Source of the DNA: Fibrobacter sp. UWB10
Lineage (GTDB): Bacteria > Fibrobacterota > Fibrobacteria > Fibrobacterales > Fibrobacteraceae
Direction: 5' to 3'
Assembly: GCF_900182935.1 (NCBI RefSeq)
Contig: NZ_FXUE01000004.1
Span: forward strand, 62,001 to 126,000
DNA length: 64,000 nucleotides
Of the stretch, positions 1 to 64,000 are shown piece after piece (the first letter of the stretch is position 1; each line of letters opens with the position of its first letter). Made by a program: the position numbers and the translations under genes. The notes below the pieces were generated by a model. The model had not been told where the DNA came from and searched no databases. It was given only the letters and a program-made list of their open reading frames with translations.

Positions 1-433
1 ATTTGGCCGAGTTGCGGCTCAACGTTTTCGATACAGTACTATCGTCCATGGAGAGGTGCTCGCGGTAGGTAAGGGTGTCCTGTGCCAGTTCGCAACTGAT
101 GCGGTCACTTGTTCCCCAATACATATTGGCTACTGTCCCGCTTTCTAATTGGACCCTGTGAGGGAGGCACCACATGGGATTATCCGGATGTTCTGGGCTT
201 TCGACACACCAGTGGTCGACCATAATCATTTTGCTGAGCGTGTAGCCTTCCAGCCAGCTTTCGGGAATGGAGTCCGTTTCGTTTGACGAATCGATGCGAG
301 CTTGTTGTTGCTCCTCGTTGTTGCCGGATGCCTGCGAAAGGGCTTGTTCCGGGGCGGACGCGTTGTCGTTTGAACAGGCATACAGCGCGAATGCGGTAAG
401 CCCGCAGATGAATGTTTTGGTTGCGAGTTTCAT
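1..433 (-). CDS. Lipoprotein, C-terminus cut by window edge
   Basis: Partial gene: about 144 codons are visible and the frame is still open at base 1. The ATG at 433 follows a strong GGAGGGAACT ribosome site. The N-terminus has a basic start, a hydrophobic stretch and the lipobox LYAC (Cys20), so it should be a lipid-anchored envelope protein. A Ser/Asn/Gln-rich linker follows, then a Cys-containing region around residues 70-85. It is third in line behind a TIGR02147 regulator and another lipoprotein on the same strand, with an 86-bp gap to the latter, so it may be in the same transcript. I do not recognise a known domain; its function is unknown. Confidence 0.75.
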   Translation of the reverse strand, partial: MKLATKTFICGLTAFALYACSNDNASAPEQALSQASGNNEEQQQARIDSSNETDSIPESWLEGYTLSKMIMVDHWCVESPEHPDNPMWCLPHRVQLESGTVANMYWGTSDRISCELAQDTLTYREHLSMDDSTVSKTLSRNSAK

Positions 434-519
434 AGTTCCCTCCTTGTTTATGGATGAGTTTTGTAACGCGTCATGGCACGAAGCCTTGACGCCGTATTTT
501 GTTGTTTTGGTTTAGTTTC

Positions 520-1131
520 TTATTCTTGGCAGATGCCTACAATCAACTCTACGTACTTCTTCCAGGTTGGGTCCACGTATTGCCTGCTTTCGTTCAGATG
601 TTTGGAACTTTCCAAATCACAGGAGTGGGTGTGCTGGCCTGCAGTTTTGCTTGTCGTGTCCCTCCCGAACGCGCCCCCTTCAGCGTTACAATCCGATTTG
701 AAATCATCTGCGTCCAAGGAATCTGGCAGAACGAGGTACTTTCGTATCAGCGAATCGCCGGCATTGACGGAATAGACAAACCAGTTCGTTTCGGTTTCGC
801 AAGTGAGCGATTTGAAATGTTCGCGGACAACGTTGTACAGCGCCCCGTTTTTGACATTTATGTCCGGATTTCTAATTGTGCTGATGATGTAGCCTTCCCG
901 GGGAATCTGCGGGTCATGTGGCTCTGTGGCTATAAGCGTGTCGTTTATAAGCCATTCGGCAAGCGCGCTGTCGAGTGCTGCCGTGATGGAATTCTGCTGC
1001 TCGTCGGTGCCGGCGGTGTTGTCTTTGCCGCAGGCCGTGAGTGTCGTAGTTGTGACAAGCGGGAGTGCGACTGTGAATAAGCCTGCAAACAAGGTTGTTG
1101 CGATGGAGAAGATTTTCTTTGTGGTCGTCAT
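520..1131 (-). CDS. Lipoprotein of unknown function
   Basis: 203 residues. I chose the ATG at 1131 because AGGAG lies 8 bases upstream; a GTG nine bases earlier leaves too little space. There is a long hydrophobic leader (residues 8-33) ending in LTAC (Cys34), so lipid modification at that Cys is expected. The mature part is acidic, with few cysteines and no motif I recognise. The gene starts 11 bases after the stop of the TIGR02147 regulator upstream, so the two are almost certainly co-transcribed. The right end of the window has the same regulator-then-lipoprotein order. Being an envelope lipoprotein is well supported; its function is not known. Confidence 0.75.
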   Translation of the reverse strand: MTTTKKIFSIATTLFAGLFTVALPLVTTTTLTACGKDNTAGTDEQQNSITAALDSALAEWLINDTLIATEPHDPQIPREGYIISTIRNPDINVKNGALYNVVREHFKSLTCETETNWFVYSVNAGDSLIRKYLVLPDSLDADDFKSDCNAEGGAFGRDTTSKTAGQHTHSCDLESSKHLNESRQYVDPTWKKYVELIVGICQE

Positions 1132-1142
1132 GATAAGCACTC

Positions 1143-1955
1143 CTAAATCTTGTCGGTCAATGGGAATAGTTGCAGGTTCAGACGATAGACTTGATTGATG
1201 TCCTTACATTCATTCGCTAGAGCGATAATGCGTTTACGGCAGTTGTTTACTTCTTCAGAGATTCTTGCGAGTGTGGCATCGTCGACGCCTATCGTGACTC
1301 CCGAGATATTCCTTTCGCGGACGTCAATTTTGTCGAGGGCTTCTTTCGCGAGATCGGCCATTTCGCGGTTCATGCTGCGGAGCGCAAGGGGAATCGCCTC
1401 GGTTGATCCGGTGATGGCCTTGTCTGTTTGACGGTAAACGTTTTCGTCGGTTTCTTCGAGGAATTTTGCGCGGGTGAGCATGGCGAGAGAGTCGCGGACT
1501 TGCTGTGCGGTGTAGAGGTGCTTGATTCTTTTGGCCATTTCGTTCGGGAGGGCACCTGGCATGAGGGGCGCAAGCTCACGGACGATGGAATTTACAGCGG
1601 ATTCGTAGTAGGCGAATGTATCGGCGTCGATGACGCGGGCTTTTTGTTCCTTGGCAATTCGGGTGAGTTCTGCGAAGGCGGCCTTTTTCTTTTCATCGTT
1701 TGTGGCGTTCCCGAATTCAACCATCTTTTCGAAATAGGTGCGTTCGAAACCAGTGAGCCCCATGGCGTTTGCGACGCGGGGGAGACCTACGCGGCTGAGG
1801 GAACTCTTGCCTTCGCAAACAAGCTTGAGGTACGAGGGCGATGCGAATCCAGCCTCTTTCGAAAATTCGCGCCAGGTAAAGCCGGACTTCTTCTTTTCTT
1901 CATAGAAATCCTGCATGAATCGGCGGTAATCTTGATATTCGGTTATCGGTTTCAT
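1143..1955 (-). CDS. TIGR02147 family protein (HTH-containing regulator)
   Basis: 270 residues, the usual length of this Fibrobacter paralogous family. The start at 1955 has AAAGGAAT seven bases upstream; the longer reading frame to 2018 has no ribosome site. The N-terminal 25-75 segment (TWREFSKEAGF, PSYLKLVCEGKSSLSR) resembles a lambda-repressor-type helix-turn-helix. The C-terminal part carries the family pattern RNISGVTIGVD followed by a helix and LNLQLFPL. The paralogue at 61866-62729 shares both features. Family members often precede lipoprotein or surface-protein genes, as here. A DNA-binding role is inferred from the fold-like pattern; no target is shown. Confidence 0.85.
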   Translation of the reverse strand: MKPITEYQDYRRFMQDFYEEKKKSGFTWREFSKEAGFASPSYLKLVCEGKSSLSRVGLPRVANAMGLTGFERTYFEKMVEFGNATNDEKKKAAFAELTRIAKEQKARVIDADTFAYYESAVNSIVRELAPLMPGALPNEMAKRIKHLYTAQQVRDSLAMLTRAKFLEETDENVYRQTDKAITGSTEAIPLALRSMNREMADLAKEALDKIDVRERNISGVTIGVDDATLARISEEVNNCRKRIIALANECKDINQVYRLNLQLFPLTDKI

Positions 1956-2156
1956 TTTCAATTCCTTTCGGTTAGAATATAGATTGATTTTTGCGAAAGT
2001 CAATACTTGATGATACAAAAATGCTTAAAATTGAATGAAAATACGATAAAATGTGATATGCTAAAAATTATTTTTCTTAAATGAAACAAGACGAGGCGTA
2101 TATGATACAAGGCGGACGAAGATGGTTTTGCCCTCGTTTTGTTATCATTGGTTGAA
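1956..2156. promoter_or_regulatory. Divergent AT-rich promoter region
   Basis: 201 bases between the minus-strand TIGR02147 gene and the plus-strand acetyltransferase. The stretch 1990-2080 is very AT-rich with A and T runs, as expected for two divergent promoters. I see no convincing paired -35/-10 boxes or palindromic operator. Confidence 0.35.
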
Positions 2157-2588
2157 ATGAAAATTATCCGGGTAACAAAAGAAAGCGAACGGGCTGGCGC
2201 CTACTATGTGCGCATGGCTGCGATGATGCGCAAGTATCAGATTCCGCTGGATGCTGAAATCGATGCGCATGACGGCGAGAACTGTCATTACATTTTGGCG
2301 CTGGATGATATTTACCCGGTGGCCACTTGCCGCTGGTTCGAAGTTCGCGATGGCGTTGCCGAAATCGGACGTGTCGTGGTGCTGCCGGAATATCGTGGCA
2401 AGCATTTAGGTCAAGTTGTCGTTGCCGAGGCTGAAAAGTGGATGCACGAAGTTGGCGTCAAGAAAGTCGAAATCTCGAGCCGCGTGAATGTTGCAGACTT
2501 CTATAAAAAAATGGGTTACCACTTCAATGAAAGTGGTAAAGCCCATCATGACACGTTCGAATGCGTGTTTATGGAAAAGGAACTCTGA
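2157..2588 (+). CDS. GNAT family N-acetyltransferase
   Basis: 143 residues from the ATG at 2157; a TTG 18 bases upstream is the alternative. The segment IGRVVVLPEYRGKHLGQVVV (near residue 75) is the acetyl-CoA-binding motif A of GCN5-related acetyltransferases (Q/R-x-x-G-x-G/A). A later VEISSRVNVADFYKKMGY matches the motif B helix. The protein probably transfers an acetyl group to a small amine or a protein N-terminus; the substrate cannot be told. It converges on the XRE gene, leaving 12 bases. No obvious ribosome site precedes it, so the start is the least certain point. Confidence 0.85.
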   Translation: MKIIRVTKESERAGAYYVRMAAMMRKYQIPLDAEIDAHDGENCHYILALDDIYPVATCRWFEVRDGVAEIGRVVVLPEYRGKHLGQVVVAEAEKWMHEVGVKKVEISSRVNVADFYKKMGYHFNESGKAHHDTFECVFMEKEL

Positions 2589-2600
2589 TTCCTTTGTCTG

Positions 2601-3047
2601 TTATGCCTTCCAATGCTTGAGCTGCGAAAGGTGCGAGTCGAAGAACTTGCGCCTTTCTGCGTCGGGGGTGTTTTCGGGGTTCGGCATGTGCGAAAGCAGG
2701 AAGTCTAGCAGCGTATCCTTGTTGCTGTAGGTGAACTTGCCTTCAGTGTAGCACCACTTGCAGTAGTCTTCGTTGAAATTTCCGTCGAGTTCGCGGCTGA
2801 TCATGGCGTCATCGCCGAGAGGCATGCCGCAGCACTGGCAGAAAAGTTGCCTCGGGGCGCCCAGCAGAGTGTTGATGGAGACGTTGAATTCGCGCGAGAG
2901 CACCTTGAGCATTTCGGTGTTGGGCTGCGTTTCTCCCGTTTCCCAGCGGCTTACGGCCTGGCGCGTCACGTTGATGCGTTCCGCGAACTGCTCCTGGGTC
3001 AGATTGTGCTTTTCTCTAAGGCTCTTTAAAACATCTTGAACTTGCAT
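2601..3047 (-). CDS. XRE-type helix-turn-helix regulator with C-terminal zinc ribbon
   Basis: 148 residues. The start at 3047 has AAAAAGGAGA in ideal position; upstream codons lack it. Residues 1-60 are a classic Xre/Cro helix-turn-helix (LTQEQFAERINVTRQAVSRW). Residues 75-105 carry CQCCGMPL and CKWCYTEGKF, a four-cysteine ribbon like the small putative zinc-ribbon domain PF12674. The combination suggests a DNA-binding regulator with a metal-stabilised tail, as in other short bacterial regulators. It is followed tail to tail by the acetyltransferase gene and preceded by the divergent exporter region. The ligand and targets are unknown. Confidence 0.85.
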   Translation of the reverse strand: MQVQDVLKSLREKHNLTQEQFAERINVTRQAVSRWETGETQPNTEMLKVLSREFNVSINTLLGAPRQLFCQCCGMPLGDDAMISRELDGNFNEDYCKWCYTEGKFTYSNKDTLLDFLLSHMPNPENTPDAERRKFFDSHLSQLKHWKA

Positions 3048-3151
3048 GGGGTCTCCTTTTTGTCTATGCCGCAAATATACCTACGCAGCTATGCGAAGTC
3101 AAGAAACACGCTGTTGCTTTTTGTAAAAAGTGGACGGGACGAAGCTCGATA

Positions 3152-3484
3152 TCAGTGGATATCCATCTTCGAAAACAGGTTCAGGACCGCCACACCGGAG
3201 ATGATCAGGATAAGTCCCACGATGGCGCCCAGGTCGGGAGTCTGCTTGAAGAAGTAGATGCCGCTGATGGTGATGAGGGCGATGCCGAGCGCCGACCAGG
3301 TGGCATATGCGATGCCGATGGGAATGCTGCGCAGGCAAAGACTCAGCAGGTAAAGCGACGCCACGTAGCAGACGAGCGAGGCGATGGACGGGACGAGTTT
3401 GGTGAACTGCTCCGACATCTTGAGGAGCGTGGTGCCGGCCGCCTCCGCGACAATGGCGAGGATGAGGAATACGTAGTTGAGCAT
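3152..3484 (-). CDS. Small multidrug resistance (SMR) exporter, EmrE-like
   Basis: 110 residues and four hydrophobic segments, the standard SMR size. With the ATG at 3484 the membrane-embedded acidic residue falls at Glu14 and the conserved Trp at Trp63, both exactly as in E. coli EmrE, which strongly supports this start. IVAEAAGTTLLKMSE and YATWSALGIALITISG match the EmrE subfamily. These proteins work as antiparallel dimers in the inner membrane, exchanging protons for cationic or aromatic compounds such as quaternary ammonium ions or guanidinium. No partner SMR gene is next to it, so a homodimer is likely. The actual substrate is unknown. Confidence 0.9.
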   Translation of the reverse strand: MLNYVFLILAIVAEAAGTTLLKMSEQFTKLVPSIASLVCYVASLYLLSLCLRSIPIGIAYATWSALGIALITISGIYFFKQTPDLGAIVGLILIISGVAVLNLFSKMDIH

Positions 3485-3538
3485 GTGGAGAATATACAAA
3501 TTAATTTTTTATATTGTGAAAAAAGTTGAGAGGAATCC

Positions 3539-3928
3539 ATGCCGAGTTCAGAGAAGTTTCGTGACCATGTTTTGGAGCAGTTCAATGGAAAGCTGCTTGA
3601 AGGTGGTTTCCGCGTGACTACCCGCAAGATGATGGGCGAGTACATCTTGTACGCTGACGGGAAAATCTTTGGCGGGATTTACGATGACCGCCTGCTGGTA
3701 AAGCCCGTGCCTGCGGCCTTGGCGATGCTCCCTGCCGCAAAGAAGCAGCTGCCATACGATGGCGCTAAGCCCATGCTCCGCGTGACCAACGAACAGATTG
3801 AAGACAACGACCTCTTAGTTCGTTTGCTCGACGCGATGCTTCCCGAGTTACCGGCCCCTGCGAAGAAGAAAAAAAGTAATTGCGCTGATCATTTTCCCGG
3901 CGTGGGGAAAATGGTTCGTTTTATTTGA
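3539..3928 (+). CDS. TfoX/Sxy N-terminal domain protein
   Basis: 129 residues. TTRKMMGEYILYADGKIFGGIYDDRLLVKP is the TfoX N-terminal fold (written here as one family pattern around residues 27-56; key residues are KMMGEY and GGIYDDRLLVK). The C-terminal TfoX domain is absent, as in many short homologues. Such proteins relate to competence or are of unknown role. The last 13 codons after a seven-A run overlap a 9-bp hairpin at 3890-3913, which looks like the transcription terminator; one more A in the run would place a stop just ahead of the hairpin. The C-terminus is therefore doubtful. It is divergent from the SMR gene. Confidence 0.8.
   Translation: MPSSEKFRDHVLEQFNGKLLEGGFRVTTRKMMGEYILYADGKIFGGIYDDRLLVKPVPAALAMLPAAKKQLPYDGAKPMLRVTNEQIEDNDLLVRLLDAMLPELPAPAKKKKSNCADHFPGVGKMVRFI
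3890..3928 (+). terminator. Hairpin with T-rich tail at end of tfoX-like gene
   Basis: CATTTTCCC (3890-3898) pairs perfectly with GGGAAAATG (3905-3913) around a 6-base loop, followed by GTTCGTTTTATTT. It looks like an intrinsic terminator but lies inside the reading frame of the preceding gene. Confidence 0.55.
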
Positions 3929-3993
3929 TGAAGTCCGCGAATAGGCTGATGGAATGAATCCGGGTTTTGCCTGGATATTCTATTTTGTAGATA

Positions 3994-4755
3994 ATGACTC
4001 GCGGAATTTTATGGATTGTGTTGGCGGTGTGCGCCCTGCTGCTTGCGGGGTGCAGCGTTATAACTCGTCCGCCTTCTGCAGCTGCCTTTATGGATTCGTA
4101 TAGAGAAGACTTTGCAACAACTGCTTTGACATTGTCTATGTATACGGGCGATTTAGTAAATGAAACAAAAAGGGATTTAGATTATTTGCCGTCTGGTTAT
4201 GATGAGATAGAATCGGATGAGTGGCCGGTTGATTTATCTGCGATACATTATTTCAATAAATCTCATTTTACTTTAGGAATTGGATTGCAGAGCTTGACTC
4301 CGATTTGGCAACCGGGTTTTGTGTCGAAAAATTTTGGTGTGATGGCTTGGAGTAATTTGCTCCCGTTGTCTGATCGCGTTGATGAGGGAGGTGGTAAAAC
4401 AGCTGTAGTGGGGTGGACTGGAGGTATATCTACTATAGAGCAATTTTATGCAGGTGAAAAATTGCGGTTTGGATTGACAGAACATATTTCTAAAAATGGA
4501 CGAGAATCCTATTGGAAAGAAGAAGATTGCGGAGGGGGCTTTGGTCCTACGGGATCTTGTATGGGGAGCCCTAAATCTATTCGTTATACAGAAGTGGGTG
4601 CGGGCGGTTATGTTTCGTATGGGAATTTTTCATTGGAATTTCGTTATGGGCGAGATATCAGCGAAGATAGGAATCGTTTTTCCGTATCTCTGGATTGGAT
4701 GATTCATTCAAAGAAGGAATCATTGTCGTTTACCGAAGATAAAGGACGAATTTAA
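3994..4755 (+). CDS. AT-rich lipoprotein, possibly beta-barrel-like
   Basis: 253 residues with a hydrophobic leader and lipobox LAGC (Cys20). The mature part is rich in aromatic residues and glycine, and the end alternates hydrophobic and polar residues (FSLEFRYGRD, RFSVSLDWMIHS), which could be beta strands of a small outer-membrane protein; this is inference. It is clearly more AT-rich than its neighbours: bases 4141-4200 hold 20 G or C out of 60, and it uses TTA and AGA codons often. That may mean recent transfer or simply low expression. I do not recognise the family. No good ribosome site is seen at the ATG. Confidence 0.6.
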   Translation: MTRGILWIVLAVCALLLAGCSVITRPPSAAAFMDSYREDFATTALTLSMYTGDLVNETKRDLDYLPSGYDEIESDEWPVDLSAIHYFNKSHFTLGIGLQSLTPIWQPGFVSKNFGVMAWSNLLPLSDRVDEGGGKTAVVGWTGGISTIEQFYAGEKLRFGLTEHISKNGRESYWKEEDCGGGFGPTGSCMGSPKSIRYTEVGAGGYVSYGNFSLEFRYGRDISEDRNRFSVSLDWMIHSKKESLSFTEDKGRI

Positions 4756-4805
4756 AAGAAGAATATGGGGGTGCTAGGGGGAACCATTCCCACCTTTGAT
4801 AAAAA

Positions 4806-4850
4806 AGAAAATGCCGTTAGGCATTTCAAATCCGTGTGGCATTTTCTTTC
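4806..4850 (+). terminator. Terminator with two alternative hairpins
   Basis: AAATGCC (4809-4815) can pair with GGCATTT (4820-4826) over a 4-base loop, or the wider GAAAATGCC (4807-4815) can pair with GGCATTTTC (4838-4846), followed by a T-rich tract. Placed right after the AT-rich lipoprotein gene. Confidence 0.6.
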
Positions 4851-4933
4851 TTTCGGTCTAAAACTCGGGATTAATTTGCCTTTTTTCGTGTAATTTTGTA
4901 TCTTAATTCGCGAAAACAGAAGAGGTTAACTAA

Positions 4934-5917
4934 ATGGATATTCAGGAACTTTCGGAAAAGGTTAGACAGCAGAGTGCTTTTTGCATGAATTTGCTGCGTG
5001 AAGTGGAAGGTACGGTGATTGGCCAGAAGGCTCTGGTGGAAAGCATTCTGACGGGTATTTTGGCGGACGGTCACGTGCTGCTGGAAGGCCTGCCGGGCCT
5101 TGCCAAGACGACCGCGGTGAAGGCTTTTGCCGATGCCGTGTCGCTGGATTTCAAGCGTATCCAGTTCACGCCCGACCTGTTGCCGGCCGACTTGCTGGGT
5201 ACCACGATTTACAACGCGAAGGAAGCGAAGTTCGAAACCCGCAAGGGCCCGCTGTTTACGAACCTGGTGCTGGCCGACGAAATCAACCGTGCTCCCTCGA
5301 AGGTGCAGAGCGCGCTTCTCGAAGCCATGCAGGAACGCCATATCACCATTGGCGACGAGACATTCAAGCTGGACGAGCCGTTCCTGGTGCTTGCCACGCA
5401 GAACCCGATTGAGCAGGAAGGTACGTATCCGCTGCCCGAAGCCCAGGTGGACCGTTTCCTGTTGAAGGTGAAGGTGTCTTACCCGAACAAGGCCGACGAA
5501 ATGAAGATTCTCGACGCCGTTGCCGGTGCGGGACTCCGTCAGCCGCAGGCCGTCGCAACGAAGGAAGACATTCTGGCTGCTCGCCAGCTGGTGAAGCAGG
5601 TGTACGTGGACGAACGCGTGCGTGAATACATCGTGAACCTGGTGCTTGCGACCCGCGATCCGGGCAGCATCAAGCGCAGCGACCTGGTGGGCTTTGTGGA
5701 GGTGGGCGCCTCTCCGCGTGCATCCATCGGTCTTGCCCAGGCTTCGAAGGCCCATGCGTTCATCCAGGGCCGCGCCTACGTGACGCCGGAAGATGTGAAG
5801 GCTGTCGCTATGGAAGTGCTCCGTCACCGCATTATCCTCAGCTACGAGGCCGAAGCGGAAGAAGTTTCCGCCGAAACTGTCGTGCAGAAGATTCTCGACA
5901 GCGTTGAGGTGCCGTAA
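4934..5917 (+). CDS. MoxR-family AAA+ ATPase
   Basis: 327 residues, normal length. Walker A GLPGLAKT at residues 52-59, Walker B LVLADE at 111-116, sensor-1 region LVLATQNPIEQEGTYPLPEA near 150-170, and an arginine-finger region further on mark a MoxR AAA+ ATPase. MoxR proteins act as chaperones that insert metal or activate partner proteins, usually with DUF58 and VWA-domain proteins encoded next door. No such partner is adjacent here: the next gene is a separate lipoprotein behind a strong terminator. AGAAGAGG sits upstream of the ATG. G+C-rich, well-optimised codons suggest solid expression. Confidence 0.92.
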   Translation: MDIQELSEKVRQQSAFCMNLLREVEGTVIGQKALVESILTGILADGHVLLEGLPGLAKTTAVKAFADAVSLDFKRIQFTPDLLPADLLGTTIYNAKEAKFETRKGPLFTNLVLADEINRAPSKVQSALLEAMQERHITIGDETFKLDEPFLVLATQNPIEQEGTYPLPEAQVDRFLLKVKVSYPNKADEMKILDAVAGAGLRQPQAVATKEDILAARQLVKQVYVDERVREYIVNLVLATRDPGSIKRSDLVGFVEVGASPRASIGLAQASKAHAFIQGRAYVTPEDVKAVAMEVLRHRIILSYEAEAEEVSAETVVQKILDSVEVP

Positions 5918-5951
5918 CCTTCGTTGCTGTCGCGCGGAAATCATTTGAAAA

Positions 5952-5980
5952 AAGAACGCCCCGAAAAGGCGTTCTTTTTC
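5952..5980 (+). terminator. Intrinsic terminator after moxR-like gene
   Basis: AAGAACGCC (5952-5960) pairs perfectly with GGCGTTCTT (5968-5976) around a 7-base loop and runs into TTTTT. Confidence 0.85.
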
Positions 5981-5993
5981 TATTTTAGAAATC

Positions 5994-8747
5994 GTGAAAA
6001 ATTGGCTGACTCTATTGTTTCTGAATTGTGCCGTGCTTGCCATGGTGCTTTTCGGGGCGTGTTCGAATTCGCATTATGAAGAGCAAGAGGGTTCGGTGGC
6101 TGATGCGGGGGTTCCGGCGGTTGATTCGGTCAAGGTCCCCGTGATAACGGTCGATTCCCTTAGGCCAGGAATGATGCGTATCGTGCCGAATGGGGCGTCT
6201 GTTTTGTTGGGTGACGGGAAAATGCGCGTGAATCTGAATTACGAGTATTCGCTCGGAATTCACGAAGTGACTTGCGACGAGTATAAAGAAATATCCCGAA
6301 ACGAAGACTGGTATTTTGGCTTGAATTGTGGTCGTGGTTTGCCCGTGTCTGATGTGTCGTATTTTGAGGCCGTTCTTTTTGCGAATGCTTATAGTAAGGC
6401 GAATGGCTACGATACGGTTTATGCGTATCATAAGCCCATGTTTACCTCGGATGGTCGTTGCGTGAATTTGGAAGGTCTAGAGACTCGTACTGACGTAGAC
6501 GGATTTCGGTTGCCGACCGAAGCGGAATGGGTGATGGCTGCGTCGCAGACATGGAATCCTGGAGTGAATAGCTGGAATTCTGCAAATTCGAATTTTACAC
6601 TTCAAGCGGTTTGTGCTTTGCCGGATTCGATTGGCTTCTGTGATTTTGCTGGTAATGCCCTTGAGATGACAAATGACTGGCTTGGTGATTTTAGGGATAC
6701 GGTTGTAGAAAATTATGTGGGCACACCTACAGGTAATTCGTTGCGTGAAAAGGTTGTTAAGGGTGGGTCGATTGCTAATTCGATTGCGGAAATGAACCTT
6801 GATAATCGCGGTGACGTTTATCCTGTGACTGCATCGACTCTTTTGTCGTACATGGGTTTTCGTTTGGCGTTTGGACGAATTCCGAATGCGGTGTGGATGA
6901 ATGGACGTGGTAAGTCTGAAACGAGTTTTGTGAAAATGAAAGCTTATTCGTCAGATATTCAAGAAAAAATTGGAACGAGGCATGCAAAACTTGTGTTTAG
7001 AAATGGTGAGACTGATAATTTAATGTATGTCGATTTCAGTGGGGGAACTGCGAATGTTGTTGAAATCTACGATAGCATTCCCGTGTTTCATCCAGAAATT
7101 TCACCGGACGGCATGAAGGTCGCTTTCTGTACGGGAATAGAGGGCGTTAATGGTGAGTCTTCGGTGTATGTGAGAAATTTGGATGTGAATGGAAGTGAAC
7201 TTGTAAAACTGGATGTGAAAAATGCGGCGATACCCCGTTGGCATGTAGACTCAAATGGCGATACTTCAATTGTGTATGTAGATGGAGCTGGTGATAATAG
7301 TGACGATGCAGAGTTCTTTGCGCATGCAACATGGATGGTGCCTTTTTCAAATGGAAAATTCGGAAAGCCAAAGAAAGTTTTAAATGGAGCTTACCATAGC
7401 GGTTTTGAAAAAGGCGGAAATTTGGCGGTGTCGGGTGCACGTAAACTACGTGTGCATGCAAACGGAAAAGATGAAATTTGGTACAATGGGGAACAGGCTT
7501 GCAATGCGTCGCTTTCGAAAGACGGCTTGAAACAAGTGCTCTTTTTGGATTTTGGCGGTTCTACAGGAAGAAAATTTGCTAGCGAAAAGTATGGCGTTCA
7601 TGAACGCTTGCTTGTTGCTGACAGCAGTGGAAAATTGATTCGTGCTATTCCTGCGCCCAAGGGATATTCTTTTGACCATTCCGAATGGGCTGGCCGCGAG
7701 AATTGGTCGGTTGCGACGCTTGTGAATGCACGTGGTGAACATGCAAAATTGGTGCTGGTGAATGTTCTTGATTCTAGCATGATTGAACTTGCTGAAGGAA
7801 ATGAATTGTGGCATCCGAGTTTATGGGTGATGCCGAAGGTGTTTTTTGAAAACGAATACTTGGACTTAGATAGTGCTGGCATGTATTGGGATCCTATTTT
7901 GCAGGCGGGAGAAAAGTCTGTTGCTTTAAAAATGCGCATGTTTTGGGATATGCGGGATACCTTGAAGATGATAGCTGTCGGAACTTCGCGTGCTGAGAGA
8001 GGCTTTGACCCTGCGCTGATTCCGATGCCTTCCTTAAATTTGGGGTATGTTGGTGGAGATGTGTGGACGGAACTTTATTTGCTTGACAATTATGTAGTAC
8101 CGCATGCGCATGGGCTTAAATATTTGATTGTGGAGATATCTCCTGATTTAATGAAAAATGACATTGCAGTGAGGGAACGAAAATTTTTTAAACAGGCTCC
8201 AGGATATATTTATGACAAGAATCATGGTTTTTGGAAGGCTGGTGTGCCTGAGAACTTTGAAGTAGTCGTAGATGCGAATGTTTGCTATTCTAGCGAAGAC
8301 TCGTTGAACTTTGTCAATACCCGTGGATTTCTGAAAATGCTATCGAATGGCTGGGGCCCAGAGATTCGAGCTTCGGGAGATTCGATTTTGTCGGGGAATG
8401 AAGAGAAAAACCTTGCGGAAAGTATTGATAGCTTGACAGCATTTATTGATAGTACACAAAACAAGGGATTTAAAATAATTGGCTTGGTTTATCCGCAATC
8501 TCCCAAGTATGCAAAAACAGGTAGTTTTGGCCGATATGGAGTACGTAGAAGTGTTGCAAAGGAAATAATAGCGTTCTTTGATTCGTTGGCCAGCGTGTAT
8601 CCGCATTTTATATTGATGGATGAAAATAAGTTTGGAGCACATGACTATACGAATGCCATGGCAAACGATTATGACCACTTGTGCGCTGCAGGCGCAGAAC
8701 ACTTGTCTGCGCGGCTGGATTCATTGATAAAAAGCTTGGAAAAATAA
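5994..8747 (+). CDS. Large lipoprotein: SUMF1-like, beta-propeller-like and SGNH-hydrolase-like parts (TIGR02171-type)
   Basis: 917 residues from a GTG at 5994. Lipobox FGAC (Cys23). Residues about 55-300 follow the formylglycine-generating-enzyme/SUMF1 fold (EYSLGIHEVTCDEY, GFRLPTEAEWVMAA, GNALEMTNDW, GFRLAFG), but the two catalytic cysteines expected before the last GFR are absent. Residues about 310-620 have repeats such as HPEISPDGMKVAFC, like TolB/PD40 propeller blades. The last 260 residues contain GTSRAERGFDP (near 663) and DYDHLCAAGAEHLS (Asp894, His895), which resemble the serine and Asp-His blocks of SGNH esterases. Length, lipobox and order fit the Fibrobacter TIGR02171 family as I recall it. 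Function unknown; a surface esterase or glycan-binding role is inference. The second half is AT-richer than neighbouring genes. Confidence 0.8.
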   Translation: MKNWLTLLFLNCAVLAMVLFGACSNSHYEEQEGSVADAGVPAVDSVKVPVITVDSLRPGMMRIVPNGASVLLGDGKMRVNLNYEYSLGIHEVTCDEYKEISRNEDWYFGLNCGRGLPVSDVSYFEAVLFANAYSKANGYDTVYAYHKPMFTSDGRCVNLEGLETRTDVDGFRLPTEAEWVMAASQTWNPGVNSWNSANSNFTLQAVCALPDSIGFCDFAGNALEMTNDWLGDFRDTVVENYVGTPTGNSLREKVVKGGSIANSIAEMNLDNRGDVYPVTASTLLSYMGFRLAFGRIPNAVWMNGRGKSETSFVKMKAYSSDIQEKIGTRHAKLVFRNGETDNLMYVDFSGGTANVVEIYDSIPVFHPEISPDGMKVAFCTGIEGVNGESSVYVRNLDVNGSELVKLDVKNAAIPRWHVDSNGDTSIVYVDGAGDNSDDAEFFAHATWMVPFSNGKFGKPKKVLNGAYHSGFEKGGNLAVSGARKLRVHANGKDEIWYNGEQACNASLSKDGLKQVLFLDFGGSTGRKFASEKYGVHERLLVADSSGKLIRAIPAPKGYSFDHSEWAGRENWSVATLVNARGEHAKLVLVNVLDSSMIELAEGNELWHPSLWVMPKVFFENEYLDLDSAGMYWDPILQAGEKSVALKMRMFWDMRDTLKMIAVGTSRAERGFDPALIPMPSLNLGYVGGDVWTELYLLDNYVVPHAHGLKYLIVEISPDLMKNDIAVRERKFFKQAPGYIYDKNHGFWKAGVPENFEVVVDANVCYSSEDSLNFVNTRGFLKMLSNGWGPEIRASGDSILSGNEEKNLAESIDSLTAFIDSTQNKGFKIIGLVYPQSPKYAKTGSFGRYGVRRSVAKEIIAFFDSLASVYPHFILMDENKFGAHDYTNAMANDYDHLCAAGAEHLSARLDSLIKSLEK

Positions 8748-8751
8748 ATGG

Positions 8752-8786
8752 AAAAAAAGAGGCCAACCCGAAGGTTGGTCTCTTTT
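8752..8786. terminator. Bidirectional terminator between convergent genes
   Basis: GAGGCCAACC (8759-8768) pairs with GGTTGGTCTC (8773-8782) around CGAA, with A7 on the left and T4 on the right, so it can stop transcription from both the SUMF1-type gene and the collagen-like gene. Confidence 0.85.
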
Positions 8787-8803
8787 GTATTACGCATTAT
8801 TGC

Positions 8804-11272
8804 TTACTGCAAGAATCCCTTGTCGAGTGCTGTGACTGGGATGATTCTGATGTTGTCGTCAGGATCCGTGATGATGGCTACACCGGAGAGGTAGTTGATC
8901 CAATGCTGATCATTGGAGTACTTGTGGTAACGCAAGTCGCGTCCATTGTCGCCATGAATCTTGCGCTTGCTGATGGAGATGACGAACGGGGCGAGGAACT
9001 GGTCGTGCGAAATGGCCAGGGTAACGCCCGGTTTCATCTTGTCGTAGGTGAAGTGTCTTTGAACGACAACGTCAACAATGCTGTCAATGTTGTAGAAGGC
9101 GGCTTCGCAATTGTTTCTCTGGTTGTCGTTGTCATATTCTCTGTAGGCGGCTTTTGCGAATCCACCCCAACCAGATTTGCAGGAACTGCGCTTGCCTTCG
9201 TTCTTGACGTACACCTTTTCTAACAGATCGTTGTTTGTGGTCTGGAAGCTGTTGTCGGTTTCGCCAAACCAGGTGCTGCTATCGCCCATGTATTGACCCT
9301 TGTTGTTGCCGATAATCCATGCGGATTGCTTGGCACGGTAGTAATAGGTGTGCATGTAAGAGAAATCGTCGAGATTCATTTCTTTAAGTCTGTTGCCGAC
9401 GGTGGCGCACTGTTGCATGCCCGTTTCGTTCAGCGGGTCGTTCGGTCCATACTTGTCGCTGGGGCGGGCGGCGTGGCGGAGAATGAAGGTCGCCTTTTCA
9501 GTGGGACGGAGGCAACCGAGCACGTCGTAGATCGAAGAGAATTGGTCGGTGGTAGAGCGGAGGGCCCTGCATTCGGCGCTAAGGGGCTGAATGCCGTCCT
9601 TACCGTCTTCGCCGTCTTTTCCGTCCTGACCATCCTTTCCATCTTTACCATTGTAAAGTTCGCCAATCTTTTCTGTGCCGCAATAGATGTCGTAACCGTT
9701 GATGGCTTCATTCTTTACGACAGAGCAAGAGGTTCCGTCCTTACCGTTGTTACCATCCTTGCCATCGGTACCATCTTTACCATCGGCGCCATCCTTGCCG
9801 TTTTCGCCGTTCTTGAGTTCGCCGACCTTGATGTTGCCGCAGAAGATGTCGTAGCCGTTGTTGGTCAGGTTCTCTTCGATGCGGCAGGAAGTTCCGTCCT
9901 TACCGTTGTTGCCATCCTTACCATCATTGCCGTCTTTACCATTGGCGCCGTCCTTGCCGTTTTCGCCGTTGCGGAGTTCGCCGACCTTGAATTCGCCACA
10001 GTAGACATCGAAACCATTGATGTCATCGTTAGCTTCGACGCGGCAAGAAGTTCCGTCCTTACCATCGTTACCATCCTTGCCGTCGGCGCCCTTTTCGCCA
10101 TTGCGAATTTCGCCGACCTTTTCTTTACCGCAGTAGACATCGTAGCCATTGATGTCATCGTTGGCTTCGACGCGGCAAGATGTTCCATCCTTACCATCAA
10201 TGCCGTTGTTGCCATCCTTGCCATCGGTGCCATCTTTACCGTCGGCACCATCCTTGCCGTCTTTACCGTTGTAAAGTTCGCCAATCTTTTCGTTGCCGCA
10301 GTAAACTTCGTATCCGTTGATCTTGTCGTTCTTTACGACAGAGCAAGAGGTTCCGTCTTTACCATCCTTGCCATCGACGCCATCCTTTCCGTCCTTACCG
10401 TCGATACCATCTTTACCATTGGAGCCGTCCTTACCATTGGCGCCATTCTTGAGTTCGCCAACCTTTACGTTGCCACAGTAAACGTCAAAGCCATTGATTT
10501 CAAGATTTTCGGCTACATAGCAAGAGACGCCATCCTTACCGTCCTTGCCGTCGTTACCATCTTTACCGTTGGTACCGTCTTTACCATTGGTGCCATCTTT
10601 TCCGTTAGCACCGTCCTTACCGCTTGCACCGTCCTTTCCGTTGCGGAGTTCGCCGGCCTTTTCACCACCGCAGTAAATGTCGTAACCGTTGTTTTCTGCG
10701 TTGACCTTGACCGTGCAGGAGGCTCCATCCTTACCATCCTTGCCATTGGTGCCATCCTTTCCGTTGGTACCGTCTTTGCCATTGGTTCCGTCCTTGCCGT
10801 TTACGCCATCTTTACCATTGGCGCCATCTTTGCCGTCTGCACCGTCTTTACCGTTGTGCAGTTCGCCAACTTTTTCGTCGCCGCAGTAAATGTCAAAACC
10901 GTCAATTTTTGCATTTTCGGCGATATAGCAGGAGGTTCCGTCCTTGCCATCTTTACCGTCTACGCCGTCCTTACCATTGACGCCGTCTTTACCGTCATTG
11001 CCTTTATCACCTTTTTCACCCTTTTCGCCATCTTTTCCGTCGATGCCGTCGAGACCGTCCTTGCCGTCTTTTCCGTTCTGGACAATGCCGACAGAGTCAC
11101 CGCCGCAAATAACCTTAAGCCCGCTTAAGTCTTGCAAAGGTTCCGTTACACAGTAAAACGGTTCCTGTTCTTGTTCCGGTTCGGGTTCGGAAACCTGACT
11201 TGTTTCTTCAAGACAGCCGAAGAAAACCGGCATGCAAATGAGTGTAGATACGAGTAGAAATTTCTTCTTCAT
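8804..11272 (-). CDS. Collagen-like repeat lipoprotein with C-terminal histidine phosphatase domain
   Basis: 822 residues from the ATG at 11272, which has AGGGAG upstream; the longer frame lacks a site. Lipobox FFGC (Cys20), then a Glu/Pro linker. Residues about 45-600 are long Gly-x-Asp/Gly-x-Asn triplets (GKDG, GTNGKDG) broken nine times by a module of about 30 residues with the pattern SCxVxxNxxINGYDVYCG...KVGELxNG. The two cysteines of each module could form a disulfide. The last 200 residues have ILRHAARP (RHxxR core), LNETGMQQC and LAISHDQF, matching the histidine phosphatase (phosphoglycerate mutase-like) superfamily with both catalytic histidines. A surface stalk that presents a phosphatase is the simplest reading; the substrate is unknown. 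Confidence 0.88.
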   Translation of the reverse strand: MKKKFLLVSTLICMPVFFGCLEETSQVSEPEPEQEQEPFYCVTEPLQDLSGLKVICGGDSVGIVQNGKDGKDGLDGIDGKDGEKGEKGDKGNDGKDGVNGKDGVDGKDGKDGTSCYIAENAKIDGFDIYCGDEKVGELHNGKDGADGKDGANGKDGVNGKDGTNGKDGTNGKDGTNGKDGKDGASCTVKVNAENNGYDIYCGGEKAGELRNGKDGASGKDGANGKDGTNGKDGTNGKDGNDGKDGKDGVSCYVAENLEINGFDVYCGNVKVGELKNGANGKDGSNGKDGIDGKDGKDGVDGKDGKDGTSCSVVKNDKINGYEVYCGNEKIGELYNGKDGKDGADGKDGTDGKDGNNGIDGKDGTSCRVEANDDINGYDVYCGKEKVGEIRNGEKGADGKDGNDGKDGTSCRVEANDDINGFDVYCGEFKVGELRNGENGKDGANGKDGNDGKDGNNGKDGTSCRIEENLTNNGYDIFCGNIKVGELKNGENGKDGADGKDGTDGKDGNNGKDGTSCSVVKNEAINGYDIYCGTEKIGELYNGKDGKDGQDGKDGEDGKDGIQPLSAECRALRSTTDQFSSIYDVLGCLRPTEKATFILRHAARPSDKYGPNDPLNETGMQQCATVGNRLKEMNLDDFSYMHTYYYRAKQSAWIIGNNKGQYMGDSSTWFGETDNSFQTTNNDLLEKVYVKNEGKRSSCKSGWGGFAKAAYREYDNDNQRNNCEAAFYNIDSIVDVVVQRHFTYDKMKPGVTLAISHDQFLAPFVISISKRKIHGDNGRDLRYHKYSNDQHWINYLSGVAIITDPDDNIRIIPVTALDKGFLQ
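8990..9530 (-). other. Histidine phosphatase domain of the collagen-like protein
   Basis: Sub-feature. Reading on the minus strand, the RHAARP catalytic block lies near 9460-9480 and the second histidine block AISHDQF near 8990-9000. Both catalytic histidines and the block arginines are present, so an active enzyme is plausible. Confidence 0.75.
9590..11130 (-). repeat. Collagen-like triplet tract with nine interspersed two-cysteine modules
   Basis: Coding repeat, visible as recurring CCATCTTTACCGTC-like 9-mers on the plus strand. Nine modules ending in NG and joined by 4-16 GxD/GxN triplets. High internal identity (modules 6 and 7 share RVEANDDINGYDVYCG almost exactly) suggests recent unit duplication and length variation between strains. 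Confidence 0.9.
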
Positions 11273-11518
11273 TTTTAGCTCCCTTTTAAATAAGCGCGTA
11301 CAAATTAAAAATTGTAAGCAAAAAAAAAGTTTGATGTATTTTGATTTGTATGGATTTTTTGACAATAAATGCCTGTTTTTGGGCTAAAACGATGCCTTTG
11401 GGTGTCCGCTTGGCGCCATTGAATCCCCACTTTTTTATCTTTATGGCGAAAAAGGGCTCAGGGAAATTCCCTGGGTAGCTTATTTTCGTGTTTAACTAGA
11501 AATAAAAACGAAGGATAT
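11273..11518. promoter_or_regulatory. Divergent promoter region, collagen-like gene / purA
   Basis: 246 bases with AT-rich stretches and an A9 tract near 11323-11331. Both flanking genes read away from it. No clear operator or riboswitch fold was recognised; no purine-riboswitch core is seen. Confidence 0.35.
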
Positions 11519-12802
11519 ATGGCAAATCGTGTTGTAATCGGTTCCCAATGGGGTGACGAAGGCAAGGCCAAGGTTGTTGATTTTCTGACTCTGGACGCAG
11601 ACTACATCGTGCGTTTCCAGGGCGGCGCCAATGCAGGCCATACCGTGGAAGTGGGCGACAAGAAGTTCGTGTTCCACCTGATTCCCTCGGGCATTATGCA
11701 TGATGACAAGATTTGCGTAATCGGTAACGGCGTGGTGCTTGACCCGGTGCAGACTTTGGCAGAAATCGCCGACTTGCACACCAAGGGTATCAACCCGGAA
11801 GGTCGCCTGTTCATTGCCGACAACGCACACGTGGTGCTCCCGTACCATTCTACCCTCGATAAGGCCAAGGAAAAGAAGGCTGGCAAGGGCGCTATCGGTA
11901 CGACTGGCCGCGGCATTGGCCCCTGCTATAGCGACAAGGTGAACCGTATCGGTGTCCGCGTGGGCGACTTGATGGACGAACGCGAACTGCGCCCCCGCGT
12001 CGAAGCGATGGCCAAGGTTCACAACGAAGAATTTAAGGTGATGTACGATGTTCCCGAAATTGATCCGGAACAGGTCATCAAGGACTACCTCGAACTCGGT
12101 CAGAAGATCAAGCCGTTCGTGCGCGACGTGAGCGCTATGCTCTATGCCGCTGTGAAGGCTGGCAAGCGCTTGGTGTTCGAAGGTGCCCAGGGTACTATTC
12201 TCGACGTGGACCAGGGTACTTACCCGTTCGTGACCTCCAGCAATACGGTCGCTGGCTATGCAAGCTGCGGCGCAGGCATTGGCCCGACGGCTATTGACCA
12301 GGTGGTGGGTGTCGTGAAGGCTTACACGACTCGCGTGGGTAACGGTCCGTTCCCGACTGAACTTTTGGACGAAACGGGCGAAACGCTTCGTAAGATTGGT
12401 AACGAATACGGTGCTACCACGGGCCGTAACCGCCGCTGCGGTTGGTTCGATGCTCCGGTGGTTCGCAAGGCTGCCGTGGTGAATGGTCTCACTCACCTCG
12501 CCATTACCAAGCTCGACGTGCTCGATACGTTCGATTCTATCAAGATTTGTACTCACTACGAATGCGATGGTGAAAAGATCGAAAACTTCCCGAACCAGCT
12601 TTCGAAGGTCGGCCGCTGCGTGCCGGTTTACGAAGAAATGCCGGGTTGGAAGTGCGATACCACCAAGTGCCGCAAACTCGAAGACCTGCCGGAAAATGCC
12701 CGCAAGTACCTGAACCGCATGGCGGAACTCGTGGGTGTGAAGATCGGTATGATTTCGATCGGTGCAAAGCGTGACCAGAGCATCATCGTAGATCTGGACT
12801 AA
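11519..12802 (+). CDS. purA: Adenylosuccinate synthetase
   Basis: 427 residues, normal length. Joins IMP and aspartate with GTP in the first step of AMP synthesis. Diagnostic blocks: SQWGDEGKAKVVDF (8-22), GGANAGHTV, GRGIGPCY, EGAQGTILDVDQGTYPFVTSS and TTGRNRRCGWFD. The catalytic Asp13 and His41-type residues are present. One oddity: the usual GDEGKGK loop reads GDEGKAK, with Ala at the position of Gly17 of the E. coli enzyme. GAAGGATAT is upstream of the ATG. The gene heads a run with the Crp-type regulator, 22 bases downstream, and has the codon bias of a well-expressed gene. Confidence 0.97.
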   Translation: MANRVVIGSQWGDEGKAKVVDFLTLDADYIVRFQGGANAGHTVEVGDKKFVFHLIPSGIMHDDKICVIGNGVVLDPVQTLAEIADLHTKGINPEGRLFIADNAHVVLPYHSTLDKAKEKKAGKGAIGTTGRGIGPCYSDKVNRIGVRVGDLMDERELRPRVEAMAKVHNEEFKVMYDVPEIDPEQVIKDYLELGQKIKPFVRDVSAMLYAAVKAGKRLVFEGAQGTILDVDQGTYPFVTSSNTVAGYASCGAGIGPTAIDQVVGVVKAYTTRVGNGPFPTELLDETGETLRKIGNEYGATTGRNRRCGWFDAPVVRKAAVVNGLTHLAITKLDVLDTFDSIKICTHYECDGEKIENFPNQLSKVGRCVPVYEEMPGWKCDTTKCRKLEDLPENARKYLNRMAELVGVKIGMISIGAKRDQSIIVDLD

Positions 12803-12824
12803 AATCTAAAAGAAGGAGAAGGTT

Positions 12825-13538
12825 ATGGACAACAACGATGTATGCAGCCTTTTGAAAGGCGTAGATCTCTTTTCTGAATTGACAGAAGAACAACTTGGCT
12901 TGCTTGCCAACTTGGTTGTTGTCCAGGACTTCAACCGCGATGAAACGGTGGTACTCGAAGGCGACTGCTCGATGAAGGCCTTGTACCTGATTGCATCGGG
13001 AACGGTGCAGGTGTACATGACCGGCGTCGATGGTCGCGAAACCATCCTCAGTTTCTTGGAACGCGGTGACTTCTTTGGTGAAATGTCGCTCATCGACGGC
13101 GAACCGAGGTCTGCCTCGGTTCGTACCGTGACCGATGCTCAGTTGATGATTATTCATCGCGAGCCGTTCCTTTCCTTGATTCGAAAGACACCTGAAATTG
13201 CAATGTGTCTTTTGTCTGAAATGTGCAAGAGACTGCGCAAGGCCAACAAGCAGATTGGTTCCCTTTCTACCATGTCTGTGAGCGGTCGCGTTGCCGGTAC
13301 TCTCCTGAACTTGATGGAAGAACGCGGTATGCGTATTCATACCGACAACGGTCAAATGGTCACGGTGATTCACAACCGCCCGACCCAGCAGCAGTTGGCC
13401 GATATGTCGGGCACCACTCGCGAAACGGTGAGCCGCATTTGTTCGATGCTGGTTAAGGCAAACGCAATTGCCATGACCGGCAAGGACATTGTGATTTTTG
13501 ACGAGACTGCTTTGCAGGAAAAAGCTACTAAAGGGTAG
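12825..13538 (+). CDS. Crp/Fnr-family transcription regulator
   Basis: 237 residues. Residues 10-125 form a cyclic-nucleotide-binding-type barrel with GDFFGEMSLIDGEPRSASV, the phosphate-binding-cassette position. The C-terminal winged helix has TQQQLADMSGTTRETVSRICSML, the recognition helix. There is no N-terminal Cys cluster, so it is not an iron-sulfur FNR; the effector may be cAMP, another nucleotide, or none. The cassette keeps Gly-Glu and Arg-Ser/Ala, so nucleotide binding is possible. AGAAGGAGAAGG gives an excellent ribosome site. Lies 22 bases after purA and 15 before the PASTA gene, so probably one transcript. Confidence 0.93.
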   Translation: MDNNDVCSLLKGVDLFSELTEEQLGLLANLVVVQDFNRDETVVLEGDCSMKALYLIASGTVQVYMTGVDGRETILSFLERGDFFGEMSLIDGEPRSASVRTVTDAQLMIIHREPFLSLIRKTPEIAMCLLSEMCKRLRKANKQIGSLSTMSVSGRVAGTLLNLMEERGMRIHTDNGQMVTVIHNRPTQQQLADMSGTTRETVSRICSMLVKANAIAMTGKDIVIFDETALQEKATKG

Positions 13539-13553
13539 CGACGACACTTGATT

Positions 13554-14327
13554 ATGGATAAAGTAAAGAATTTCTTGAATAAATTGCTCGCGTGGGCCAA
13601 GAAAGCTCCGGTAGTGAAGGCAATCGGCATTTGGATTGTGCTTTTGATTGTGCTCGCCTTTGCGGTTGATAAGTTGATCATGCCGATTTTCTCGGGTCAT
13701 TTTGCCTCGACGGGTGAAGTCCCGAATTTGGAAGGCATGAGCGAAGAAGCTGCCCAGAAAGCTTTGGAAGATGCCGGATTCAAGTACGAATGGCTTGAAG
13801 AAGGCCGCTACAGTGCGCAGATTCCTGCCGGCATGGTGCTTGTGCAGATGCCTGCCGCCGGACGTACCGCAAAGCTCGGGCGTACGGTCAAGCTCACGAG
13901 AAGCTTGGGCCTTCGCGAAGTGGAAATTCCCGATTTGCGCGGCAAAAGCCAGAAGCAAGCCTCTATTTCGCTTGCTCGCGCAGGCCTTGTCCAGGGTGCG
14001 ATTGTGAAGGGCGCTCACCAAAGCATTCCGCGCGGCGTCGTGATTCGCACGATTCCGGTGGCTGGCGAAAAAGTTCGCATTGGCGACACGGTGAAGGTCG
14101 TGATTTCTGCTGGCGCTACCCAGGGTAAAACTGCTCTTCCGGATTTTAGCGGTGAACTTATTGACAACGTTTACATCAAGATGGAAACGCTTGGCTTTAA
14201 AGTTGGAAAGATCAAACGCAAAAAAGACGAAGAAGGCCGTCAGCCTGGAACGGTGATTGAAACTTCGCCGAAGCATGGCGATTACTTGCCGCCCGATTCC
14301 AAGGTTAACTTCGTGATTGCGGATTAA
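13554..14327 (+). CDS. Stand-alone PASTA-domain membrane protein
   Basis: 257 residues from the ATG at 13554 (a TTG 6 bases upstream is the alternative). One transmembrane helix near residues 24-45, then three PASTA repeats: VPNLEGMSEEAAQKALEDAG, IPDLRGKSQKQASISLARAG and LPDFSGELIDNVYIKMETLG. PASTA domains bind muropeptides or cell-wall precursors. They usually sit on Ser/Thr kinases or penicillin-binding proteins, but here no enzyme domain is attached. A cell-wall sensing or scaffolding role in the periplasm is inference. It follows the Crp-type gene and is followed within 7 bases by a TPR lipoprotein, so likely one operon. Confidence 0.9.
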   Translation: MDKVKNFLNKLLAWAKKAPVVKAIGIWIVLLIVLAFAVDKLIMPIFSGHFASTGEVPNLEGMSEEAAQKALEDAGFKYEWLEEGRYSAQIPAGMVLVQMPAAGRTAKLGRTVKLTRSLGLREVEIPDLRGKSQKQASISLARAGLVQGAIVKGAHQSIPRGVVIRTIPVAGEKVRIGDTVKVVISAGATQGKTALPDFSGELIDNVYIKMETLGFKVGKIKRKKDEEGRQPGTVIETSPKHGDYLPPDSKVNFVIAD

Positions 14328-14334
14328 AAAGTTC

Positions 14335-16269
14335 ATGAGGGCATTGCTACTTTCACTTTCTTTGATAGCGACTCTTTTTACGATGTCGCTTTCGCTCGGA
14401 GCGTGTGCTTCGTCGAAAAAGAGTAGTGCCCTGACTGCTGCTGATTCTGCTGCGATTGCCGCTGCAGTTAATGCAAAATTGGATTCTATCAAATTTGCCG
14501 AAGAACAAGCTTATGCGCCGAATTTAGATGCGGCGCACGAGTCGTTCATTCGCGCCCAAGAAATGGAACTTCGCGGCGAGAAGGCTTTGGCAAATGTGTT
14601 CTGGCAACATGCGGCTGAATCGGACCCCAAGAGCCGTTATCTCGCATTCAAGCTTGCTGAAATCATGATGTCGCAGGGCTCGGATTCGCTCGCCCTGTTG
14701 CAGGCTCAGCGAGCCCAAACGTTGAAAGGTCGCGCTACCGCTTCTCAACTTGGTATTCTTGCACACCTGTACGTGAAGGATGGCCGTGCCGATTCTGCCC
14801 GCAAGTACTTTAATGCGGCGCTGGATTCTTCGCGCTACCAGGACATGACGCTTTTGTACGATTATAGCTTGTTCCTAGAAGCCATTCAGGATGCTAAGGA
14901 GCTAGTTCGTGTGTATGATTTGTTGCTGCCGCAGGTGAATTTCATGCCGACACTTTTCCAGCGTCAGCTTAAATTGCTGCTGGATTTGGGCAGGGATTCT
15001 GCTGTCGTGGAACTTTTTGAAAAAGGTCACGAGGCTACGGGCGACAAGAAAATGCTTTTGCAAATGGTGCAAGGGCTTGTGTTCCAGAAGCGCTTGAAAG
15101 AAGTTCAGGCCGTTGTTGACACGCTTACGGAATCGACGCAAGAAGATGAATCCATGGTGGTGCTCTTGATGAGTGCCTTGGCCGAAAACAACAAGCGCGA
15201 TTCAGCCTATGCAATGCTCAAGAAAAAGTATTTGGTTGACATGGTACGTACACCGTTGTTGGCTAGTTTCTTGGGGCAGTACGAAAATGTGTATGGCGAT
15301 GTGGATAGTGCAAAAGTGCATTTAAAATATGCCGCAGAAAATATGGGTGACCAGCGGGTTTATGTAACGAGTGCATACCACACGCTTTCGGCGATTGCTT
15401 TTAAAGAAAAGAAGACTAAAGATGCGGTACGCTATGCCGAAAAGGCGGATTCTGCTGCGATGGGTGGCGATAAGGCGTCGCTTGCATTGACTTATGGCAC
15501 AGCTGGAATGTTCAATAAAGCCTATAAGATGCTCGACTCGTTGATTGCCGTGTGGGACAAGTGGACTCCGATGGAAGGAATTGCGGATTCTGCTTCGATG
15601 GTCCGCATGAAGATGGATGTTGAGCGTAACAGGCGCCAGTTCCGTAATGTGTATGCCCGCCTTTTGAGTGCCGAAGCTCAGGACATTTTGCAGAAGGATA
15701 TCGGGGATTCTGTAAGAATCAAGAATGCGATGGGTTTGCGTGAACGTGCCGATGGCTTGTACAAGGATCTTGCTTCGAAGGATTCTTCGGATTTGCAGGT
15801 CCGCGTGGTGCGTGCCATGAACTTGGAACGCATGGAACGTTATGATGAAGCGTTTGCCATTTTCGAATATGTGCTTCGCTTTGTGAATCCCTCCATTGAC
15901 CGCGCCGAAGTGTTGAACTATTATGGCTACACGCTGATTGACTTGAATCGTAGCCCCGAAGAACTTGACAAGGGAATCGGTATGGTCGACCAAGCTTTGT
16001 TAATGGAAGAAAAGAAGGGCGAGCCGTCTGAAGCGTACTTGGATTCAAGAGCCTGGGGATTTTACCGCAAGGGAAAGTTTGAAGATGCCCTGACGGTGAT
16101 GAAGCTTATCAAGAGCCCGCATTTTGACGATGACTATGTCTACTGGGAACATATGGCTGCCATTTATGAAGCGCTTGGCATGAAGAATGAAACCAAGGCC
16201 GCTTACAAGAAATTGAAAAAATTGCAGCCGCATCACCCTGCCGTAAAGAAATACTTTAATAAAAAGTAG
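14335..16269 (+). CDS. TPR-repeat lipoprotein
   Basis: 644 residues from the ATG at 14335. Lipobox LGAC (Cys24). The mature protein is almost all helical hairpins with TPR-like spacing, for example ALANVFWQHAAESDPKSRYL, VRYAEKADSAAMGG and the stretch near the end with RNAWAFYRKG-like blocks (SRAWGFYRKGKFEDA). Probably a periplasm-facing outer-membrane scaffold; comparable TPR lipoproteins take part in assembling envelope machines. It starts 7 bases after the PASTA gene and is followed by a LolB-like lipoprotein. No catalytic motif is seen. Partner and exact role unknown. Confidence 0.85.
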   Translation: MRALLLSLSLIATLFTMSLSLGACASSKKSSALTAADSAAIAAAVNAKLDSIKFAEEQAYAPNLDAAHESFIRAQEMELRGEKALANVFWQHAAESDPKSRYLAFKLAEIMMSQGSDSLALLQAQRAQTLKGRATASQLGILAHLYVKDGRADSARKYFNAALDSSRYQDMTLLYDYSLFLEAIQDAKELVRVYDLLLPQVNFMPTLFQRQLKLLLDLGRDSAVVELFEKGHEATGDKKMLLQMVQGLVFQKRLKEVQAVVDTLTESTQEDESMVVLLMSALAENNKRDSAYAMLKKKYLVDMVRTPLLASFLGQYENVYGDVDSAKVHLKYAAENMGDQRVYVTSAYHTLSAIAFKEKKTKDAVRYAEKADSAAMGGDKASLALTYGTAGMFNKAYKMLDSLIAVWDKWTPMEGIADSASMVRMKMDVERNRRQFRNVYARLLSAEAQDILQKDIGDSVRIKNAMGLRERADGLYKDLASKDSSDLQVRVVRAMNLERMERYDEAFAIFEYVLRFVNPSIDRAEVLNYYGYTLIDLNRSPEELDKGIGMVDQALLMEEKKGEPSEAYLDSRAWGFYRKGKFEDALTVMKLIKSPHFDDDYVYWEHMAAIYEALGMKNETKAAYKKLKKLQPHHPAVKKYFNKK

Positions 16270-16388
16270 GAAGTAAACTGTGGCTAATGTGAGATGTGGA
16301 ATGAAAAATGTGAGATGATGAATCACGCATTACACATTTCACATTGCATGTCACAAGAGCCAAATTGATTGAATCGAAGGACCTTTTG
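16270..16388. repeat. Intergenic ATGTG-type repeat patch
   Basis: Contains AATGTGAGATGTGGAATG and another AATGTGAGATG, then the inverted CACATTTCACATT. The arms can form an imperfect hairpin (one mismatch in 13). A similar patch with the same words lies at 44319-44397, suggesting a dispersed intergenic repeat family. Confidence 0.5.
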
Positions 16389-17138
16389 TTGAAGTTTATC
16401 TATTCCATATTGGTGCTACTTTCTCTGTGCGTTCTTGCCGGATGCGCGGGTAAAAAGCCTGTGGTGGAGCCTGCCGCTGCGGTCGATAGCGCTCAAGAGG
16501 CTCCGCGTGATAGCCTGCGCGCCAAGTTTTTGCTGACGATTTATGAAGAAGGAAAAACGCAGGAACTGGACGCCGTCATTTTCTCGGTGCCGGGCAAGCG
16601 TTACCGTATGGAACTCACGGGCCCGCTGGGAATTGGGGTCGCTTCGCTCTTGTGGAAAGAAGAAGGCTGGCAGATGACTTTCCCGACCGAAAAGCTTTAC
16701 ATGAAGGGTGTGGGCTACATGGTCGGACTCTTGAACAGTGATGCTATCCCGATGGTGCATATTCACCAGGTAGCAGACATTTTTGACGGGCGCTTGTTGC
16801 CCGAAGGCTACAAAGAAGTCGAACCGCCCGAAGATTCGACACGCATGGAAGGCGTGACTTATGCCCGCGAAAAGATAGGGCGCCTTTTCCGATTTGCCAA
16901 AGAGGGTGGCCACGTCGCTTGGCTTTCTCGCATGGGCCGCGGCGGCAAGACCGAAACCATTCATTTTAATGATTTCAAGCAATTCGAGGGAGTGGATACT
17001 CCGTCGAGAATTGAGTTTGATTTGGATGGCGAAAAATTCCTGGAAATCAAGATCAAGAAGATTGCCCGAAACAAATCGTTCAGTTCAGGAACCTGGCGAT
17101 TGAACATTCCCAAGAGCTTCAAGCGCGTTGGGGAATAA
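16389..17138 (+). CDS. LolB-like outer-membrane lipoprotein
   Basis: 249 residues if it starts at the TTG at 16389, where AAGGA sits 7 bases upstream and gives a typical leader MKFIYSILVLLSLCVLAGC (Cys19). No ATG is available; further upstream TTG codons lack a site. The body (VFSVPGKRYRMELTGPLGIGVASLLWKEEGW, key residues RMELTGPLG) has the beta pattern of LolB/DUF4292-type proteins, which receive or carry lipoproteins at the outer membrane. DUF4292-like proteins are common outside proteobacteria. It follows the TPR lipoprotein and precedes the M6-like gene. A role in lipoprotein handling is inferred from fold similarity only. Confidence 0.75.
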   Translation: MKFIYSILVLLSLCVLAGCAGKKPVVEPAAAVDSAQEAPRDSLRAKFLLTIYEEGKTQELDAVIFSVPGKRYRMELTGPLGIGVASLLWKEEGWQMTFPTEKLYMKGVGYMVGLLNSDAIPMVHIHQVADIFDGRLLPEGYKEVEPPEDSTRMEGVTYAREKIGRLFRFAKEGGHVAWLSRMGRGGKTETIHFNDFKQFEGVDTPSRIEFDLDGEKFLEIKIKKIARNKSFSSGTWRLNIPKSFKRVGE

Positions 17139-17157
17139 TTTTTTGTAAATTATGGTT

Positions 17158-20100
17158 ATGAAGTTGAATGCTAAGATTTTTGCATTGGTTTTTGGGCTAT
17201 TCTCTTTAGCGACGACGTTTGCGGCAGATACGCTGCAGGTGTTTGCCATTCGTGTGGAATTTGCCGAAGAAAAAACAGATAACAGCCTGACGACAGGAAC
17301 GGGGCTTTTTGATTCTGACAAGACGAAAAAAGATGCTTATAGTTTAGACCCTGTGGGTGTGCGTAACAGTGTGCCTTACTGGAGAAAGCATTTTGAATTT
17401 GCCAATGCCTACTTTAACAAGGCGAGTAACGGTAATGTGGTCATCGATGCGCACTTTTATCCGAAGGAATCGAGTGCCTACAAGCTGAAAAAGCAGATTA
17501 TCGATTATAACCGCACAAGCAAGATGAAGGGCGAAAAGACGGCGGAATTCGACGATGCCCGCAGCCGTGACTACTTGCAGTTTATTTATGACGCCGTGAT
17601 GGCGGCACATGAATCGGGCGATTCTCCGTTCAAGGAACCGCTTTCGAAGAACCCGAATACAAAACGTGCCTACATGATTATTCATGCGGGCGCAAGCCGC
17701 TTGGTTGATGGCGGTAGCATGGGGACGCGCGGCGCCGATACGCCGGGCGACTTTATGGATGTGTACATCGATAAGTCTGCCTGGCAGTACTTGCCGGATT
17801 CGATTAAGAATGTGGCGCTCCGTAAGGAGGGCAAGAAGGCGAATGGCAAAGAGGATTCGCTGGTGGCCGAAGCCCTGCTGTTGAAGGATGCTGCCATCGA
17901 TACGCTGAAATCGATTATGGTCACGAGCGAAACCGCGTCGCAAGACGGCCTGAATTGGGGCGTGAATGGAATTATTGTGAACCAGATCGCGCGTGAACTG
18001 GGGCTCCCGAATACATACGATGTGGTGAAGGGCATTAGCCGCTTGGGTTATTACGATGTGATGGACTTTGCGGGCTATAATGCGGGCAATGGATTCTTGC
18101 CTTCGCTGCCGGCGGCGTGGGAACGTGCCTACATGGGCTGGACTCCGGTAAAAGAAGTGCGTCCGGTGGCAGGCAAGCCCGTGACGGTCGAAATTTCGGC
18201 TGCGGGCACCGGCAAGGGAACCGAGATTGTGAAGGTTCCGCTTTCTGCAAGCGAATACCTGCTGATTGAAAACCGTCAACGCAGTTGGAATAAAGAGGGT
18301 GAAGTCAGCGTGTCGCTGAGCGCTGCAGGCGAAAGTACCGATACGACAATCAAGACCGTGCCTGTAGATAGCTTGCATTTGGTTTTTGAAGATAGCGTGG
18401 ATTGTGCGAAAAAGTGCAAGGCCAATAATAAAAAGGCGAAGGGTGTTATCGTTGATATTGACAGCTACGATGCGGGCCTCCCGGCAAGCGGTATTGTGGT
18501 GTGGCGCGTAAATGATTGGTACTTGCGTGAAACCTTGGAATACGGCATTGCAAACTTCTGGGGTGGCGACACTTTGCGCGACCACCAGTTCGGTATTGCG
18601 ATGGTCGAAGCCGATGGCATTTTGAGCATTGGCAAGACGTTCAAGAATGCCCTTGGCGAAGATACTTATGACTACGGATCGGGTACGGACTTGTTGCCGC
18701 ACTTGCGTAAGCCGAACAAGGATTCCAAGCAGAAGTTTGATACGGTCAAGACGATTGGTTCTACCGGTTATGCAAACACCATGACGACCCAGGGCGGCTA
18801 TACCGGAATCAAAATTGCGGTGAATGTGCCGAAGGGTGCCCGTACGGAAAAGACCTCTAATTCGTTCATGGGCGATAGCGTGGTGAACTTTGGCGCGCAA
18901 AAGATTAGCGTGACCATTAGCATTGATGACGGAAGCATCGATGGCGCCGAATTCCCGCGTAACATTGGCCTTGCCTCTGCTGTGCGTGGCGCTGTGTTTG
19001 TTGACAATCCTGAAAGCGATGGTGAAAAACTCATTGTTGCTGGAGCAATGGATGGTACTCTTCAAGTGTTCAATGCGATGGGCGATACCTTGTTCCCGGC
19101 AGATACCGCAATTGTGCAAAAGACATTGAGCCGCGACAATGCCGAACGTGAAGTTCCGCTGTACCGCGTGGGCGCAAGCTATGGCCCGCTGGTGGGCATG
19201 GCAAGCGATGGCAAGGATGTTTACAGCCTGCATACGAGTAAATTCGTGAAAACGAGCTTTGTAGGTGGACTCCCGACGCAAGAAGCAATTACGATTGATT
19301 CTGCTTTGACAGGGCCCGTTATTGTTGACGGCAACATTTACTATACAACGGTAAAAGGCTCCTTTGTCTATAATGCAAAAGAGGGCAAGGTGACTGCTCT
19401 CGGCAACGAAGGCGCCGGCAACCACACTGGTATTACCGACATGGCGTATTGTGGCACCGAAGATGGTAAGCCTGCCTTTGCTTATTATGTGGCTTCGGAA
19501 GGCTCTGCATATTTGCATGGTGTCGAAGTGAAATTGAATGGCCGGGGTGATGAGAAATATCGCCTTGCTTGTACCGATTTGAATCGTGACGGCAAAGAAG
19601 AAGTGATTGCGGTTGGTAGTCGCGGAACGGTTGCGGTTTCGACTGCTGCAAATGAAAAGACGGACTTGAAATGGACCAAAAACTACAAGCGCGGCTCTGC
19701 AGGTACGAGTGGTTTGAAGCATGAAACCTCTGGTATTGCTGTTGGTGACATCAACGGCGACGGCTATCCTGAAATTGTGTTCCTTGGCGACAATCTGGTG
19801 TATGCGCTGGATCGCTCGGGACTCCCGATTGCTGGATTCCCGGTAAAAATTAGCCGCGGTGCGCCTGTTTATGGATTCTTTAGCGACCCGATTCTTGTAG
19901 ATGTGACGGGCGACGACATGCCTGAAATTCTGGTGCCGAGTAGCGATGGCTTGGTGTATGCGTTTACTGGCAAGGGCAAGCAGGTGACGGACGGATTCCC
20001 GATTGCCGCTGGCAGCTATGAAGACATGGATTCTACAAAGGTTGTTCAGCCGATGAGCATCTTTGTGGCAAACGCTGTGTCTGATAAGAAATCTGCGGGC

Positions 20101-20559
20101 CCGGAACTTTATGCGCTGCATCGCAATAACCTGACGGCTTTCCGCCTGCGCAAGGCCTCTAGCGATGCCACAGAATCGGATGCCGCGTGGACGCTTCCGG
20201 CTGGCGGTAACGAACGTACGGGTTACTTTGATGCTTCTAAGCTTGCCGATGTAAAGAAGGTCTCTGCGAAGGATGAAATTTCTGAATTCTTCATGTTCCC
20301 GAATCCGGTTCGCGGCGGCAAGGCGAAGGCTCGCTTTGAAATCGGTGCGGCAGCAAAGAATGCAACGCTTGAACTCTATGATATTACCGGACTTTGCGTG
20401 TTCAAGGCAAAAATGAGCGATGCAAAGCAGGGCCGCAACCAGTTTGAAAACCTTGATCTGAAGGACCTTGGTTCTGACGTTTATACTGCTCGACTCAAGG
20501 TGAAATTTGAAAGCGGCAAGACCAAGCAGAAACTCTACCGCATAGGAGTGGTAAAATGA
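17158..20559 (+). CDS. Secreted M6-peptidase-like protein lacking the zinc motif, with FG-GAP repeats and sorting-type C-terminus
   Basis: 1133 residues; an ATG two codons upstream is equally possible. Signal peptide MKLNAKIFALVFGLFSLATTFA. The first 350 residues follow the M6 (immune-inhibitor-A-type) layout, including RELGLPNTYDV and LPAAWERAYMGWTPV. The expected HExxH is NQIAR at residues 275-279: His to Asn, Glu to Gln, His to Arg, so zinc proteolysis is unlikely. Three calcium-type FG-GAP motifs follow (DLNRDGKEE, DINGDGYPE, DVTGDDMPE). The tail FMFPNPVRGG...LYDITG and ending KQKLYRIGVVK resembles type 9 secretion sorting domains. A secreted non-catalytic adhesin is the inference. It overlaps the next gene by ATGA. 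Confidence 0.85.
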   Translation: MKLNAKIFALVFGLFSLATTFAADTLQVFAIRVEFAEEKTDNSLTTGTGLFDSDKTKKDAYSLDPVGVRNSVPYWRKHFEFANAYFNKASNGNVVIDAHFYPKESSAYKLKKQIIDYNRTSKMKGEKTAEFDDARSRDYLQFIYDAVMAAHESGDSPFKEPLSKNPNTKRAYMIIHAGASRLVDGGSMGTRGADTPGDFMDVYIDKSAWQYLPDSIKNVALRKEGKKANGKEDSLVAEALLLKDAAIDTLKSIMVTSETASQDGLNWGVNGIIVNQIARELGLPNTYDVVKGISRLGYYDVMDFAGYNAGNGFLPSLPAAWERAYMGWTPVKEVRPVAGKPVTVEISAAGTGKGTEIVKVPLSASEYLLIENRQRSWNKEGEVSVSLSAAGESTDTTIKTVPVDSLHLVFEDSVDCAKKCKANNKKAKGVIVDIDSYDAGLPASGIVVWRVNDWYLRETLEYGIANFWGGDTLRDHQFGIAMVEADGILSIGKTFKNALGEDTYDYGSGTDLLPHLRKPNKDSKQKFDTVKTIGSTGYANTMTTQGGYTGIKIAVNVPKGARTEKTSNSFMGDSVVNFGAQKISVTISIDDGSIDGAEFPRNIGLASAVRGAVFVDNPESDGEKLIVAGAMDGTLQVFNAMGDTLFPADTAIVQKTLSRDNAEREVPLYRVGASYGPLVGMASDGKDVYSLHTSKFVKTSFVGGLPTQEAITIDSALTGPVIVDGNIYYTTVKGSFVYNAKEGKVTALGNEGAGNHTGITDMAYCGTEDGKPAFAYYVASEGSAYLHGVEVKLNGRGDEKYRLACTDLNRDGKEEVIAVGSRGTVAVSTAANEKTDLKWTKNYKRGSAGTSGLKHETSGIAVGDINGDGYPEIVFLGDNLVYALDRSGLPIAGFPVKISRGAPVYGFFSDPILVDVTGDDMPEILVPSSDGLVYAFTGKGKQVTDGFPIAAGSYEDMDSTKVVQPMSIFVANAVSDKKSAGPELYALHRNNLTAFRLRKASSDATESDAAWTLPAGGNERTGYFDASKLADVKKVSAKDEISEFFMFPNPVRGGKAKARFEIGAAAKNATLELYDITGLCVFKAKMSDAKQGRNQFENLDLKDLGSDVYTARLKVKFESGKTKQKLYRIGVVK

Positions 20560-21446
20560 CACGAAGAATCGCCACATTATTGGTCGGCATGACGGTCGCA
20601 TTCCTAGCCGCTTGCACAGCGGATGGGGAATCTACGGAGTTGGTGCCGGTATACCATGGTGATGACGATTCTGGTAACGGGAAAAGTTCTAGCGGTAACG
20701 CGGGTTCTAGCTCTTCGGCAGAATCTTCAGAGTTGGCAGAGCTTTCGGACTATTTAGAGATGGTAAGGGTGCCGGCGGTTTCCTTTACTCGCGGTACTGT
20801 AGACTATAAGATTAGTGCATTTTCTGTCGGCAAGACCGAGGTGACGCAAGGTCTTTACCGCAAAATCATGGGCTCTATTTCTAAAGACGATGAGCTGGGT
20901 GATGACTATCCGGTTTTCAATGTAAGCTGGTACGATGCAGCCCTTTTTTGCAATGCGCTTGCAAAAAAAGTGGGGTATGATACGGCTTATGTTTATGAAT
21001 CGATCAATGATGGCGGTGAATTAGAGAATTTGTCTGTAAACTACGCGGCGGAAACGGTGCGACTCCCGACAGAAATGGAATGGGAAATTGCGGCCCGTGC
21101 GGGGACCTTGACGACTTACTACTGGGATACCGATGTGGCCTCGAAATATGCATATTATGCACAAAATAAAGGCCCTGTGGCGGTTGCCGGCTTTATCCCG
21201 AATGACCTTGACCTTTATGATATGGCGGGCAATGTTGCTGAATGGGTGAACGATTGGTACGGCTCGTATCCGACGGTTTCGCAAACGAACTATACAGGCC
21301 CTGCTGAGGGTTCGTACAAGGGAATTCGCGGCGGCGGATGGTCCGATAAGGCGACTGCTCTAGCTTCTGCTGAACGTGACAAGAAAAACCCCAAGCATCG
21401 AAGTCAGACGCTTGGCTTTAGGGTCGTTTATTCAGCCGGATTTTAG
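20556..21446 (+). CDS. SUMF1/FGE-fold lipoprotein
   Basis: 296 residues. Lipobox LAAC (Cys20), a serine-rich spacer (SGNGKSSSGNAGSSSSAESS), then a formylglycine-generating-enzyme fold: FSVGKTEVTQGLYRKIMG, VSWYDAALFCNALA, VRLPTEMEWEIAARAG, DLYDMAGNVAEWVNDWYG, IRGGGWSD and LGFRVVYSAGF. In true FGE two cysteines lie between RGG and GFR; here that stretch has none, so it is probably not a sulfatase activator. Such SUMF1-like domains often act as binding or structural modules. The ATG overlaps the stop of the M6-like gene by 4 bases, so the two products are translated together and may be partners at the surface. Confidence 0.88.
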   Translation: MTRRIATLLVGMTVAFLAACTADGESTELVPVYHGDDDSGNGKSSSGNAGSSSSAESSELAELSDYLEMVRVPAVSFTRGTVDYKISAFSVGKTEVTQGLYRKIMGSISKDDELGDDYPVFNVSWYDAALFCNALAKKVGYDTAYVYESINDGGELENLSVNYAAETVRLPTEMEWEIAARAGTLTTYYWDTDVASKYAYYAQNKGPVAVAGFIPNDLDLYDMAGNVAEWVNDWYGSYPTVSQTNYTGPAEGSYKGIRGGGWSDKATALASAERDKKNPKHRSQTLGFRVVYSAGF

Positions 21447-21492
21447 TTGCTTTAAAAGCCTGTTTCAAACTTAAATTACTACATTGTGAACC

Positions 21493-22011
21493 ATGAAGAG
21501 GTTTAAATCCATGGTTCTCCCTGTTGCAAGAATGGCTTTGCCATTGCTTGCTGTCTTTGCCTTGATGGCTTGTGAAGAAGAAAAATCCGCACCGTTGCCG
21601 GATTTGCCTGCGATTGAAATCCCGAAGGATGTGCCGGGGCTTTATTCCGGAAGATTGCCGTGCGATGACTGCACGAGTCGCATGGTGCGCATGACTCTTG
21701 GCGAAGACAATTCCGTCGAAGCGATTCAACTGGTGTTGAAAGATACGATGGAAACGGATTCCCTGAAGGGAACGTATGCCGTAACGGATAGCACCATCAA
21801 GGTGACTCTTGAGGGCGATAAAGGCCATTGGAATTTTAAGCGAGCCAAGTTTGGCAATTTGCAGTATATGACGGCGGCCGGTACCGTGTACGAAGACAAA
21901 GATGGTATGACCGCTGAACTGATTCGCATTTTCAAAGTCAAGCCAAAGACTATTGCAAAAGATACGGCAAAGGATTCCGCTGTTGCGGATACAGTAAAGA
22001 AGGGAAAATAG
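21493..22011 (+). CDS. NlpE-like lipoprotein
   Basis: 172 residues from 21493; an internal ATG at 21511 has GAAGAGG upstream and may be the true start (166 residues). Lipobox LMAC. The mature start PGLYSGRLPCDDCTSRMVRMTL matches the NlpE N-terminal domain with its CxxC motif, known from E. coli NlpE, an outer-membrane lipoprotein that reports surface contact, lipoprotein-sorting faults and copper to the envelope stress response. The C-terminal part ends in a Lys/Asp/Thr-rich tail. It sits just before a LytTR response regulator (13 bases), an arrangement that could couple sensing and response, but this is inference. Confidence 0.82.
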   Translation: MKRFKSMVLPVARMALPLLAVFALMACEEEKSAPLPDLPAIEIPKDVPGLYSGRLPCDDCTSRMVRMTLGEDNSVEAIQLVLKDTMETDSLKGTYAVTDSTIKVTLEGDKGHWNFKRAKFGNLQYMTAAGTVYEDKDGMTAELIRIFKVKPKTIAKDTAKDSAVADTVKKGK

Positions 22012-22024
22012 CCTAAGGAGTAAT

Positions 22025-22792
22025 ATGCAGTGTACCGCGTTAGTGATTGATGACGAACCGCTTGCCCGCAAGCGTATGATTTCGCTTTTGGAACCCTATT
22101 CTTCTGAAATTGAAATTTTGGGTGAAGCCGGTTCGGGAGCACAGGCTGTCAAGATGATTCACGAGATGATTCCTGACGTGGTCTTTTTGGATATCCAGAT
22201 GCCCGACATGGATGCTTTCGAAGTGTTGCATTCCCTGCAGGGTGACGATGTCCCGCTGGTGATTTTCACGACTGCGTACGATAATTTTGCGCTTAAGGCG
22301 TTCGAAGAAAATACGGTGGATTACCTTTTGAAGCCGGTGGCGCCTGAACGTTTGGCCGCCTCTATTGAAAAATTGCGTAAGGCAATTCCACAGGTGGACG
22401 ACACGACGATTCCCTCTGACTTGAACTGGGAAAAGCTGCGCAACCTTGTGGACATGAGTGGCCTTTACTTGCAGCGTTTGCAGGTCAAGGTGGGCGACCG
22501 CATCGTTTTTGTGAATATTGACGAAGTGATTCGATTCCATAGCGAAGAAAAGTACACGACGGTCTATACCGTGAACGGCCAGTACGTGATTGATACGCCG
22601 CTGGTGGAACTCGAAAAGAAACTCGACCCGAAACACTTTACTCGCGTGCATCGTTCTCACATTGTGGCTATTGACTACATTGCTGAATGCCGCAAGGGCG
22701 ATGCTGGCCGTATGGTGATGGTGTTGCGCGACAAGGCTGCAACACAGCTGGTGGTGAGCCGCTCACTCGTCAAGAAGATTAGAACGCTGTAG
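22025..22792 (+). CDS. LytTR-type response regulator
   Basis: 255 residues. Receiver domain at 1-120 with the acidic pair DDE, phosphoacceptor Asp in FLDIQMPD (near residue 57), Thr in FTTAYDN and Lys in LLKPV. LytTR DNA-binding domain at about 150-255 (VKVGDRIVFVNIDEVIRFHSEEKYT, FTRVHRSHIVAIDYI). It is the AgrA/LytR type that binds DNA by loops and is normally paired with a LytS-like histidine kinase. No kinase gene lies within the window, so it is an orphan. TAAGGAG precedes the ATG. Its position behind the NlpE-like gene suggests an envelope-related regulon. Confidence 0.93.
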   Translation: MQCTALVIDDEPLARKRMISLLEPYSSEIEILGEAGSGAQAVKMIHEMIPDVVFLDIQMPDMDAFEVLHSLQGDDVPLVIFTTAYDNFALKAFEENTVDYLLKPVAPERLAASIEKLRKAIPQVDDTTIPSDLNWEKLRNLVDMSGLYLQRLQVKVGDRIVFVNIDEVIRFHSEEKYTTVYTVNGQYVIDTPLVELEKKLDPKHFTRVHRSHIVAIDYIAECRKGDAGRMVMVLRDKAATQLVVSRSLVKKIRTL

Positions 22793-22810
22793 GCATTGCT
22801 TTCTAAAAAC

Positions 22811-22830
22811 GAATTGTCGAAAGACAATTC
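22811..22830 (+). promoter_or_regulatory. Perfect 8-bp hairpin with GAAA tetraloop
   Basis: GAATTGTC-GAAA-GACAATTC, a perfect hairpin with a stable GNRA loop, 18 bases ahead of the lipoprotein ATG and 6 bases before its ribosome site. There is no T-run, so it may protect or process mRNA, or separate expression of the two genes. Confidence 0.5.
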
Positions 22831-22848
22831 ATGTGGAAGGAGGGTATC

Positions 22849-24885
22849 ATGAAGAAAATAATCGTGGCAAAAGCGATGTACTTTGCCGTATCTGCATGCT
22901 TTTGGCTTGCGGGCTGCGGTTCGGATGGCAGTTCCAAGGATCCTGTTAAGGAAGAGTCTTCAGAACAGCCCGATGCTCCTGAAGAAGAGGGGCAAGAGCC
23001 TAGCGGCGAAGAAGGTCGCGGCGGAAATTCGGAGTCCGGAGTCAAGGTCAATCCGAATGACGAGAAGGATGTCATTAAGTCGACCCTCATGGAGACCGAG
23101 GATTTTTCGATTGATACCATACGCGATTCGTATCGGGGAACCTATAGCTACTACCTCCGCACGGGAAATGTCGTGTGGTCGCTCCAGAAGGTTTCGGCGG
23201 AATCTGCTGATATAGAGAGCGTGTGTTATGACGGACAGAATGGCAACTGCGATGATTACGGTCGCCTGTTTTCGGCGAGTGTGAAGCCTGCCCATGCCGT
23301 ATGCCCGGACGGACAGAATTTGGCCTCTTCGAAGGACTGGACGATTTTGGATGCCTACCGCTCCAAGCATCGCGAAATAGACAAGCTCCTGAATCTTGCG
23401 TATGGCGGCTATTGTCTGCAGCTCGGGGATTCGCTTGCCTGTTCCGGTATCGATACCACGGCAAACTACATGACCTCGGATGGAAAAGTCTATTCGATCA
23501 AGAAGGGTGACTTGGTGGCCAAAATGGGTGCCGCCAGCGAAAACGGCTTCTACAATGTTCGCTGCGTGACATACCCGACTTTCGTGAAGTCGCTCAAGGA
23601 TCTGCCCGCTTGCGACCCGTCCTTGAAAAATCCGCCGGAACGGATTTACGTGTTCGACGAAAGGGAAAATTACCGCTGCTATGCAGACGAAAAGTCTTGG
23701 TTTCCGGATTTTACTGAAACCTGCACTGAAAAGAATAAGACGCTTGTCTTTGACAATACGATGATGGTTTGCGAGGACGGCCTTTGGCAACTTGCGGACA
23801 TAAGCTATTCCCCTGAAGAATGCAACTCCAAGAACAACGGGAAAATCCTCGTGTTCAACGGAGAAAAGTATGCTTGCAACGGTTCCAGATGGCGCGAGTT
23901 CACGGATCTCGAAGATTCACTGGGAATTTGCAATAGCCGTAAAGAAGGTATGTTCGACACCTTGTACACGGGGAGCAAGATTAGGCTGTATTACTGCAAT
24001 GGCGTTAAATGGGATGATGCATCCATTGAAACCTATAAGGGCGCTTGCAAAGACAGCTCTTCTAAATTCATGAACGACACAATCGATTTCAAGAACGTGC
24101 TCTACGTTTGCCGCGGAAACGGCTGGAAGGAATATTCCGATATCGAAAAACAGTTCGGCGTCTGCATTCCACAAAAACTTTTCATGTTCGAAAACGGTAG
24201 CTATGATGTAGATAACTACAAAACAGAATACCTGTGCGATACGACCGGTTGGAAAAAGTTCGGACCCAATGATATTTTTGGTGAATGCGATTCGACGGAG
24301 GTCGGGATGGTTACCATCTATCGCGATAAGCATTATAGATGTACTCAATATGGGGACTGGATACATCATGGGGGAATAAATACCAGTATTCCTCGTGACA
24401 GTATGCACCTTTGCAGCGAGCAAAACAATACGCGGATTATTTCTGGAAATTACGAGAAGGTTTCTATATGCAGGCAGTATAGTAACGATTCCACTAAGTA
24501 TGGCGTTGTCACTACGGAGTTCCCCAAGTGCGACAAGTCCAATGAGGGCGAAGAATACATACACGATTCGGGTTTCTGGACTATAAAGGCTTACTGCGGC
24601 GGTAATGGCTACTGGCACAATTACTACGATGATTTGAAAAAGTGTACGACGGCGAATTATGGCGAACTTGCGGAATCGAAGGAATTCGGTGCGGTAGGCT
24701 GCGATGATGATGGCTGGCGCCCTGTAATCGATTCAGAAAAGAAATATGGCCTTTGCAACGATAACAATGCCGATGAAATAAAGAAGGACGGGAAGAAGCA
24801 GGTTATTTGTCACATGGGCGCGTGGAGCGGATACAAGGACAAGAGCGCGTATCGCGTGAATGGTTCTAAAGGGGAGGGTAAATAA
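22849..24885 (+). CDS. Lipoprotein with Fibrobacter paralogous domain and about eleven two-cysteine modules
   Basis: 678 residues. The ATG at 22849 has AAGGAGGG upstream; the frame begins earlier at 22831 without a site. Lipobox LAGC (Cys23), then a Glu/Pro/Ser linker. Residues about 85-250 resemble a divergent Fibrobacter major paralogous (TIGR02145-type) domain: VCYDGQNGNCDDYGRLF, VCPDGQNL, NVRCV. The rest is a chain of about 11 units of 35-40 residues with the pattern C-x(15-22)-C-x(2-5)-W-x(8-14)-C, such as YACNGSRWREFTDLEDSLGIC. The module is not one I can name. It overlaps the next gene by one base (TAATG) and shares its module. Surface location is expected; function unknown. Confidence 0.85.
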   Translation: MKKIIVAKAMYFAVSACFWLAGCGSDGSSKDPVKEESSEQPDAPEEEGQEPSGEEGRGGNSESGVKVNPNDEKDVIKSTLMETEDFSIDTIRDSYRGTYSYYLRTGNVVWSLQKVSAESADIESVCYDGQNGNCDDYGRLFSASVKPAHAVCPDGQNLASSKDWTILDAYRSKHREIDKLLNLAYGGYCLQLGDSLACSGIDTTANYMTSDGKVYSIKKGDLVAKMGAASENGFYNVRCVTYPTFVKSLKDLPACDPSLKNPPERIYVFDERENYRCYADEKSWFPDFTETCTEKNKTLVFDNTMMVCEDGLWQLADISYSPEECNSKNNGKILVFNGEKYACNGSRWREFTDLEDSLGICNSRKEGMFDTLYTGSKIRLYYCNGVKWDDASIETYKGACKDSSSKFMNDTIDFKNVLYVCRGNGWKEYSDIEKQFGVCIPQKLFMFENGSYDVDNYKTEYLCDTTGWKKFGPNDIFGECDSTEVGMVTIYRDKHYRCTQYGDWIHHGGINTSIPRDSMHLCSEQNNTRIISGNYEKVSICRQYSNDSTKYGVVTTEFPKCDKSNEGEEYIHDSGFWTIKAYCGGNGYWHNYYDDLKKCTTANYGELAESKEFGAVGCDDDGWRPVIDSEKKYGLCNDNNADEIKKDGKKQVICHMGAWSGYKDKSAYRVNGSKGEGK

Positions 24886-27815
24886 TGAAGACGTTTTCTG
24901 ATTGTCTGATGAAAAAGTCCGCCGCCTTTTTGTGCATGGCGCTGGTTGCCGTATTTTACGCTTGCGGCGATGACTCGAGTTCTTCGCAGGAACCTAACGA
25001 AGGCGACGTTGTTGCCGAAAGCAGCAGTAGCGGCAAGAAGGGCTCTTCTAGCAGCGTCGAACCGATTGTCGATATTAAGGAAGGCTCGGTTGTCGACGCA
25101 GACTCGATCGATTTGAGCGAATTTGAGCCGGAAGGCACTGTTGTCGACACGCGAACCAGAAAGTCTTACGACCTTCTGGTTTCGGGAATTACGGTCTGGG
25201 TGAATGAGAATCTGGATTACAAGACAACACGCCCGATGAGTACTTGCTACGATTATGCGGATTCCCTGTGCGTCAAGTACGGCAGGCTCTATACCTATGC
25301 AGAAAAAGACGTTTGCCCTGACGGATTTGAGTTGCCCAATGTAGAAGACTTTAAGCTTCTGGTAGAATCCGAGGGTGGCTACAATGCTCAATATGCCGGA
25401 AGCTGCAAGACGCAAAAAGACAAGCCGATGGCATGCTCGGGAGCCAATGATACGGCGTTCTATGCGGTTCAAGGCGATAGCATCGTGGCAATTTCAAAGA
25501 AAGGGGACGTTAGGGCTTTTGAAAACGATGGGCGATTTGTCAGCGTTCGCTGTGTCAAGGAGAAGACTATTGTCGAGAAAAATAAGGAACTGCCCAAGTG
25601 CACGGACGCCTATAAAGGTCGCACGGTCTTTGTGATTGAAAAAGATTCCGCCTATACTTGCAAGAATTTCGAGTGGGAATACGCAAAGGAATACTCTGTC
25701 TGTAACGATGGCGAAAAGTATGTCTATACCAATAAGAAGAAAGACATCTTGTACGCATGTACCGATGGCATGTGGCATGTTGCCGCCCTCGAAGACATCG
25801 ACAAGCCCTGCGTCGATGAAATCCGCCATAAGAACGTCGTCTTTAACGGTGTTCGCTATGCCTGCTCCAGGACAGGCTGGGTGGAACTCGAATACCCCGC
25901 ATCGGAACTTGGCGAATGCTATTCCGATATTTTTGGAACGGCAACCAAGAGTGAATCGAATAGGACCTATATATGCAAAAATACGGGCCGCTGGGAATTT
26001 GCGGGGCCGTATGACCTTTATGGTGGATGCTCGCGCAAGTTCCATGGACAGGTCGTGACGATTGATTCTGTCGATTATTTCTGTTCGATAAAGGAACTTG
26101 TGTACGAGGAGAAATATTATTGGCAATCGAATAAGGGGAACGTGAATGAGGAACATGGTTTTTGCACCGATGACCGCATTCAGGAACGTGTTGTTTATGC
26201 CGATTTCTTCTATTATTGCACCTACCATAACGAATGGCAAGTCGCGACCAAAAACGAGTCCTATCTGCCACTCTGCAATTCTTCGAGGTGGGATACCACC
26301 TATAATGTAGGAAATAACGAATACTGGTGCAGCAGCCGTAATAAAGACTGGCAACTTGTGGAGCATTGGCTCTTTGACGGTCAAAAGGATTCGATTGGCT
26401 GCAAGCCGGATAATTATGGCAAGATTTACACTTTGAAAGATGTCGAGTACATTTGCGCCTTGAGCGATAATGTGTTCGAATTCAGAAAGCTGAATAAATT
26501 TGAATCGAGATTTGGTGTTTGCAAATTGGATACGCTGTACATGATTGCCGAAGATGATACTTCTTACACTTGTAACGATGGCGTATGGAGCAACCGAAAG
26601 CTCGGTGTCTGCGAGGCCGAATATGGTACATGTGCGAGAGAAAATGACCGTGTAGAAGTCTTTGGCGATTCCGCCTGTATCTGTGATGCTGGCAGTTGGG
26701 AAAAGCGCGAATTGAAAATTGTCGAGAAAAAATTTGAAATTTGTACAAGGGCGCATAACTATGTCATATTCTATGGCGATGACCGGTATTCATGTACAAA
26801 TGGAGTTATCAGCTCGCGTGAGATTGTCACTACCGATTATAGGACGCTATTCGGTGAATGCAAGGGCAGCCTTCAGGGAAAAGACACGGTTCACTATGGT
26901 GTAAAGTTTGTTTGTGATACCAATGTGGTGGGTAGAATCAATTACGATTGGTACCGCTACCAGGAAGTAGATTCGCTGGCGGGCTCGCACTGTAACGCAA
27001 AAATTGTAGACAAGAATGTTCAGACAAAGGATGGCGCGCATTATAAGTGCACCTTGAATAGTTCCAAGAAAAAGTATGAATGGGTGATGCAGAAGGTTTC
27101 GGAGTACATGAGCGAATGTAACGAAGCCAACAAGGGAATTGTCGAAAGTAACGGTGCCACCAGAAGTGTTTGCCTAGGGGACCATTGGGCACCTGCTGAT
27201 ACGTTCCATGTGACTGATAAACGTGACGGCAAGGAATATGCGGCGATTACGATTGGCGGCGTTACCTGGATGGCAGAACCGCTCTCGTATGTGCCGGAAG
27301 GAAAGCCCGTGTATGTAGACCACTCCTTAAATACTGTCTCGGAATTGGCCAGTGGCGAAGTGGCTTATTATTCCTGGTCGGTTGCACTGGGACTTGACAA
27401 GAAATACGATACGACTTCAATCGAGAATATTATTAACGAAAATACGGTTGTCCAAGGCGTCTGTATGGATGGCTGGCATGTTCCCAAGGTTGAAGAAGTC
27501 GACAAGCTTTTCTACGAGATTTCGAAAGGCTTTACAGGTTATAGCCAGTGCTTTGATGATGATGATATGGTCGGCATCCATTTTGAAAATCGCAAGTATG
27601 TGAGCATGCATCGTAATTCCGAAACAGGCGTGGAGTCTGTTGCGGAAATCCTCAGTGCCACTGAAGAAATGATGTGGACGGCTTCTGAAAGTTACAATCG
27701 GTTTGACAAGATAAAAATGGCGAAAAGAACGGGTGTTTCCGGAACGGCAAAATTCCAAACCGATGTGTATAAATACACGTTGGCGCCGGTTCGCTGTGTT
27801 AAGAATAGCGAATGA
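24885..27815 (+). CDS. Lipoprotein with two TIGR02145-type domains and about fourteen two-cysteine modules
   Basis: 976 residues. Its ATG shares a base with the upstream stop (TAATG), so translation is coupled; GGGGAGGG is the ribosome site. Lipobox FYAC (Cys27) and a Ser-rich linker (ESSSSGKKGSSSSVE). A Fibrobacter major paralogous domain lies at about 85-225 (VNENLDYKT, KYGRLYTYAEKDVCPDGFELP) and a second at about 780-976 (DKRDGKEYAAITIGGVTWMAE, GVCMDGWHVPKVEEVD, APVRCV). Between them are about 14 Cys-Cys-Trp modules like those of the upstream protein. TIGR02145 domains are common in Fibrobacter exported proteins but their role is unknown. The long rod-like Cys array suggests a stiff surface spacer; this is inference. 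Confidence 0.9.
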   Translation: MKTFSDCLMKKSAAFLCMALVAVFYACGDDSSSSQEPNEGDVVAESSSSGKKGSSSSVEPIVDIKEGSVVDADSIDLSEFEPEGTVVDTRTRKSYDLLVSGITVWVNENLDYKTTRPMSTCYDYADSLCVKYGRLYTYAEKDVCPDGFELPNVEDFKLLVESEGGYNAQYAGSCKTQKDKPMACSGANDTAFYAVQGDSIVAISKKGDVRAFENDGRFVSVRCVKEKTIVEKNKELPKCTDAYKGRTVFVIEKDSAYTCKNFEWEYAKEYSVCNDGEKYVYTNKKKDILYACTDGMWHVAALEDIDKPCVDEIRHKNVVFNGVRYACSRTGWVELEYPASELGECYSDIFGTATKSESNRTYICKNTGRWEFAGPYDLYGGCSRKFHGQVVTIDSVDYFCSIKELVYEEKYYWQSNKGNVNEEHGFCTDDRIQERVVYADFFYYCTYHNEWQVATKNESYLPLCNSSRWDTTYNVGNNEYWCSSRNKDWQLVEHWLFDGQKDSIGCKPDNYGKIYTLKDVEYICALSDNVFEFRKLNKFESRFGVCKLDTLYMIAEDDTSYTCNDGVWSNRKLGVCEAEYGTCARENDRVEVFGDSACICDAGSWEKRELKIVEKKFEICTRAHNYVIFYGDDRYSCTNGVISSREIVTTDYRTLFGECKGSLQGKDTVHYGVKFVCDTNVVGRINYDWYRYQEVDSLAGSHCNAKIVDKNVQTKDGAHYKCTLNSSKKKYEWVMQKVSEYMSECNEANKGIVESNGATRSVCLGDHWAPADTFHVTDKRDGKEYAAITIGGVTWMAEPLSYVPEGKPVYVDHSLNTVSELASGEVAYYSWSVALGLDKKYDTTSIENIINENTVVQGVCMDGWHVPKVEEVDKLFYEISKGFTGYSQCFDDDDMVGIHFENRKYVSMHRNSETGVESVAEILSATEEMMWTASESYNRFDKIKMAKRTGVSGTAKFQTDVYKYTLAPVRCVKNSE

Positions 27816-27816
27816 C

Positions 27817-27839
27817 GCAGTAATTTTCTAAATTACTGC
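27817..27839 (+). terminator. Perfect 10-bp hairpin between lipoprotein and lepB
   Basis: GCAGTAATTT-TCT-AAATTACTGC. It lies one base after the stop of the upstream gene. No T-run follows, so it may be a weak terminator or an mRNA 3'-end stabiliser. Confidence 0.5.
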
Positions 27840-27868
27840 TGAATTTCTTGTCTTTAACGTTGAATTTT

Positions 27869-29272
27869 ATGGAAAAAGATAAACAGCCGATTTCGTGGAA
27901 AAAGTTTGCGAAGGGCCTGCTCCGGGAAATCATTGTTCCGGTGGCTCTTGCTTTAATTGTGATTCAGTATGTGATTCAGGCTTTCCAGATTCCGAGTGGA
28001 TCGATGGAAGATACTTTGCATACGGGTGACTTTTTGCTAGGCCTTAAGTTTACTTATGGTTCGCCGATTCCGTTTAGCAACCAGAAGTTCCCTGGCTACG
28101 CTTACCCTGCCAAGGGTGATGTGGTGATTTTCCGTTACCCGGGCGAGCCGGAATATCCTGATGGCAACCCGCAGCGTTACACGCACTTGTTTAATGCGCT
28201 CATGTTCGGAAACCTTTATTGGGACCATGAGCCGCAGGCTGGTCAGCCGCACTTGATTCATTACGCTGATGGTCCGAAGGACTACATTAAGCGTTGTGTC
28301 GCGGTGAGTGGCGATACGGTGGCTGTCCATAAGGGTCGCCTTTTCGTGAATGGTGTGCTGCAAGATACATTGCCCGGTCGTGGCAAGTATACGGCGATGG
28401 CGCGTACTTATTCTCCGCGTGATGAACGCGATGCGTTTGTGGTCCCGTCTGTGGGTGATACGTTTACCATTGATTCGATGCCGCTTGAAAAATTGTGGTG
28501 GCTGCGTTCCTTGGTGGCGCAAGAAAATCCGGATGAAACGGTGGAACTTGATATTTCTCTGTGGAAGGATTCTGTCGAAATCAATAACTACGATTTTGAA
28601 AACTTTAAACTCCCGGTTGAAAATGACCGTGGCCTTGCGCTGAATGAATTCTTTGCTAGAAACCGTACGCTGATTCAGCAGCGTTTGACTCAGGGTGACA
28701 CCCTTTCGGGCGTGATGTCGTTTGCATACTTCAAGGAACTTTCTCGCATGGCCTATTTGCCCATGATCGACCCGAAGGTTCAGGGTGGATTTACGCGCCC
28801 GGTGAGCTATATGGCTTTTGAAGGCTCTCTGTTGCGTGACCTCGAAGGCAACGTGGCTTTGTTGAACCAGGCCGAAGAAGATAATGCTGGCACTGTAGAA
28901 CTTGTTGATGTGGATGCTCCGCAAGATGGTGCCAAGACGGTGGAAGGTGTTGCCGGCGATACGCTTGATGCTCCTGCAAAATCGAAGTATGAAATTCGTC
29001 GCAAGTTGCTCGTAGGTGGCAAGCCGATTGATACCTATGTGGTTAAGACGCCGCAGTTCTTTATGATGGGCGACAACCGCGATAATTCTGCCGATAGCCG
29101 TTACTGGGGCTTTGTGTCGCTCAGAAATATTCGCGCCAAGGCCTTCGTGATTTACTTCTCGTTCGAAAATGATGATGAAGCTTTTGCCTTGAAGAATCCG
29201 TTTACTTGGTGGCGCTTGCCGTTCCGTATTCGCTGGGGCCGTCTCGGCAAGATTATCCAGCTGATTGACTAA
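27869..29272 (+). CDS. lepB: Signal peptidase I, with large insertion
   Basis: 467 residues from the ATG at 27869. Cleaves signal peptides from exported proteins at the inner membrane. Membrane anchor at about 20-38, box B IPSGSMEDTL with nucleophile Ser45, box D YIKRCVAVSGDTV with general-base Lys141, and box E MGDNRDNSADSRYWGFV near 405-420. Typical enzymes have 200-330 residues; this one has an extra segment of roughly 200 residues between boxes D and E (about 160-385), rich in charged residues and resembling no domain I know. Its stop overlaps the ATG of the next lipoprotein (TAATG). Confidence 0.93.
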   Translation: MEKDKQPISWKKFAKGLLREIIVPVALALIVIQYVIQAFQIPSGSMEDTLHTGDFLLGLKFTYGSPIPFSNQKFPGYAYPAKGDVVIFRYPGEPEYPDGNPQRYTHLFNALMFGNLYWDHEPQAGQPHLIHYADGPKDYIKRCVAVSGDTVAVHKGRLFVNGVLQDTLPGRGKYTAMARTYSPRDERDAFVVPSVGDTFTIDSMPLEKLWWLRSLVAQENPDETVELDISLWKDSVEINNYDFENFKLPVENDRGLALNEFFARNRTLIQQRLTQGDTLSGVMSFAYFKELSRMAYLPMIDPKVQGGFTRPVSYMAFEGSLLRDLEGNVALLNQAEEDNAGTVELVDVDAPQDGAKTVEGVAGDTLDAPAKSKYEIRRKLLVGGKPIDTYVVKTPQFFMMGDNRDNSADSRYWGFVSLRNIRAKAFVIYFSFENDDEAFALKNPFTWWRLPFRIRWGRLGKIIQLID

Positions 29273-31053
29273 TGCATTCGTTGTTAAAAAAATACGGTGC
29301 CGCCTTGGCGGCTTTGTGTGCGGCAGGGCTCTTGTCGTGTGCAACGCAGGTGGCGCCTACGGGTGGCCCCGAAGATAAGCTTCCGCCGCGCGTGGCGGGC
29401 GTTTACCCGGCTCCGAATACGACGAATCATCCGAACGAGCTTATGATTAAGCTCGAATTCGATGAATGGATTAACGCATCGATTCCGCGCAGCGCTGTTT
29501 CTATTTCTCCGCCGATCGATAAAAAGTTGCGCTTTGAAGTAAGCGGCAAGAGCCTGGTGCTATCGTCGCGGGCGGTTTTAGATACCGGTACGACTTATAC
29601 GGTGACATTTGCAGGCGGAATCAAGGACTTGCATGGCAACGCTTTGGCGAAACCGTTCCATGTGGTGTTCTCGACGGGAGCAATTATCGATTCGCTGACT
29701 CTTTCGGGTCGTGTGCTTGTGGACCAAGCGATGGCCCGCAAAAAGGAATACCCGAGTATCGGACTTTTCTTGATGGGCGAAGAACGTAATTCCAAACACT
29801 ATCTGGATAAGTACCGCGACACGACAACCAAAGAACTGAGCAAAGATCCGATGCTGTTGAAGGAACCGCCACTGTATGTGACGCGTGCCGACAGTGCGGG
29901 CCATTTTACGCTGACAGGTCTTAAGGCGGGCCATTACCGCGTGGTCGCTTTTATGGACGGCAATGGTAACCAGAAAATTGAACTTTCGACAGAACAAGTG
30001 GGCATTTGGACGGGTGACCTAGAATTGACCGCCGAAACGAAGGATACGTTGTGGCTTGCCATTGCCGATATGGACACAACCAAGTTGGAACTTTCTTCGG
30101 TGTCGCAACCGTTTGCTAATGTGCTCGAAGCGACTTTTACGCGTAGCGTGTACTTTGATTCTGCGTTTACCGATACATCGAATTGCTACTTGGAATCGCC
30201 TGAAAAGAAGAAACTTTATCCGAAACTGGTGTACTTGAGTGCAAGTACCAACAAACCGCAGTTCTATTTTGATCCGGCGCCCAAGAAAGAAGTGCTGTAC
30301 AAGTTCATTTGCTCTGCCGCGAAGGATTCCATGTTTCGCACGCTTGATACGTTGCGTAACGAAGTGGAATGGGAATGGAACAAAATGGAAGGCGATACGC
30401 TCCCGCCCAAGGTGGCTGGCGTGAAGTCGAATTCCAAGGCCAAGGCGCTTTTCCCGGATGATTCGCTGGTGGTGTACTTTAACAAGCCGAAACTCGATTC
30501 TTTGCAGCAGACGTTCTACATTGCAATTAACAAGGATACGACTCAGGTTCAAGTAAAGCAAATTGACCCAGTGCGCTTTGCGGTTGAAAATCCTGAGCCG
30601 TGGGGTACCGACATTGCTGTGAATTTCTTGATGGGTTACATGGATACAACGCTCGCTGCCGCCGATAGCAATGGTAAGCGCGATACAGTTGTAGAACTTA
30701 AGTACCAGAAGATGCAAAAGTTTGAAACGGTCAGCAAACTGAAACTTGCTAAACTGCGTGGTAAAATTCCGGGAGCAACTCCCAAGACCATGGTGCGTTT
30801 GCTTTCGGCTGAAACCAAGAACTATTACTTTGAAAATTGCAAACCCGATGGAAGCTTCAGTTTTGACGGCCTGGTAGAAGGCGCATACCTGATGGATTAC
30901 TATGTGCCCGAAGAAGGCAAGAAGTTGCCGGATGGTGGCTCGGTAGACCCGTTCCGTTACGGTTCTCAGTGGCGGGCTATTAACGATACGCTTAAAGTCA
31001 AGAATGGCGAGAATGTGCTGGATAGCTTGGCTGGCGTGGTGCCTGGATTGTAG
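29272..31053 (+). CDS. Ig-like domain lipoprotein
   Basis: 593 residues. Lipobox LLSC (Cys23), followed by QVAPTGGPEDKLPPRVAGVYPAP, a start seen in lipoproteins with bacterial Ig-like (Big_5) domains; the pattern LSSRAVLDTGTTYTVTFAGGIKDLHGN at about 80-110 fits that fold. A second similar unit begins near residue 375 (TLPPKVAGVKSNSKAK). The region GHFTLTGLKAGHYRVVAFMDGNGN resembles a prealbumin-like repeat. It overlaps lepB by one base, so the two are translated together. An outer-surface or gliding/secretion accessory role, known for similar Bacteroidota proteins, is inferred. Confidence 0.8.
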   Translation: MHSLLKKYGAALAALCAAGLLSCATQVAPTGGPEDKLPPRVAGVYPAPNTTNHPNELMIKLEFDEWINASIPRSAVSISPPIDKKLRFEVSGKSLVLSSRAVLDTGTTYTVTFAGGIKDLHGNALAKPFHVVFSTGAIIDSLTLSGRVLVDQAMARKKEYPSIGLFLMGEERNSKHYLDKYRDTTTKELSKDPMLLKEPPLYVTRADSAGHFTLTGLKAGHYRVVAFMDGNGNQKIELSTEQVGIWTGDLELTAETKDTLWLAIADMDTTKLELSSVSQPFANVLEATFTRSVYFDSAFTDTSNCYLESPEKKKLYPKLVYLSASTNKPQFYFDPAPKKEVLYKFICSAAKDSMFRTLDTLRNEVEWEWNKMEGDTLPPKVAGVKSNSKAKALFPDDSLVVYFNKPKLDSLQQTFYIAINKDTTQVQVKQIDPVRFAVENPEPWGTDIAVNFLMGYMDTTLAAADSNGKRDTVVELKYQKMQKFETVSKLKLAKLRGKIPGATPKTMVRLLSAETKNYYFENCKPDGSFSFDGLVEGAYLMDYYVPEEGKKLPDGGSVDPFRYGSQWRAINDTLKVKNGENVLDSLAGVVPGL

Positions 31054-31088
31054 AATAGAATTTGATGAAAGTTTGAATGAGGAATCAA

Positions 31089-33815
31089 ATGGAAATGAAA
31101 TCTTTCGTTGCGATTGACCTTGAAACGACTGGCCTTGATTTTGAAAAGGACGAAATCATCGAAGTGGCGCTGGTGCGCTTTGAAAACGGTGTGCAGGGCG
31201 AATCGGTCGATTACTTGGTAAAGCCTACGAATGCAACGCTTCGTCCGTTTATCGAAAGCTTGACAGGTATCAGCAATGCAGATATTGAAGCCGCAGAACC
31301 ATTTGCTGCTGTCGCTCAAAAGATTTATGCTTTCATTGGAGATTTGCCGATTGTCGCACACAATGCGATGTTTGATTCCAAGTTCTTGAAGCAGACTTTT
31401 GCAAAGGTCGGCATTTCGTTCGATGACCATCCGGTGTGGGATTCGCTGACGGTTTCGCGCATTGCCTACCAGAATGTGCCGAATCATCGCTTGGATACTT
31501 TGGTACAGGAATTGGGCATTGAACGTAGCCGCGCTCACCGTGCGCTCCCGGATGCGGAAGCATGCGGGCACCTTTTCGTGATGGCGCTTGACAAGATTGC
31601 AAGTATGGACCCGTGGCTTGTGAATGCACTTTCGAAGGTTGCCAGGGGTTCGTACTGGTCGCTGGTATGGAATGAAACCGAAGGCGCTTCGGATCTTCCG
31701 CAGTACAAGCTGCCGGATGTCCCGCTGGAAGATGCGCCGGCAAAGGAACGCGCTCCGCGTGTGAGTGAATTCTTTAAAGAAGGCGGCCTCCTTTCGACGA
31801 AGGTTGAAAATTTCCAGATTCGTTCGAATCAGCAAGATTACGCCTCGGTGGTGGAACGCAACATGCACAAGGGTGGCCTTTGCGTGCTCGAAGCGCCGAC
31901 GGGTTCGGGCAAGTCGCTTGCTTACCTGGTGTCTGCCGCCTGCAAGGCAGTGTCGGGCGAGCGCGTGGTGATAAGCACCGCGACCCGGGCACTGCAAGAA
32001 CAGCTTTGGAGTAAAGATATTCCGACGGTTGCGAGTCTGTTTGATGGCAAATTGAAAGCGGCCGTACTCAAGGGCCGTGAAAATTACCTGTGCCTTCGCA
32101 AGTTCGAAGAAATATTGAAAGCTCCGCAAAGCCTGTTGCTGAGCGACGAACGCGATTCCTTTATGGCGATTGTGCCGTGGGTATTTGAAACTACAACGGG
32201 CGATGTGAACGAATGCAATTCCTTTAGCCAGGGCCGCAATCGTGTGCTTTGGTCTAAGCTTGCAAGCTCTGCAAAGTCGTGCCTTGGTGAAAAGTGCCCG
32301 CATTACAGCAAGTGCCCGGCTCTCGCAGCCAAGCGCCGCGCCATGAATTCCAATTTGGTGCTGGTGAACCATTCGCTGTTCCTTGCCGATATGGCGGTGG
32401 ATTTTGCACTGCTTCCGCTTTATGAACATATCGTGTTCGATGAAGCGCATAGACTCCCGCAGGTAAGCCGTCAGGCATTTGGCCGAACCATTTCGTTCTT
32501 TGCTCTCAGAAATATTATCAAGACGCTTGTTCCGTCTAGGGGTCACGAAAACGAAAACCGCGACGGCTTGCTTGCCGAAATTGAAAAGCGTATCCCTGTC
32601 GAAGAAACTGAAATTCACAATCTTTGCGTGAACCTTTCTGAATCGCTTTCTGAAACGGAAAAGGCTTTGCATCGTTTCTTCATGAAGATTGGCAAGAAGC
32701 TTGCAAAGCAGAAGAATAACCGCAACGGCTTTACGTATTCTTCGGGAATTATGGCCGAATACGATGCGGATCCCTCTGCCTTTATGGACCAGGGCTTGAA
32801 CGCAATCAAGCTTGCGGATACCCTTGCCGCTGCAGTACGTGCGCAGCAGGCTCTTTCGGGCTTGTTGAGCGATGTGAACGGTCGCATGACAGAACTTTCC
32901 CGTTTCTTGCAGGACTTTGAATTCATTACCAAGGCTGGCCGTGAAGATTGGGCCTTCTATATGGAAGAACCTTTCAACCCGCATACCATCAAGTTGCATG
33001 CAAGTCCGCTTGAAGCAAGCGCTCCGTGGAAAGAAAAATTCTATCCGTGGATTAAGTCCGCTACGTTTACCTCGGCAACGCTTTCGGTTCAGGGCGACTT
33101 GACCTATTTCGTGCAAAAAATGGGTATGGATGCTCCGGGCGGAAAGAAGTCTCCGTTCTTGCGCGTGTATAATGAATCGGGCAAGAAAGATGAAAATCGC
33201 TCGGTGATTGTGGCGAAGTATTTGCCCAAACCCTCAACTCAGGAATACAACGACGCCGTAAATGAAACGCTTTGCGCTGTTTTGCCTGAAGTCGAAGAAA
33301 ATACGATGGTTCTCTTTACCAGTATTTCTGCGATGATGAAGGCTCAGGCAGCCCTCGCTCCGTTGTTTGCTGAAAAGGGTAAACTGCTTTTGTGCCAGCA
33401 TGTAGATGGTGCTTTGGACGGCCTTGTGGCTATGTTCCGCAAGTCCCGCGGCGCATGCTTGCTTGGTTGCCAGAGCCTGTGGGAAGGCGTTGACTTCCCG
33501 GGCGATGCATTAAAACTTTTGGTGATTCCGAAACTCCCGTTCCCGAATCCGGTGGATCCGCTGGTCGCAGGCATTACCAATAAGATGAAAGCCGAGGGCA
33601 AAAATTCGTTCAAGGATTACTTTGTTCCCGAAGCCTTCATGGAATTACGCCAAGGCCTTGGTCGTCTGATTCGTTCCGAAGAAGATAGCGGTAAGGTGCT
33701 GATTCTGGACAACCGTGTGGTTGTCGAACATTACGGCAAAACCTTCATGCGTATTTGGAATAACAAGCAGAAGATTGCAGGCTCCATTGACGATATTAAG
33801 GCTGCTTTAAAGTAG
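31089..33815 (+). CDS. DnaQ-type exonuclease fused to DinG-family helicase
   Basis: 908 residues from the ATG at 31089, which has AGGA six bases upstream; ATG codons at 31077 and 31095 are alternatives. Residues 1-170 are a DEDD exonuclease (FVAIDLETTGLDFEKDEIIE, VAHNAMFDSKFL, HRALPDAEAC). From about 260 a superfamily 2 helicase: Walker A APTGSGKSLAYLV, DEAH box FDEAHRLP, and LLGCQSLWEGVDFPGDAL. Cysteines in SCLGEKCPHYSKC have the C-x4-C-x5-C spacing of the DinG iron-sulfur cluster, with an earlier Cys in NYLCLRK. DinG helicases unwind R-loops and replication-blocking structures. The exonuclease-helicase fusion is common in Firmicutes. It converges on the GGDEF gene with a 7-base gap. Confidence 0.95.
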   Translation: MEMKSFVAIDLETTGLDFEKDEIIEVALVRFENGVQGESVDYLVKPTNATLRPFIESLTGISNADIEAAEPFAAVAQKIYAFIGDLPIVAHNAMFDSKFLKQTFAKVGISFDDHPVWDSLTVSRIAYQNVPNHRLDTLVQELGIERSRAHRALPDAEACGHLFVMALDKIASMDPWLVNALSKVARGSYWSLVWNETEGASDLPQYKLPDVPLEDAPAKERAPRVSEFFKEGGLLSTKVENFQIRSNQQDYASVVERNMHKGGLCVLEAPTGSGKSLAYLVSAACKAVSGERVVISTATRALQEQLWSKDIPTVASLFDGKLKAAVLKGRENYLCLRKFEEILKAPQSLLLSDERDSFMAIVPWVFETTTGDVNECNSFSQGRNRVLWSKLASSAKSCLGEKCPHYSKCPALAAKRRAMNSNLVLVNHSLFLADMAVDFALLPLYEHIVFDEAHRLPQVSRQAFGRTISFFALRNIIKTLVPSRGHENENRDGLLAEIEKRIPVEETEIHNLCVNLSESLSETEKALHRFFMKIGKKLAKQKNNRNGFTYSSGIMAEYDADPSAFMDQGLNAIKLADTLAAAVRAQQALSGLLSDVNGRMTELSRFLQDFEFITKAGREDWAFYMEEPFNPHTIKLHASPLEASAPWKEKFYPWIKSATFTSATLSVQGDLTYFVQKMGMDAPGGKKSPFLRVYNESGKKDENRSVIVAKYLPKPSTQEYNDAVNETLCAVLPEVEENTMVLFTSISAMMKAQAALAPLFAEKGKLLLCQHVDGALDGLVAMFRKSRGACLLGCQSLWEGVDFPGDALKLLVIPKLPFPNPVDPLVAGITNKMKAEGKNSFKDYFVPEAFMELRQGLGRLIRSEEDSGKVLILDNRVVVEHYGKTFMRIWNNKQKIAGSIDDIKAALK

Positions 33816-33822
33816 CCTGGAA

Positions 33823-34977
33823 TTATTCGTTAATGTCGCGGTGATTGTACTGCAGTTGCGTGTAGTAACTGGTTTTTTCTTCTTGCATGGATCTCATGAT
33901 TTCGTCAATGAAATCGTCCATGGTCTTAGAAGTATCGTAACTTTGGCTGCAAATGCAGGTGGTAAGCTTGTACGAATTGCTGAATGTGTTGACTTCGTTC
34001 AGGCCGGCCTTGATACGCGTAATGCACATGCTGACGGCTATTTCGTTCGTGGTGTTGATGAAAGCGATGAATTCATCGCTTGAATAACGGACGATAATTC
34101 CGAGTTCGCCCACGGCGCGATTTAGAACTTTGGTGACCTTGGTAAGGACCCTGTTTCCGATGACTCTGCCGTAATTTTGGTTGATCTTTTTAAAGCTGTT
34201 GACGTTTACGAGAATTCCTGTGACATGAAGGTCTTTTTTCTTTTTCTTGTATTCCCGGCTCAAGATTGCTAGGTAAGCATAATTGTAAACGTTGGTGAGT
34301 TTGTCTCTATAGACGCGTTCTCCGTGAATAGATGAGAATACGCCCGCGATTGCAATTGCGGTGCACGAAGAAATAGCGGAGATTCCGTAAAAGAGCGATT
34401 GGGCGACTGTCCCTGCGATAATCGGGAAAAAGAAAATCCAAACAGGGAACGATTTGAGCGGCCCGCCTCTGTGTTTGCAGATGAGATAGATGATAAGGCT
34501 GTCCAGTAAGAGGCCGTAATCTATAATGGTGTAAATCCAGAAGTATCTGCGGGTATAGACGTTGTTTGCGGAAATGTCAAAAATAATCGGAACGAAATTG
34601 TTGAGAATGACAAGAACCAGTCCTAGGACAATGGAAAAACCGAGAACGTTGCGGTGGGCGGTTGAAAAACGGTAGTTCAGGTGCTCGGCAAGGAACAGTA
34701 GCCAGAAAACACCGCTGAACATGTTGGTGAGGTATAGAAGTTCGTTGCTGCCGTACACGAAGATACGGGCGATTGTTCCGGGGCGGCCATCGGCCGTGTA
34801 GGCAATAGGATCAAGAACGCAGGTGCAGAACGTGAAAAAAAGCAATAGCTGAAGATAGGCGTTTTCGGACCCTCTTTCACGAAAGCGCCATGCGTTGCCC
34901 GCTATTAAAACGGCAAGTAACACTATCCCAAAAATATTCGTTGCGTAAACCGCTGTAAGTTCAAAAGTCGGTTCCAT
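33823..34977 (-). CDS. Membrane GGDEF-domain protein, degenerate active site
   Basis: 384 residues. Six or so transmembrane segments fill residues 10-215, then a GGDEF domain. The signature is SSDEF instead of GGDEF, the first metal-binding Asp is Asn (LVNVNSFKKIN), and the usual HxxGD helix reads RVIGN. Diguanylate cyclase activity is therefore unlikely; it may bind c-di-GMP or GTP, or act as a partner. The ATG at 34977 lies after GGGGATCAAC on the minus strand. The next gene upstream (35068-36225) has the same layout with an intact-looking site, so the two are a tandem duplication in which this copy decayed or was repurposed. Confidence 0.88.
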   Translation of the reverse strand: MEPTFELTAVYATNIFGIVLLAVLIAGNAWRFRERGSENAYLQLLLFFTFCTCVLDPIAYTADGRPGTIARIFVYGSNELLYLTNMFSGVFWLLFLAEHLNYRFSTAHRNVLGFSIVLGLVLVILNNFVPIIFDISANNVYTRRYFWIYTIIDYGLLLDSLIIYLICKHRGGPLKSFPVWIFFFPIIAGTVAQSLFYGISAISSCTAIAIAGVFSSIHGERVYRDKLTNVYNYAYLAILSREYKKKKKDLHVTGILVNVNSFKKINQNYGRVIGNRVLTKVTKVLNRAVGELGIIVRYSSDEFIAFINTTNEIAVSMCITRIKAGLNEVNTFSNSYKLTTCICSQSYDTSKTMDDFIDEIMRSMQEEKTSYYTQLQYNHRDINE

Positions 34978-34981
34978 GTTG

Positions 34982-35060
34982 ATCCCCTACTATTAATATA
35001 ATCACTTTTTTCGCAAATCGGTAGTTTTTATATAAATTGCCGATTTTATGTAATACGATG
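34982..35060 (-). promoter_or_regulatory. AT-rich spacer between tandem GGDEF genes
   Basis: AAATCGG (35014-35020) can pair with CCGATTT (35040-35046) over a TA-rich loop. It may be a weak terminator for the upstream GGDEF gene or promoter DNA for the downstream one. Confidence 0.35.
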
Positions 35061-35067
35061 TAGTGAT

Positions 35068-36225
35068 TTAGTGCTTACGACGATCCATAACTCTGTGAGA
35101 CGCATAGAAAGCCTTCTTATTTTCGTACATGCGGGAGTCAATGGTGTTGATAAAGGTGTCGACACTTTCTTCTTTTAAGTTCAGTTTGTAACAACCGATT
35201 GCGGCCGAAAGGTTGTATGCCTTGTCGTTCTTGTTGTTGAATTGCGAGAAGGACTGCTGAATCTTGTCGATGCAGGCCTGGGTGACAGAGTCGTCTTGAG
35301 TATTGATGAGAATAATAAACTCGTCGCCTGCATAACGGATGACAATGCCGAGACTGCCTACGGCTTTTTGCAAGATTTGCGTGGTGGCAACAAGAGCTTC
35401 GTCGCCCACAAAATGTCCGAATTCGTCGTTGATGCGTTTGAAATCATTAAGGTCGAGCATAAGGCCCGTAATATTTTGTTTGGGGCGCTTTGCGAATTTT
35501 TTGAGTTTGTAATCTAGATAGGTGCGGTTGAAAAGGCCGGTGAGCACATCGCGGTAAATCATTTCGTTTTGCAGGCTCGCTAAAATTCCGGCAATTGAAA
35601 TCGTAATGCTTGTAGGAATGACCGATATGCCGTAGAATACGGTTTGGATGATTCCGCCAATGAGGATGGGAACGATGAATACCCAGATAGGGAAGAATTT
35701 CAGGTTCCCCCCTTTCTTCTTGCTCCTATAGTAAGTGATAAGACTGTAAATGACAAGAAGGTAGTCGGCGATCAAGAAAAAGAAATACAGGCTTTTACGG
35801 GTGTACAGGTTGTTTTCATCAATAGAAAATACAACGGGGTAGAAGAAATTAATGATGAGCAGGATTAGACCGATGGATACAGTCGTGTTCAGAAACAGGT
35901 TTGCTCTTTTCGATATTCTTCCGTTCAGGTAATAGGCAAGGAATCGGTTCCAACTGAACACGGCGAACATGTTTGCGACGAAAAGCCAAGTACTTGTTAT
36001 ATAAACGGACGCGGTTGCGATAGTTCCCGAGAGGCCTTTTGTGGTATAGGAAATCGGGTCTGCGATGCAACTTGTCAGGGCAAAAAACATCATGGCGAGC
36101 AGGTTTGTGTTGGCGTGATTTCTGTTTTGCAGACGCCAAAGATTACATGCTATCATGACGGCCATCAGAACGATGCCGATGATATTTGTAATGTAAATAC
36201 TCTCCAAATTGAACAAAGGATTCAT
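35068..36225 (-). CDS. Membrane diguanylate cyclase (GGDEF domain)
   Basis: 385 residues with an N-terminal membrane domain of about six helices and a cytoplasmic GGDEF domain at about 215-370. The active-site loop reads AGDEF, a tolerated variant of GGDEF, with metal-binding residues intact (MLDLNDFKRINDEFGHFVGD). It should make c-di-GMP from two GTP. No RxxD inhibitory site is evident. The membrane part may sense a signal; the ligand is unknown. It is the probable parent of the degenerate copy downstream. Divergent from the phosphohexomutase gene with a 71-base spacer. Confidence 0.92.
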   Translation of the reverse strand: MNPLFNLESIYITNIIGIVLMAVMIACNLWRLQNRNHANTNLLAMMFFALTSCIADPISYTTKGLSGTIATASVYITSTWLFVANMFAVFSWNRFLAYYLNGRISKRANLFLNTTVSIGLILLIINFFYPVVFSIDENNLYTRKSLYFFFLIADYLLVIYSLITYYRSKKKGGNLKFFPIWVFIVPILIGGIIQTVFYGISVIPTSITISIAGILASLQNEMIYRDVLTGLFNRTYLDYKLKKFAKRPKQNITGLMLDLNDFKRINDEFGHFVGDEALVATTQILQKAVGSLGIVIRYAGDEFIILINTQDDSVTQACIDKIQQSFSQFNNKNDKAYNLSAAIGCYKLNLKEESVDTFINTIDSRMYENKKAFYASHRVMDRRKH

Positions 36226-36296
36226 TGTTTTGTGCCTTCTTCAACCTTTAATAATACATAATATTTTTGTATCTTTTTGATAAAATTGGAGAATTT

Positions 36297-37637
36297 ATGT
36301 CTAAATTAATGCGTTCTATTTCGGGTATCCGCGGAATTGTGGGCGATACCCTTACCCCCCAAGTTTTAAAGAGCCATGTAAGCGCCTTTTTGCAGATTAC
36401 CAAGGCCAAGCGTGTGGTAATCGGCCGCGATAGCCGCCCGACGGGCGACGCTATCAGTCAGTTTGTCGCGGGCATCTGTCGTCTGTCGGGCGTAGACGTT
36501 GTAGAGGTCGGCCTTTCGACGACCCCTTCCGTTGAAATCCTTACGACCGAACTGAAGGCCGACGCTGGCATTATCATTACCGCAAGCCACAATCCGCTGG
36601 AATGGAACGCCCTCAAGTTCCTGAACAACAAGGGATTGTTCCTTGGTCCTGCCGACGTGAAGCAACTTTTTGAACTTGCCGATGCCGATGACTTTAAGTA
36701 TCCGGATTACCGCGGCATGGGCAAGTATGAATTCATGAAGGATGCCGACGGCGTGCATGTCGATGGCACTTTGAAGATTCCGTTTGTTGATGTGGAAGCT
36801 ATTAAGGCCAAGCATTTCAAGGTGGCAGTCGATGCCGTGAATGGCGCTGGCAGCTACATTGTGCCGCGCCTGTTGGAACAGCTCGGTTGCGAAGTGGTGC
36901 GCGTGCACTGCGAACCCGATGGCACGTTCCCGCGTGGTGCCGAACCGATTCCCGAAAATTTGGGCGACCTGCGCAAGGCTGTAAAGGATAACGGTTGCGC
37001 TGTGGGCTTTGCGGTGGATCCGGATGCGGACCGTTGCGCTCTTGTCGATGGCCTTGGTCAGAGCATTGGCGAAGAATACACGCTTGCCATTGCGACCGAA
37101 GAAGTTCTTAGCCAGAAGAAAGGTGGCGTTTGTGTTAATTTGTCTACAAGTCGCATGAACGAAGACGTTGCCGAAAAGTATGGCTGTGAATTCAGCCGCG
37201 CTAAGGTCGGCGAAATTAACGTAAGCTTGCAGATGATTGAAAAGGGCTGCGTTATCGGTGGCGAAGGCAACGGCGGCGTGATTCTCCCGGCCCTCCACTA
37301 CGGTCGCGATAGCCTCGTGGCTGCTGCTCTCGTGCTCAGCTGGATGGCTCACCATAACGGCGGTCCGGAAAAGTTCGTGGCTGAAAATCCGTCTTACGCC
37401 ATGCCCAAGAAAAAGTTTGAACTCGGCGACAAAAAGGTGGCTGATATCTTGCCCAAGGTCAAGGCTGAATTTGCAGGCTGGACCATGGATGAACGCGATG
37501 GCCTGTGGCTTGGCAAGGAAAAGTCTTGGGTGCATGTGCGCGCCAGCAATACGGAACCGGTTATCCGTGTTATTGCCGAGGCTCCGACTGCTGAAGAAGC
37601 CGAAGCTCTCTGCACTAAAGTCGAAAAACTTATATAG
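36297..37637 (+). CDS. glmM: Phosphohexomutase (phosphoglucosamine/phosphomannomutase family)
   Basis: 446 residues. The ATG at 36297 has GGAG 5 bases upstream; the frame opens 30 bases earlier without a site. Alpha-D-phosphohexomutase blocks: ISGIRGIVGD, catalytic serine TASHNPLEWNALKFL (Ser near 100), magnesium loop VDPDADRC, sugar-binding GGEGNGGVI, and phosphate-binding RASNTEPVIRV. The GEGNGG sugar loop is the form often annotated glmM outside proteobacteria, giving GlcN-1-P for peptidoglycan; phosphomannomutase activity cannot be excluded by sequence alone. It is followed by a 422-base structured non-coding region. Confidence 0.88.
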   Translation: MSKLMRSISGIRGIVGDTLTPQVLKSHVSAFLQITKAKRVVIGRDSRPTGDAISQFVAGICRLSGVDVVEVGLSTTPSVEILTTELKADAGIIITASHNPLEWNALKFLNNKGLFLGPADVKQLFELADADDFKYPDYRGMGKYEFMKDADGVHVDGTLKIPFVDVEAIKAKHFKVAVDAVNGAGSYIVPRLLEQLGCEVVRVHCEPDGTFPRGAEPIPENLGDLRKAVKDNGCAVGFAVDPDADRCALVDGLGQSIGEEYTLAIATEEVLSQKKGGVCVNLSTSRMNEDVAEKYGCEFSRAKVGEINVSLQMIEKGCVIGGEGNGGVILPALHYGRDSLVAAALVLSWMAHHNGGPEKFVAENPSYAMPKKKFELGDKKVADILPKVKAEFAGWTMDERDGLWLGKEKSWVHVRASNTEPVIRVIAEAPTAEEAEALCTKVEKLI

Positions 37638-37763
37638 TCTTCGCTATGCGGCGTTGTTCGCCCCCTCACGTACGACTTAGTACGCTACGGGGGTGAGCGC
37701 TACTGAAACTCCGCACTTTAGTGCGGGAAATGGGCGTAGCCCATTGTTCGTTGAAGGATGTCG

Positions 37764-37810
37764 TAATCCTATCTTGTCAGAAACTTGTTTCTGTATCAAG
37801 ATAGAGATTA
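37764..37810 (+). ncRNA. Long bulged hairpin, candidate structured RNA element
   Basis: TAATC+CTATCTTG (37764-37776) pairs with CAAGATAG, a bulged A, and GATTA (37797-37810); inside it AGAAAC/GTTTCT (3779-37792 of this span, i.e. 37779-37784 with 37787-37792) form a second stem. Compensated length and two-tier form suggest selection on RNA structure; transcription is not shown. Confidence 0.4.
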
Positions 37811-37857
37811 GGACCTGGCCTAGCTCGACTCTCTAAGTTTTTCTTTGATTCATTTTG

Positions 37858-37882
37858 TGCTCGCTTTATGCGAGCATTTTTT
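37858..37882 (+). terminator. Intrinsic terminator
   Basis: TGCTCGC (37858-37864), loop TTTAT, GCGAGCA (37870-37876), then six T. It reads in the plus direction and would end either the phosphohexomutase transcript or a separate RNA made from 37640-37850. Confidence 0.85.
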
Positions 37883-38004
37883 ATTGCGATGGAACTGAGC
37901 GGTCTCTGTGAGCAAAAAGCGACCCGGTGTTAACGGGTCGTGATTGCGAGAGCGAGGCGATATCACATTCTTGGATATGCAATAGAGCCGAGCGGTCTTA
38001 TAAC

Positions 38005-38034
38005 AAAAGGGTTCGCCTTTGATGGCGAACCCTT
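38005..38034 (-). terminator. Intrinsic terminator of the esterase gene
   Basis: Perfect 11-bp stem AAGGGTTCGCC (38007-38017) / GGCGAACCCTT (38024-38034), with four T following on the minus strand. Confidence 0.85.
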
Positions 38035-38059
38035 GAGGTTGGAGTGTGTGTAGGAAATT

Positions 38060-39559
38060 TTAGAACTGTTCGAAGAACTTGTGAACTTCTTCAGGAACCC
38101 AGGTGTTCTGCCAGTTGCCGTTGTCGTAGGCTGTCCACTGGTGCTGACCGTTCCAGCTGCAGAACTTGACCGGGAAGCGTTCGTCGACGGTTGTGAAGTC
38201 ATAGCAGAGGTGTCCGCTGCCACCGACTTCCTTCGGCTTTTCTGCGCTGGCGTCGGTGAAGTTGCCATCTGCGTCGGCCTTACCGTTGTTCTTGAGGATG
38301 CGCTTGAGTGCACTGTCACGAGCGCGGTTGTATTGGCAGGTGCCGTCGTTCTTGCCGTGCACAGCCATCCAGGCGATAGGCAAGCCCTTGTTCTTCGGCA
38401 AGTAGATGTTGTAGTCGGCGGTTGCATAGACAGCGACTGCGCGCAGGCGGTCTTGCATGTCCTGGGCCATGGAGTTCGTGACCATGGCACCGAAGCTGAA
38501 GCCCGTCATGAACACGCGGCTGGTGTCAATGCAGTAGTTTTCTTCGAGAGTCGTAAGCAACTGGTTAATGAACACGTGGTCCTTGTCGCTAGATACGCTC
38601 CACGGCATACCGTCGGTATCGCCACGCGGAGAAACGAAGATGTAGTTGCCTTCGGTGTCGAGTTTTTGCTGGCCGTAGTACGGACTCGGATGGTCCTGGT
38701 CCGCATAGTGGTGAACGAAGTCTTCGGCGTTAGAGCCCATGCAGTGCATGGCGAAGAGCAACTTGTAAGGTTTCTTGTTGTCGTAGTTCTTCGGTAGCGT
38801 GATGAAGTATTCGCGGTTGTCGCTGCCGACTCTCATTTCGAAACGGTCGCCGTTTTCGACACTCTTGGTCTTTTGCAGCTTGGAAGTCGTGCCGCAGCCC
38901 TTACTCGGGGTCGGGGTGTTCTTCATTGCGTAACCGAACTTGAATGTCGGTTCAGAAGAGACTTCATTAAGCTTGATGCTTACGGTTGTGTCAAGGTTCG
39001 GGAGGTATGTCTTGAGGGTGTCATAGCCTTCGAAAGTGACTCTCAAGGTGTCCTGTTCGTTGGAAAGTCTTGCGAGAGCCTGGTGCTTCTGCATTGCAGA
39101 ACCAGAGAAGCTACCGGAAGCGTTAAAGCGAATCGTTTCTTGTGCAGAACCGAGCTTGACGCGGGCGAGGTAGGTGCCCTGAGCTTCGATAACGGAATTC
39201 AGATCCACAGAGCCGGAACCCTGGAAGGTCTGAGCAAAGACCTGGTTGCCGACCATATCAAAAATCTTGACCTGAACCGGGGTGCTACCATTCTGAGTAA
39301 AGTTCAAAACGCCGTTAGTGACGCTGAAACCGCCGGCGCTACGAGCCTGTGTAAGACCGATTGTTTCTTCCTGGAAGGTGAACTTGCCTTGTTCATCAGT
39401 GGTGGTGGACTTGTTTCTCTTGAGGAGCTTTACGTCCGCGCCCTGGATAGCCTTGCCGTCTTTACCGGTGACGGTACCGTTCAATGTATATGCAGATGCT
39501 GTGCCGCACAATGCAGCAACAAGTGCTGTTGATAACAGCGTTGAGAACTGCTTTCCCAT
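38060..39559 (-). CDS. Secreted CE1-type esterase (feruloyl/acetyl-xylan esterase-like)
   Basis: 499 residues; ATG at 39559 with AAGGAGTAAGT upstream. Signal peptide MGKQFSTLLSTALVAALCGTASA. Residues 24-90 form a carboxypeptidase-regulatory-like beta domain (LNGTVTGKDGKAIQGADVKLL), then a T9SS-like beta unit (VQVKIFDMVGNQVF). The C-terminal half is an alpha/beta hydrolase of the CE1/PHB-depolymerase type: YKLLFAMHCMGSNAEDF, nucleophile GFSFGA, and a late His in NGQHQWT. Such enzymes remove ferulate or acetate from hemicellulose, which fits a fibre-degrading bacterium. The exact substrate is not certain. Confidence 0.88.
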   Translation of the reverse strand: MGKQFSTLLSTALVAALCGTASAYTLNGTVTGKDGKAIQGADVKLLKRNKSTTTDEQGKFTFQEETIGLTQARSAGGFSVTNGVLNFTQNGSTPVQVKIFDMVGNQVFAQTFQGSGSVDLNSVIEAQGTYLARVKLGSAQETIRFNASGSFSGSAMQKHQALARLSNEQDTLRVTFEGYDTLKTYLPNLDTTVSIKLNEVSSEPTFKFGYAMKNTPTPSKGCGTTSKLQKTKSVENGDRFEMRVGSDNREYFITLPKNYDNKKPYKLLFAMHCMGSNAEDFVHHYADQDHPSPYYGQQKLDTEGNYIFVSPRGDTDGMPWSVSSDKDHVFINQLLTTLEENYCIDTSRVFMTGFSFGAMVTNSMAQDMQDRLRAVAVYATADYNIYLPKNKGLPIAWMAVHGKNDGTCQYNRARDSALKRILKNNGKADADGNFTDASAEKPKEVGGSGHLCYDFTTVDERFPVKFCSWNGQHQWTAYDNGNWQNTWVPEEVHKFFEQF

Positions 39560-39686
39560 ACTTACTCCTTTTTGGGCCCAAAACACTCTTTAGCCCTCTA
39601 TCCCAAAAATATATTTCATGGGGTGATTTGTACCGGAAAAATTACAGGGCTCATTGATAAACTGTCCATAACAAAAAATTTACACA

Positions 39687-39710
39687 AAAAGACCCCTTTC
39701 GGGGTCTTTT
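39687..39710. terminator. Terminator of hsp20-like gene
   Basis: AAAAGACCCC-TTTC-GGGGTCTTTT, perfect 10-bp stem. On the minus strand it ends in TTTTTG, as needed after the hsp20 gene. Confidence 0.85.
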
Positions 39711-39752
39711 CGGGGAAGGAGTATGATGAAAAAAATTAATTTTTACACGATT

Positions 39753-39773
39753 TTTGCCCCTTTTGGGGGCAAA
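39753..39773. other. Second G+C-rich hairpin behind hsp20 gene
   Basis: TTTGCCCC (39753-39760) pairs with GGGGCAAA (39766-39773). Without a strong T-run it may be an mRNA stabiliser ahead of the true terminator. Confidence 0.5.
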
Positions 39774-39801
39774 TTTCGCGTATTTTGGGGACTTTTTAGG
39801 C

Positions 39802-40173
39802 TTAGTCAATCGTCAGTTTGCGGGCGGCTGCGGCCTGCTTTTTTGACAAGGCGAACGACAAGACGCCGTTTTCGAGGGAGACCTTGATGTTTTCGGTGTC
39901 GATATCGTCGGCCAGGCGGAAGCTGCGCTCGTAAGTGAACTTGCTTTCCTTGCGGTTACGCGTTGCCTTGACGGTGATGATGTTCTTTTCGACCTGGATG
40001 TCCAAGTCTTCCTTCTTGACGCCCGGGAGTTCCACTTCAAGCATGAAGCCGTTGTCGACTTCATAGTAGTCGGCCTTGGGCGTGTAGCTGCATTCGTTCT
40101 GGGCGTTGCAGGCGTTCAAGTTGTCAAGGAAGTTCTGGATACCGTAGAAAGTGCTCGGAATAAACTGTGTCAT
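39802..40173 (-). CDS. Small heat-shock protein, Hsp20/alpha-crystallin family
   Basis: 123 residues, start at 40173 with AAAGAGG upstream; the longer frame lacks a site. The alpha-crystallin domain covers residues 35-120 (VDNGFMLEVELPGVKKEDLD, key LPGVKKEDLDI; and SLENGVLSFALSK with the conserved NGVL). It holds unfolded proteins without ATP for refolding by DnaK. The C-terminal IxI motif is weak (KLTID). It stands alone between two terminators, so it is its own transcript. No CIRCE or clear heat-shock promoter is seen in 40174-40361. Confidence 0.93.
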   Translation of the reverse strand: MTQFIPSTFYGIQNFLDNLNACNAQNECSYTPKADYYEVDNGFMLEVELPGVKKEDLDIQVEKNIITVKATRNRKESKFTYERSFRLADDIDTENIKVSLENGVLSFALSKKQAAAARKLTID

Positions 40174-40331
40174 AATTTTAACCTCTTTGGATGTGGGTCC
40201 AATCTTTGGCGGTTTGCCTCGGCTTGGTGCCCTGTTTTTGTTTACACCCACCTAATAGCAAAAGGCGTGCCAATTCCGCAGATATTTTTGCTGTGGAGGC
40301 GCAAAGTGCCTTATTGGGTATGAAAAGGAGG

Positions 40332-40350
40332 TGCCGGGTTAGGCCCGGCA
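40332..40350. repeat. REP-like palindrome
   Basis: TGCCGGG-TTAGG-CCCGGCA in the region between the hsp20 and TolC-like genes. It looks like a short dispersed palindrome but only this intergenic copy is in the window. Confidence 0.4.
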
Positions 40351-40361
40351 TGACATTAGGT

Positions 40362-40392
40362 ACAAAAAGAAACGCCCCTTGTTTCAGGGGCG
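40362..40392 (-). terminator. Terminator of TolC-like gene
   Basis: CGCCCCT (40373-40379) / AGGGGCG (40386-40392), followed on the minus strand by TTTCTTTTTG. Confidence 0.85.
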
Positions 40393-40415
40393 CAACATCT
40401 GACGTTTATTTTTGA

Positions 40416-41720
40416 TTAGTCCAGCTTGCCTTGGTATAATTCAAGGAGCTTTCGGGATAAAAGGCTCGTGTATTTTGCGTTGGTGAGCGTAATTTGGGCC
40501 TTTTCGAGGTTGTTCTTTTGACTCAGGAAGTCGGTATAGGTGAGGGCGCCTGCGTTACGCTGTTCCTCGGCTACGGTGAGTGCTTCGGATTCGGCCTGCA
40601 CTTGGAGGATTGCTGCCTTCCATTGCATGTCGGCGCTCATGGCATTTAGATAGAGCTTTTCGAGATTGTTTTCGAGGGTCTTTAAATCTTCTTTGAGGCT
40701 GACCTGCGATTCGGTTTCGCTGACTTGTGCCTGCAAGACTTTGCTTGCGGTTGCACCACCATCGATAATCGGAATGTTAATGCCAAGCGTAATAGAATTC
40801 TGCCAACCGTACTTGAGCTGGTTCTTGTAGGCATCGGATTCCCAAGCTTGCAAGCCCGTGCTGGAATTGGCTCCGAGAGTCACAGTAATGGAATTGCCCT
40901 TGCTGGCGACTTTCGTGTTTTTTTGGGCGGCGCGTACGGACACGCTGTCGGACTTGAGTCCGGGGTGTGCGTTTTGGGCGTCCGTCTTGAGCTGTTCGAA
41001 TGTCGGGAGCGGTTCAAGGGAATCGGGACTTTCGATATTTGTTTCAGGTGCGGTAATTTGGAATTCCGCGTTGTCGTCAAGTTCCAGAAGTTGGCGTAGT
41101 GTGGTTTTCGCGGTGCTGACCGAAAGCTGAGCGGTGAGCTGCGAGGTTTGCTTTTGCAGCACGTTGGACTGCGACTGGGTCAAATCTTTCTTGGTAATGG
41201 AGCCCGCTTCGTAGAGTTTGCTGTAGTGCTCGAATTCGGCCTGGGCAAGTTCGACCGAGGCGTCTGCAGTACGCAGGTTCTCGTTTGCGGCAAGCAGGCT
41301 CATGTAGGCGTTTAGCACGCTTTCTTGCACGCTGCGTTCGGTCTGCTTTGTGGCAAGGACGGTCGCTTCTTTGGATAGTTTCTTGGATTCCACGTTCAAG
41401 CTAGTGGCGCCGCCGTCCCATAGTGTGTATGATCCCGAAATGCCGAGGTTCAATCGATAATGGTCTTCGTTGTCGATAAAGGGGTGGTCGTAGAGCGTGT
41501 TCTGGATGCTTGCACTTACGGTAGGGCCGCCGCTAGATTTAGCCTGCTTAATTGAAATGTCGGCGGACTGCTCGCGGAGCTTGGCCGATTCAAGTTTTAG
41601 GCTTGCCTTTTTGGCTTGCTTGAGGCAGTCCTCTAAGGTCCAGGAGCCTTCGGCAAGAGCCGTCGTAGAAAGGGCGGCTGTTGTAAGGATTGCGGTAATG
41701 AGGACTTTGGTATTAATCAT
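40416..41720 (-). CDS. TolC-family outer-membrane efflux protein
   Basis: 434 residues with signal peptide (MINTKVLITAILTTAALSTTALA) and the doubled helix/strand pattern of TolC: WTLEDCLKQAKKASLKLESAK, LGISGSYTLWDGGATSLNVE, LGINIPIIDGGATASKV, and a later coiled part. It forms a trimeric channel across the outer membrane for efflux or protein export. The periplasmic adaptor and inner-membrane pump genes are not in the window. AAAAGGC is a close, weak ribosome site. The last stretch before the gene and the tRNA share the strand. Confidence 0.92.
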   Translation of the reverse strand: MINTKVLITAILTTAALSTTALAEGSWTLEDCLKQAKKASLKLESAKLREQSADISIKQAKSSGGPTVSASIQNTLYDHPFIDNEDHYRLNLGISGSYTLWDGGATSLNVESKKLSKEATVLATKQTERSVQESVLNAYMSLLAANENLRTADASVELAQAEFEHYSKLYEAGSITKKDLTQSQSNVLQKQTSQLTAQLSVSTAKTTLRQLLELDDNAEFQITAPETNIESPDSLEPLPTFEQLKTDAQNAHPGLKSDSVSVRAAQKNTKVASKGNSITVTLGANSSTGLQAWESDAYKNQLKYGWQNSITLGINIPIIDGGATASKVLQAQVSETESQVSLKEDLKTLENNLEKLYLNAMSADMQWKAAILQVQAESEALTVAEEQRNAGALTYTDFLSQKNNLEKAQITLTNAKYTSLLSRKLLELYQGKLD

Positions 41721-41803
41721 GCCTTTTAGATGCCTACAGGCTTTAAAACGTTGCGTTGTGGAGACAAGATAACAAAATAACTTGCTCCTAAAGTACCAAA
41801 AAA

Positions 41804-41830
41804 CAAAAAAGACTTCCGGGGTAGGAAGCC
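41804..41830 (-). terminator. Terminator behind tRNA-Val
   Basis: On the minus strand GGCTTCC and GGAAGTC form a stem with one G-U pair, followed by TTTTTT (plus-strand A6 at 41805-41810). Confidence 0.8.
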
Positions 41831-41837
41831 TTTTGAG

Positions 41838-41912
41838 TGGACGGTACTGGATTTGAACCAGTGACCTCTGCCGTGTGAAAGCAGCGCTCTAAACCAACTG
41901 AGCTAACCGTCC
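41838..41912 (-). tRNA. tRNA-Val(CAC)
   Basis: On the minus strand the 7-bp acceptor stem GGACGGT / ACCGTCC, D-arm TAGCTCAGTTGGTTTAGAGC, anticodon loop TTCACAC giving anticodon CAC (Val, GUG codons), and the T-arm GGTTCAAATCC are all present. 75 bases with the discriminator A; CCA is not encoded. Confidence 0.93.
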
Positions 41913-41958
41913 GAGGTAGGCGCAATTATAGAAAACTTTTTCTAGCCTGTCAAGGGGA

Positions 41959-42423
41959 TTAGAGGTATTTGTCTTCGGCGGCGCGGAGAATCGTCAGGAA
42001 CTCGGCCGGGTCCTTGGAGGCAATCAGGTCCTTACGGACACCGCCATCGGCCAAAAGACGGCTGACAGAGGAAAGAGCCTTCAAGTGCGGGCCCACGGTG
42101 TTGCCGGGGCTTACGATCAAAATGATCAGGTATACCGGTTCGCCGTCGAACGAGGCGAAATCCAGGCCGCTTTCGATGGTGGCTGCTGCCATGCACATGC
42201 GGTCTACGCAGTCAATCTTGGCGTGCGGAACGGCAAGTCCACAACCGATACCGGTGGAACGGCTCTGTTCGCGCGTCCAGACGGCATCAAAGATTTCATT
42301 GCGGTGATCCAATTTGTAGGCACTGCAAAGCGTATCCACGAGTTCGTTCAGGATTTCTTCCTTGGACGTGCTCTTGGAGTTAATCAGAATGCAATTGTCG
42401 ACAAACCTTTCGGAAAGGCGCAT
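41959..42423 (-). CDS. PTS EIIA-type protein (EIIA-Ntr/fructose)
   Basis: 154 residues. Fructose/mannitol-type EIIA fold with the phosphorylated histidine in GLAVPHAKID (near residue 67). It is phosphorylated by HPr or NPr; when lone, as here, it usually regulates potassium, nitrogen or stress functions and not sugar import. No EIIB, EIIC, rpoN or hpf gene is next to it, so its target cannot be inferred. AAGGAAGTAACC is a good ribosome site. A gap of 99 bases separates it from aroD upstream and the tRNA follows. Confidence 0.9.
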   Translation of the reverse strand: MRLSERFVDNCILINSKSTSKEEILNELVDTLCSAYKLDHRNEIFDAVWTREQSRSTGIGCGLAVPHAKIDCVDRMCMAAATIESGLDFASFDGEPVYLIILIVSPGNTVGPHLKALSSVSRLLADGGVRKDLIASKDPAEFLTILRAAEDKYL

Positions 42424-42522
42424 GGTTACTTCCTTTTGTAAATTTCAATATGGATATTTAGCAAAAAAATGCGCCGTTTGGACAAAAATATGCCCTTTGA
42501 AACGAAAAAATATCAAAAATGA

Positions 42523-43287
42523 CTAGAATTGCTCCAAAAAAGCCAAAATTTCCATCTGGGAATGCAAATTTTCGCTTTGATCGAGGGCGCGACGCATAAT
42601 AGAGACTTCGATTTGTCCCGGTGCCTCGGAGTGTCCGATGGAGCCGTAGGTGAGGTTTGCGCCTTCGTTCAACGACCAAAGGCGGCTGACTCTGCCGGTT
42701 TCACCCATGCCGAAGGCGGCAAACATCTGGAATTTTTTGCCGTACTTTTTTGCGAACTTGTATAGGCGGTCGCAGTCGCTGTCGGAATTGCTCATGGCTG
42801 CAATCTTTAGACCCTGGGCGCCTACGCGCTTGAGGTCTGCGGCGAAGGTTTCAAGTTCCATGTCGGTCGGAATGCGTTCGAAGTTGTGTTCTGAAATGAG
42901 CAGGCCGACACCGATGGGGTAGGCCATATCGTTCAATGTCTTGAAATCGTTCAGGCAGTCGCGCTCGAGGTCTAGCCATTCGGGAACTTGCCTTGCCGAA
43001 AGAATTTGCTTCCAAAGCTCCAGGCGTTCGACGGCGCGGGCGTCGGGGAACTTGCCGCCATCGCGCTTTAAGCGGATGGTGCCGATTTGGATTTTGTTTG
43101 CGACAATGTTTCGGACTCTTTCTGAAAGGGTGGGCCACACGGATTCGTCAAAGAAATCGTAGCGGATTTCGATGGCGTCGCAGCAGTCGAGGTCGAGACG
43201 CACCGGATGGAACAAGTCCTTTTCGGCGGCTTCGAGAACGTCGGGGCCCACAAGCCCCACAAGGTATTTGCGAGAGTCAGAAATCAT
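42523..43287 (-). CDS. aroD: Type I 3-dehydroquinate dehydratase
   Basis: 254 residues, normal length. Third step of the shikimate pathway. Active-site blocks: AIEIRYDFFD, LLISEHNF (catalytic His), GLKIAAM (Schiff-base Lys), MGETGRVSRL and SEAPGQI. These are the type I lysine-histidine residues, so it is not the AroQ type. Follows pyrC by 16 bases on the minus strand and may share its transcript. Confidence 0.93.
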   Translation of the reverse strand: MISDSRKYLVGLVGPDVLEAAEKDLFHPVRLDLDCCDAIEIRYDFFDESVWPTLSERVRNIVANKIQIGTIRLKRDGGKFPDARAVERLELWKQILSARQVPEWLDLERDCLNDFKTLNDMAYPIGVGLLISEHNFERIPTDMELETFAADLKRVGAQGLKIAAMSNSDSDCDRLYKFAKKYGKKFQMFAAFGMGETGRVSRLWSLNEGANLTYGSIGHSEAPGQIEVSIMRRALDQSENLHSQMEILAFLEQF

Positions 43288-43303
43288 GGCGCAAATATAA
43301 AAA

Positions 43304-44305
43304 TTATGCGAGCTTCCAGTCGAGTTCCTGGCCGGCGGCGAGCGGGACGACTCCGTTTACGATCGCGGGTACAGTCCACTTTTCGCGGACGACTTCGATC
43401 TGCTGCGTGGTCCGCTTAAGGCCGTAAAAGTCGGCGCCGAAGCCTGCGATAAAATTCGGGAGCTTGTCCAGGTGGCCAGCCCTTTCGAATTCTTGAACCA
43501 AGAGCGGGATGGCGACCGGGGCGCTGTAGACGCCTGCTGCGCCGCAGGGGCATTCCTTTTTGCCGAGCTGGTGCGGCGCAGAGTCCGTGCCGAGAAAGAA
43601 CTTGGGCGAGCCGCTGAAGGCGGCTTCACGAATGGCGGCACGGTCTTCCGGCCGCTTCGGGAGTGGCTTGCAGAAATGGTGCGGCCGTAAGGCGTCTCCC
43701 ACGATGTCGTCGAGAGTCATCATCAGGTGGTGCACCGTGAAGGTGGCGGCCACGTTCGCGGGGAGTCTCTTGACTGCCTCGACCGACTTCGCCGAACTCA
43801 AGTGTTCAAAGACGATTTTCAAGTTCGGAAATTTTTCGGCCAATGTTTCTACGCGCTTGATGAAGGCGGGCTCGCGGTCCAGGCAGAATTCACCCGGTTC
43901 TTCGCCGTGCACGCACAGCACAAGGCCAAACTTTTCCATCATGGCGACAACCGGGAAAATGCCTTCGAAATCGCTGATGCCGTCGGCGCTGTTGGTGGTC
44001 ACGCCTGCAGGGTAATACTTGCCCGCCACAACACCGACCGCCATCATATCCTTCAAATCTTGTTCCGTATAATTCGGGTTCAGTTTGAAAGTCATGAGCG
44101 GAACAAAGTCCGGGCGCACGGCCTTTGCCGCCTCCAAGATCTGCGCCTTGTATTCGGCAATCACCTTAGCAGAAGTCATTGCGGGAACGGTGTTCGGCAT
44201 AATGATGGCGCGACCAAATTGTTGAACCAAGTCGCGAACGTAACCGGGCATCAATTCGCCCTGGCGGAGGTGCGCATGAAAGTCGTCAGGTAAAGGAAGA
44301 AACAT
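43304..44305 (-). CDS. pyrC: Dihydroorotase
   Basis: 333 residues, the short homodimeric PyrC form. Makes dihydroorotate from carbamoyl aspartate in pyrimidine synthesis. Metal ligands: DFHAHLRQG (His10, His12), a carboxylated Lys in GKYYPAGVTTNS, and later His residues in LCVHGEEPG and EHLSSA, plus the end Asp in LGTDSAPH. AAAAGGATTTT precedes the ATG. The gene is alone at the head of pyrC-aroD; no other pyr genes are next to it. Confidence 0.96.
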   Translation of the reverse strand: MFLPLPDDFHAHLRQGELMPGYVRDLVQQFGRAIIMPNTVPAMTSAKVIAEYKAQILEAAKAVRPDFVPLMTFKLNPNYTEQDLKDMMAVGVVAGKYYPAGVTTNSADGISDFEGIFPVVAMMEKFGLVLCVHGEEPGEFCLDREPAFIKRVETLAEKFPNLKIVFEHLSSAKSVEAVKRLPANVAATFTVHHLMMTLDDIVGDALRPHHFCKPLPKRPEDRAAIREAAFSGSPKFFLGTDSAPHQLGKKECPCGAAGVYSAPVAIPLLVQEFERAGHLDKLPNFIAGFGADFYGLKRTTQQIEVVREKWTVPAIVNGVVPLAAGQELDWKLA

Positions 44306-44404
44306 TTTAAAATCCTTTTGTAAAATGTGTAGTGTGGAATGTGTAGTGTGTAATGGTTAATTATTCATTTGTCATTTCACATTTCACATCGCGGCTTCGC
44401 CGCT
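44306..44404. repeat. Second ATGTG-type repeat patch and hairpin
   Basis: Contains TGTAGTGTGGAATGTGTAGTGTGTAATG and TCATTTCACATTTCACATC, echoing 16270-16388 (shared words AATGTG, GTGGAATG, TTTCACAT). GCGGCTTCGCCGC at its right end is a short stem. Confidence 0.5.
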
Positions 44405-45220
44405 CTACCCGCTATTGCGGAGGTCGCGGAACAATTCTCTAGAAATTTCGCTATCGCTGTTGAGCCAGTAATCAAAGGGTTTGGGCTCTGTGAGAGTCTT
44501 GCGATGCAAGAAACAAATGTTGCAGTCCAGTTCCTTCGAAATCATAAGGTCATGCGTCACGATAATGATTGTCGTTTTGAACAATGTACGCATGTTATCA
44601 ATCAGCGGCAGCAGGTTGCGGCGGTTGTAGTTGTCAAGCCCTGCCGTCGGTTCGTCCATCAACAATAGCTTCGGGTCCATAGCCCAACTACGAGCAATCG
44701 CGACACGTTTTTGCATGCCGACACTGAGCATGTGCGGGAACAAGTCTGCTTCATCGCGTACACGCATCAAGTCCATGGCCATGTTGATTTTTTCGTCGAT
44801 TTCGGCGGGAGATCCCATTTTATGGTAACGGAGTGGAAGTCCGATGTTGTCGCGTACACGCAGGTTTGAAATCAAAGCCCCGTTTTGGAATACCATTCCC
44901 ACTTGGCGCTTGGCTACTTCTAGAGCCGTCAACTTTTCAGGCGGAATGAATTCACCGAAGTAGTAAATGTGTCCGCGGGTGGGACGGGTAAGCCCTGCGA
45001 TAATTCGTAAAAGAGCACTCTTACCTTGGCCAGAAGGACCGCCAATGCAAACCGTTTCACCGCGTTTGACAGAAAAATTCACGTTGGAAATCAGCTCTTT
45101 TTGCGGGTCCGTTTCGATGCCTCTGAAATACCCTAAAATTCTTGGCTTAGAGAACATCGCTCCTACGATGTCCCTATAGGCAAGGTGGATATCTTCCATT
45201 CTTAAGGCTTCGTCAAACAT
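44405..45220 (-). CDS. mlaF: ABC transporter ATP-binding protein, MlaF-like
   Basis: 271 residues. Walker A GPSGQGKSALL, Q-loop FQNGALIS, Walker B LLLMDEPTAGLD and H-loop VTHDL are present. The signature LSGGM reads LSVGM, an unusual Val in place of the second Gly. It pairs with the MlaE permease upstream, with which it overlaps (TAATG). Such transporters move phospholipids between inner and outer membrane. The MlaD substrate-binding protein that normally follows is not in the window next to it. Confidence 0.9.
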   Translation of the reverse strand: MFDEALRMEDIHLAYRDIVGAMFSKPRILGYFRGIETDPQKELISNVNFSVKRGETVCIGGPSGQGKSALLRIIAGLTRPTRGHIYYFGEFIPPEKLTALEVAKRQVGMVFQNGALISNLRVRDNIGLPLRYHKMGSPAEIDEKINMAMDLMRVRDEADLFPHMLSVGMQKRVAIARSWAMDPKLLLMDEPTAGLDNYNRRNLLPLIDNMRTLFKTTIIIVTHDLMISKELDCNICFLHRKTLTEPKPFDYWLNSDSEISRELFRDLRNSG

Positions 45221-46098
45221 TAGATAAGCGTATTGAGGTTCTTTATGTAGTCAACAATATAGAATATCGAAATAACCACGTCGGCAACGACAATGTACAG
45301 GAAAGATTTGATCACGGAACGCGAAACGGCTTTGGGAACTTGGCGAATGTCGCGTTGAATATTCAGTGCTTGGTAACAGGCGTTTGTGGTGATAATGGCG
45401 CCGAAAACAAGAGGCTTGATGACCATGAAGGCGAAATCAGTAATCTCAAGGGCGTTCATGATTTCGGTACTCAGGTATGACCAGGTCAGCTGAGTGTTCA
45501 TGATGTTGCCGGTTACGTGAATGATAACCTTGGTGACGACAAATCCAGCAAAGATGGCGCTTGCGCTAAAGAAAATGTTCATGATGAACATGGCGATGCA
45601 TCCGCCAATTAGGCCCGGCATGACTAAGAATCGAATGGGGTTTACACCCATAGAGGCTAGAGCGTCTACTTCGTCGTTAATGACCATGCTGCCGATATAG
45701 GTGGTCAGCGAAGATCCGCTTCGGCCTGCAATCAAGAATGCGGTGAGAATAGGGCCTAGTTCGCGGATAATGACGATCACAATTGTGCTTCCCACAAAGT
45801 CGGCGAAGCCCATTTTGCCCATCATTGAAATCACTTCGATGATGGTAACGGCACCAAACAAGGTTGCCACAACAAAAAGAATCGGGAAAATTTCGACGGC
45901 CGTAAAGAACGTTTGCATGATGATGTTTCGGGTGTCTGTCTTGAAGCTACGCTTTTTAGAAAACAGACTTGCGATAGCCCTGCAGAACAAGGCAATTTGT
46001 TGACCGAACTGACGGTGCAACACGAACAGGCCCAGCAAATGAAACGCTCTTGCGGGGAGCGAAAAGCGGTGCCAGTTTCTAGAGCTCCTTTCCTTCAT
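45220..46098 (-). CDS. mlaE: MlaE-type phospholipid transporter permease
   Basis: 292 residues. MlaE (DUF140) membrane domain with five to six helices; diagnostic stretch ELGPILTAFLIAGRSGSS and VDALASMGVNPIRFLVMP. Inner-membrane part of the asymmetry-maintaining phospholipid transporter. Starts at 46098, 20 bases inside the end of engB, and overlaps mlaF by one base; translation is therefore chained. Confidence 0.93.
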   Translation of the reverse strand: MKERSSRNWHRFSLPARAFHLLGLFVLHRQFGQQIALFCRAIASLFSKKRSFKTDTRNIIMQTFFTAVEIFPILFVVATLFGAVTIIEVISMMGKMGFADFVGSTIVIVIIRELGPILTAFLIAGRSGSSLTTYIGSMVINDEVDALASMGVNPIRFLVMPGLIGGCIAMFIMNIFFSASAIFAGFVVTKVIIHVTGNIMNTQLTWSYLSTEIMNALEITDFAFMVIKPLVFGAIITTNACYQALNIQRDIRQVPKAVSRSVIKSFLYIVVADVVISIFYIVDYIKNLNTLI

Positions 46099-46762
46099 CT
46101 TTCTGTTCTATCGCTTCCAGAATATTGTGCCATAGGTCACCGAGTCCGAACTTTTTGAAAGAACTCACGCTCAAGGGATTCTGGTCAAGACCGAATTTTT
46201 CCTTGATGCTGCGGAGTCCTTTTGCAAGTTCCGATTGGTTTGCCTTGTCGCGTTTGCTTGCAACAATCAACACGGGGCAACCGGTAGCACGGATAGCTTC
46301 GACCGTCTCGATATCGATAGCGTGACCACCATGGCGCACGTCTACCAGATAAATGAGTCCTTTCAGGTCCTTGCACTTTTCCACATAATCGCGGATAAAG
46401 TCTGCCATCTGGTCTCGTTTGCTGTTGCTGACTTTTGCAAAGCCTACACCTGGTAAATCTACTAGAAAAAACTTCCCGTTGACTTTGAAAAAATTCAATT
46501 CGCGGGTTTTTCCGGGGGTTCTTCCCACTTTTACCAGGTCTTTACGGCCCATCAGGGCGTTCATGAGCGAAGATTTGCCCACATTGGAGCGTCCGAGGAA
46601 GGCTATTTGCGGTAAGCGTTCTTCGGGAAGGTGCTTGATGCTTGTGGCTCCTTTGACAAATTCAGCGGAAATAATTTTATAGTCGCCAACGGTTACGGGA
46701 GCGTGATGACTGGTTTTAGGCGGAAGGTTTGCCTTTATTCCTTTCGGCTTGTTTTCCATCAT
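46079..46762 (-). CDS. engB: Ribosome-biogenesis GTPase EngB/YsxC
   Basis: 227 residues. TRAFAC GTPase: G1 GRSNVGKSSL, G3 DLPGVGFA, G4 SKRDKAN, and the EngB G2 region with TPGKTRELNFF. Helps assemble the large ribosomal subunit. It has a longer than usual basic N-terminal extension (about 25 residues: KPKGIKANLPPKTSHH). The start ATGATG overlaps the recR stop; the first or second Met may be used. Confidence 0.95.
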   Translation of the reverse strand: MMENKPKGIKANLPPKTSHHAPVTVGDYKIISAEFVKGATSIKHLPEERLPQIAFLGRSNVGKSSLMNALMGRKDLVKVGRTPGKTRELNFFKVNGKFFLVDLPGVGFAKVSNSKRDQMADFIRDYVEKCKDLKGLIYLVDVRHGGHAIDIETVEAIRATGCPVLIVASKRDKANQSELAKGLRSIKEKFGLDQNPLSVSSFKKFGLGDLWHNILEAIEQKDEGKEL

Positions 46763-47355
46763 AGACTGACTCTCCCTTCGAAAGCGCGGAGCATGGTGAC
46801 TTCGTCGACAAATTCCAGGTCAGACCCCATCGGGATGCCGCGGGCAAGGCGCGTGCGCTTGACGTTTACGCCTGCAAGCATGTGGTCGAGCATGAGCGCT
46901 GTGCTGTCGGCTTCGGGGCTAGAACCTAATGCAAATATAAGTTCTTCGATGCCTTCGTCTTTAATGCGCTTTACCAGTTCGGGCAGATGCAAGTGTTCGG
47001 GACCTATGCCGTCCAAGGGCGAAATCACGCCACCAAGGACAAAATAAGTGCCTTTATAAATGCCCGAGCGTTCGAACGGAACGATGTCGGAACTTTTTTC
47101 AACCACGCAAATGCACTTGGAGTCGGGCCTTGCCTTGCAAACGGGACAAAGGTCTTCGTCGGTAAAGGCGTAGCAGCGCGGGCAGGGGTGAACGTTCTTT
47201 TTGGCGTTCAGCAAGTTCGCCGAGAAGCGTTCTACATCACCTTCGTTTTTAGAAAGAATATGATACGCAAGCCTTCGGGCGGTCTTTTGCCCGATTCCGG
47301 GGAGCGATGAAAATTCCCCGATTAACGCTTCAAGACTTTGCGGTTCAATGTTCAT
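46759..47355 (-). CDS. recR: Recombination protein RecR
   Basis: 198 residues, normal length. N-terminal helix-hairpin-helix region (SLPGIGQKTARRLAYHIL), a C4 zinc finger CPRCYAFTDEDLCPVC, and a Toprim domain (VVEKSSDIVPFERSG, GGVISPLDGIGP). Works with RecO and RecF in gap repair. Start at 47355 (ATG) is preferred to a TTG two codons earlier. It overlaps the EAL/HDOD gene by 11 bases. Confidence 0.95.
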   Translation of the reverse strand: MNIEPQSLEALIGEFSSLPGIGQKTARRLAYHILSKNEGDVERFSANLLNAKKNVHPCPRCYAFTDEDLCPVCKARPDSKCICVVEKSSDIVPFERSGIYKGTYFVLGGVISPLDGIGPEHLHLPELVKRIKDEGIEELIFALGSSPEADSTALMLDHMLAGVNVKRTRLARGIPMGSDLEFVDEVTMLRAFEGRVSL

Positions 47356-48580
47356 TGGCAAAACTGTAGGATTCGTTGATGCAGAGTTTCAGTTGGGCGA
47401 AGTGGATGCCTTCTTCCTTGAGACAAGTCTGAATGGAATCGCGGTCGTCGAGTTCCACGGCGTCGGCCAGGCGAAGCAGTGTGCCGAGGCGGCCACTGCG
47501 GTTCAAAAGGGCGTCTTGCATTTCGTCGTCGGCGGGAGCGTCGGGCAAAATGGTTTCGAGCGGGGCGCGTACCAAAGCGTCCATACGGCTGATGAGTCCG
47601 ACCATGAATGCCTTCGCGCAGAAGTCGTCGTTGTTTTCGTCGATACAGCGGGCGAGGCTTTCCATGAACTTGGCGCGATGGCTTGCGTTCTGGAACAAGG
47701 GCGATGCCTGCGGGCTCATGCCAAGTTCCGGGCGTGCGTACAGCATGAGCATCAGCCATTCTTGAATGCGGCGCATGCCGACCCAGACGATGGCGTCTTT
47801 GACGGTGCTAATGCGGCTGTGCTTGGTTTCCGAGTCGGAGTTCACAAAGCGCAGCAGGTTCTGGGCAATGTCTTCGTGCTTGGTAATGCTTTCGACCATG
47901 TCTTCGAGACTCGGGCGCGACTTGATGCGAAGCAACAACTGCAAAAGCGTTGCCGAAGTAGCGTCGATTTTACGGCCGGTCACGAGTTCGGGCTTTGCAA
48001 AGAAGAACCCTTGGAAGTAGTCGTAGCCTGCTTCTTCGCAGCGCTTGAACGTGGCTTCGTCTTCCACCTTTTCGGCCAGGAGTTTGACTCCCATGGTCTT
48101 GAAGAAGACTGCCGCTGCGTTCATGGACTCTTGCGAGTTGTCGACCACGTCCATCTTTACGTAGCTCACGTAAGGGAACAGCGGCTTGAATCTCGTAATG
48201 AATTCGTCGTTGAAAATGAAGTCGTCGAGCGCCAGTTCGAAGCCCAGTGCCCTGTAGCGCTGGACGGCTTTGACGATTGCTTCGTCGACTTCGACGTCTT
48301 CGAGAACCTCGAGTACAAAGTACTTGGGGTTCAAGAGCCCGAACAGGTTGTCGAGCAGCATGTTGCGGCTGCAGTTCACGAACGCCTTGTTGTTTCCAAT
48401 CAGGCGTTCGATACCGATATTGTTCAGCACGTTTTCGAGCACTTGAGCGGTCGCGAGCACATCGCTTGCGATAATCGCGATGTCGCTTTCGGGCGAATCG
48501 CGAAACAAGAGCTCATACGCGTAAATCTTACCCTCGCGGTCGAGGATAGGCTGGCGTGCTAAGTAAGCAAGTGTTTGCAT
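47345..48580 (-). CDS. EAL and HDOD domain protein (YuxH-type)
   Basis: 411 residues. The N-terminal half is an EAL-fold domain: YELLFRD, FVNCSRN, EVLEDV, LALDDF, VKMDVVD, AEKVED and QGFFFAKP, so most metal and base positions are kept (ELL for EAL, Lys for the Gly in AEGVE). The C-terminal half is an HDOD domain. Proteins of this form usually signal by protein contact and some have lost hydrolysis; this one looks partly competent. It begins 3 bases after hisG and overlaps recR, so it lies inside the packed seven-gene cluster. Confidence 0.9.
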   Translation of the reverse strand: MQTLAYLARQPILDREGKIYAYELLFRDSPESDIAIIASDVLATAQVLENVLNNIGIERLIGNNKAFVNCSRNMLLDNLFGLLNPKYFVLEVLEDVEVDEAIVKAVQRYRALGFELALDDFIFNDEFITRFKPLFPYVSYVKMDVVDNSQESMNAAAVFFKTMGVKLLAEKVEDEATFKRCEEAGYDYFQGFFFAKPELVTGRKIDATSATLLQLLLRIKSRPSLEDMVESITKHEDIAQNLLRFVNSDSETKHSRISTVKDAIVWVGMRRIQEWLMLMLYARPELGMSPQASPLFQNASHRAKFMESLARCIDENNDDFCAKAFMVGLISRMDALVRAPLETILPDAPADDEMQDALLNRSGRLGTLLRLADAVELDDRDSIQTCLKEEGIHFAQLKLCINESYSFANEH

Positions 48581-48583
48581 GTC

Positions 48584-49423
48584 TTAGATACGGGCGCTCT
48601 TGATACCGAACAGGAGAATGCTGCGTGCGCCAACGTCCCAAAGCTTGTCCATGATGGCGTTTGCTTCTTCTTGCGGAACCATGGCCTTCACTGCATACCA
48701 TTCGCGGCCGTGAAGCTTGGTCACCGTCGGGGCGTCGAGGCCCGGCGTGAGTTCGCATGCCTTCTGGAGAATTTCGGCCGGGCAGTCGTACTCGATCATC
48801 ATGTATGTCTGAGCGACGAGCTTACCCTGAATGCGGCGAATCAGCGTGTTGACTTCTTCGAGTTCGGTCTTCTGCGGGTTGCAGAAGAGGGCGGCGTTGC
48901 TACGGAAGAGCGGTTCGCCCACAATGCGAAGTCCAGCCTGCTTGAGCGTGGTACCGGTTTCGACCACGTCGACAATGGCATCTGCCACGCCGAGGCTAAC
49001 CGAGATTTCGACGGCGCCTTCGAGCACCACGAAATTCATGTCCTTCTTGTAGTAGCCTTCGACAATGTGCGGGAAGCTGGTGGCAATCGTTGCGTTCTTG
49101 AGTTCATCAAGAGACTGCACCGGGCTTTCGTTAGGCACTGCGGCGCACATCTTGGAAGCGCCATAAGGCAGGTCGAGAACCTTGACTGCCGGGCTCTTGG
49201 CTTCGGCGTTAAAGTCGATACCCGTAATGCCGGCATCAATGATACCGCGGCCCACGTACATCGGAATGTCGCTCGGACGCAAGAAGAAGAATTCGATTCC
49301 GTTCTTGGTGTCGAGCTGGGTCAATGTCTTGTACGGCTTGGTGGCCTTGTAACCGCAAGCCTTCAAAAGTTCCTGGGTGGGCTCAAAGAGCATGCCCTTA
49401 TTCGGGAGAGCTACCTTAATCAT
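48584..49423 (-). CDS. hisG: ATP phosphoribosyltransferase, long form
   Basis: 279 residues. First step of histidine synthesis. PRPP site EISVSLGVADAIVDVVETGTTL and GRGIIDAGITG are typical. The long form carries a C-terminal ACT-like domain (residues about 210-279) for histidine feedback, so no HisZ is needed. Its ATG overlaps the hisE stop (ATGA), and EAL/HDOD follows. Confidence 0.95.
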   Translation of the reverse strand: MIKVALPNKGMLFEPTQELLKACGYKATKPYKTLTQLDTKNGIEFFFLRPSDIPMYVGRGIIDAGITGIDFNAEAKSPAVKVLDLPYGASKMCAAVPNESPVQSLDELKNATIATSFPHIVEGYYKKDMNFVVLEGAVEISVSLGVADAIVDVVETGTTLKQAGLRIVGEPLFRSNAALFCNPQKTELEEVNTLIRRIQGKLVAQTYMMIEYDCPAEILQKACELTPGLDAPTVTKLHGREWYAVKAMVPQEEANAIMDKLWDVGARSILLFGIKSARI

Positions 49424-49680
49424 AGTTTAGCGTACACTTCTTCGAGGGTGAGACCTTTTTCGGCCATCATAACGGCCACGTAGTAAAGAACCTGAGAAAG
49501 TTCCAAGCACTGGGCGTCGCGGCTTTCGAAGCGAGCGGCCATCCAGCTTTCGGCGGCTTCTTCGACAAGCTTCTTGCCAATGCCGTGCGGACCCTTCTTG
49601 AACAGTTCAGTGGTACCTTTGCCTTCGGGCATTTCTTTTTTGCGCTGGCAAGCCAGTGCGAACATTTCTTCAAATGTCAT
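49420..49680 (-). CDS. hisE: Phosphoribosyl-ATP pyrophosphatase
   Basis: 86 residues, the short MazG-fold HisE form. Second step of histidine synthesis. Metal-binding KKLVEEAAESWMAA helix (EExxE type) followed by a DAQCLELSQVLYYVAVMM helix. Acidic ends overlap hisG by 4 bases. AAGAGGTCC is the ribosome site. The other his genes are not in the window. Confidence 0.94.
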   Translation of the reverse strand: MTFEEMFALACQRKKEMPEGKGTTELFKKGPHGIGKKLVEEAAESWMAARFESRDAQCLELSQVLYYVAVMMAEKGLTLEEVYAKL

Positions 49681-49720
49681 AATGGACCTCTTGTTTTTTC
49701 CGCGGTAAAGATAGAAAACT

Positions 49721-50809
49721 CTAGTTTTCTACCATGTTGCGGATTTGGTTTTTGCCTTGCTTTTTGGCAGAAACCACAAGCTCGTCTACTCGGAAAAGGA
49801 GCTGGCTTATGTCGGCTACCGATTTGGTGCTGCAGGGGAGCAACCCGCCGCTGATGGTAAGTTGCAGTTCCTGGTGATCTTCGAATGTAATTTGGCGTAC
49901 GGCCTTGCGAATGGATTCGACCTTGGAGTATGCTTCTACTTCGGAGCCGGCATTAATGAGATAGATAAACTTTTCACAGCCGAAACGGGTGACGATTTCG
50001 CCCGAGGTTTCGTCTTCGCTTTTTTGAATGAGCTTGCCGACCGTGCAAATGACCGTGTCGCCAAAGTTGTGTCCGTACTTGCTGTTAATTTGTTTAAAGT
50101 TGTCCAAGTCGAACATGGCGATAAAGTATTCGTTGCGGTGTTTCCAGACCGTTTCTTCAAGGAACTTGAGCAAGTACCTGCGGTTGTACAGCCCGGTGAG
50201 GGAATCCCTGACCGACAAGTAGTCGAGCTGGGCGACTAGCTTTTCTCTTTTTTCGCGTTCTTGCACATACGACATCAGTGAGAAGGAGCCGACTGCAAAA
50301 AGCGTAATGCCTGTGAGAATATGCGTCACCAGAATGTCGAGGTAGGCGCCATCGCGGTCCAATTCAACAAACACAATGCTCGGGTTTTGCCACGATACGT
50401 AGATAGTTACCGCTTGGACCACCAACGAAACGAAAAAAGAGATTCTTTTGGCGGCTCCGCGAGTTGCAAAGGCAATTAGTGCAAGTGAGGTAATGCAGTA
50501 CAACGGCATGCCGCTTGTGATACCACCGCAGAACAAGAACAGCATGGGCATCAGAAAACAGCTAAGTGCACAGCACATGACCAGATAGCACTGGTTATAG
50601 AGCGAGGTCTTGACGGCGACAAAGGCGATCACGAAGCAAAGAACGGCGCAACCGATGCTTGCAAGTGATGCGGAAACGTTCAAACCTTCATAAATTGTAA
50701 AAATGGCGGAACAGGTCGCTACCGAAGTGACGACCACTAATATAGACCAGAACATTTTTCGTTCTAGTGTGTCCTGATCCCCCCAGAATTGTTTCAAGGA
50801 CTTTATCAT
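49721..50809 (-). CDS. Membrane GGDEF-domain protein with broken signature
   Basis: 362 residues. About six transmembrane helices (20-180), then a GGDEF domain (RDSLTGLYNRRYLLKFLEE, FDLDNFKQINSKYGHNFGD). The active-site loop reads GCEKF in place of GG[DE]EF; the DxD before it is kept. Losing the second Gly and the Glu/Asp-Glu order makes synthesis of c-di-GMP doubtful. It may bind nucleotide or act as a receptor. Divergent from the DivIVA-like gene. Confidence 0.88.
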   Translation of the reverse strand: MIKSLKQFWGDQDTLERKMFWSILVVVTSVATCSAIFTIYEGLNVSASLASIGCAVLCFVIAFVAVKTSLYNQCYLVMCCALSCFLMPMLFLFCGGITSGMPLYCITSLALIAFATRGAAKRISFFVSLVVQAVTIYVSWQNPSIVFVELDRDGAYLDILVTHILTGITLFAVGSFSLMSYVQEREKREKLVAQLDYLSVRDSLTGLYNRRYLLKFLEETVWKHRNEYFIAMFDLDNFKQINSKYGHNFGDTVICTVGKLIQKSEDETSGEIVTRFGCEKFIYLINAGSEVEAYSKVESIRKAVRQITFEDHQELQLTISGGLLPCSTKSVADISQLLFRVDELVVSAKKQGKNQIRNMVEN

Positions 50810-50886
50810 AGGTTGTGTAAAAACAAATATAACATGAAAAAAAAGAAACAGAGATAGGGGGAACGACTTTTTATATCTTATTTTTT

Positions 50887-50901
50887 GGTGTCAGTGACAC
50901 C
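50887..50901. promoter_or_regulatory. Perfect palindrome, candidate operator
   Basis: GGTGTCA-G-TGACACC lies 70 bases before the DivIVA-like ATG and 77 bases after the divergent GGDEF start, behind a T-rich tract. It has the size of a dimeric repressor site. The regulator is unknown. Confidence 0.5.
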
Positions 50902-50971
50902 TTCTTTTGCAAGTTGTTATATTTCTCACAACGCCAAAAACGGCAAATTTCAATTTTTTGCAGGTTTTAGT

Positions 50972-51481
50972 ATGGAACTTACACCACTGGATATCCGAAA
51001 TCAGAGCTTCCACAAGAAGAATTTCAATGGAATCGATGCTGAAGAAGTCAAGGCTTTCTTGGAAACCGCGGCTAACGCGTTCGAACAGATGTCCAGGGAT
51101 AAAACCGACCTTACTGAACGCTTGAAGGTTGCCGAAGAACGCGTGAATTACTATCGCCAGATCGAAAAGACTATTCAGGATGCCGTGGTGACCATGCAGA
51201 AGACCGTTGACGAAGTCAAGGCCACTGCCGAAAAGGAAGCCGAAATTATCGTTGCCGAAGCAAAGGCAAGAGCGGTCCGCGAGGTGGAGTCCACCAAGAA
51301 AGAGGCCGAAGAGCTCCGCATGGAAATCGAGCAACTTAAGCAATTACGTACAAACTATTTTATTCGCTGCAGAGCCTTGATTAGGGGCCAAGAAGAGCTT
51401 CTGACGGCCATGGAAAACGACCAGCGCATGCAGGAAGAGCTGATGGCTCGCCCGGTTTCCCAGGGAAACGTTCTGGCCTAA
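50972..51481 (+). CDS. DivIVA-like protein
   Basis: 169 residues from the ATG at 50972, where AGG lies 7-9 bases upstream; the frame opens earlier at 50885 without a site. N-terminus LTPLDIRNQSFHKKNFNGID matches the DivIVA lipid-binding head. A long coiled coil follows (AEERVNYYRQIEKTI and AEKEAEIIVAEAKARA), ending in a helix. DivIVA proteins bind curved membrane and place division or envelope factors at poles; here in a Gram-negative lineage. Spacing 6 bases to DUF167 suggests one transcript. Confidence 0.9.
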   Translation: MELTPLDIRNQSFHKKNFNGIDAEEVKAFLETAANAFEQMSRDKTDLTERLKVAEERVNYYRQIEKTIQDAVVTMQKTVDEVKATAEKEAEIIVAEAKARAVREVESTKKEAEELRMEIEQLKQLRTNYFIRCRALIRGQEELLTAMENDQRMQEELMARPVSQGNVLA

Positions 51482-51487
51482 TTGCCT

Positions 51488-51709
51488 ATGAGAATAAATA
51501 TCAAGGTGCATGCCCGGAGTAAACGCGAAAGCGTGGTTGAACTTCCGGACGGGAGCTACAAGGTCGAAGTCAAAGCTCCTCCTGTAGATGGGGCCGCGAA
51601 TGAGGCCATTTGTGAACTCCTGGCAGAACATTTCGGAGTGCACAAAAGAGATGTTTCGGTAGTTTCAGGGGCTACAAACAACAAAAAAATAGTGGAAATT
51701 ATAAAGTAG
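51488..51709 (+). CDS. DUF167/YggU-family protein
   Basis: 73 residues. The start at 51488 (ATG) is chosen over a TTG 6 bases upstream. KVEVKAPPVDGAANEAICELLAEHFGV is the DUF167 core (key PPVDGAAN). Proteins of this small alpha/beta family are of unknown role and often sit by yggT or divIVA genes, as here. A clear terminator begins at its stop codon. Confidence 0.9.
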   Translation: MRINIKVHARSKRESVVELPDGSYKVEVKAPPVDGAANEAICELLAEHFGVHKRDVSVVSGATNNKKIVEIIK

Positions 51710-51735
51710 GACTCTTGCGAGTCCTTTTTTATTTT
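51708..51735 (+). terminator. Terminator after divIVA-DUF167
   Basis: AGGACTC (51708-51714), loop TTGC, GAGTCCT (51719-51725), then TTTTTTATTTT. Confidence 0.9.
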
Positions 51736-51761
51736 ATTTTAAGAGTATTAAGAAGGATAGA

Positions 51762-54035
51762 ATGGGTCAAATGAAAGCGGCTCTCAAAAAGTTTTTTGAT
51801 TTTGAAAACGGCTCCAGCTTAAAAAGCGTTTTGCTGCTTATTGCTGCGGGCCTGTTGCTGAATATTATACCGGCAAAGACGGCGCTTGCGCTTCACCTGC
51901 CGCTTTACTTGGATTGTTTGGGAACCATCATTACCGCTATGCTTGGCGGTAACCTGCCGGCAGTCATAGTCGGTTTTACCTCGAATGCAATTAACGGTAT
52001 TTCGGACCCCGTGACCATGTTCTATGGGGTAATCAGTATTTTTATTGCTGCCCTTGCGACCTTCTTTTACCACCAGCGCTTTTTCAAGAATATCCCGCGC
52101 CTGTTTGTCGTGATTCTTTCGTTTGCCTTGATTGGCGGCGGTATCGGGTCTGTCTTTACTTATTTCTTGTATGGTTTCAATTTTGGCGAAGGAATCTCGG
52201 CTCCGTTCTCGATTGCGTTCCACGAAGTTCTTGGCTGGAGCAAGTTTACCTCGCAACTTTGGGCCGACATTGTTCTTGACTTCTTTGATAAGGGTGTTGT
52301 CGTTGTATTTGCGGTGTTCCTTTTCCGCTTTATTCCCCGCGCCATCAAGAACCACCTGAACAAGGTGGTCTTGCGTGTCAACACCAACGAAGGCATGAAG
52401 AAAATGGTCCGTACTTCCTTGCTGCGCAAGGTGGTGTACATGGTGATTGTGGCCGAAGTGCTTTTGGGCGGCCTTGCTTGTACGATCGGCTTTTTCCTGT
52501 ATCGCGAAAACTCCGTCAAAAACTTTATCAGTATCGCGACCGGTGTGACCAAGGCTGCGACTACGGTAATTAATCCTGACAAGGTTGACGATTACATTAA
52601 CAAGGGTTACGAAGTCGATGACTATGCCTTTGTTCGGTCGGTGTTGCACTCTATTAGAGAAAGCTTCCCGCAGACCAAGTATTTGTATGTGTACCAGATT
52701 CGACCGGATGGTTGTCATGTGGTGTTCGACCTAGATACGGAAGAAGCTCTGGGTGGTGCACCGGGTGATGTGGTGGAATTTGACCCGAGCTTTGAACCGT
52801 ACTTGCCGACGCTTTTGGCGGGCGGCGAAATAGAACCGATTATCTCGGATGACCAGTTTGGTTGGTTGTTGACTGTTTATCGACCGATTCGCAATTCGTC
52901 GAACAAGACGGTGGCCTATGTGGCTGCAGATATTTCGATGGAAAATATCATCCGCGACGAAGCAATCTTCTTTATCAAGATGCTTTCGCTGTTCTTTGGT
53001 CTTTCCATTATCATCATGAGTATCGTACTTGAACTGGTGAAGCGTGGCGTGGTGATTCCCATGAACCGGATGTCTCTGGCTGCCATGAAGATTGCTGCCA
53101 ATACGACGCGTGCCAGCATGTTTGAAACCGAAACGGTGGACCTCGAAAGCATTCGAGACAGCGTGGAACGCCTCGGAAAAATCGGGGTGCGAACGAACGA
53201 CGAAATTGAACATCTGTACGAATCCATGTACACGATGGCGAGCGATACCTACAACTTTATTCAGCGAGTGCAAGCGCAGAACGAACGAATCCAGCGAATG
53301 CAAGAAGTCATTATTATGGAATTCGCTGAAGTGGTTGAAGCACGCGACAAGAGCACGGGTAACCATATTAAGAAAACTGCTGAATACGTGGAAGCGATTG
53401 CTCGCCAGCTCAAGAGCGAAGGCAAGTTTGTCGATGTTCTTACGGACGCCTATATCGAAAAACTCAAGCGTGCCGCTCCGTTGCATGACATCGGTAAGAT
53501 TGCTGTGTCTGACTTGATTCTGAATAAGCCGGGCAAACTCACCGACGAAGAATTTGCCATCATGAAGAGCCATACCACTGAAGGTTGGAAGATCTTGGTG
53601 AAGATGGTTGAAGATGCTGGTGATACTATTGATGCGGACTACCTGAACGAATCGATTGATATGGCGCACTACCACCACGAAAAGTGGGATGGCACGGGCT
53701 ACCCGACGCGTATCAAGGGCGAAGAGATTCCGCTGTCTGCAAGAATCATGGCTGTGGCCGACGTGTTTGACGCTCTTGTGGCCGAACGCGTGTACAAGAA
53801 GCCGTTCACTTACGAAAAGGCCATGCAGATTATTGTGGAAGGTGCGGGCAAACATTTTGACCCGGATATTGTGGAATCCTTCACGCATATATCTGAAAGA
53901 CTTTATGGCGCAAGAACCAAGCTGACCCCGCCGCCTGAAGAAAGCTCTAATGCTGATGCTGCAACAAATGCTGCTGCAACAACTACGGCTGCAAATGGTG
54001 CAAACGGCGCTGCGCCGGAACAGGCTAAGAGCTAA
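51762..54035 (+). CDS. Membrane HD-GYP phosphodiesterase with ECF-type N-domain
   Basis: 757 residues. Residues 20-180 form a five- or six-helix domain with ECF-S-like motifs (LGGNLPAVIVGFTSNAI). Two further helices flank an extracytoplasmic sensor (about 245-395, including VYRPIRNSSNKTVAYVAADIS), then HAMP-like sequence and an HD-GYP domain with HDIGKI, AHYHHEKWDGTGYP and ARIMAVADVFDAL. The HHExxDGxGYP and HDxGK sites are intact, so it should break down c-di-GMP. The tail has an Ala/Asn/Thr-rich low-complexity end. The ribosome site is GAAGG. Its 3' end is 13 bases from the flavodoxin-stefin gene. Confidence 0.93.
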   Translation: MGQMKAALKKFFDFENGSSLKSVLLLIAAGLLLNIIPAKTALALHLPLYLDCLGTIITAMLGGNLPAVIVGFTSNAINGISDPVTMFYGVISIFIAALATFFYHQRFFKNIPRLFVVILSFALIGGGIGSVFTYFLYGFNFGEGISAPFSIAFHEVLGWSKFTSQLWADIVLDFFDKGVVVVFAVFLFRFIPRAIKNHLNKVVLRVNTNEGMKKMVRTSLLRKVVYMVIVAEVLLGGLACTIGFFLYRENSVKNFISIATGVTKAATTVINPDKVDDYINKGYEVDDYAFVRSVLHSIRESFPQTKYLYVYQIRPDGCHVVFDLDTEEALGGAPGDVVEFDPSFEPYLPTLLAGGEIEPIISDDQFGWLLTVYRPIRNSSNKTVAYVAADISMENIIRDEAIFFIKMLSLFFGLSIIIMSIVLELVKRGVVIPMNRMSLAAMKIAANTTRASMFETETVDLESIRDSVERLGKIGVRTNDEIEHLYESMYTMASDTYNFIQRVQAQNERIQRMQEVIIMEFAEVVEARDKSTGNHIKKTAEYVEAIARQLKSEGKFVDVLTDAYIEKLKRAAPLHDIGKIAVSDLILNKPGKLTDEEFAIMKSHTTEGWKILVKMVEDAGDTIDADYLNESIDMAHYHHEKWDGTGYPTRIKGEEIPLSARIMAVADVFDALVAERVYKKPFTYEKAMQIIVEGAGKHFDPDIVESFTHISERLYGARTKLTPPPEESSNADAATNAAATTTAANGANGAAPEQAKS

Positions 54036-54048
54036 ATAGGAGAACGCA

Positions 54049-54939
54049 ATGTTTAACAAGATGAAACTGACTGTAGCTGCTATGTCTGTATTGGCGGCCT
54101 CGATGGTGTTTACCGCCTGCAACGAAAAGGAATCCAAGACGGAACCCAAGGCAGAATCTGCCGAAGTGGTGGCGCCTGCAACCAAGTCGGTGGTGGTGTA
54201 TTTTTCGCAGAACGGTGCGACTAAGAAACTCGCTGAAATTTTCACGAAGGCGAAGAACGCCGATGCCGTGGAATTAAAGCTTGTGACGGCTTATCCTTCA
54301 ACGTACGACAGCACGATTGCTGCAGTAAAGGCCCAGCGTGATGCCAAGCAGTGGCCCGCCCTTGAAAATGCGAAAGTGGAACTGGACAAGTATGACACGG
54401 TTTACTTGGGTTACCCGATTATGTTTGGAAGCTTTACGCCGCCCATTTACACCTTCCTTGATTCGAATGATTTGAGCGGCAAGGTTGTGGTGCCTTTCTG
54501 CACGTACGGTAGCGGTGGCCGCAAGGCTTCTGCCGCAGAACTCAAGACTCTCGAACCGAATGCGAATGTAACGCTTGCCTACGGAATTTCGAATAAGCGC
54601 ATTACCGCTGAAAATGGTGTCGAAGTTGCCGCGAGTGAAGTCGAAGCCTTCTTTGGAAACCTGGAAGCCGGCAAGACCGATGAAATGCTGATGGGTGGCT
54701 TCTCGGAACAGCGCCCGCTTGCCGCAGAAGATTCTGCCGTATTTGCCGAGGCGACCAAAGACTACGCTTATCTCGGACTCAAACCGCTGAGCGTGTCGAC
54801 GCAGATTGTCGCGGGCACGAACTATTTGTTCGTGTGCGAAATGAAGGCCTTTGGTGGCCCGGCAGTTCAGACCAACGTGAAAATCTTCAAGCCGCTCCCT
54901 GGGAGGGGCGTGCCTGAGCTGATTGTGGTCGAGAAGTAA
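54049..54939 (+). CDS. Lipoprotein with flavodoxin domain and stefin/cystatin-like domain
   Basis: 296 residues; lipobox FTAC (Cys24). Residues about 45-205 follow a flavodoxin fold: VVVYFSQNGATKKLAEIF (FMN phosphate-loop type) and VYLGYPIMFGSFTPPIYTFL. Residues 212-296 match stefins: GGFSEQRPL with the Gly-Gly head (216-217), the hallmark TQIVAGTNYLF (QxVAG at 252-256), and VKIFKPLPGRG in place of the second hairpin (LPG, 283-285). In stefins the GG, QxVAG and second loop plug papain-type proteases. The overall match to cystatin A is close by eye. The union of flavodoxin and stefin on one lipoprotein is unusual. AGGAGAACGC gives a strong start. Possible roles: envelope protease inhibitor or scaffold; inference only. 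Confidence 0.85.
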   Translation: MFNKMKLTVAAMSVLAASMVFTACNEKESKTEPKAESAEVVAPATKSVVVYFSQNGATKKLAEIFTKAKNADAVELKLVTAYPSTYDSTIAAVKAQRDAKQWPALENAKVELDKYDTVYLGYPIMFGSFTPPIYTFLDSNDLSGKVVVPFCTYGSGGRKASAAELKTLEPNANVTLAYGISNKRITAENGVEVAASEVEAFFGNLEAGKTDEMLMGGFSEQRPLAAEDSAVFAEATKDYAYLGLKPLSVSTQIVAGTNYLFVCEMKAFGGPAVQTNVKIFKPLPGRGVPELIVVEK

Positions 54940-54944
54940 TTCTT

Positions 54945-55724
54945 TTACTCTTCGACTTCGAACTCTTTTTCTTCTTCGACAGGTTCGGCAGGAACCGTTT
55001 CCGCTTCTTGAAGGGCGGTGGCGGCGAGTTTCTGTTCGTACGCAGCCTTAACGTCTAGATAGAACTTGGCTCTAGCGGTATGGAAGTACGGGAAGACCCA
55101 TAAAGCGGCGAAGCCGAAGGTCACAAGACAGAGCAAGTTCCAACCGATGAATGAAAGGTCGAGAATGAATAGGCGCATGCGATTGCCGTCCATCATCTTG
55201 CGGCTCTCGGTGATTGCTTGCAGGGGGCCGTATTCCGGGTGATCAATGAGAATATATTCTGTCATTGCATAAGAGAATGCTTTGATAATGCCGGGAACAA
55301 TAAGGAGTAACGTCCACAAGATGAGGAAAATAGTTTGAAGCAAAAAGGTGAGAGCGATTTTTAAGAGATATTTGATGCTACGGAAGCCTGTGAAAAGGCG
55401 GGTATAGTCGTTGGGAAGTTTGCGTGCGATGTCAACGAAGCAGGCGAGAAAACCGAGCCATAAGCCCCAAGAATAAATGGCGCTGAGAATGCTCCAAATG
55501 TAAGAAAGGGTGGTGTTGTCTTCTATAAAGAGCCCTGGAACGGAGGGAGCAATATAGAGCAATAAACCCAAAAGGCAAATCAATACGCCGTAGCCCCATT
55601 TGCCACGCATGGCTTCGCGGGCGTAGGCCCTAATTTCTGCAGCAGATGCCGCCATTTCTTCTTCGCGGCCTTCAAAAACTTCTGTCTGGGTTTCTTCGAC
55701 CTGAATGTTTTCTTTGTCTTCCAT
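54945..55724 (-). CDS. DUF975-family membrane protein
   Basis: 259 residues. N-terminal acidic region (VEETQTEVFEGREEEMAAS), then IRAYAREAMRGKWG, and about five membrane helices. The pattern IPGIIKAFSYAMTEYILIDHP and SRKMMDGNRMRLFILDLSFIGW is that of DUF975. The C-terminus is Glu/Pro-rich. No biochemical role is known. Its ribosome site (AAAGGG) is part of a perfect 10-bp inverted repeat at 55731-55757. Confidence 0.88.
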   Translation of the reverse strand: MEDKENIQVEETQTEVFEGREEEMAASAAEIRAYAREAMRGKWGYGVLICLLGLLLYIAPSVPGLFIEDNTTLSYIWSILSAIYSWGLWLGFLACFVDIARKLPNDYTRLFTGFRSIKYLLKIALTFLLQTIFLILWTLLLIVPGIIKAFSYAMTEYILIDHPEYGPLQAITESRKMMDGNRMRLFILDLSFIGWNLLCLVTFGFAALWVFPYFHTARAKFYLDVKAAYEQKLAATALQEAETVPAEPVEEEKEFEVEE

Positions 55725-55730
55725 ATAAAT

Positions 55731-55757
55731 CCCTTTAAGTTGTATGCACTTAAAGGG
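55731..55757 (-). promoter_or_regulatory. Inverted repeat covering the ribosome site of the DUF975 gene
   Basis: Perfect arms CCCTTTAAGT (55731-55740) and ACTTAAAGGG (55748-55757), loop TGTATGC. On the minus strand the 3' arm ends in AAAGGG, 6 bases before the ATG, so the folded RNA would hide the ribosome site. It could also serve as the 3' hairpin of the GH44 mRNA. Confidence 0.6.
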
Positions 55758-55769
55758 AATATATAAAAA

Positions 55770-57566
55770 TTATCGCAGAATGTAGTAGCCGGGGCTTGTG
55801 CGGGTGTGGGTTACGTTACGTCCTTTTGTATCGAAGCGGCTTGTGACGCCGTAATGCGTTGCGGGGCGAGACCTGAGCCTAGGCTTGATAGCGTCAATAA
55901 CGTTCGGGGTGTCGGTAGTGAGCAAGACCGCAGTGATTGATTTTGCCGGGAGCGATAGAGAGAACTTATTTGCAGAGGATGCCGCCGCGTTGGTGGCGCC
56001 GCCTAGCACTTTAGTTGCGACAGCGTCTTCTTTTAGGGCATTGTTCGTGTGCGAAACGAAGGTTTCTCCGGTGATTCCAGCAAGCGTTAGCGTCTTGAAC
56101 TTGAGCGATGCGTCAAAGTTCTTGAGCTGCAATTGAATGTCTTGTGCGTCCTTTTCGGCGCGGTTCACGAAGATGACTGTGAGCGAATCGCCCTTGTTGG
56201 TGATGGAACTGTATGCTGAAACGAGTGAGTCGTTTGTGGAGGCGGATTCGACACGGTTCGCATGACCGTAGCGGCTGAAGAGGTGTAGTGTTTCGTACAT
56301 GCCGTCCCCCCATGTCCACGGGGTGAATATTTCGACGCCGTTGTCTTGCATGGTGCCGATGAACGAGGCGTAGGTGAGGGCTGTGACCATGGGGTCGTCT
56401 TCGTCGATGAGGCTTGTTTCGGTAATGCCGAGCGTGATGCCGTGATCCTTGCCGAAGTATTTGTCGAGCCAGTCGTTGATACGCTTGAAGATGTATTCCT
56501 TTTGGTTGTCGTTGTCCCAGCCTCCGTTCACCATCTTGATCCCGTTTGCTCCGGGATAGTTATAGGTGGTGTCGAATAGAACTCGATGCCAGTTCACGCG
56601 CGATTCGTAATCTTTTTCACTCGGATACCAGTGAATGTCGAAAACATCGAGAAGACGTGTGCCAGAGGACTTTTGCGCCTCGGCAACTTTCATGATGAAG
56701 TATTCTAGCCAGCAGTAATCGCGATCGGGGCCTTTGGGTCTATCCTGTTTGTTGTACGAGGACACGGAGCACCAGAACCATTCGTTTGCGACCACCGGGC
56801 CGGTGAGCTTGATGTCGCCCCAGGCGGCGCGGGCCTTCTTGGCCACGTCGATATAGCGTTCAACGAGAAAGTCTCCCGTGACAGGCAAATCCAGGTCGGA
56901 ATGCGTGCCGCGCCAGATTTCCATTTCGTTGTCCATGCTCCAGTATTTAAAGCGGCTCATGTCGAACTTGAGTTCGTCACGCCAGTACGGGATGATGGCG
57001 ACGGTGGAGTCGGCGGGCCATTCCATATTGTAGAGTTTGTAGTCGCCAGCCTTTACGAGTGTCTTGCCGTCTTCATCTACTTCGCCGCCACCTGCAAGGT
57101 CGAGTGTCGAGGTCGCGTAGAATCCGTGCTCTTGTTTCCAGTTCCAGTCGCCAAAGTTGTAGTCGGTGGAGCTTGCGGCGAAACCGGTGAGCTGGAAGGC
57201 GTACATGGCGTCGATACCCGGCATTTTGTCAAGGACTTTTTGTGCGGTAATCGCCCAGTCGTGAGAGTAAACGTTGTTGTACCAGTCGGGGTGAACGGTC
57301 ATTTTGTGACGCCAGTTGTAGCGCGTGGCGTTGTTGCCGTTGTTTGCACGCAGCATATGCACGCCCGCTTCGAGCATCTGGTTGATGAAAGCGGTTTCTT
57401 CTTCATTCACTTCGGGGTCGCCATCGCTGATTTTATCAATGTTGCGCCCGTACAGGTACTGTGAAATTTTCTTGATACCTTTTTGCGTGTCGACGGTGAT
57501 GTCGATGGCGGCGGTAGATACGGTCGCGAAACCCGCGACGGTAATAGCGGCTAAAAGTTTTTTCAT
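55770..57566 (-). CDS. Secreted GH44-family endoglucanase-like protein
   Basis: 598 residues. ATG at 57566 with AAAGGGTTG upstream. Signal peptide MKKLLAAITVAGFATVSTAA. Strong GH44 blocks: ISQYLYGRNIDKISD, LRANNGNNATRYNWRHK, HPDWYNNVYSHDWAI, YWSMDNEMEIWRGTHSD (acid/base Glu) and GITLGITETSL (nucleophile Glu). Cuts internal beta-1,4-glucans or xyloglucan. The C-terminal 25 residues are basic and end in TSPGYYILR, a tail found on Fibrobacter secreted enzymes that resembles a sorting signal. It fits the fibre-degrading niche of Fibrobacter. It sits alone between a hairpin and metH. Confidence 0.93.
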   Translation of the reverse strand: MKKLLAAITVAGFATVSTAAIDITVDTQKGIKKISQYLYGRNIDKISDGDPEVNEEETAFINQMLEAGVHMLRANNGNNATRYNWRHKMTVHPDWYNNVYSHDWAITAQKVLDKMPGIDAMYAFQLTGFAASSTDYNFGDWNWKQEHGFYATSTLDLAGGGEVDEDGKTLVKAGDYKLYNMEWPADSTVAIIPYWRDELKFDMSRFKYWSMDNEMEIWRGTHSDLDLPVTGDFLVERYIDVAKKARAAWGDIKLTGPVVANEWFWCSVSSYNKQDRPKGPDRDYCWLEYFIMKVAEAQKSSGTRLLDVFDIHWYPSEKDYESRVNWHRVLFDTTYNYPGANGIKMVNGGWDNDNQKEYIFKRINDWLDKYFGKDHGITLGITETSLIDEDDPMVTALTYASFIGTMQDNGVEIFTPWTWGDGMYETLHLFSRYGHANRVESASTNDSLVSAYSSITNKGDSLTVIFVNRAEKDAQDIQLQLKNFDASLKFKTLTLAGITGETFVSHTNNALKEDAVATKVLGGATNAAASSANKFSLSLPAKSITAVLLTTDTPNVIDAIKPRLRSRPATHYGVTSRFDTKGRNVTHTRTSPGYYILR

Positions 57567-57714
57567 AAAACAACCCTTTTTAAACAACCTGCCTTTAAAA
57601 TAATCTCTTTTTTGAAAAAGCGGTTGAAGAGTCGAGGGCGTTTATATGCGTTTACGTTGAAAATCCCGCAACGAATACGATGCGGATTGGGACAAAAAGG
57701 GCGCGGACTTTGGT

Positions 57715-60700
57715 TTACACCTTCACGTGGAAGTAGTCGATTTCGGGGTGGCTGATGTAAAGGCCGCTCACGGAGGCTTGCGGGTACATGGCGCCGTTTT
57801 CGGTGAGGCTGATGCCTACGCTGCCGAAGTCGATGAGACGCGCGACATTGAAGATTTCCTTGATGTTCGGGAGCACGGGGTAGCCGACGGCCGGGCGGAT
57901 GCCCTTCCAGCTGTTGGTGCGTTCGAGTTCCTTGCTCAAGTATTCGGCGCCGGCTTCGGCCAGGCGGTCGGCGACAGTCTGCATCAAGAGAACGTCGTAG
58001 TCGCTGCCGCCCTGTTCGGCTTTCAGCTTTTCGAGGCGCTTCACGAAGGCGTCGCTTACGGTGACGGCGAAGGCGCCCACGATGTCGCGGAATACATCTT
58101 TACCAGCGGGAGCGGCGAAGACGCTTGCGGTGTTCGCATTAGCGGGCGCAACGTAGTCGCAGAGGGCGAGGCAAGTGCCTTCAGGATTCTGCTGGCGTGC
58201 CGTGGCGACTTCGACAAGGTCGGAGTCGGTGCCGGTACGGCCCGTGTTGAAGATGACTGAACTTGCCGTACCGGCTGCAGGGTAGAACGCCTGCACGGCA
58301 CGCAGTGCATACTCGGGCTTTGTAAGCGACTTGATGAGCGCTTCGGCATCGGCCTTGAGCTTCTTTGCTTCTTCCTCTTCGGGCTTGATTTTCCAAGTGA
58401 AGAAGAAGTATTCCCAGCTGATAAGCGGAATGACTTTTTCGAGCGGAATCGGCGGGAGCTTGCTTTCGCCCATGAACGGCGGTTCCACAGGCTGGTACTT
58501 GCTCCAGTCGCATTGATAGCGGCGTTCTTCGGGAGTCTTTTCGGCTGCGGCCATGGCGCTTGCGGCTTCGGTCTGGATGCCGTTTTGCTTGTCGCGGATT
58601 CTCTGCTGTTCTTCCCGGTTTTCCTGAATGGTTTGTTCGCTAGTCGCTGGATCCAAAAGCTTTTGCACAAGGCCTGGGTTGCTGGCGGCATCGCGCACAT
58701 GGAATACGGGGCCGTCGTAGCACGGGGCAATCTTTACGGCCGTGTGCGTGGGCGAAGTCGTTGCGCCGCCGACGATAATCGGAATGCGCTGACCAGCATC
58801 TTGCATAGCCTTTGCCACCGTGCACATTTCTTCGAGCGATGGCGTAATCAGTCCAGAGAGGCTCAAGATGTCGGCCTTGTTTTCGATGACCGCCTTCACG
58901 ATGACATCTTCGGGAACCATCACGCCGAGGTCCACCATTTCATAGCCGTTACAGGCCATAATCACGGAGACGATGTTCTTGCCGATATCGTGCACGTCGC
59001 CCTTCACGGTGGCGATCACGATCTTGCCGCGGCTCGATGCGTTGGCGTCTTTGCCCGCTTCAATATAGGGCTGCAAAATTTCTACGGCCTTCTTCATGGT
59101 GCGAGCGGTTTTCACCACCTGCGGCAAGAACATCTTGCCTTCACCGAAGCGGCGACCGACTTCGTTCATGCCGTCCATGAGCGGGCCAGAAATAATTCCC
59201 ACCGGGCTGTCGCCGCGGTTGATGAGTTCCATCAAGTCGGGCTGAAGTGATGTGGAAGTTCCTTTGAGGAGGGCTTCTTGCAATCGTTCTTCGGGCGTCG
59301 TGGGCTTGGCGTCTGCGGCGGCGTTTGCGCTGTCGTCAGAAGAGCTGCTTGCGCCTGTGCTCATGGCGAAAATGGCCTTCGGGTCGTACTTGGTGCCTGC
59401 TTCCTTGGCGGCAGCGGCGGCCGCGGTCATGCGGCTTGCAATTTCGATGAGCGCTTCGCTGGCATCCGGTTCCGTGTTGTAGATGACTTCGGTAATCGCC
59501 ATGCGGAGTTCCAGCGGAATCGTCTTGTATTCGATAATCGCGCTCGGGTTCATGATAGCCATGCCCATGCCGTTCGGAATCGCGTAATGCAGGAACGTGG
59601 TGTGCATCGCTTCGCGCAGGTAGTTGTTGCCGCGGAAGGCGAAGGAAAGGTTTGAAAGACCGCCCGAAATGCGCACGCCGGGCAGGTTGTCCATAATCCA
59701 GCGGACCGCGCGGATAAAGTCAATGGCGTAGGCATTGTGTTCTGCCATGCCCGTAGCGACCGTCAAAACGTTCGGGTCGTAAATAATGTCGGAGGGGTCG
59801 AAGCCGAGCTTTTTGACCATGATGTCGTAAGCGCGGGCGGCAATCTCCACACGGCGCTCGTAGTTGGTGGCCTGACCTTCTTCGTCAAAGAGCATCACGA
59901 TGACGGCGCCACCGAGGCGCTTGATAGTGAGCGCATGCTCAATGAAAGCCTTTTCGCCCATCTTCAAGGAGATGGAGTTCACAATGCACTTGCCCTGGGC
60001 GCACTTGAGGCCCGCTTCGATGACTTCGAAACGGGAAGAGTCCACCATGATGGGCACGCGGCTGATAGCCGGGTCCGATGCGAGCAGGTTCAAGAAGGTC
60101 TGCATTTCGGCGGTTGCATCCAACAGGCCGTCGTCCATGTTCACGTCGATTACGTCGGCGCCATCTTCGACTTGTTTGCGTGCGATGTCGAGGGCTTCTT
60201 CGTAATTCTTTTCGTTGATGAGGCGGAGGAATTTCTTGGAGCCTGCCACGTTGCAGCGTTCGCCCACCTTCACAAAATCTTCGGCGTTGCAGCTGTCGGC
60301 GCCGTTGCTCGGGCGCACCTGTTCCTTGAACAGTGGTTCCAAACCGGCGAGGCGGAGCAGCGGGCTCGTAGCATACTTGGGTGCGGGCTTGCGGCGTTCG
60401 TAATCGGCCGGTAGGGCGTCGAGCATCTTACGCATGGCGGCGATGTGTTCCGGCGTGGTACCGCAGCAACCGCCAATCATGTTCACCAGCTTGTCGTCCA
60501 GGTAAACGCCCATAAGCCGCACCATGTCTTCGGGCGTGTCATCGTAACCGCCGAACTGGTTCGGAAGACCCGCATTCGGGTGACAAGAAATGTAGCAGGG
60601 CGCGACCTTTCCCATACGGCGCAGGTACGGCACCATGCCGTCGGCACCGAGACCGCAGTTCAGGCCAATCGAAAGCGGATGCATGTGCATCACGCTCACG

Positions 60701-61371
60701 GCGAACGCTTCCACCGTCTGGCCCGAAAGCGTACGGCCCGAGGCGTCGCTCACCGTCATGGAGAACATGACTTCCACAGGCTTGAGGTCGGCAGCCTTAT
60801 CGCCGGCTTTAGCGGCGCGAGCTTCCATTACCTTGGTGAATGCGCTGGCGGCGGCCTTTGCATTCAGCGTATCAAAAATCGTTTCAATCAGAATCGCATC
60901 GACGCCTTCTTCAATCAACACCTGGATCTGTTCCAGGTACGCGTCTTCCAGTTCGTCAAAAGTAATGCTACGGCTCGCGGGGTCGTTCACGTCTTCGCTC
61001 ATGGAGAGCATCTTGCTGGTGGGGCCCACGTCGCCCAGGATGTACACCTGACGGCCGTACTTTTCCATGGCCTCTGCCGCCGCCTGCTTCGCAATCTTCA
61101 CCGCGGTGCGGTTCATTTCGGCAATGCGGTGTTCCTGGTGGTATTCGTGCTGGCTTACGCGCTGGCTCGAGAACGTATTCGTCGTCAGACAGTCCACGCC
61201 CGCATCCACGTAACGGCGCTGGATATCGAGAATGATATCCGGCTTTTCGATGGAGAGCATGTCGTTGTTCGCGCCCTTGATGCCGTAAGTCTGAATGACA
61301 GAACCCATGCCGCCATCGAGCAGCATCATCTTGCTTTCAAAAGCTTCGCGTAGAGTCATTTTCTTATCCAT
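57715..61371 (-). CDS. metH: Cobalamin-dependent methionine synthase
   Basis: 1218 residues from the ATG at 61371, normal length. Homocysteine domain with zinc cysteines GLNCGLG and GGCCGTTPEH; methyltetrahydrofolate pterin domain (VGERCNVAGSKKF, DVNMDDGLLD); cobalamin-binding domain with DVHDIGKNIV (DxHxxG lower ligand); and the C-terminal AdoMet-activation domain (RPAVGYPVLP). All four modules are in one chain. It has a Ser/Ala-rich linker near residue 700 (STGASSSSDDSANAAAD). No B12 riboswitch fold is obvious in 61372-61446. Long overlapping antisense reading frames are shadows. Confidence 0.97.
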   Translation of the reverse strand: MDKKMTLREAFESKMMLLDGGMGSVIQTYGIKGANNDMLSIEKPDIILDIQRRYVDAGVDCLTTNTFSSQRVSQHEYHQEHRIAEMNRTAVKIAKQAAAEAMEKYGRQVYILGDVGPTSKMLSMSEDVNDPASRSITFDELEDAYLEQIQVLIEEGVDAILIETIFDTLNAKAAASAFTKVMEARAAKAGDKAADLKPVEVMFSMTVSDASGRTLSGQTVEAFAVSVMHMHPLSIGLNCGLGADGMVPYLRRMGKVAPCYISCHPNAGLPNQFGGYDDTPEDMVRLMGVYLDDKLVNMIGGCCGTTPEHIAAMRKMLDALPADYERRKPAPKYATSPLLRLAGLEPLFKEQVRPSNGADSCNAEDFVKVGERCNVAGSKKFLRLINEKNYEEALDIARKQVEDGADVIDVNMDDGLLDATAEMQTFLNLLASDPAISRVPIMVDSSRFEVIEAGLKCAQGKCIVNSISLKMGEKAFIEHALTIKRLGGAVIVMLFDEEGQATNYERRVEIAARAYDIMVKKLGFDPSDIIYDPNVLTVATGMAEHNAYAIDFIRAVRWIMDNLPGVRISGGLSNLSFAFRGNNYLREAMHTTFLHYAIPNGMGMAIMNPSAIIEYKTIPLELRMAITEVIYNTEPDASEALIEIASRMTAAAAAAKEAGTKYDPKAIFAMSTGASSSSDDSANAAADAKPTTPEERLQEALLKGTSTSLQPDLMELINRGDSPVGIISGPLMDGMNEVGRRFGEGKMFLPQVVKTARTMKKAVEILQPYIEAGKDANASSRGKIVIATVKGDVHDIGKNIVSVIMACNGYEMVDLGVMVPEDVIVKAVIENKADILSLSGLITPSLEEMCTVAKAMQDAGQRIPIIVGGATTSPTHTAVKIAPCYDGPVFHVRDAASNPGLVQKLLDPATSEQTIQENREEQQRIRDKQNGIQTEAASAMAAAEKTPEERRYQCDWSKYQPVEPPFMGESKLPPIPLEKVIPLISWEYFFFTWKIKPEEEEAKKLKADAEALIKSLTKPEYALRAVQAFYPAAGTASSVIFNTGRTGTDSDLVEVATARQQNPEGTCLALCDYVAPANANTASVFAAPAGKDVFRDIVGAFAVTVSDAFVKRLEKLKAEQGGSDYDVLLMQTVADRLAEAGAEYLSKELERTNSWKGIRPAVGYPVLPNIKEIFNVARLIDFGSVGISLTENGAMYPQASVSGLYISHPEIDYFHVKV

Positions 61372-61446
61372 GGCACGAACCACCGTTTTTTCGCTATTTA
61401 TGCACTTATTTAGTTTTATGCATAAATATAGAAAAAGAGTTTTCGG

Positions 61447-61611
61447 CTAGTCAAGGCATTTTTCGAGTTCCATTCGGATAGAATCCTTGTTGTAGCCCTT
61501 GCCGATAAAGACGACTTGGTTTTCGCGGTCGCCGTAGCGGGAATCCCAGTTTTCCCGAACTTCGGGATTATCGGCGAGTGAGTCGAACTGTTCTTTTTTA
61601 TAGTTCTCCTT
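61447..61611 (-). pseudogene. C-terminal remnant of a CobW/COG0523-type GTPase
   Basis: Reading the minus strand in one frame gives about 54 codons ending at TAG (61447), including DNPEVRENWDSRYGDR, ENQVVFIGKGYNKDSI and LEKCLD. This fits the end of CobW-family zinc metallochaperones (W-D-x-x-x-G-D-R...VFIG). An in-frame TAA at 61612-61614 stands just ahead and there is no usable ATG; the GTPase part is gone. A well-formed AAAAGGAG stands right before the fragment, as if a deletion joined a leader to the tail. A relic of a lost metal-homeostasis gene. Confidence 0.75.
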
Positions 61612-61629
61612 TTAATCCTTTTTCTTTTA

Positions 61630-61705
61630 TGAAAAGACTGAATTTGCGAATCAATTGCAAAATATAGTAAAAATGAGAATGAATTGCAAATTGTGTGGGG
61701 GGGTC
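61630..61705 (-). promoter_or_regulatory. Candidate metal-responsive promoter DNA of the remnant
   Basis: AATTTGCGAATCAATTGCAAA and GAATGAATTGCAAATTG-like words (TTGC/GCAA arms) repeat in the AT-rich stretch before the remnant. They could be Zur/Fur-type operators because CobW genes are often zinc-controlled. No consensus could be matched. Confidence 0.3.
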
Positions 61706-61865
61706 GCGTAAATGTCAATTTTCGGGAGGATTTGGACCAGACTATATATAAAGTGATGACTGTCACAGCGCTCTTGGACAAAACGTCCACAGCAATTTTA
61801 GTACGAGTATATGTTTTTTTACCTGCAAAGTCTATTTTATTATTGTAAATATACAGGTGAAAATT

Positions 61866-62729
61866 ATGGTTACGTTTTCTGACATATCGGATTACCGCGA
61901 CTTCTTGAAGGAGTACTACGATCGTAGAAAAGCTGAAATGCCTTTCTACTCGTACCGCATGATGGGCGATAAGCTGGGCTTGGATTCCAGCTATCTATAC
62001 CGTGTGTTGCAGAAAAAGCAACATCTGCCGGCTCATGCGCTTCCTGCCGCGAAGGAAATCCTGGATTTGTCCGGCCGTGAGGCCGAATACTTTGACTTGC
62101 TGTTCTCCGCAGCAGTAACCAAGGATAAAGCCAAGCGTGAAGAACTGATGGCAAAAGCCCTCGGTCTTAGGGACGTGGAACGCCATAGTCTGCAGGCAGC
62201 CGAACTCAAACTGCTCGAAAACTGGTGGATTCCGGCTGTTCGCGCTTACCTTGAACTGAACGGTGGCGTTGTTAACGTAAAACAGATTTCACGCGACTTG
62301 TGCCCCCCGATTACCGAGGCTCAAGCACAAGAAGCGATCGATACATTGCTCGAAGTCGGCCTGGTCAAGAAGATGGCTTCGGGTAAACTTGCTATTACGG
62401 ATACCCATTTGACGGCTGGCGGCCCCGAAAAGAAGCTCGCAGTACGTCATTTCCAGAAAGAAGTGCTCGCTTTGGCTAGCAATGCACTTGACAACATTCC
62501 CGTCGATGAAAGAAATATTTCTACTCTTACATTGTCTGTGGATCAGTCTTGCTTCGACGACTTAGGTGATATGCTTAGGGAATTTAGGCGTCTGGTCCAA
62601 AAGAGGGTGGACAGTGCCAAGAATCCCGACCGGGTAATGCAGCTTTCGATGGCCTTTTATCCGATTGCACGTAAGGGCGGTGTCCGTACCGTTGATTCTG
62701 TGGAGGGCGACAAAAGGGAGTCCAAATGA
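61866..62729 (+). CDS. TIGR02147 family protein (HTH-containing regulator)
   Basis: 287 residues from the ATG at 61866, with CAGGTG 8 bases upstream; a GTG at 61857 is the alternative. N-terminal YRDFLKEYYDRRKAEMPFYS, then a helix-turn-helix-like MGDKLGLDSSYLYRVLQKKQHLP. C-terminal family pattern RNISTLTLSVDQ and LSMAFYPI, shared with the protein at 1143-1955. The stop overlaps the next ATG (ATGA), so the following lipoprotein is made together with it. A DNA-binding role in regulating the paired lipoprotein is plausible but not shown. Confidence 0.88.
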   Translation: MVTFSDISDYRDFLKEYYDRRKAEMPFYSYRMMGDKLGLDSSYLYRVLQKKQHLPAHALPAAKEILDLSGREAEYFDLLFSAAVTKDKAKREELMAKALGLRDVERHSLQAAELKLLENWWIPAVRAYLELNGGVVNVKQISRDLCPPITEAQAQEAIDTLLEVGLVKKMASGKLAITDTHLTAGGPEKKLAVRHFQKEVLALASNALDNIPVDERNISTLTLSVDQSCFDDLGDMLREFRRLVQKRVDSAKNPDRVMQLSMAFYPIARKGGVRTVDSVEGDKRESK

Positions 62730-64000
62730 AGAAATGGGTGTGGCATATAGGATCGGCCGTGATGGGCATGCTGGTTGCAGCATGTACCAATGGTGAGCCA
62801 AACAACGCGAGTACTACGCTTGAGACGGAGAACTCGGTTGCTCTTGTTGTGCAGCTAAGCGATGGCTCGCCTGCTGCTCGTACCAAGGTCTTGGTGCGTC
62901 CTGCGGACTTTTTGGCTGGCGCTAATAATTTGAAGCTTGAAAAGAGTGCAAAGGGTGAATCTCCGGTAGTTGAATCCGATTCTTCTCTTGGTATCTTGAA
63001 TTTGGAAACCGACGAGAAGGGCCGGTTGAACCTCCCGAGACTCAAACCTGGTGCCTATAATATTGAAGCTCGTCAGGATACCGCGAAGGCATTTGTGCGT
63101 GTGGTGATGACTGATGCATCCCGTGATTCTGTCGTGCTTAAGGTTGAACCGACGGGCGCTGTTTCGGGTCAGGTGAACTTGCCTGAAAGCGAATCGACCG
63201 TGACGGTGGCTGTGAAGGGACTTGATTACTTTGTTGAAACTGACACTGCCGGTAAGTTCAAGTTCTCGAAGCTCCCGAAGGGCATGATCAACTTGGTCGG
63301 TTTCGTATACCGTACCTACAAGACTCTCGATATGAACGGCGAACCTTCGACCATCAGTAACTTGATGACGGTGGGTAACCGCAATGCAAAGATTGAATCT
63401 AAGAAGACTACCGAAGATATCGTGATCGGCCAGAAGATTGTGCCTGCAAACGATACGGTTATCGAAAAGGATGTCTACCCGGTTTACAAATTTGCTGACT
63501 TTGAGGACAGCACCTATGGCTGGTATATTTCTAGGTCTAAGTATGCCGAGGCAGAACTGGATGCCGAAAAGAACGTGGCTGGCCGTAAAGGCATGTCTGC
63601 TCATTTCGTGTACCAGAATGATTCCAACGCCAACTGGGCCTTGATGGGACGTGCCTTGAACGGAATGGTTGACATGAGTAAGCTTGATTCCGTTGAATTC
63701 TGGGCTCGTTCCGGACTCAGCGATTCGGCTCAGTGGATCAGCGTCTCGTTCGATGTGCTTCTCGATTCTATCGCTCTCGATAGCACTGGCTACGAAAACG
63801 GTAAGGCTTGGGTGCACTTGGAACTTGATACCGCCTGGCAGCGTTTCGTGGTGACTCCGAAAGACTTGATCGAACCCGACGAACACAATATCGGTGGCAA
63901 CATCGGTTGGGATGAAGTCAAGAAACACGTGACGAACTTGAACTTCTTCGGTGGTGGTGTTACGGAAGGGACCCCTTACGAAATGTGGGTCGACGACATC
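62726..64000 (+). CDS. Lipoprotein with prealbumin-like repeats and carbohydrate-binding-like domain, right end cut
   Basis: 425 residues visible, open at base 64000. Lipobox VAAC (Cys20). Residues 35-200 hold two carboxypeptidase-regulatory-like units (VVQLSDGSPAARTKVLV, LNLPRLKPGAYNIEARQDT; VSGQVNLPESESTVTV, KFKFSKLPKGMINLVG). From about 250 the pattern FADFEDSTYGWYIS, VEFWARSG, VHLELDTAWQRFVV and YEMWVDDI resembles CBM11/CIA30-type galactose-binding-like folds. It probably binds plant-cell-wall glycan at the surface. Coupled to the TIGR02147 gene by ATGA. Further domains may lie beyond the window. Confidence 0.85.
   Translation, partial: MKKWVWHIGSAVMGMLVAACTNGEPNNASTTLETENSVALVVQLSDGSPAARTKVLVRPADFLAGANNLKLEKSAKGESPVVESDSSLGILNLETDEKGRLNLPRLKPGAYNIEARQDTAKAFVRVVMTDASRDSVVLKVEPTGAVSGQVNLPESESTVTVAVKGLDYFVETDTAGKFKFSKLPKGMINLVGFVYRTYKTLDMNGEPSTISNLMTVGNRNAKIESKKTTEDIVIGQKIVPANDTVIEKDVYPVYKFADFEDSTYGWYISRSKYAEAELDAEKNVAGRKGMSAHFVYQNDSNANWALMGRALNGMVDMSKLDSVEFWARSGLSDSAQWISVSFDVLLDSIALDSTGYENGKAWVHLELDTAWQRFVVTPKDLIEPDEHNIGGNIGWDEVKKHVTNLNFFGGGVTEGTPYEMWVDDI

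Follow-up and report, generated by a model that had tools for sequence, protein, structure and literature searches.

A lipid-anchored flavodoxin fused to a stefin-like cystatin domain in Fibrobacter

Architecture of the gene and its surroundings

The window considered here is a contiguous stretch of 64,000 nucleotides from Fibrobacter sp. UWB10, embedded in a genome of 3.48 Mb that is 100% complete. On its forward strand, positions 54049-54939 hold an intact open reading frame with an ATG start, which codes for a flavodoxin-stefin lipoprotein of 296 amino acids and includes the stop codon. The reverse strand of the gene is interrupted by two in-frame stops and carries no competing feature. The product starts with MFNKMKLTVAAMSVLAASMVFTAC24, a lipoprotein-type signal in which residues 1-24 (54049-54120, +) comprise the signal peptide and a lipobox, VFTA/C24, both assigned by eye. 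In an alignment of 34 related proteins C24 is near-invariant and equivalent lipoboxes are found, bearing out the proposal of the first-pass annotation that the protein is lipid-anchored. The signal is followed by a disordered linker of residues 25-44 (54121-54180, +), with AlphaFold2 pLDDT values below 50 up to residue 43.

The first globular module, residues 47-175 (54187-54573, +), was delineated by profile, fold and the alignment of the 34 relatives as a Flavodoxin_4 domain (PF12682; E=1.6e-19; score 70.3 bits, cut-off 24). According to the model, residues 176-215 (54574-54693, +) complete the flavodoxin fold and supply the connecting helices. A fold search with the full-length protein is led by the Flavodoxin_4 structures 4ici, 4j8p and 3klb (FMN-bound) of Bacteroides, with an E-value of 9e-12 for 4ici. 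The Fibrobacter protein shares with these the fold, the phosphate-loop motif and 26-27% identity, but differs in being lipid-anchored and in carrying a cystatin tail; further, near the likely flavin site it reads PIMF where relatives have PIWW or PVWW. The phosphate-loop residues S53, Q54, G56 and T58 are invariant in the 34 relatives, a pattern compatible with, though not proof of, FMN binding. Beyond a poorly modeled junction at about residues 211-220 (pLDDT ~59), where confidence is lowest apart from the N-terminus, lies the C-terminal domain, residues 216-296 (G216-K296; 54694-54936, +). Profile searches and fold thus both agree with the earlier proposal that a flavodoxin has been fused to a stefin-like domain. 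The cystatin part has a GC content of 0.57, only a moderate excess over the flavodoxin part (0.51) and the window (0.50).

Immediately upstream, positions 51762-54035 (+) encode a 757-residue membrane protein that has an HD_5 domain; 13 bp separate this gene from the fusion gene, and the two are possibly co-transcribed. Downstream, on the opposite strand, lies a glycoside hydrolase family 44 gene (55770-57587, -). Gene neighborhoods change among loci, with no neighbor family present in more than 12 of 46. The HD-domain gene and a DUF975 gene stay beside the fusion in its closest relatives only, while a GH44 gene is found nearby, on either strand, in several relatives, a few more than retain those two genes. 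Since neighbors are kept only in the closest or in few relatives, a functional link by gene neighborhood was set aside.

The C-terminal domain as a stefin-like cystatin

The C-terminal domain displays the motifs GGFSE at its head, TQIVAGTNY and KPLPG, which correspond to the three elements by which stefins contact papain. These are the Gly-Gly pair G216-G217 (54694-54699, +), recognized from alignment and entropy; the first hairpin loop of the form QxVxG, Q252-I-V-A-G256 (54802-54816, +); and the second hairpin loop, P282-L-P-G285 (54892-54903, +), between strands 273-282 and 290-295, the latter two identified from alignment and model. Hence, the first-pass annotation was correct in placing all three at the C-terminus, within a domain that it put at about 85 residues and that comprises 81, as well as in noting how closely TQIVAGTNY resembles cystatin A (human stefin A has TQVVAGTNY).

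When the domain sequence alone is compared with the PDB by phmmer, stefin A heads the list (E=7e-4), and the eight matches below E=1 are cystatins without exception. The expected match to a curated cystatin profile was only partly realized: against Pfam PF00031 the query alone obtains E=0.05 and 14.3 bits, below the cut-off of 22.2, so that one curated profile run on one sequence would miss the domain. On account of this sub-threshold score, divergent copies of the domain were gathered across the phylum, and 16 of these Fibrobacterota copies were used as a family profile. Searched against the PDB, this profile retrieves 24 distinct sequences (best E=1.3e-7; stefin A E=4e-7), every one a cystatin-fold inhibitor or a scaffold derived from one (Adhiron). 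Individually, 14 of the 16 members match PF00031, the best at 7.9e-6, and two relatives, a triple-cystatin lipoprotein (L100; 1.8e-13, 51 bits) and a double-cystatin lipoprotein (L103; 1.2e-10, 42 bits), lie above its cut-off.

Structural prediction converges on the same affinity. In the AlphaFold2 model of the full protein the flavodoxin is followed by a helix (226-235) and strands at 244-253, 256-265, 273-282 and 290-295, and the cystatin domain modeled alone reaches a pLDDT of 93.5. In a Foldseek search of the PDB cystatins fill the top 35 ranks, with a probability of 1.00 for the first 13 and TM-scores of up to 0.78; the E-values are modest (best 2.4e-3), as expected with an 84-residue query. 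The matches include stefin B (1stf) and tarocystatin (3ima), both from complexes with papain. The fold is therefore that of a cystatin, in which a single helix packs against an antiparallel sheet of four to five strands, as had been anticipated, and QIVAG lies at the tip of the β2-β3 hairpin, outside any buried strand, with PLPG occupying the next hairpin. As the profile and fold matches extend over the entire domain, chance likeness of a short motif was ruled out. Profile searches and fold thus support the identification of the domain as a stefin-like cystatin. A type-1 stefin in the strict sense is a single-domain, intracellular protein without a signal peptide, whereas the present one combines a signal peptide and lipobox with a flavodoxin fusion; we therefore speak of a stefin-like domain and not of a classical type-1 stefin.

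Conservation within the domain is concentrated on the predicted contact elements. Across 60 unique domain sequences plus the query, the blocks GG, QIVAG and PLPG have a mean entropy of 0.86 bits as against 1.58 bits for the domain, a level reached by 0.4% of random block triples with the same lengths (p=0.004). In the 34 fusions G216, Q252, V254, A255, G256 and P282-P284 are invariant. Alignment and entropy also single out F261 and C263 (54835-54837, +), the latter in the strand after QxVxG, as near-invariant across the collected domain sequences; we know of no contact or inhibitory role for either residue. In several stand-alone relatives (L099, L100, L103) a second cysteine lies opposite C263 across the hairpin, an arrangement that would allow a disulfide. 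In two relatives (L097, L105) the QxVxG motif is gone, although what remains of the domain can still be recognized, in L105 only weakly; these two proteins are natural candidates for non-inhibitory controls.

Distribution, relatives and origin

Of 80 Fibrobacter genomes, 65 carry the fusion, as do three more genomes of the Fibrobacterota, two belonging to the same family (L097, L098) and one to another family of the same order (L096). The close named matches are Fibrobacter from rumen and gut. The domain occurs in only three of the 41 genera of the phylum, and some Fibrobacter genomes that are at least 99% complete (G011, G032, G034) lack it altogether. Three divergent Fibrobacter genomes carry stand-alone or tandem cystatin lipoproteins in place of the fusion. 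Of these proteins, one has three cystatin domains (L100), two have two (L101, L103), one has a single domain (L102) and one is joined to Fib_succ_major (L099). These resemble the fusion protein in domain family, in lipoprotein signal and in having QxVxG in nearly all copies, but lack the flavodoxin, and several differ by the additional cysteine opposite Cys263. They amount to bacterial multicystatins, several of which could be cross-linked at the hairpin.

At a further locus (L104:7180-8740, +), two nearby reading frames that lack an evident signal peptide encode highly diverged stefin-like repeats in tandem (QLVNGENY, QVVNGTNY). They are similar to the Aureibacter plasmid protein and probably belong to an intracellular bacterial stefin family that is invisible to Pfam. 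Outside the phylum, plasmids of the Bacteroidota Aureibacter and Persicobacter carry bacterial stefins, as do five contigs of a viral collection, the latter loci being detected with an alignment of close family members; a search of a phage collection gave no match. Among these, Aureibacter plasmid pAT1 codes for a tandem two-domain stefin annotated as a hypothetical protein (L136:2692-3255, +), and one viral-collection contig codes for a surface-type protein of 1,416 residues with a proline/serine/threonine-rich stretch (L142:5-4255, +), the C-terminus of which is a clear stefin domain (6i1m, E=1e-4).

With the stefins or type-1 cystatins of MEROPS I25 (stefin A, 1dvc; stefin B, 1stf; CsStefin-1, 5zc1; the secreted Fasciola protein, 6i1m) the Fibrobacter domain shares the cystatin fold, the N-terminal glycine, the QxVAG hairpin, an LPG-type second hairpin and 24-30% identity in fold alignments. 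It differs from them in its C-terminal position in an exported lipoprotein, its shorter helix and the conserved Cys263. The aligned bacterial homologs, from other bacteria and viral-collection contigs, have the same short helix, and direct acquisition from a mammal is therefore not indicated. Thus, the likeness to cystatin A first noted holds for the motif, whereas the domain as a whole is not specifically cystatin A and in its helix goes with the bacterial stefins. Recent direct transfer from a mammalian host was accordingly set aside as unsupported. A tree of 80 residues has low support and does not resolve two eukaryotic sequences.

Bacterial stefins and cystatins were reported by Kordis and Turk in 2009, with Fibrobacteres negative for both and no mention of a flavodoxin or a lipoprotein, and defense against host cathepsins was proposed for the bacterial forms (PMC2784779). 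The forms described there, such as a Bacteroides fragilis stefin fused to a chagasin, have the same conserved inhibitory motifs, but come from scattered strains, unlike the present fusion, which is found in most of one genus. In the open-access literature we found no report of a flavodoxin-stefin lipoprotein or of inhibition by a bacterial stefin. As far as searched, then, bacterial stefins as such are known, and what is new is the domain architecture, the lipid anchoring and the retention across the genus.

Putative targets and biological role

Stefins inhibit C1A proteases by a wedge formed of the N-terminal trunk and two hairpins, as in complexes of the 1stf type. The explanation that we favor, with a probability of roughly 0.68, is that the Fibrobacter protein is an envelope lipoprotein that inhibits foreign C1A proteases in this classical cystatin manner, with the flavodoxin as an accessory module. 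The protein would be exported and lipidated on Cys24, presenting an extracytoplasmic Flavodoxin_4 domain and then the stefin-like domain at its free C-terminus. The trunk at Gly216, the QIVAG hairpin and the LPG hairpin would jointly plug the active-site cleft of the protease, reversibly and without covalent bonding. The flavodoxin, with its putative FMN, most likely serves as an anchored flavin-binding redox or spacer module and holds the inhibitor away from the membrane. Here the trunk is not a free terminus; the low-confidence junction of the model is compatible with flexibility at this point, and internal cystatin domains of multicystatins and kininogens also inhibit. Several observations weigh against this explanation. 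The helix, of about 10 residues, is shorter than that of stefin A, such that alignment to stefin A needs an insertion. The sub-threshold Pfam score of the query, the loss of QxVxG in L097 and L105 and the absence of the domain from some nearly complete Fibrobacter genomes count against it as well. A location on the outer surface is presumptive, no surface-export signal being established to our knowledge for Fibrobacter lipoproteins, and periplasmic anchoring would hide the inhibitor.

The likely targets would be cathepsins that rumen ciliates keep in lysosomes or release, C1A proteases of ingested plants, and proteases of competitors or of the host. No C1A papain-family protease was found in 13 genomes and no C1B protease in seven, the bacterium's own genome being included in both sets and control genomes being positive; an external target is most likely for this reason, which lends support to the first-pass suggestion of cysteine proteases of host, protozoa or competitors. 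Iodoacetamide, a thiol-protease inhibitor, is an unspecific alkylator. In protozoa-enriched rumen fluid treated with it, Fibrobacter rose from 1.9 to 4.9%, or 2.6-fold, and of the three inhibitors used it inhibited protozoa the least (PMC6908469). This result is only suggestive with regard to a ciliate target on account of both the unspecific chemistry and the limited effect on protozoa. C1A cathepsins are highly expressed in the rumen ciliate Entodinium (PMC6925433).

Within the external-target model, plant papain-like proteases of forage might be the main targets instead of ciliate or host cathepsins, in which case the inhibitor would protect cellulose-degrading surface proteins during adherence to plant tissue. 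Fibrobacter adheres to fibre and degrades cellulose in the rumen, C1A proteases abound in plant tissue, and the fold matches include phytocystatins such as tarocystatin with papain. However, by sequence and by fold its best neighbors are animal and amoebal type-1 cystatins, and nothing in the sequence separates plant, ciliate and host C1A targets. We consider a predominantly plant-directed role less likely than not.

It is unlikely that the cystatin fold has ceased to inhibit proteases and acts within a secreted flavodoxin as a module for binding or structure. Non-inhibitory cystatin folds are many, and the vertebrate families tended toward loss of inhibition (PMC2784779); further, QxVxG is lost in L097, and neither Phe261 nor Cys263, both invariant, is a known inhibitory residue. 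Against this, G216, Q252, V254, A255, G256 and L283 rank among the 12 most conserved positions in fusion and stand-alone forms alike, which drift would not maintain, and most stand-alone tandem forms keep the contact positions without any flavodoxin. Inhibition of an extracytoplasmic cysteine protease of the bacterium's own, as envelope protection, is very improbable: for bacterial chagasins, inhibition of C1 proteases of the bacterium itself or of its host has been proposed (PMC2784779), and the lipid anchor could be periplasmic, but the searches for these two families, C1A and C1B, came back empty and no conserved neighbor offers itself as a paired protease.

If the favored explanation of foreign-protease inhibition is extended, it is conceivable, though we advance it tentatively, that a dominant cellulolytic gut genus for the most part displays a lipid-anchored, eukaryotic-type cysteine-protease inhibitor, vertically kept as protection from being digested by rumen ciliates or by plant proteases, and that its flavin domain may adjust redox conditions at the site of thiol-protease action. 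Bacterial stefins have since 2009 been described as rare and patchy, whereas the Fibrobacter form is kept by most of a cultivable rumen genus of cellulose degraders. Should ciliate, plant or host cathepsins be inhibited, and should loss of the protein ease digestion of the cells, a bacterial protease inhibitor would be tied to survival under rumen protozoal predation, one reason why ruminants use nitrogen inefficiently.
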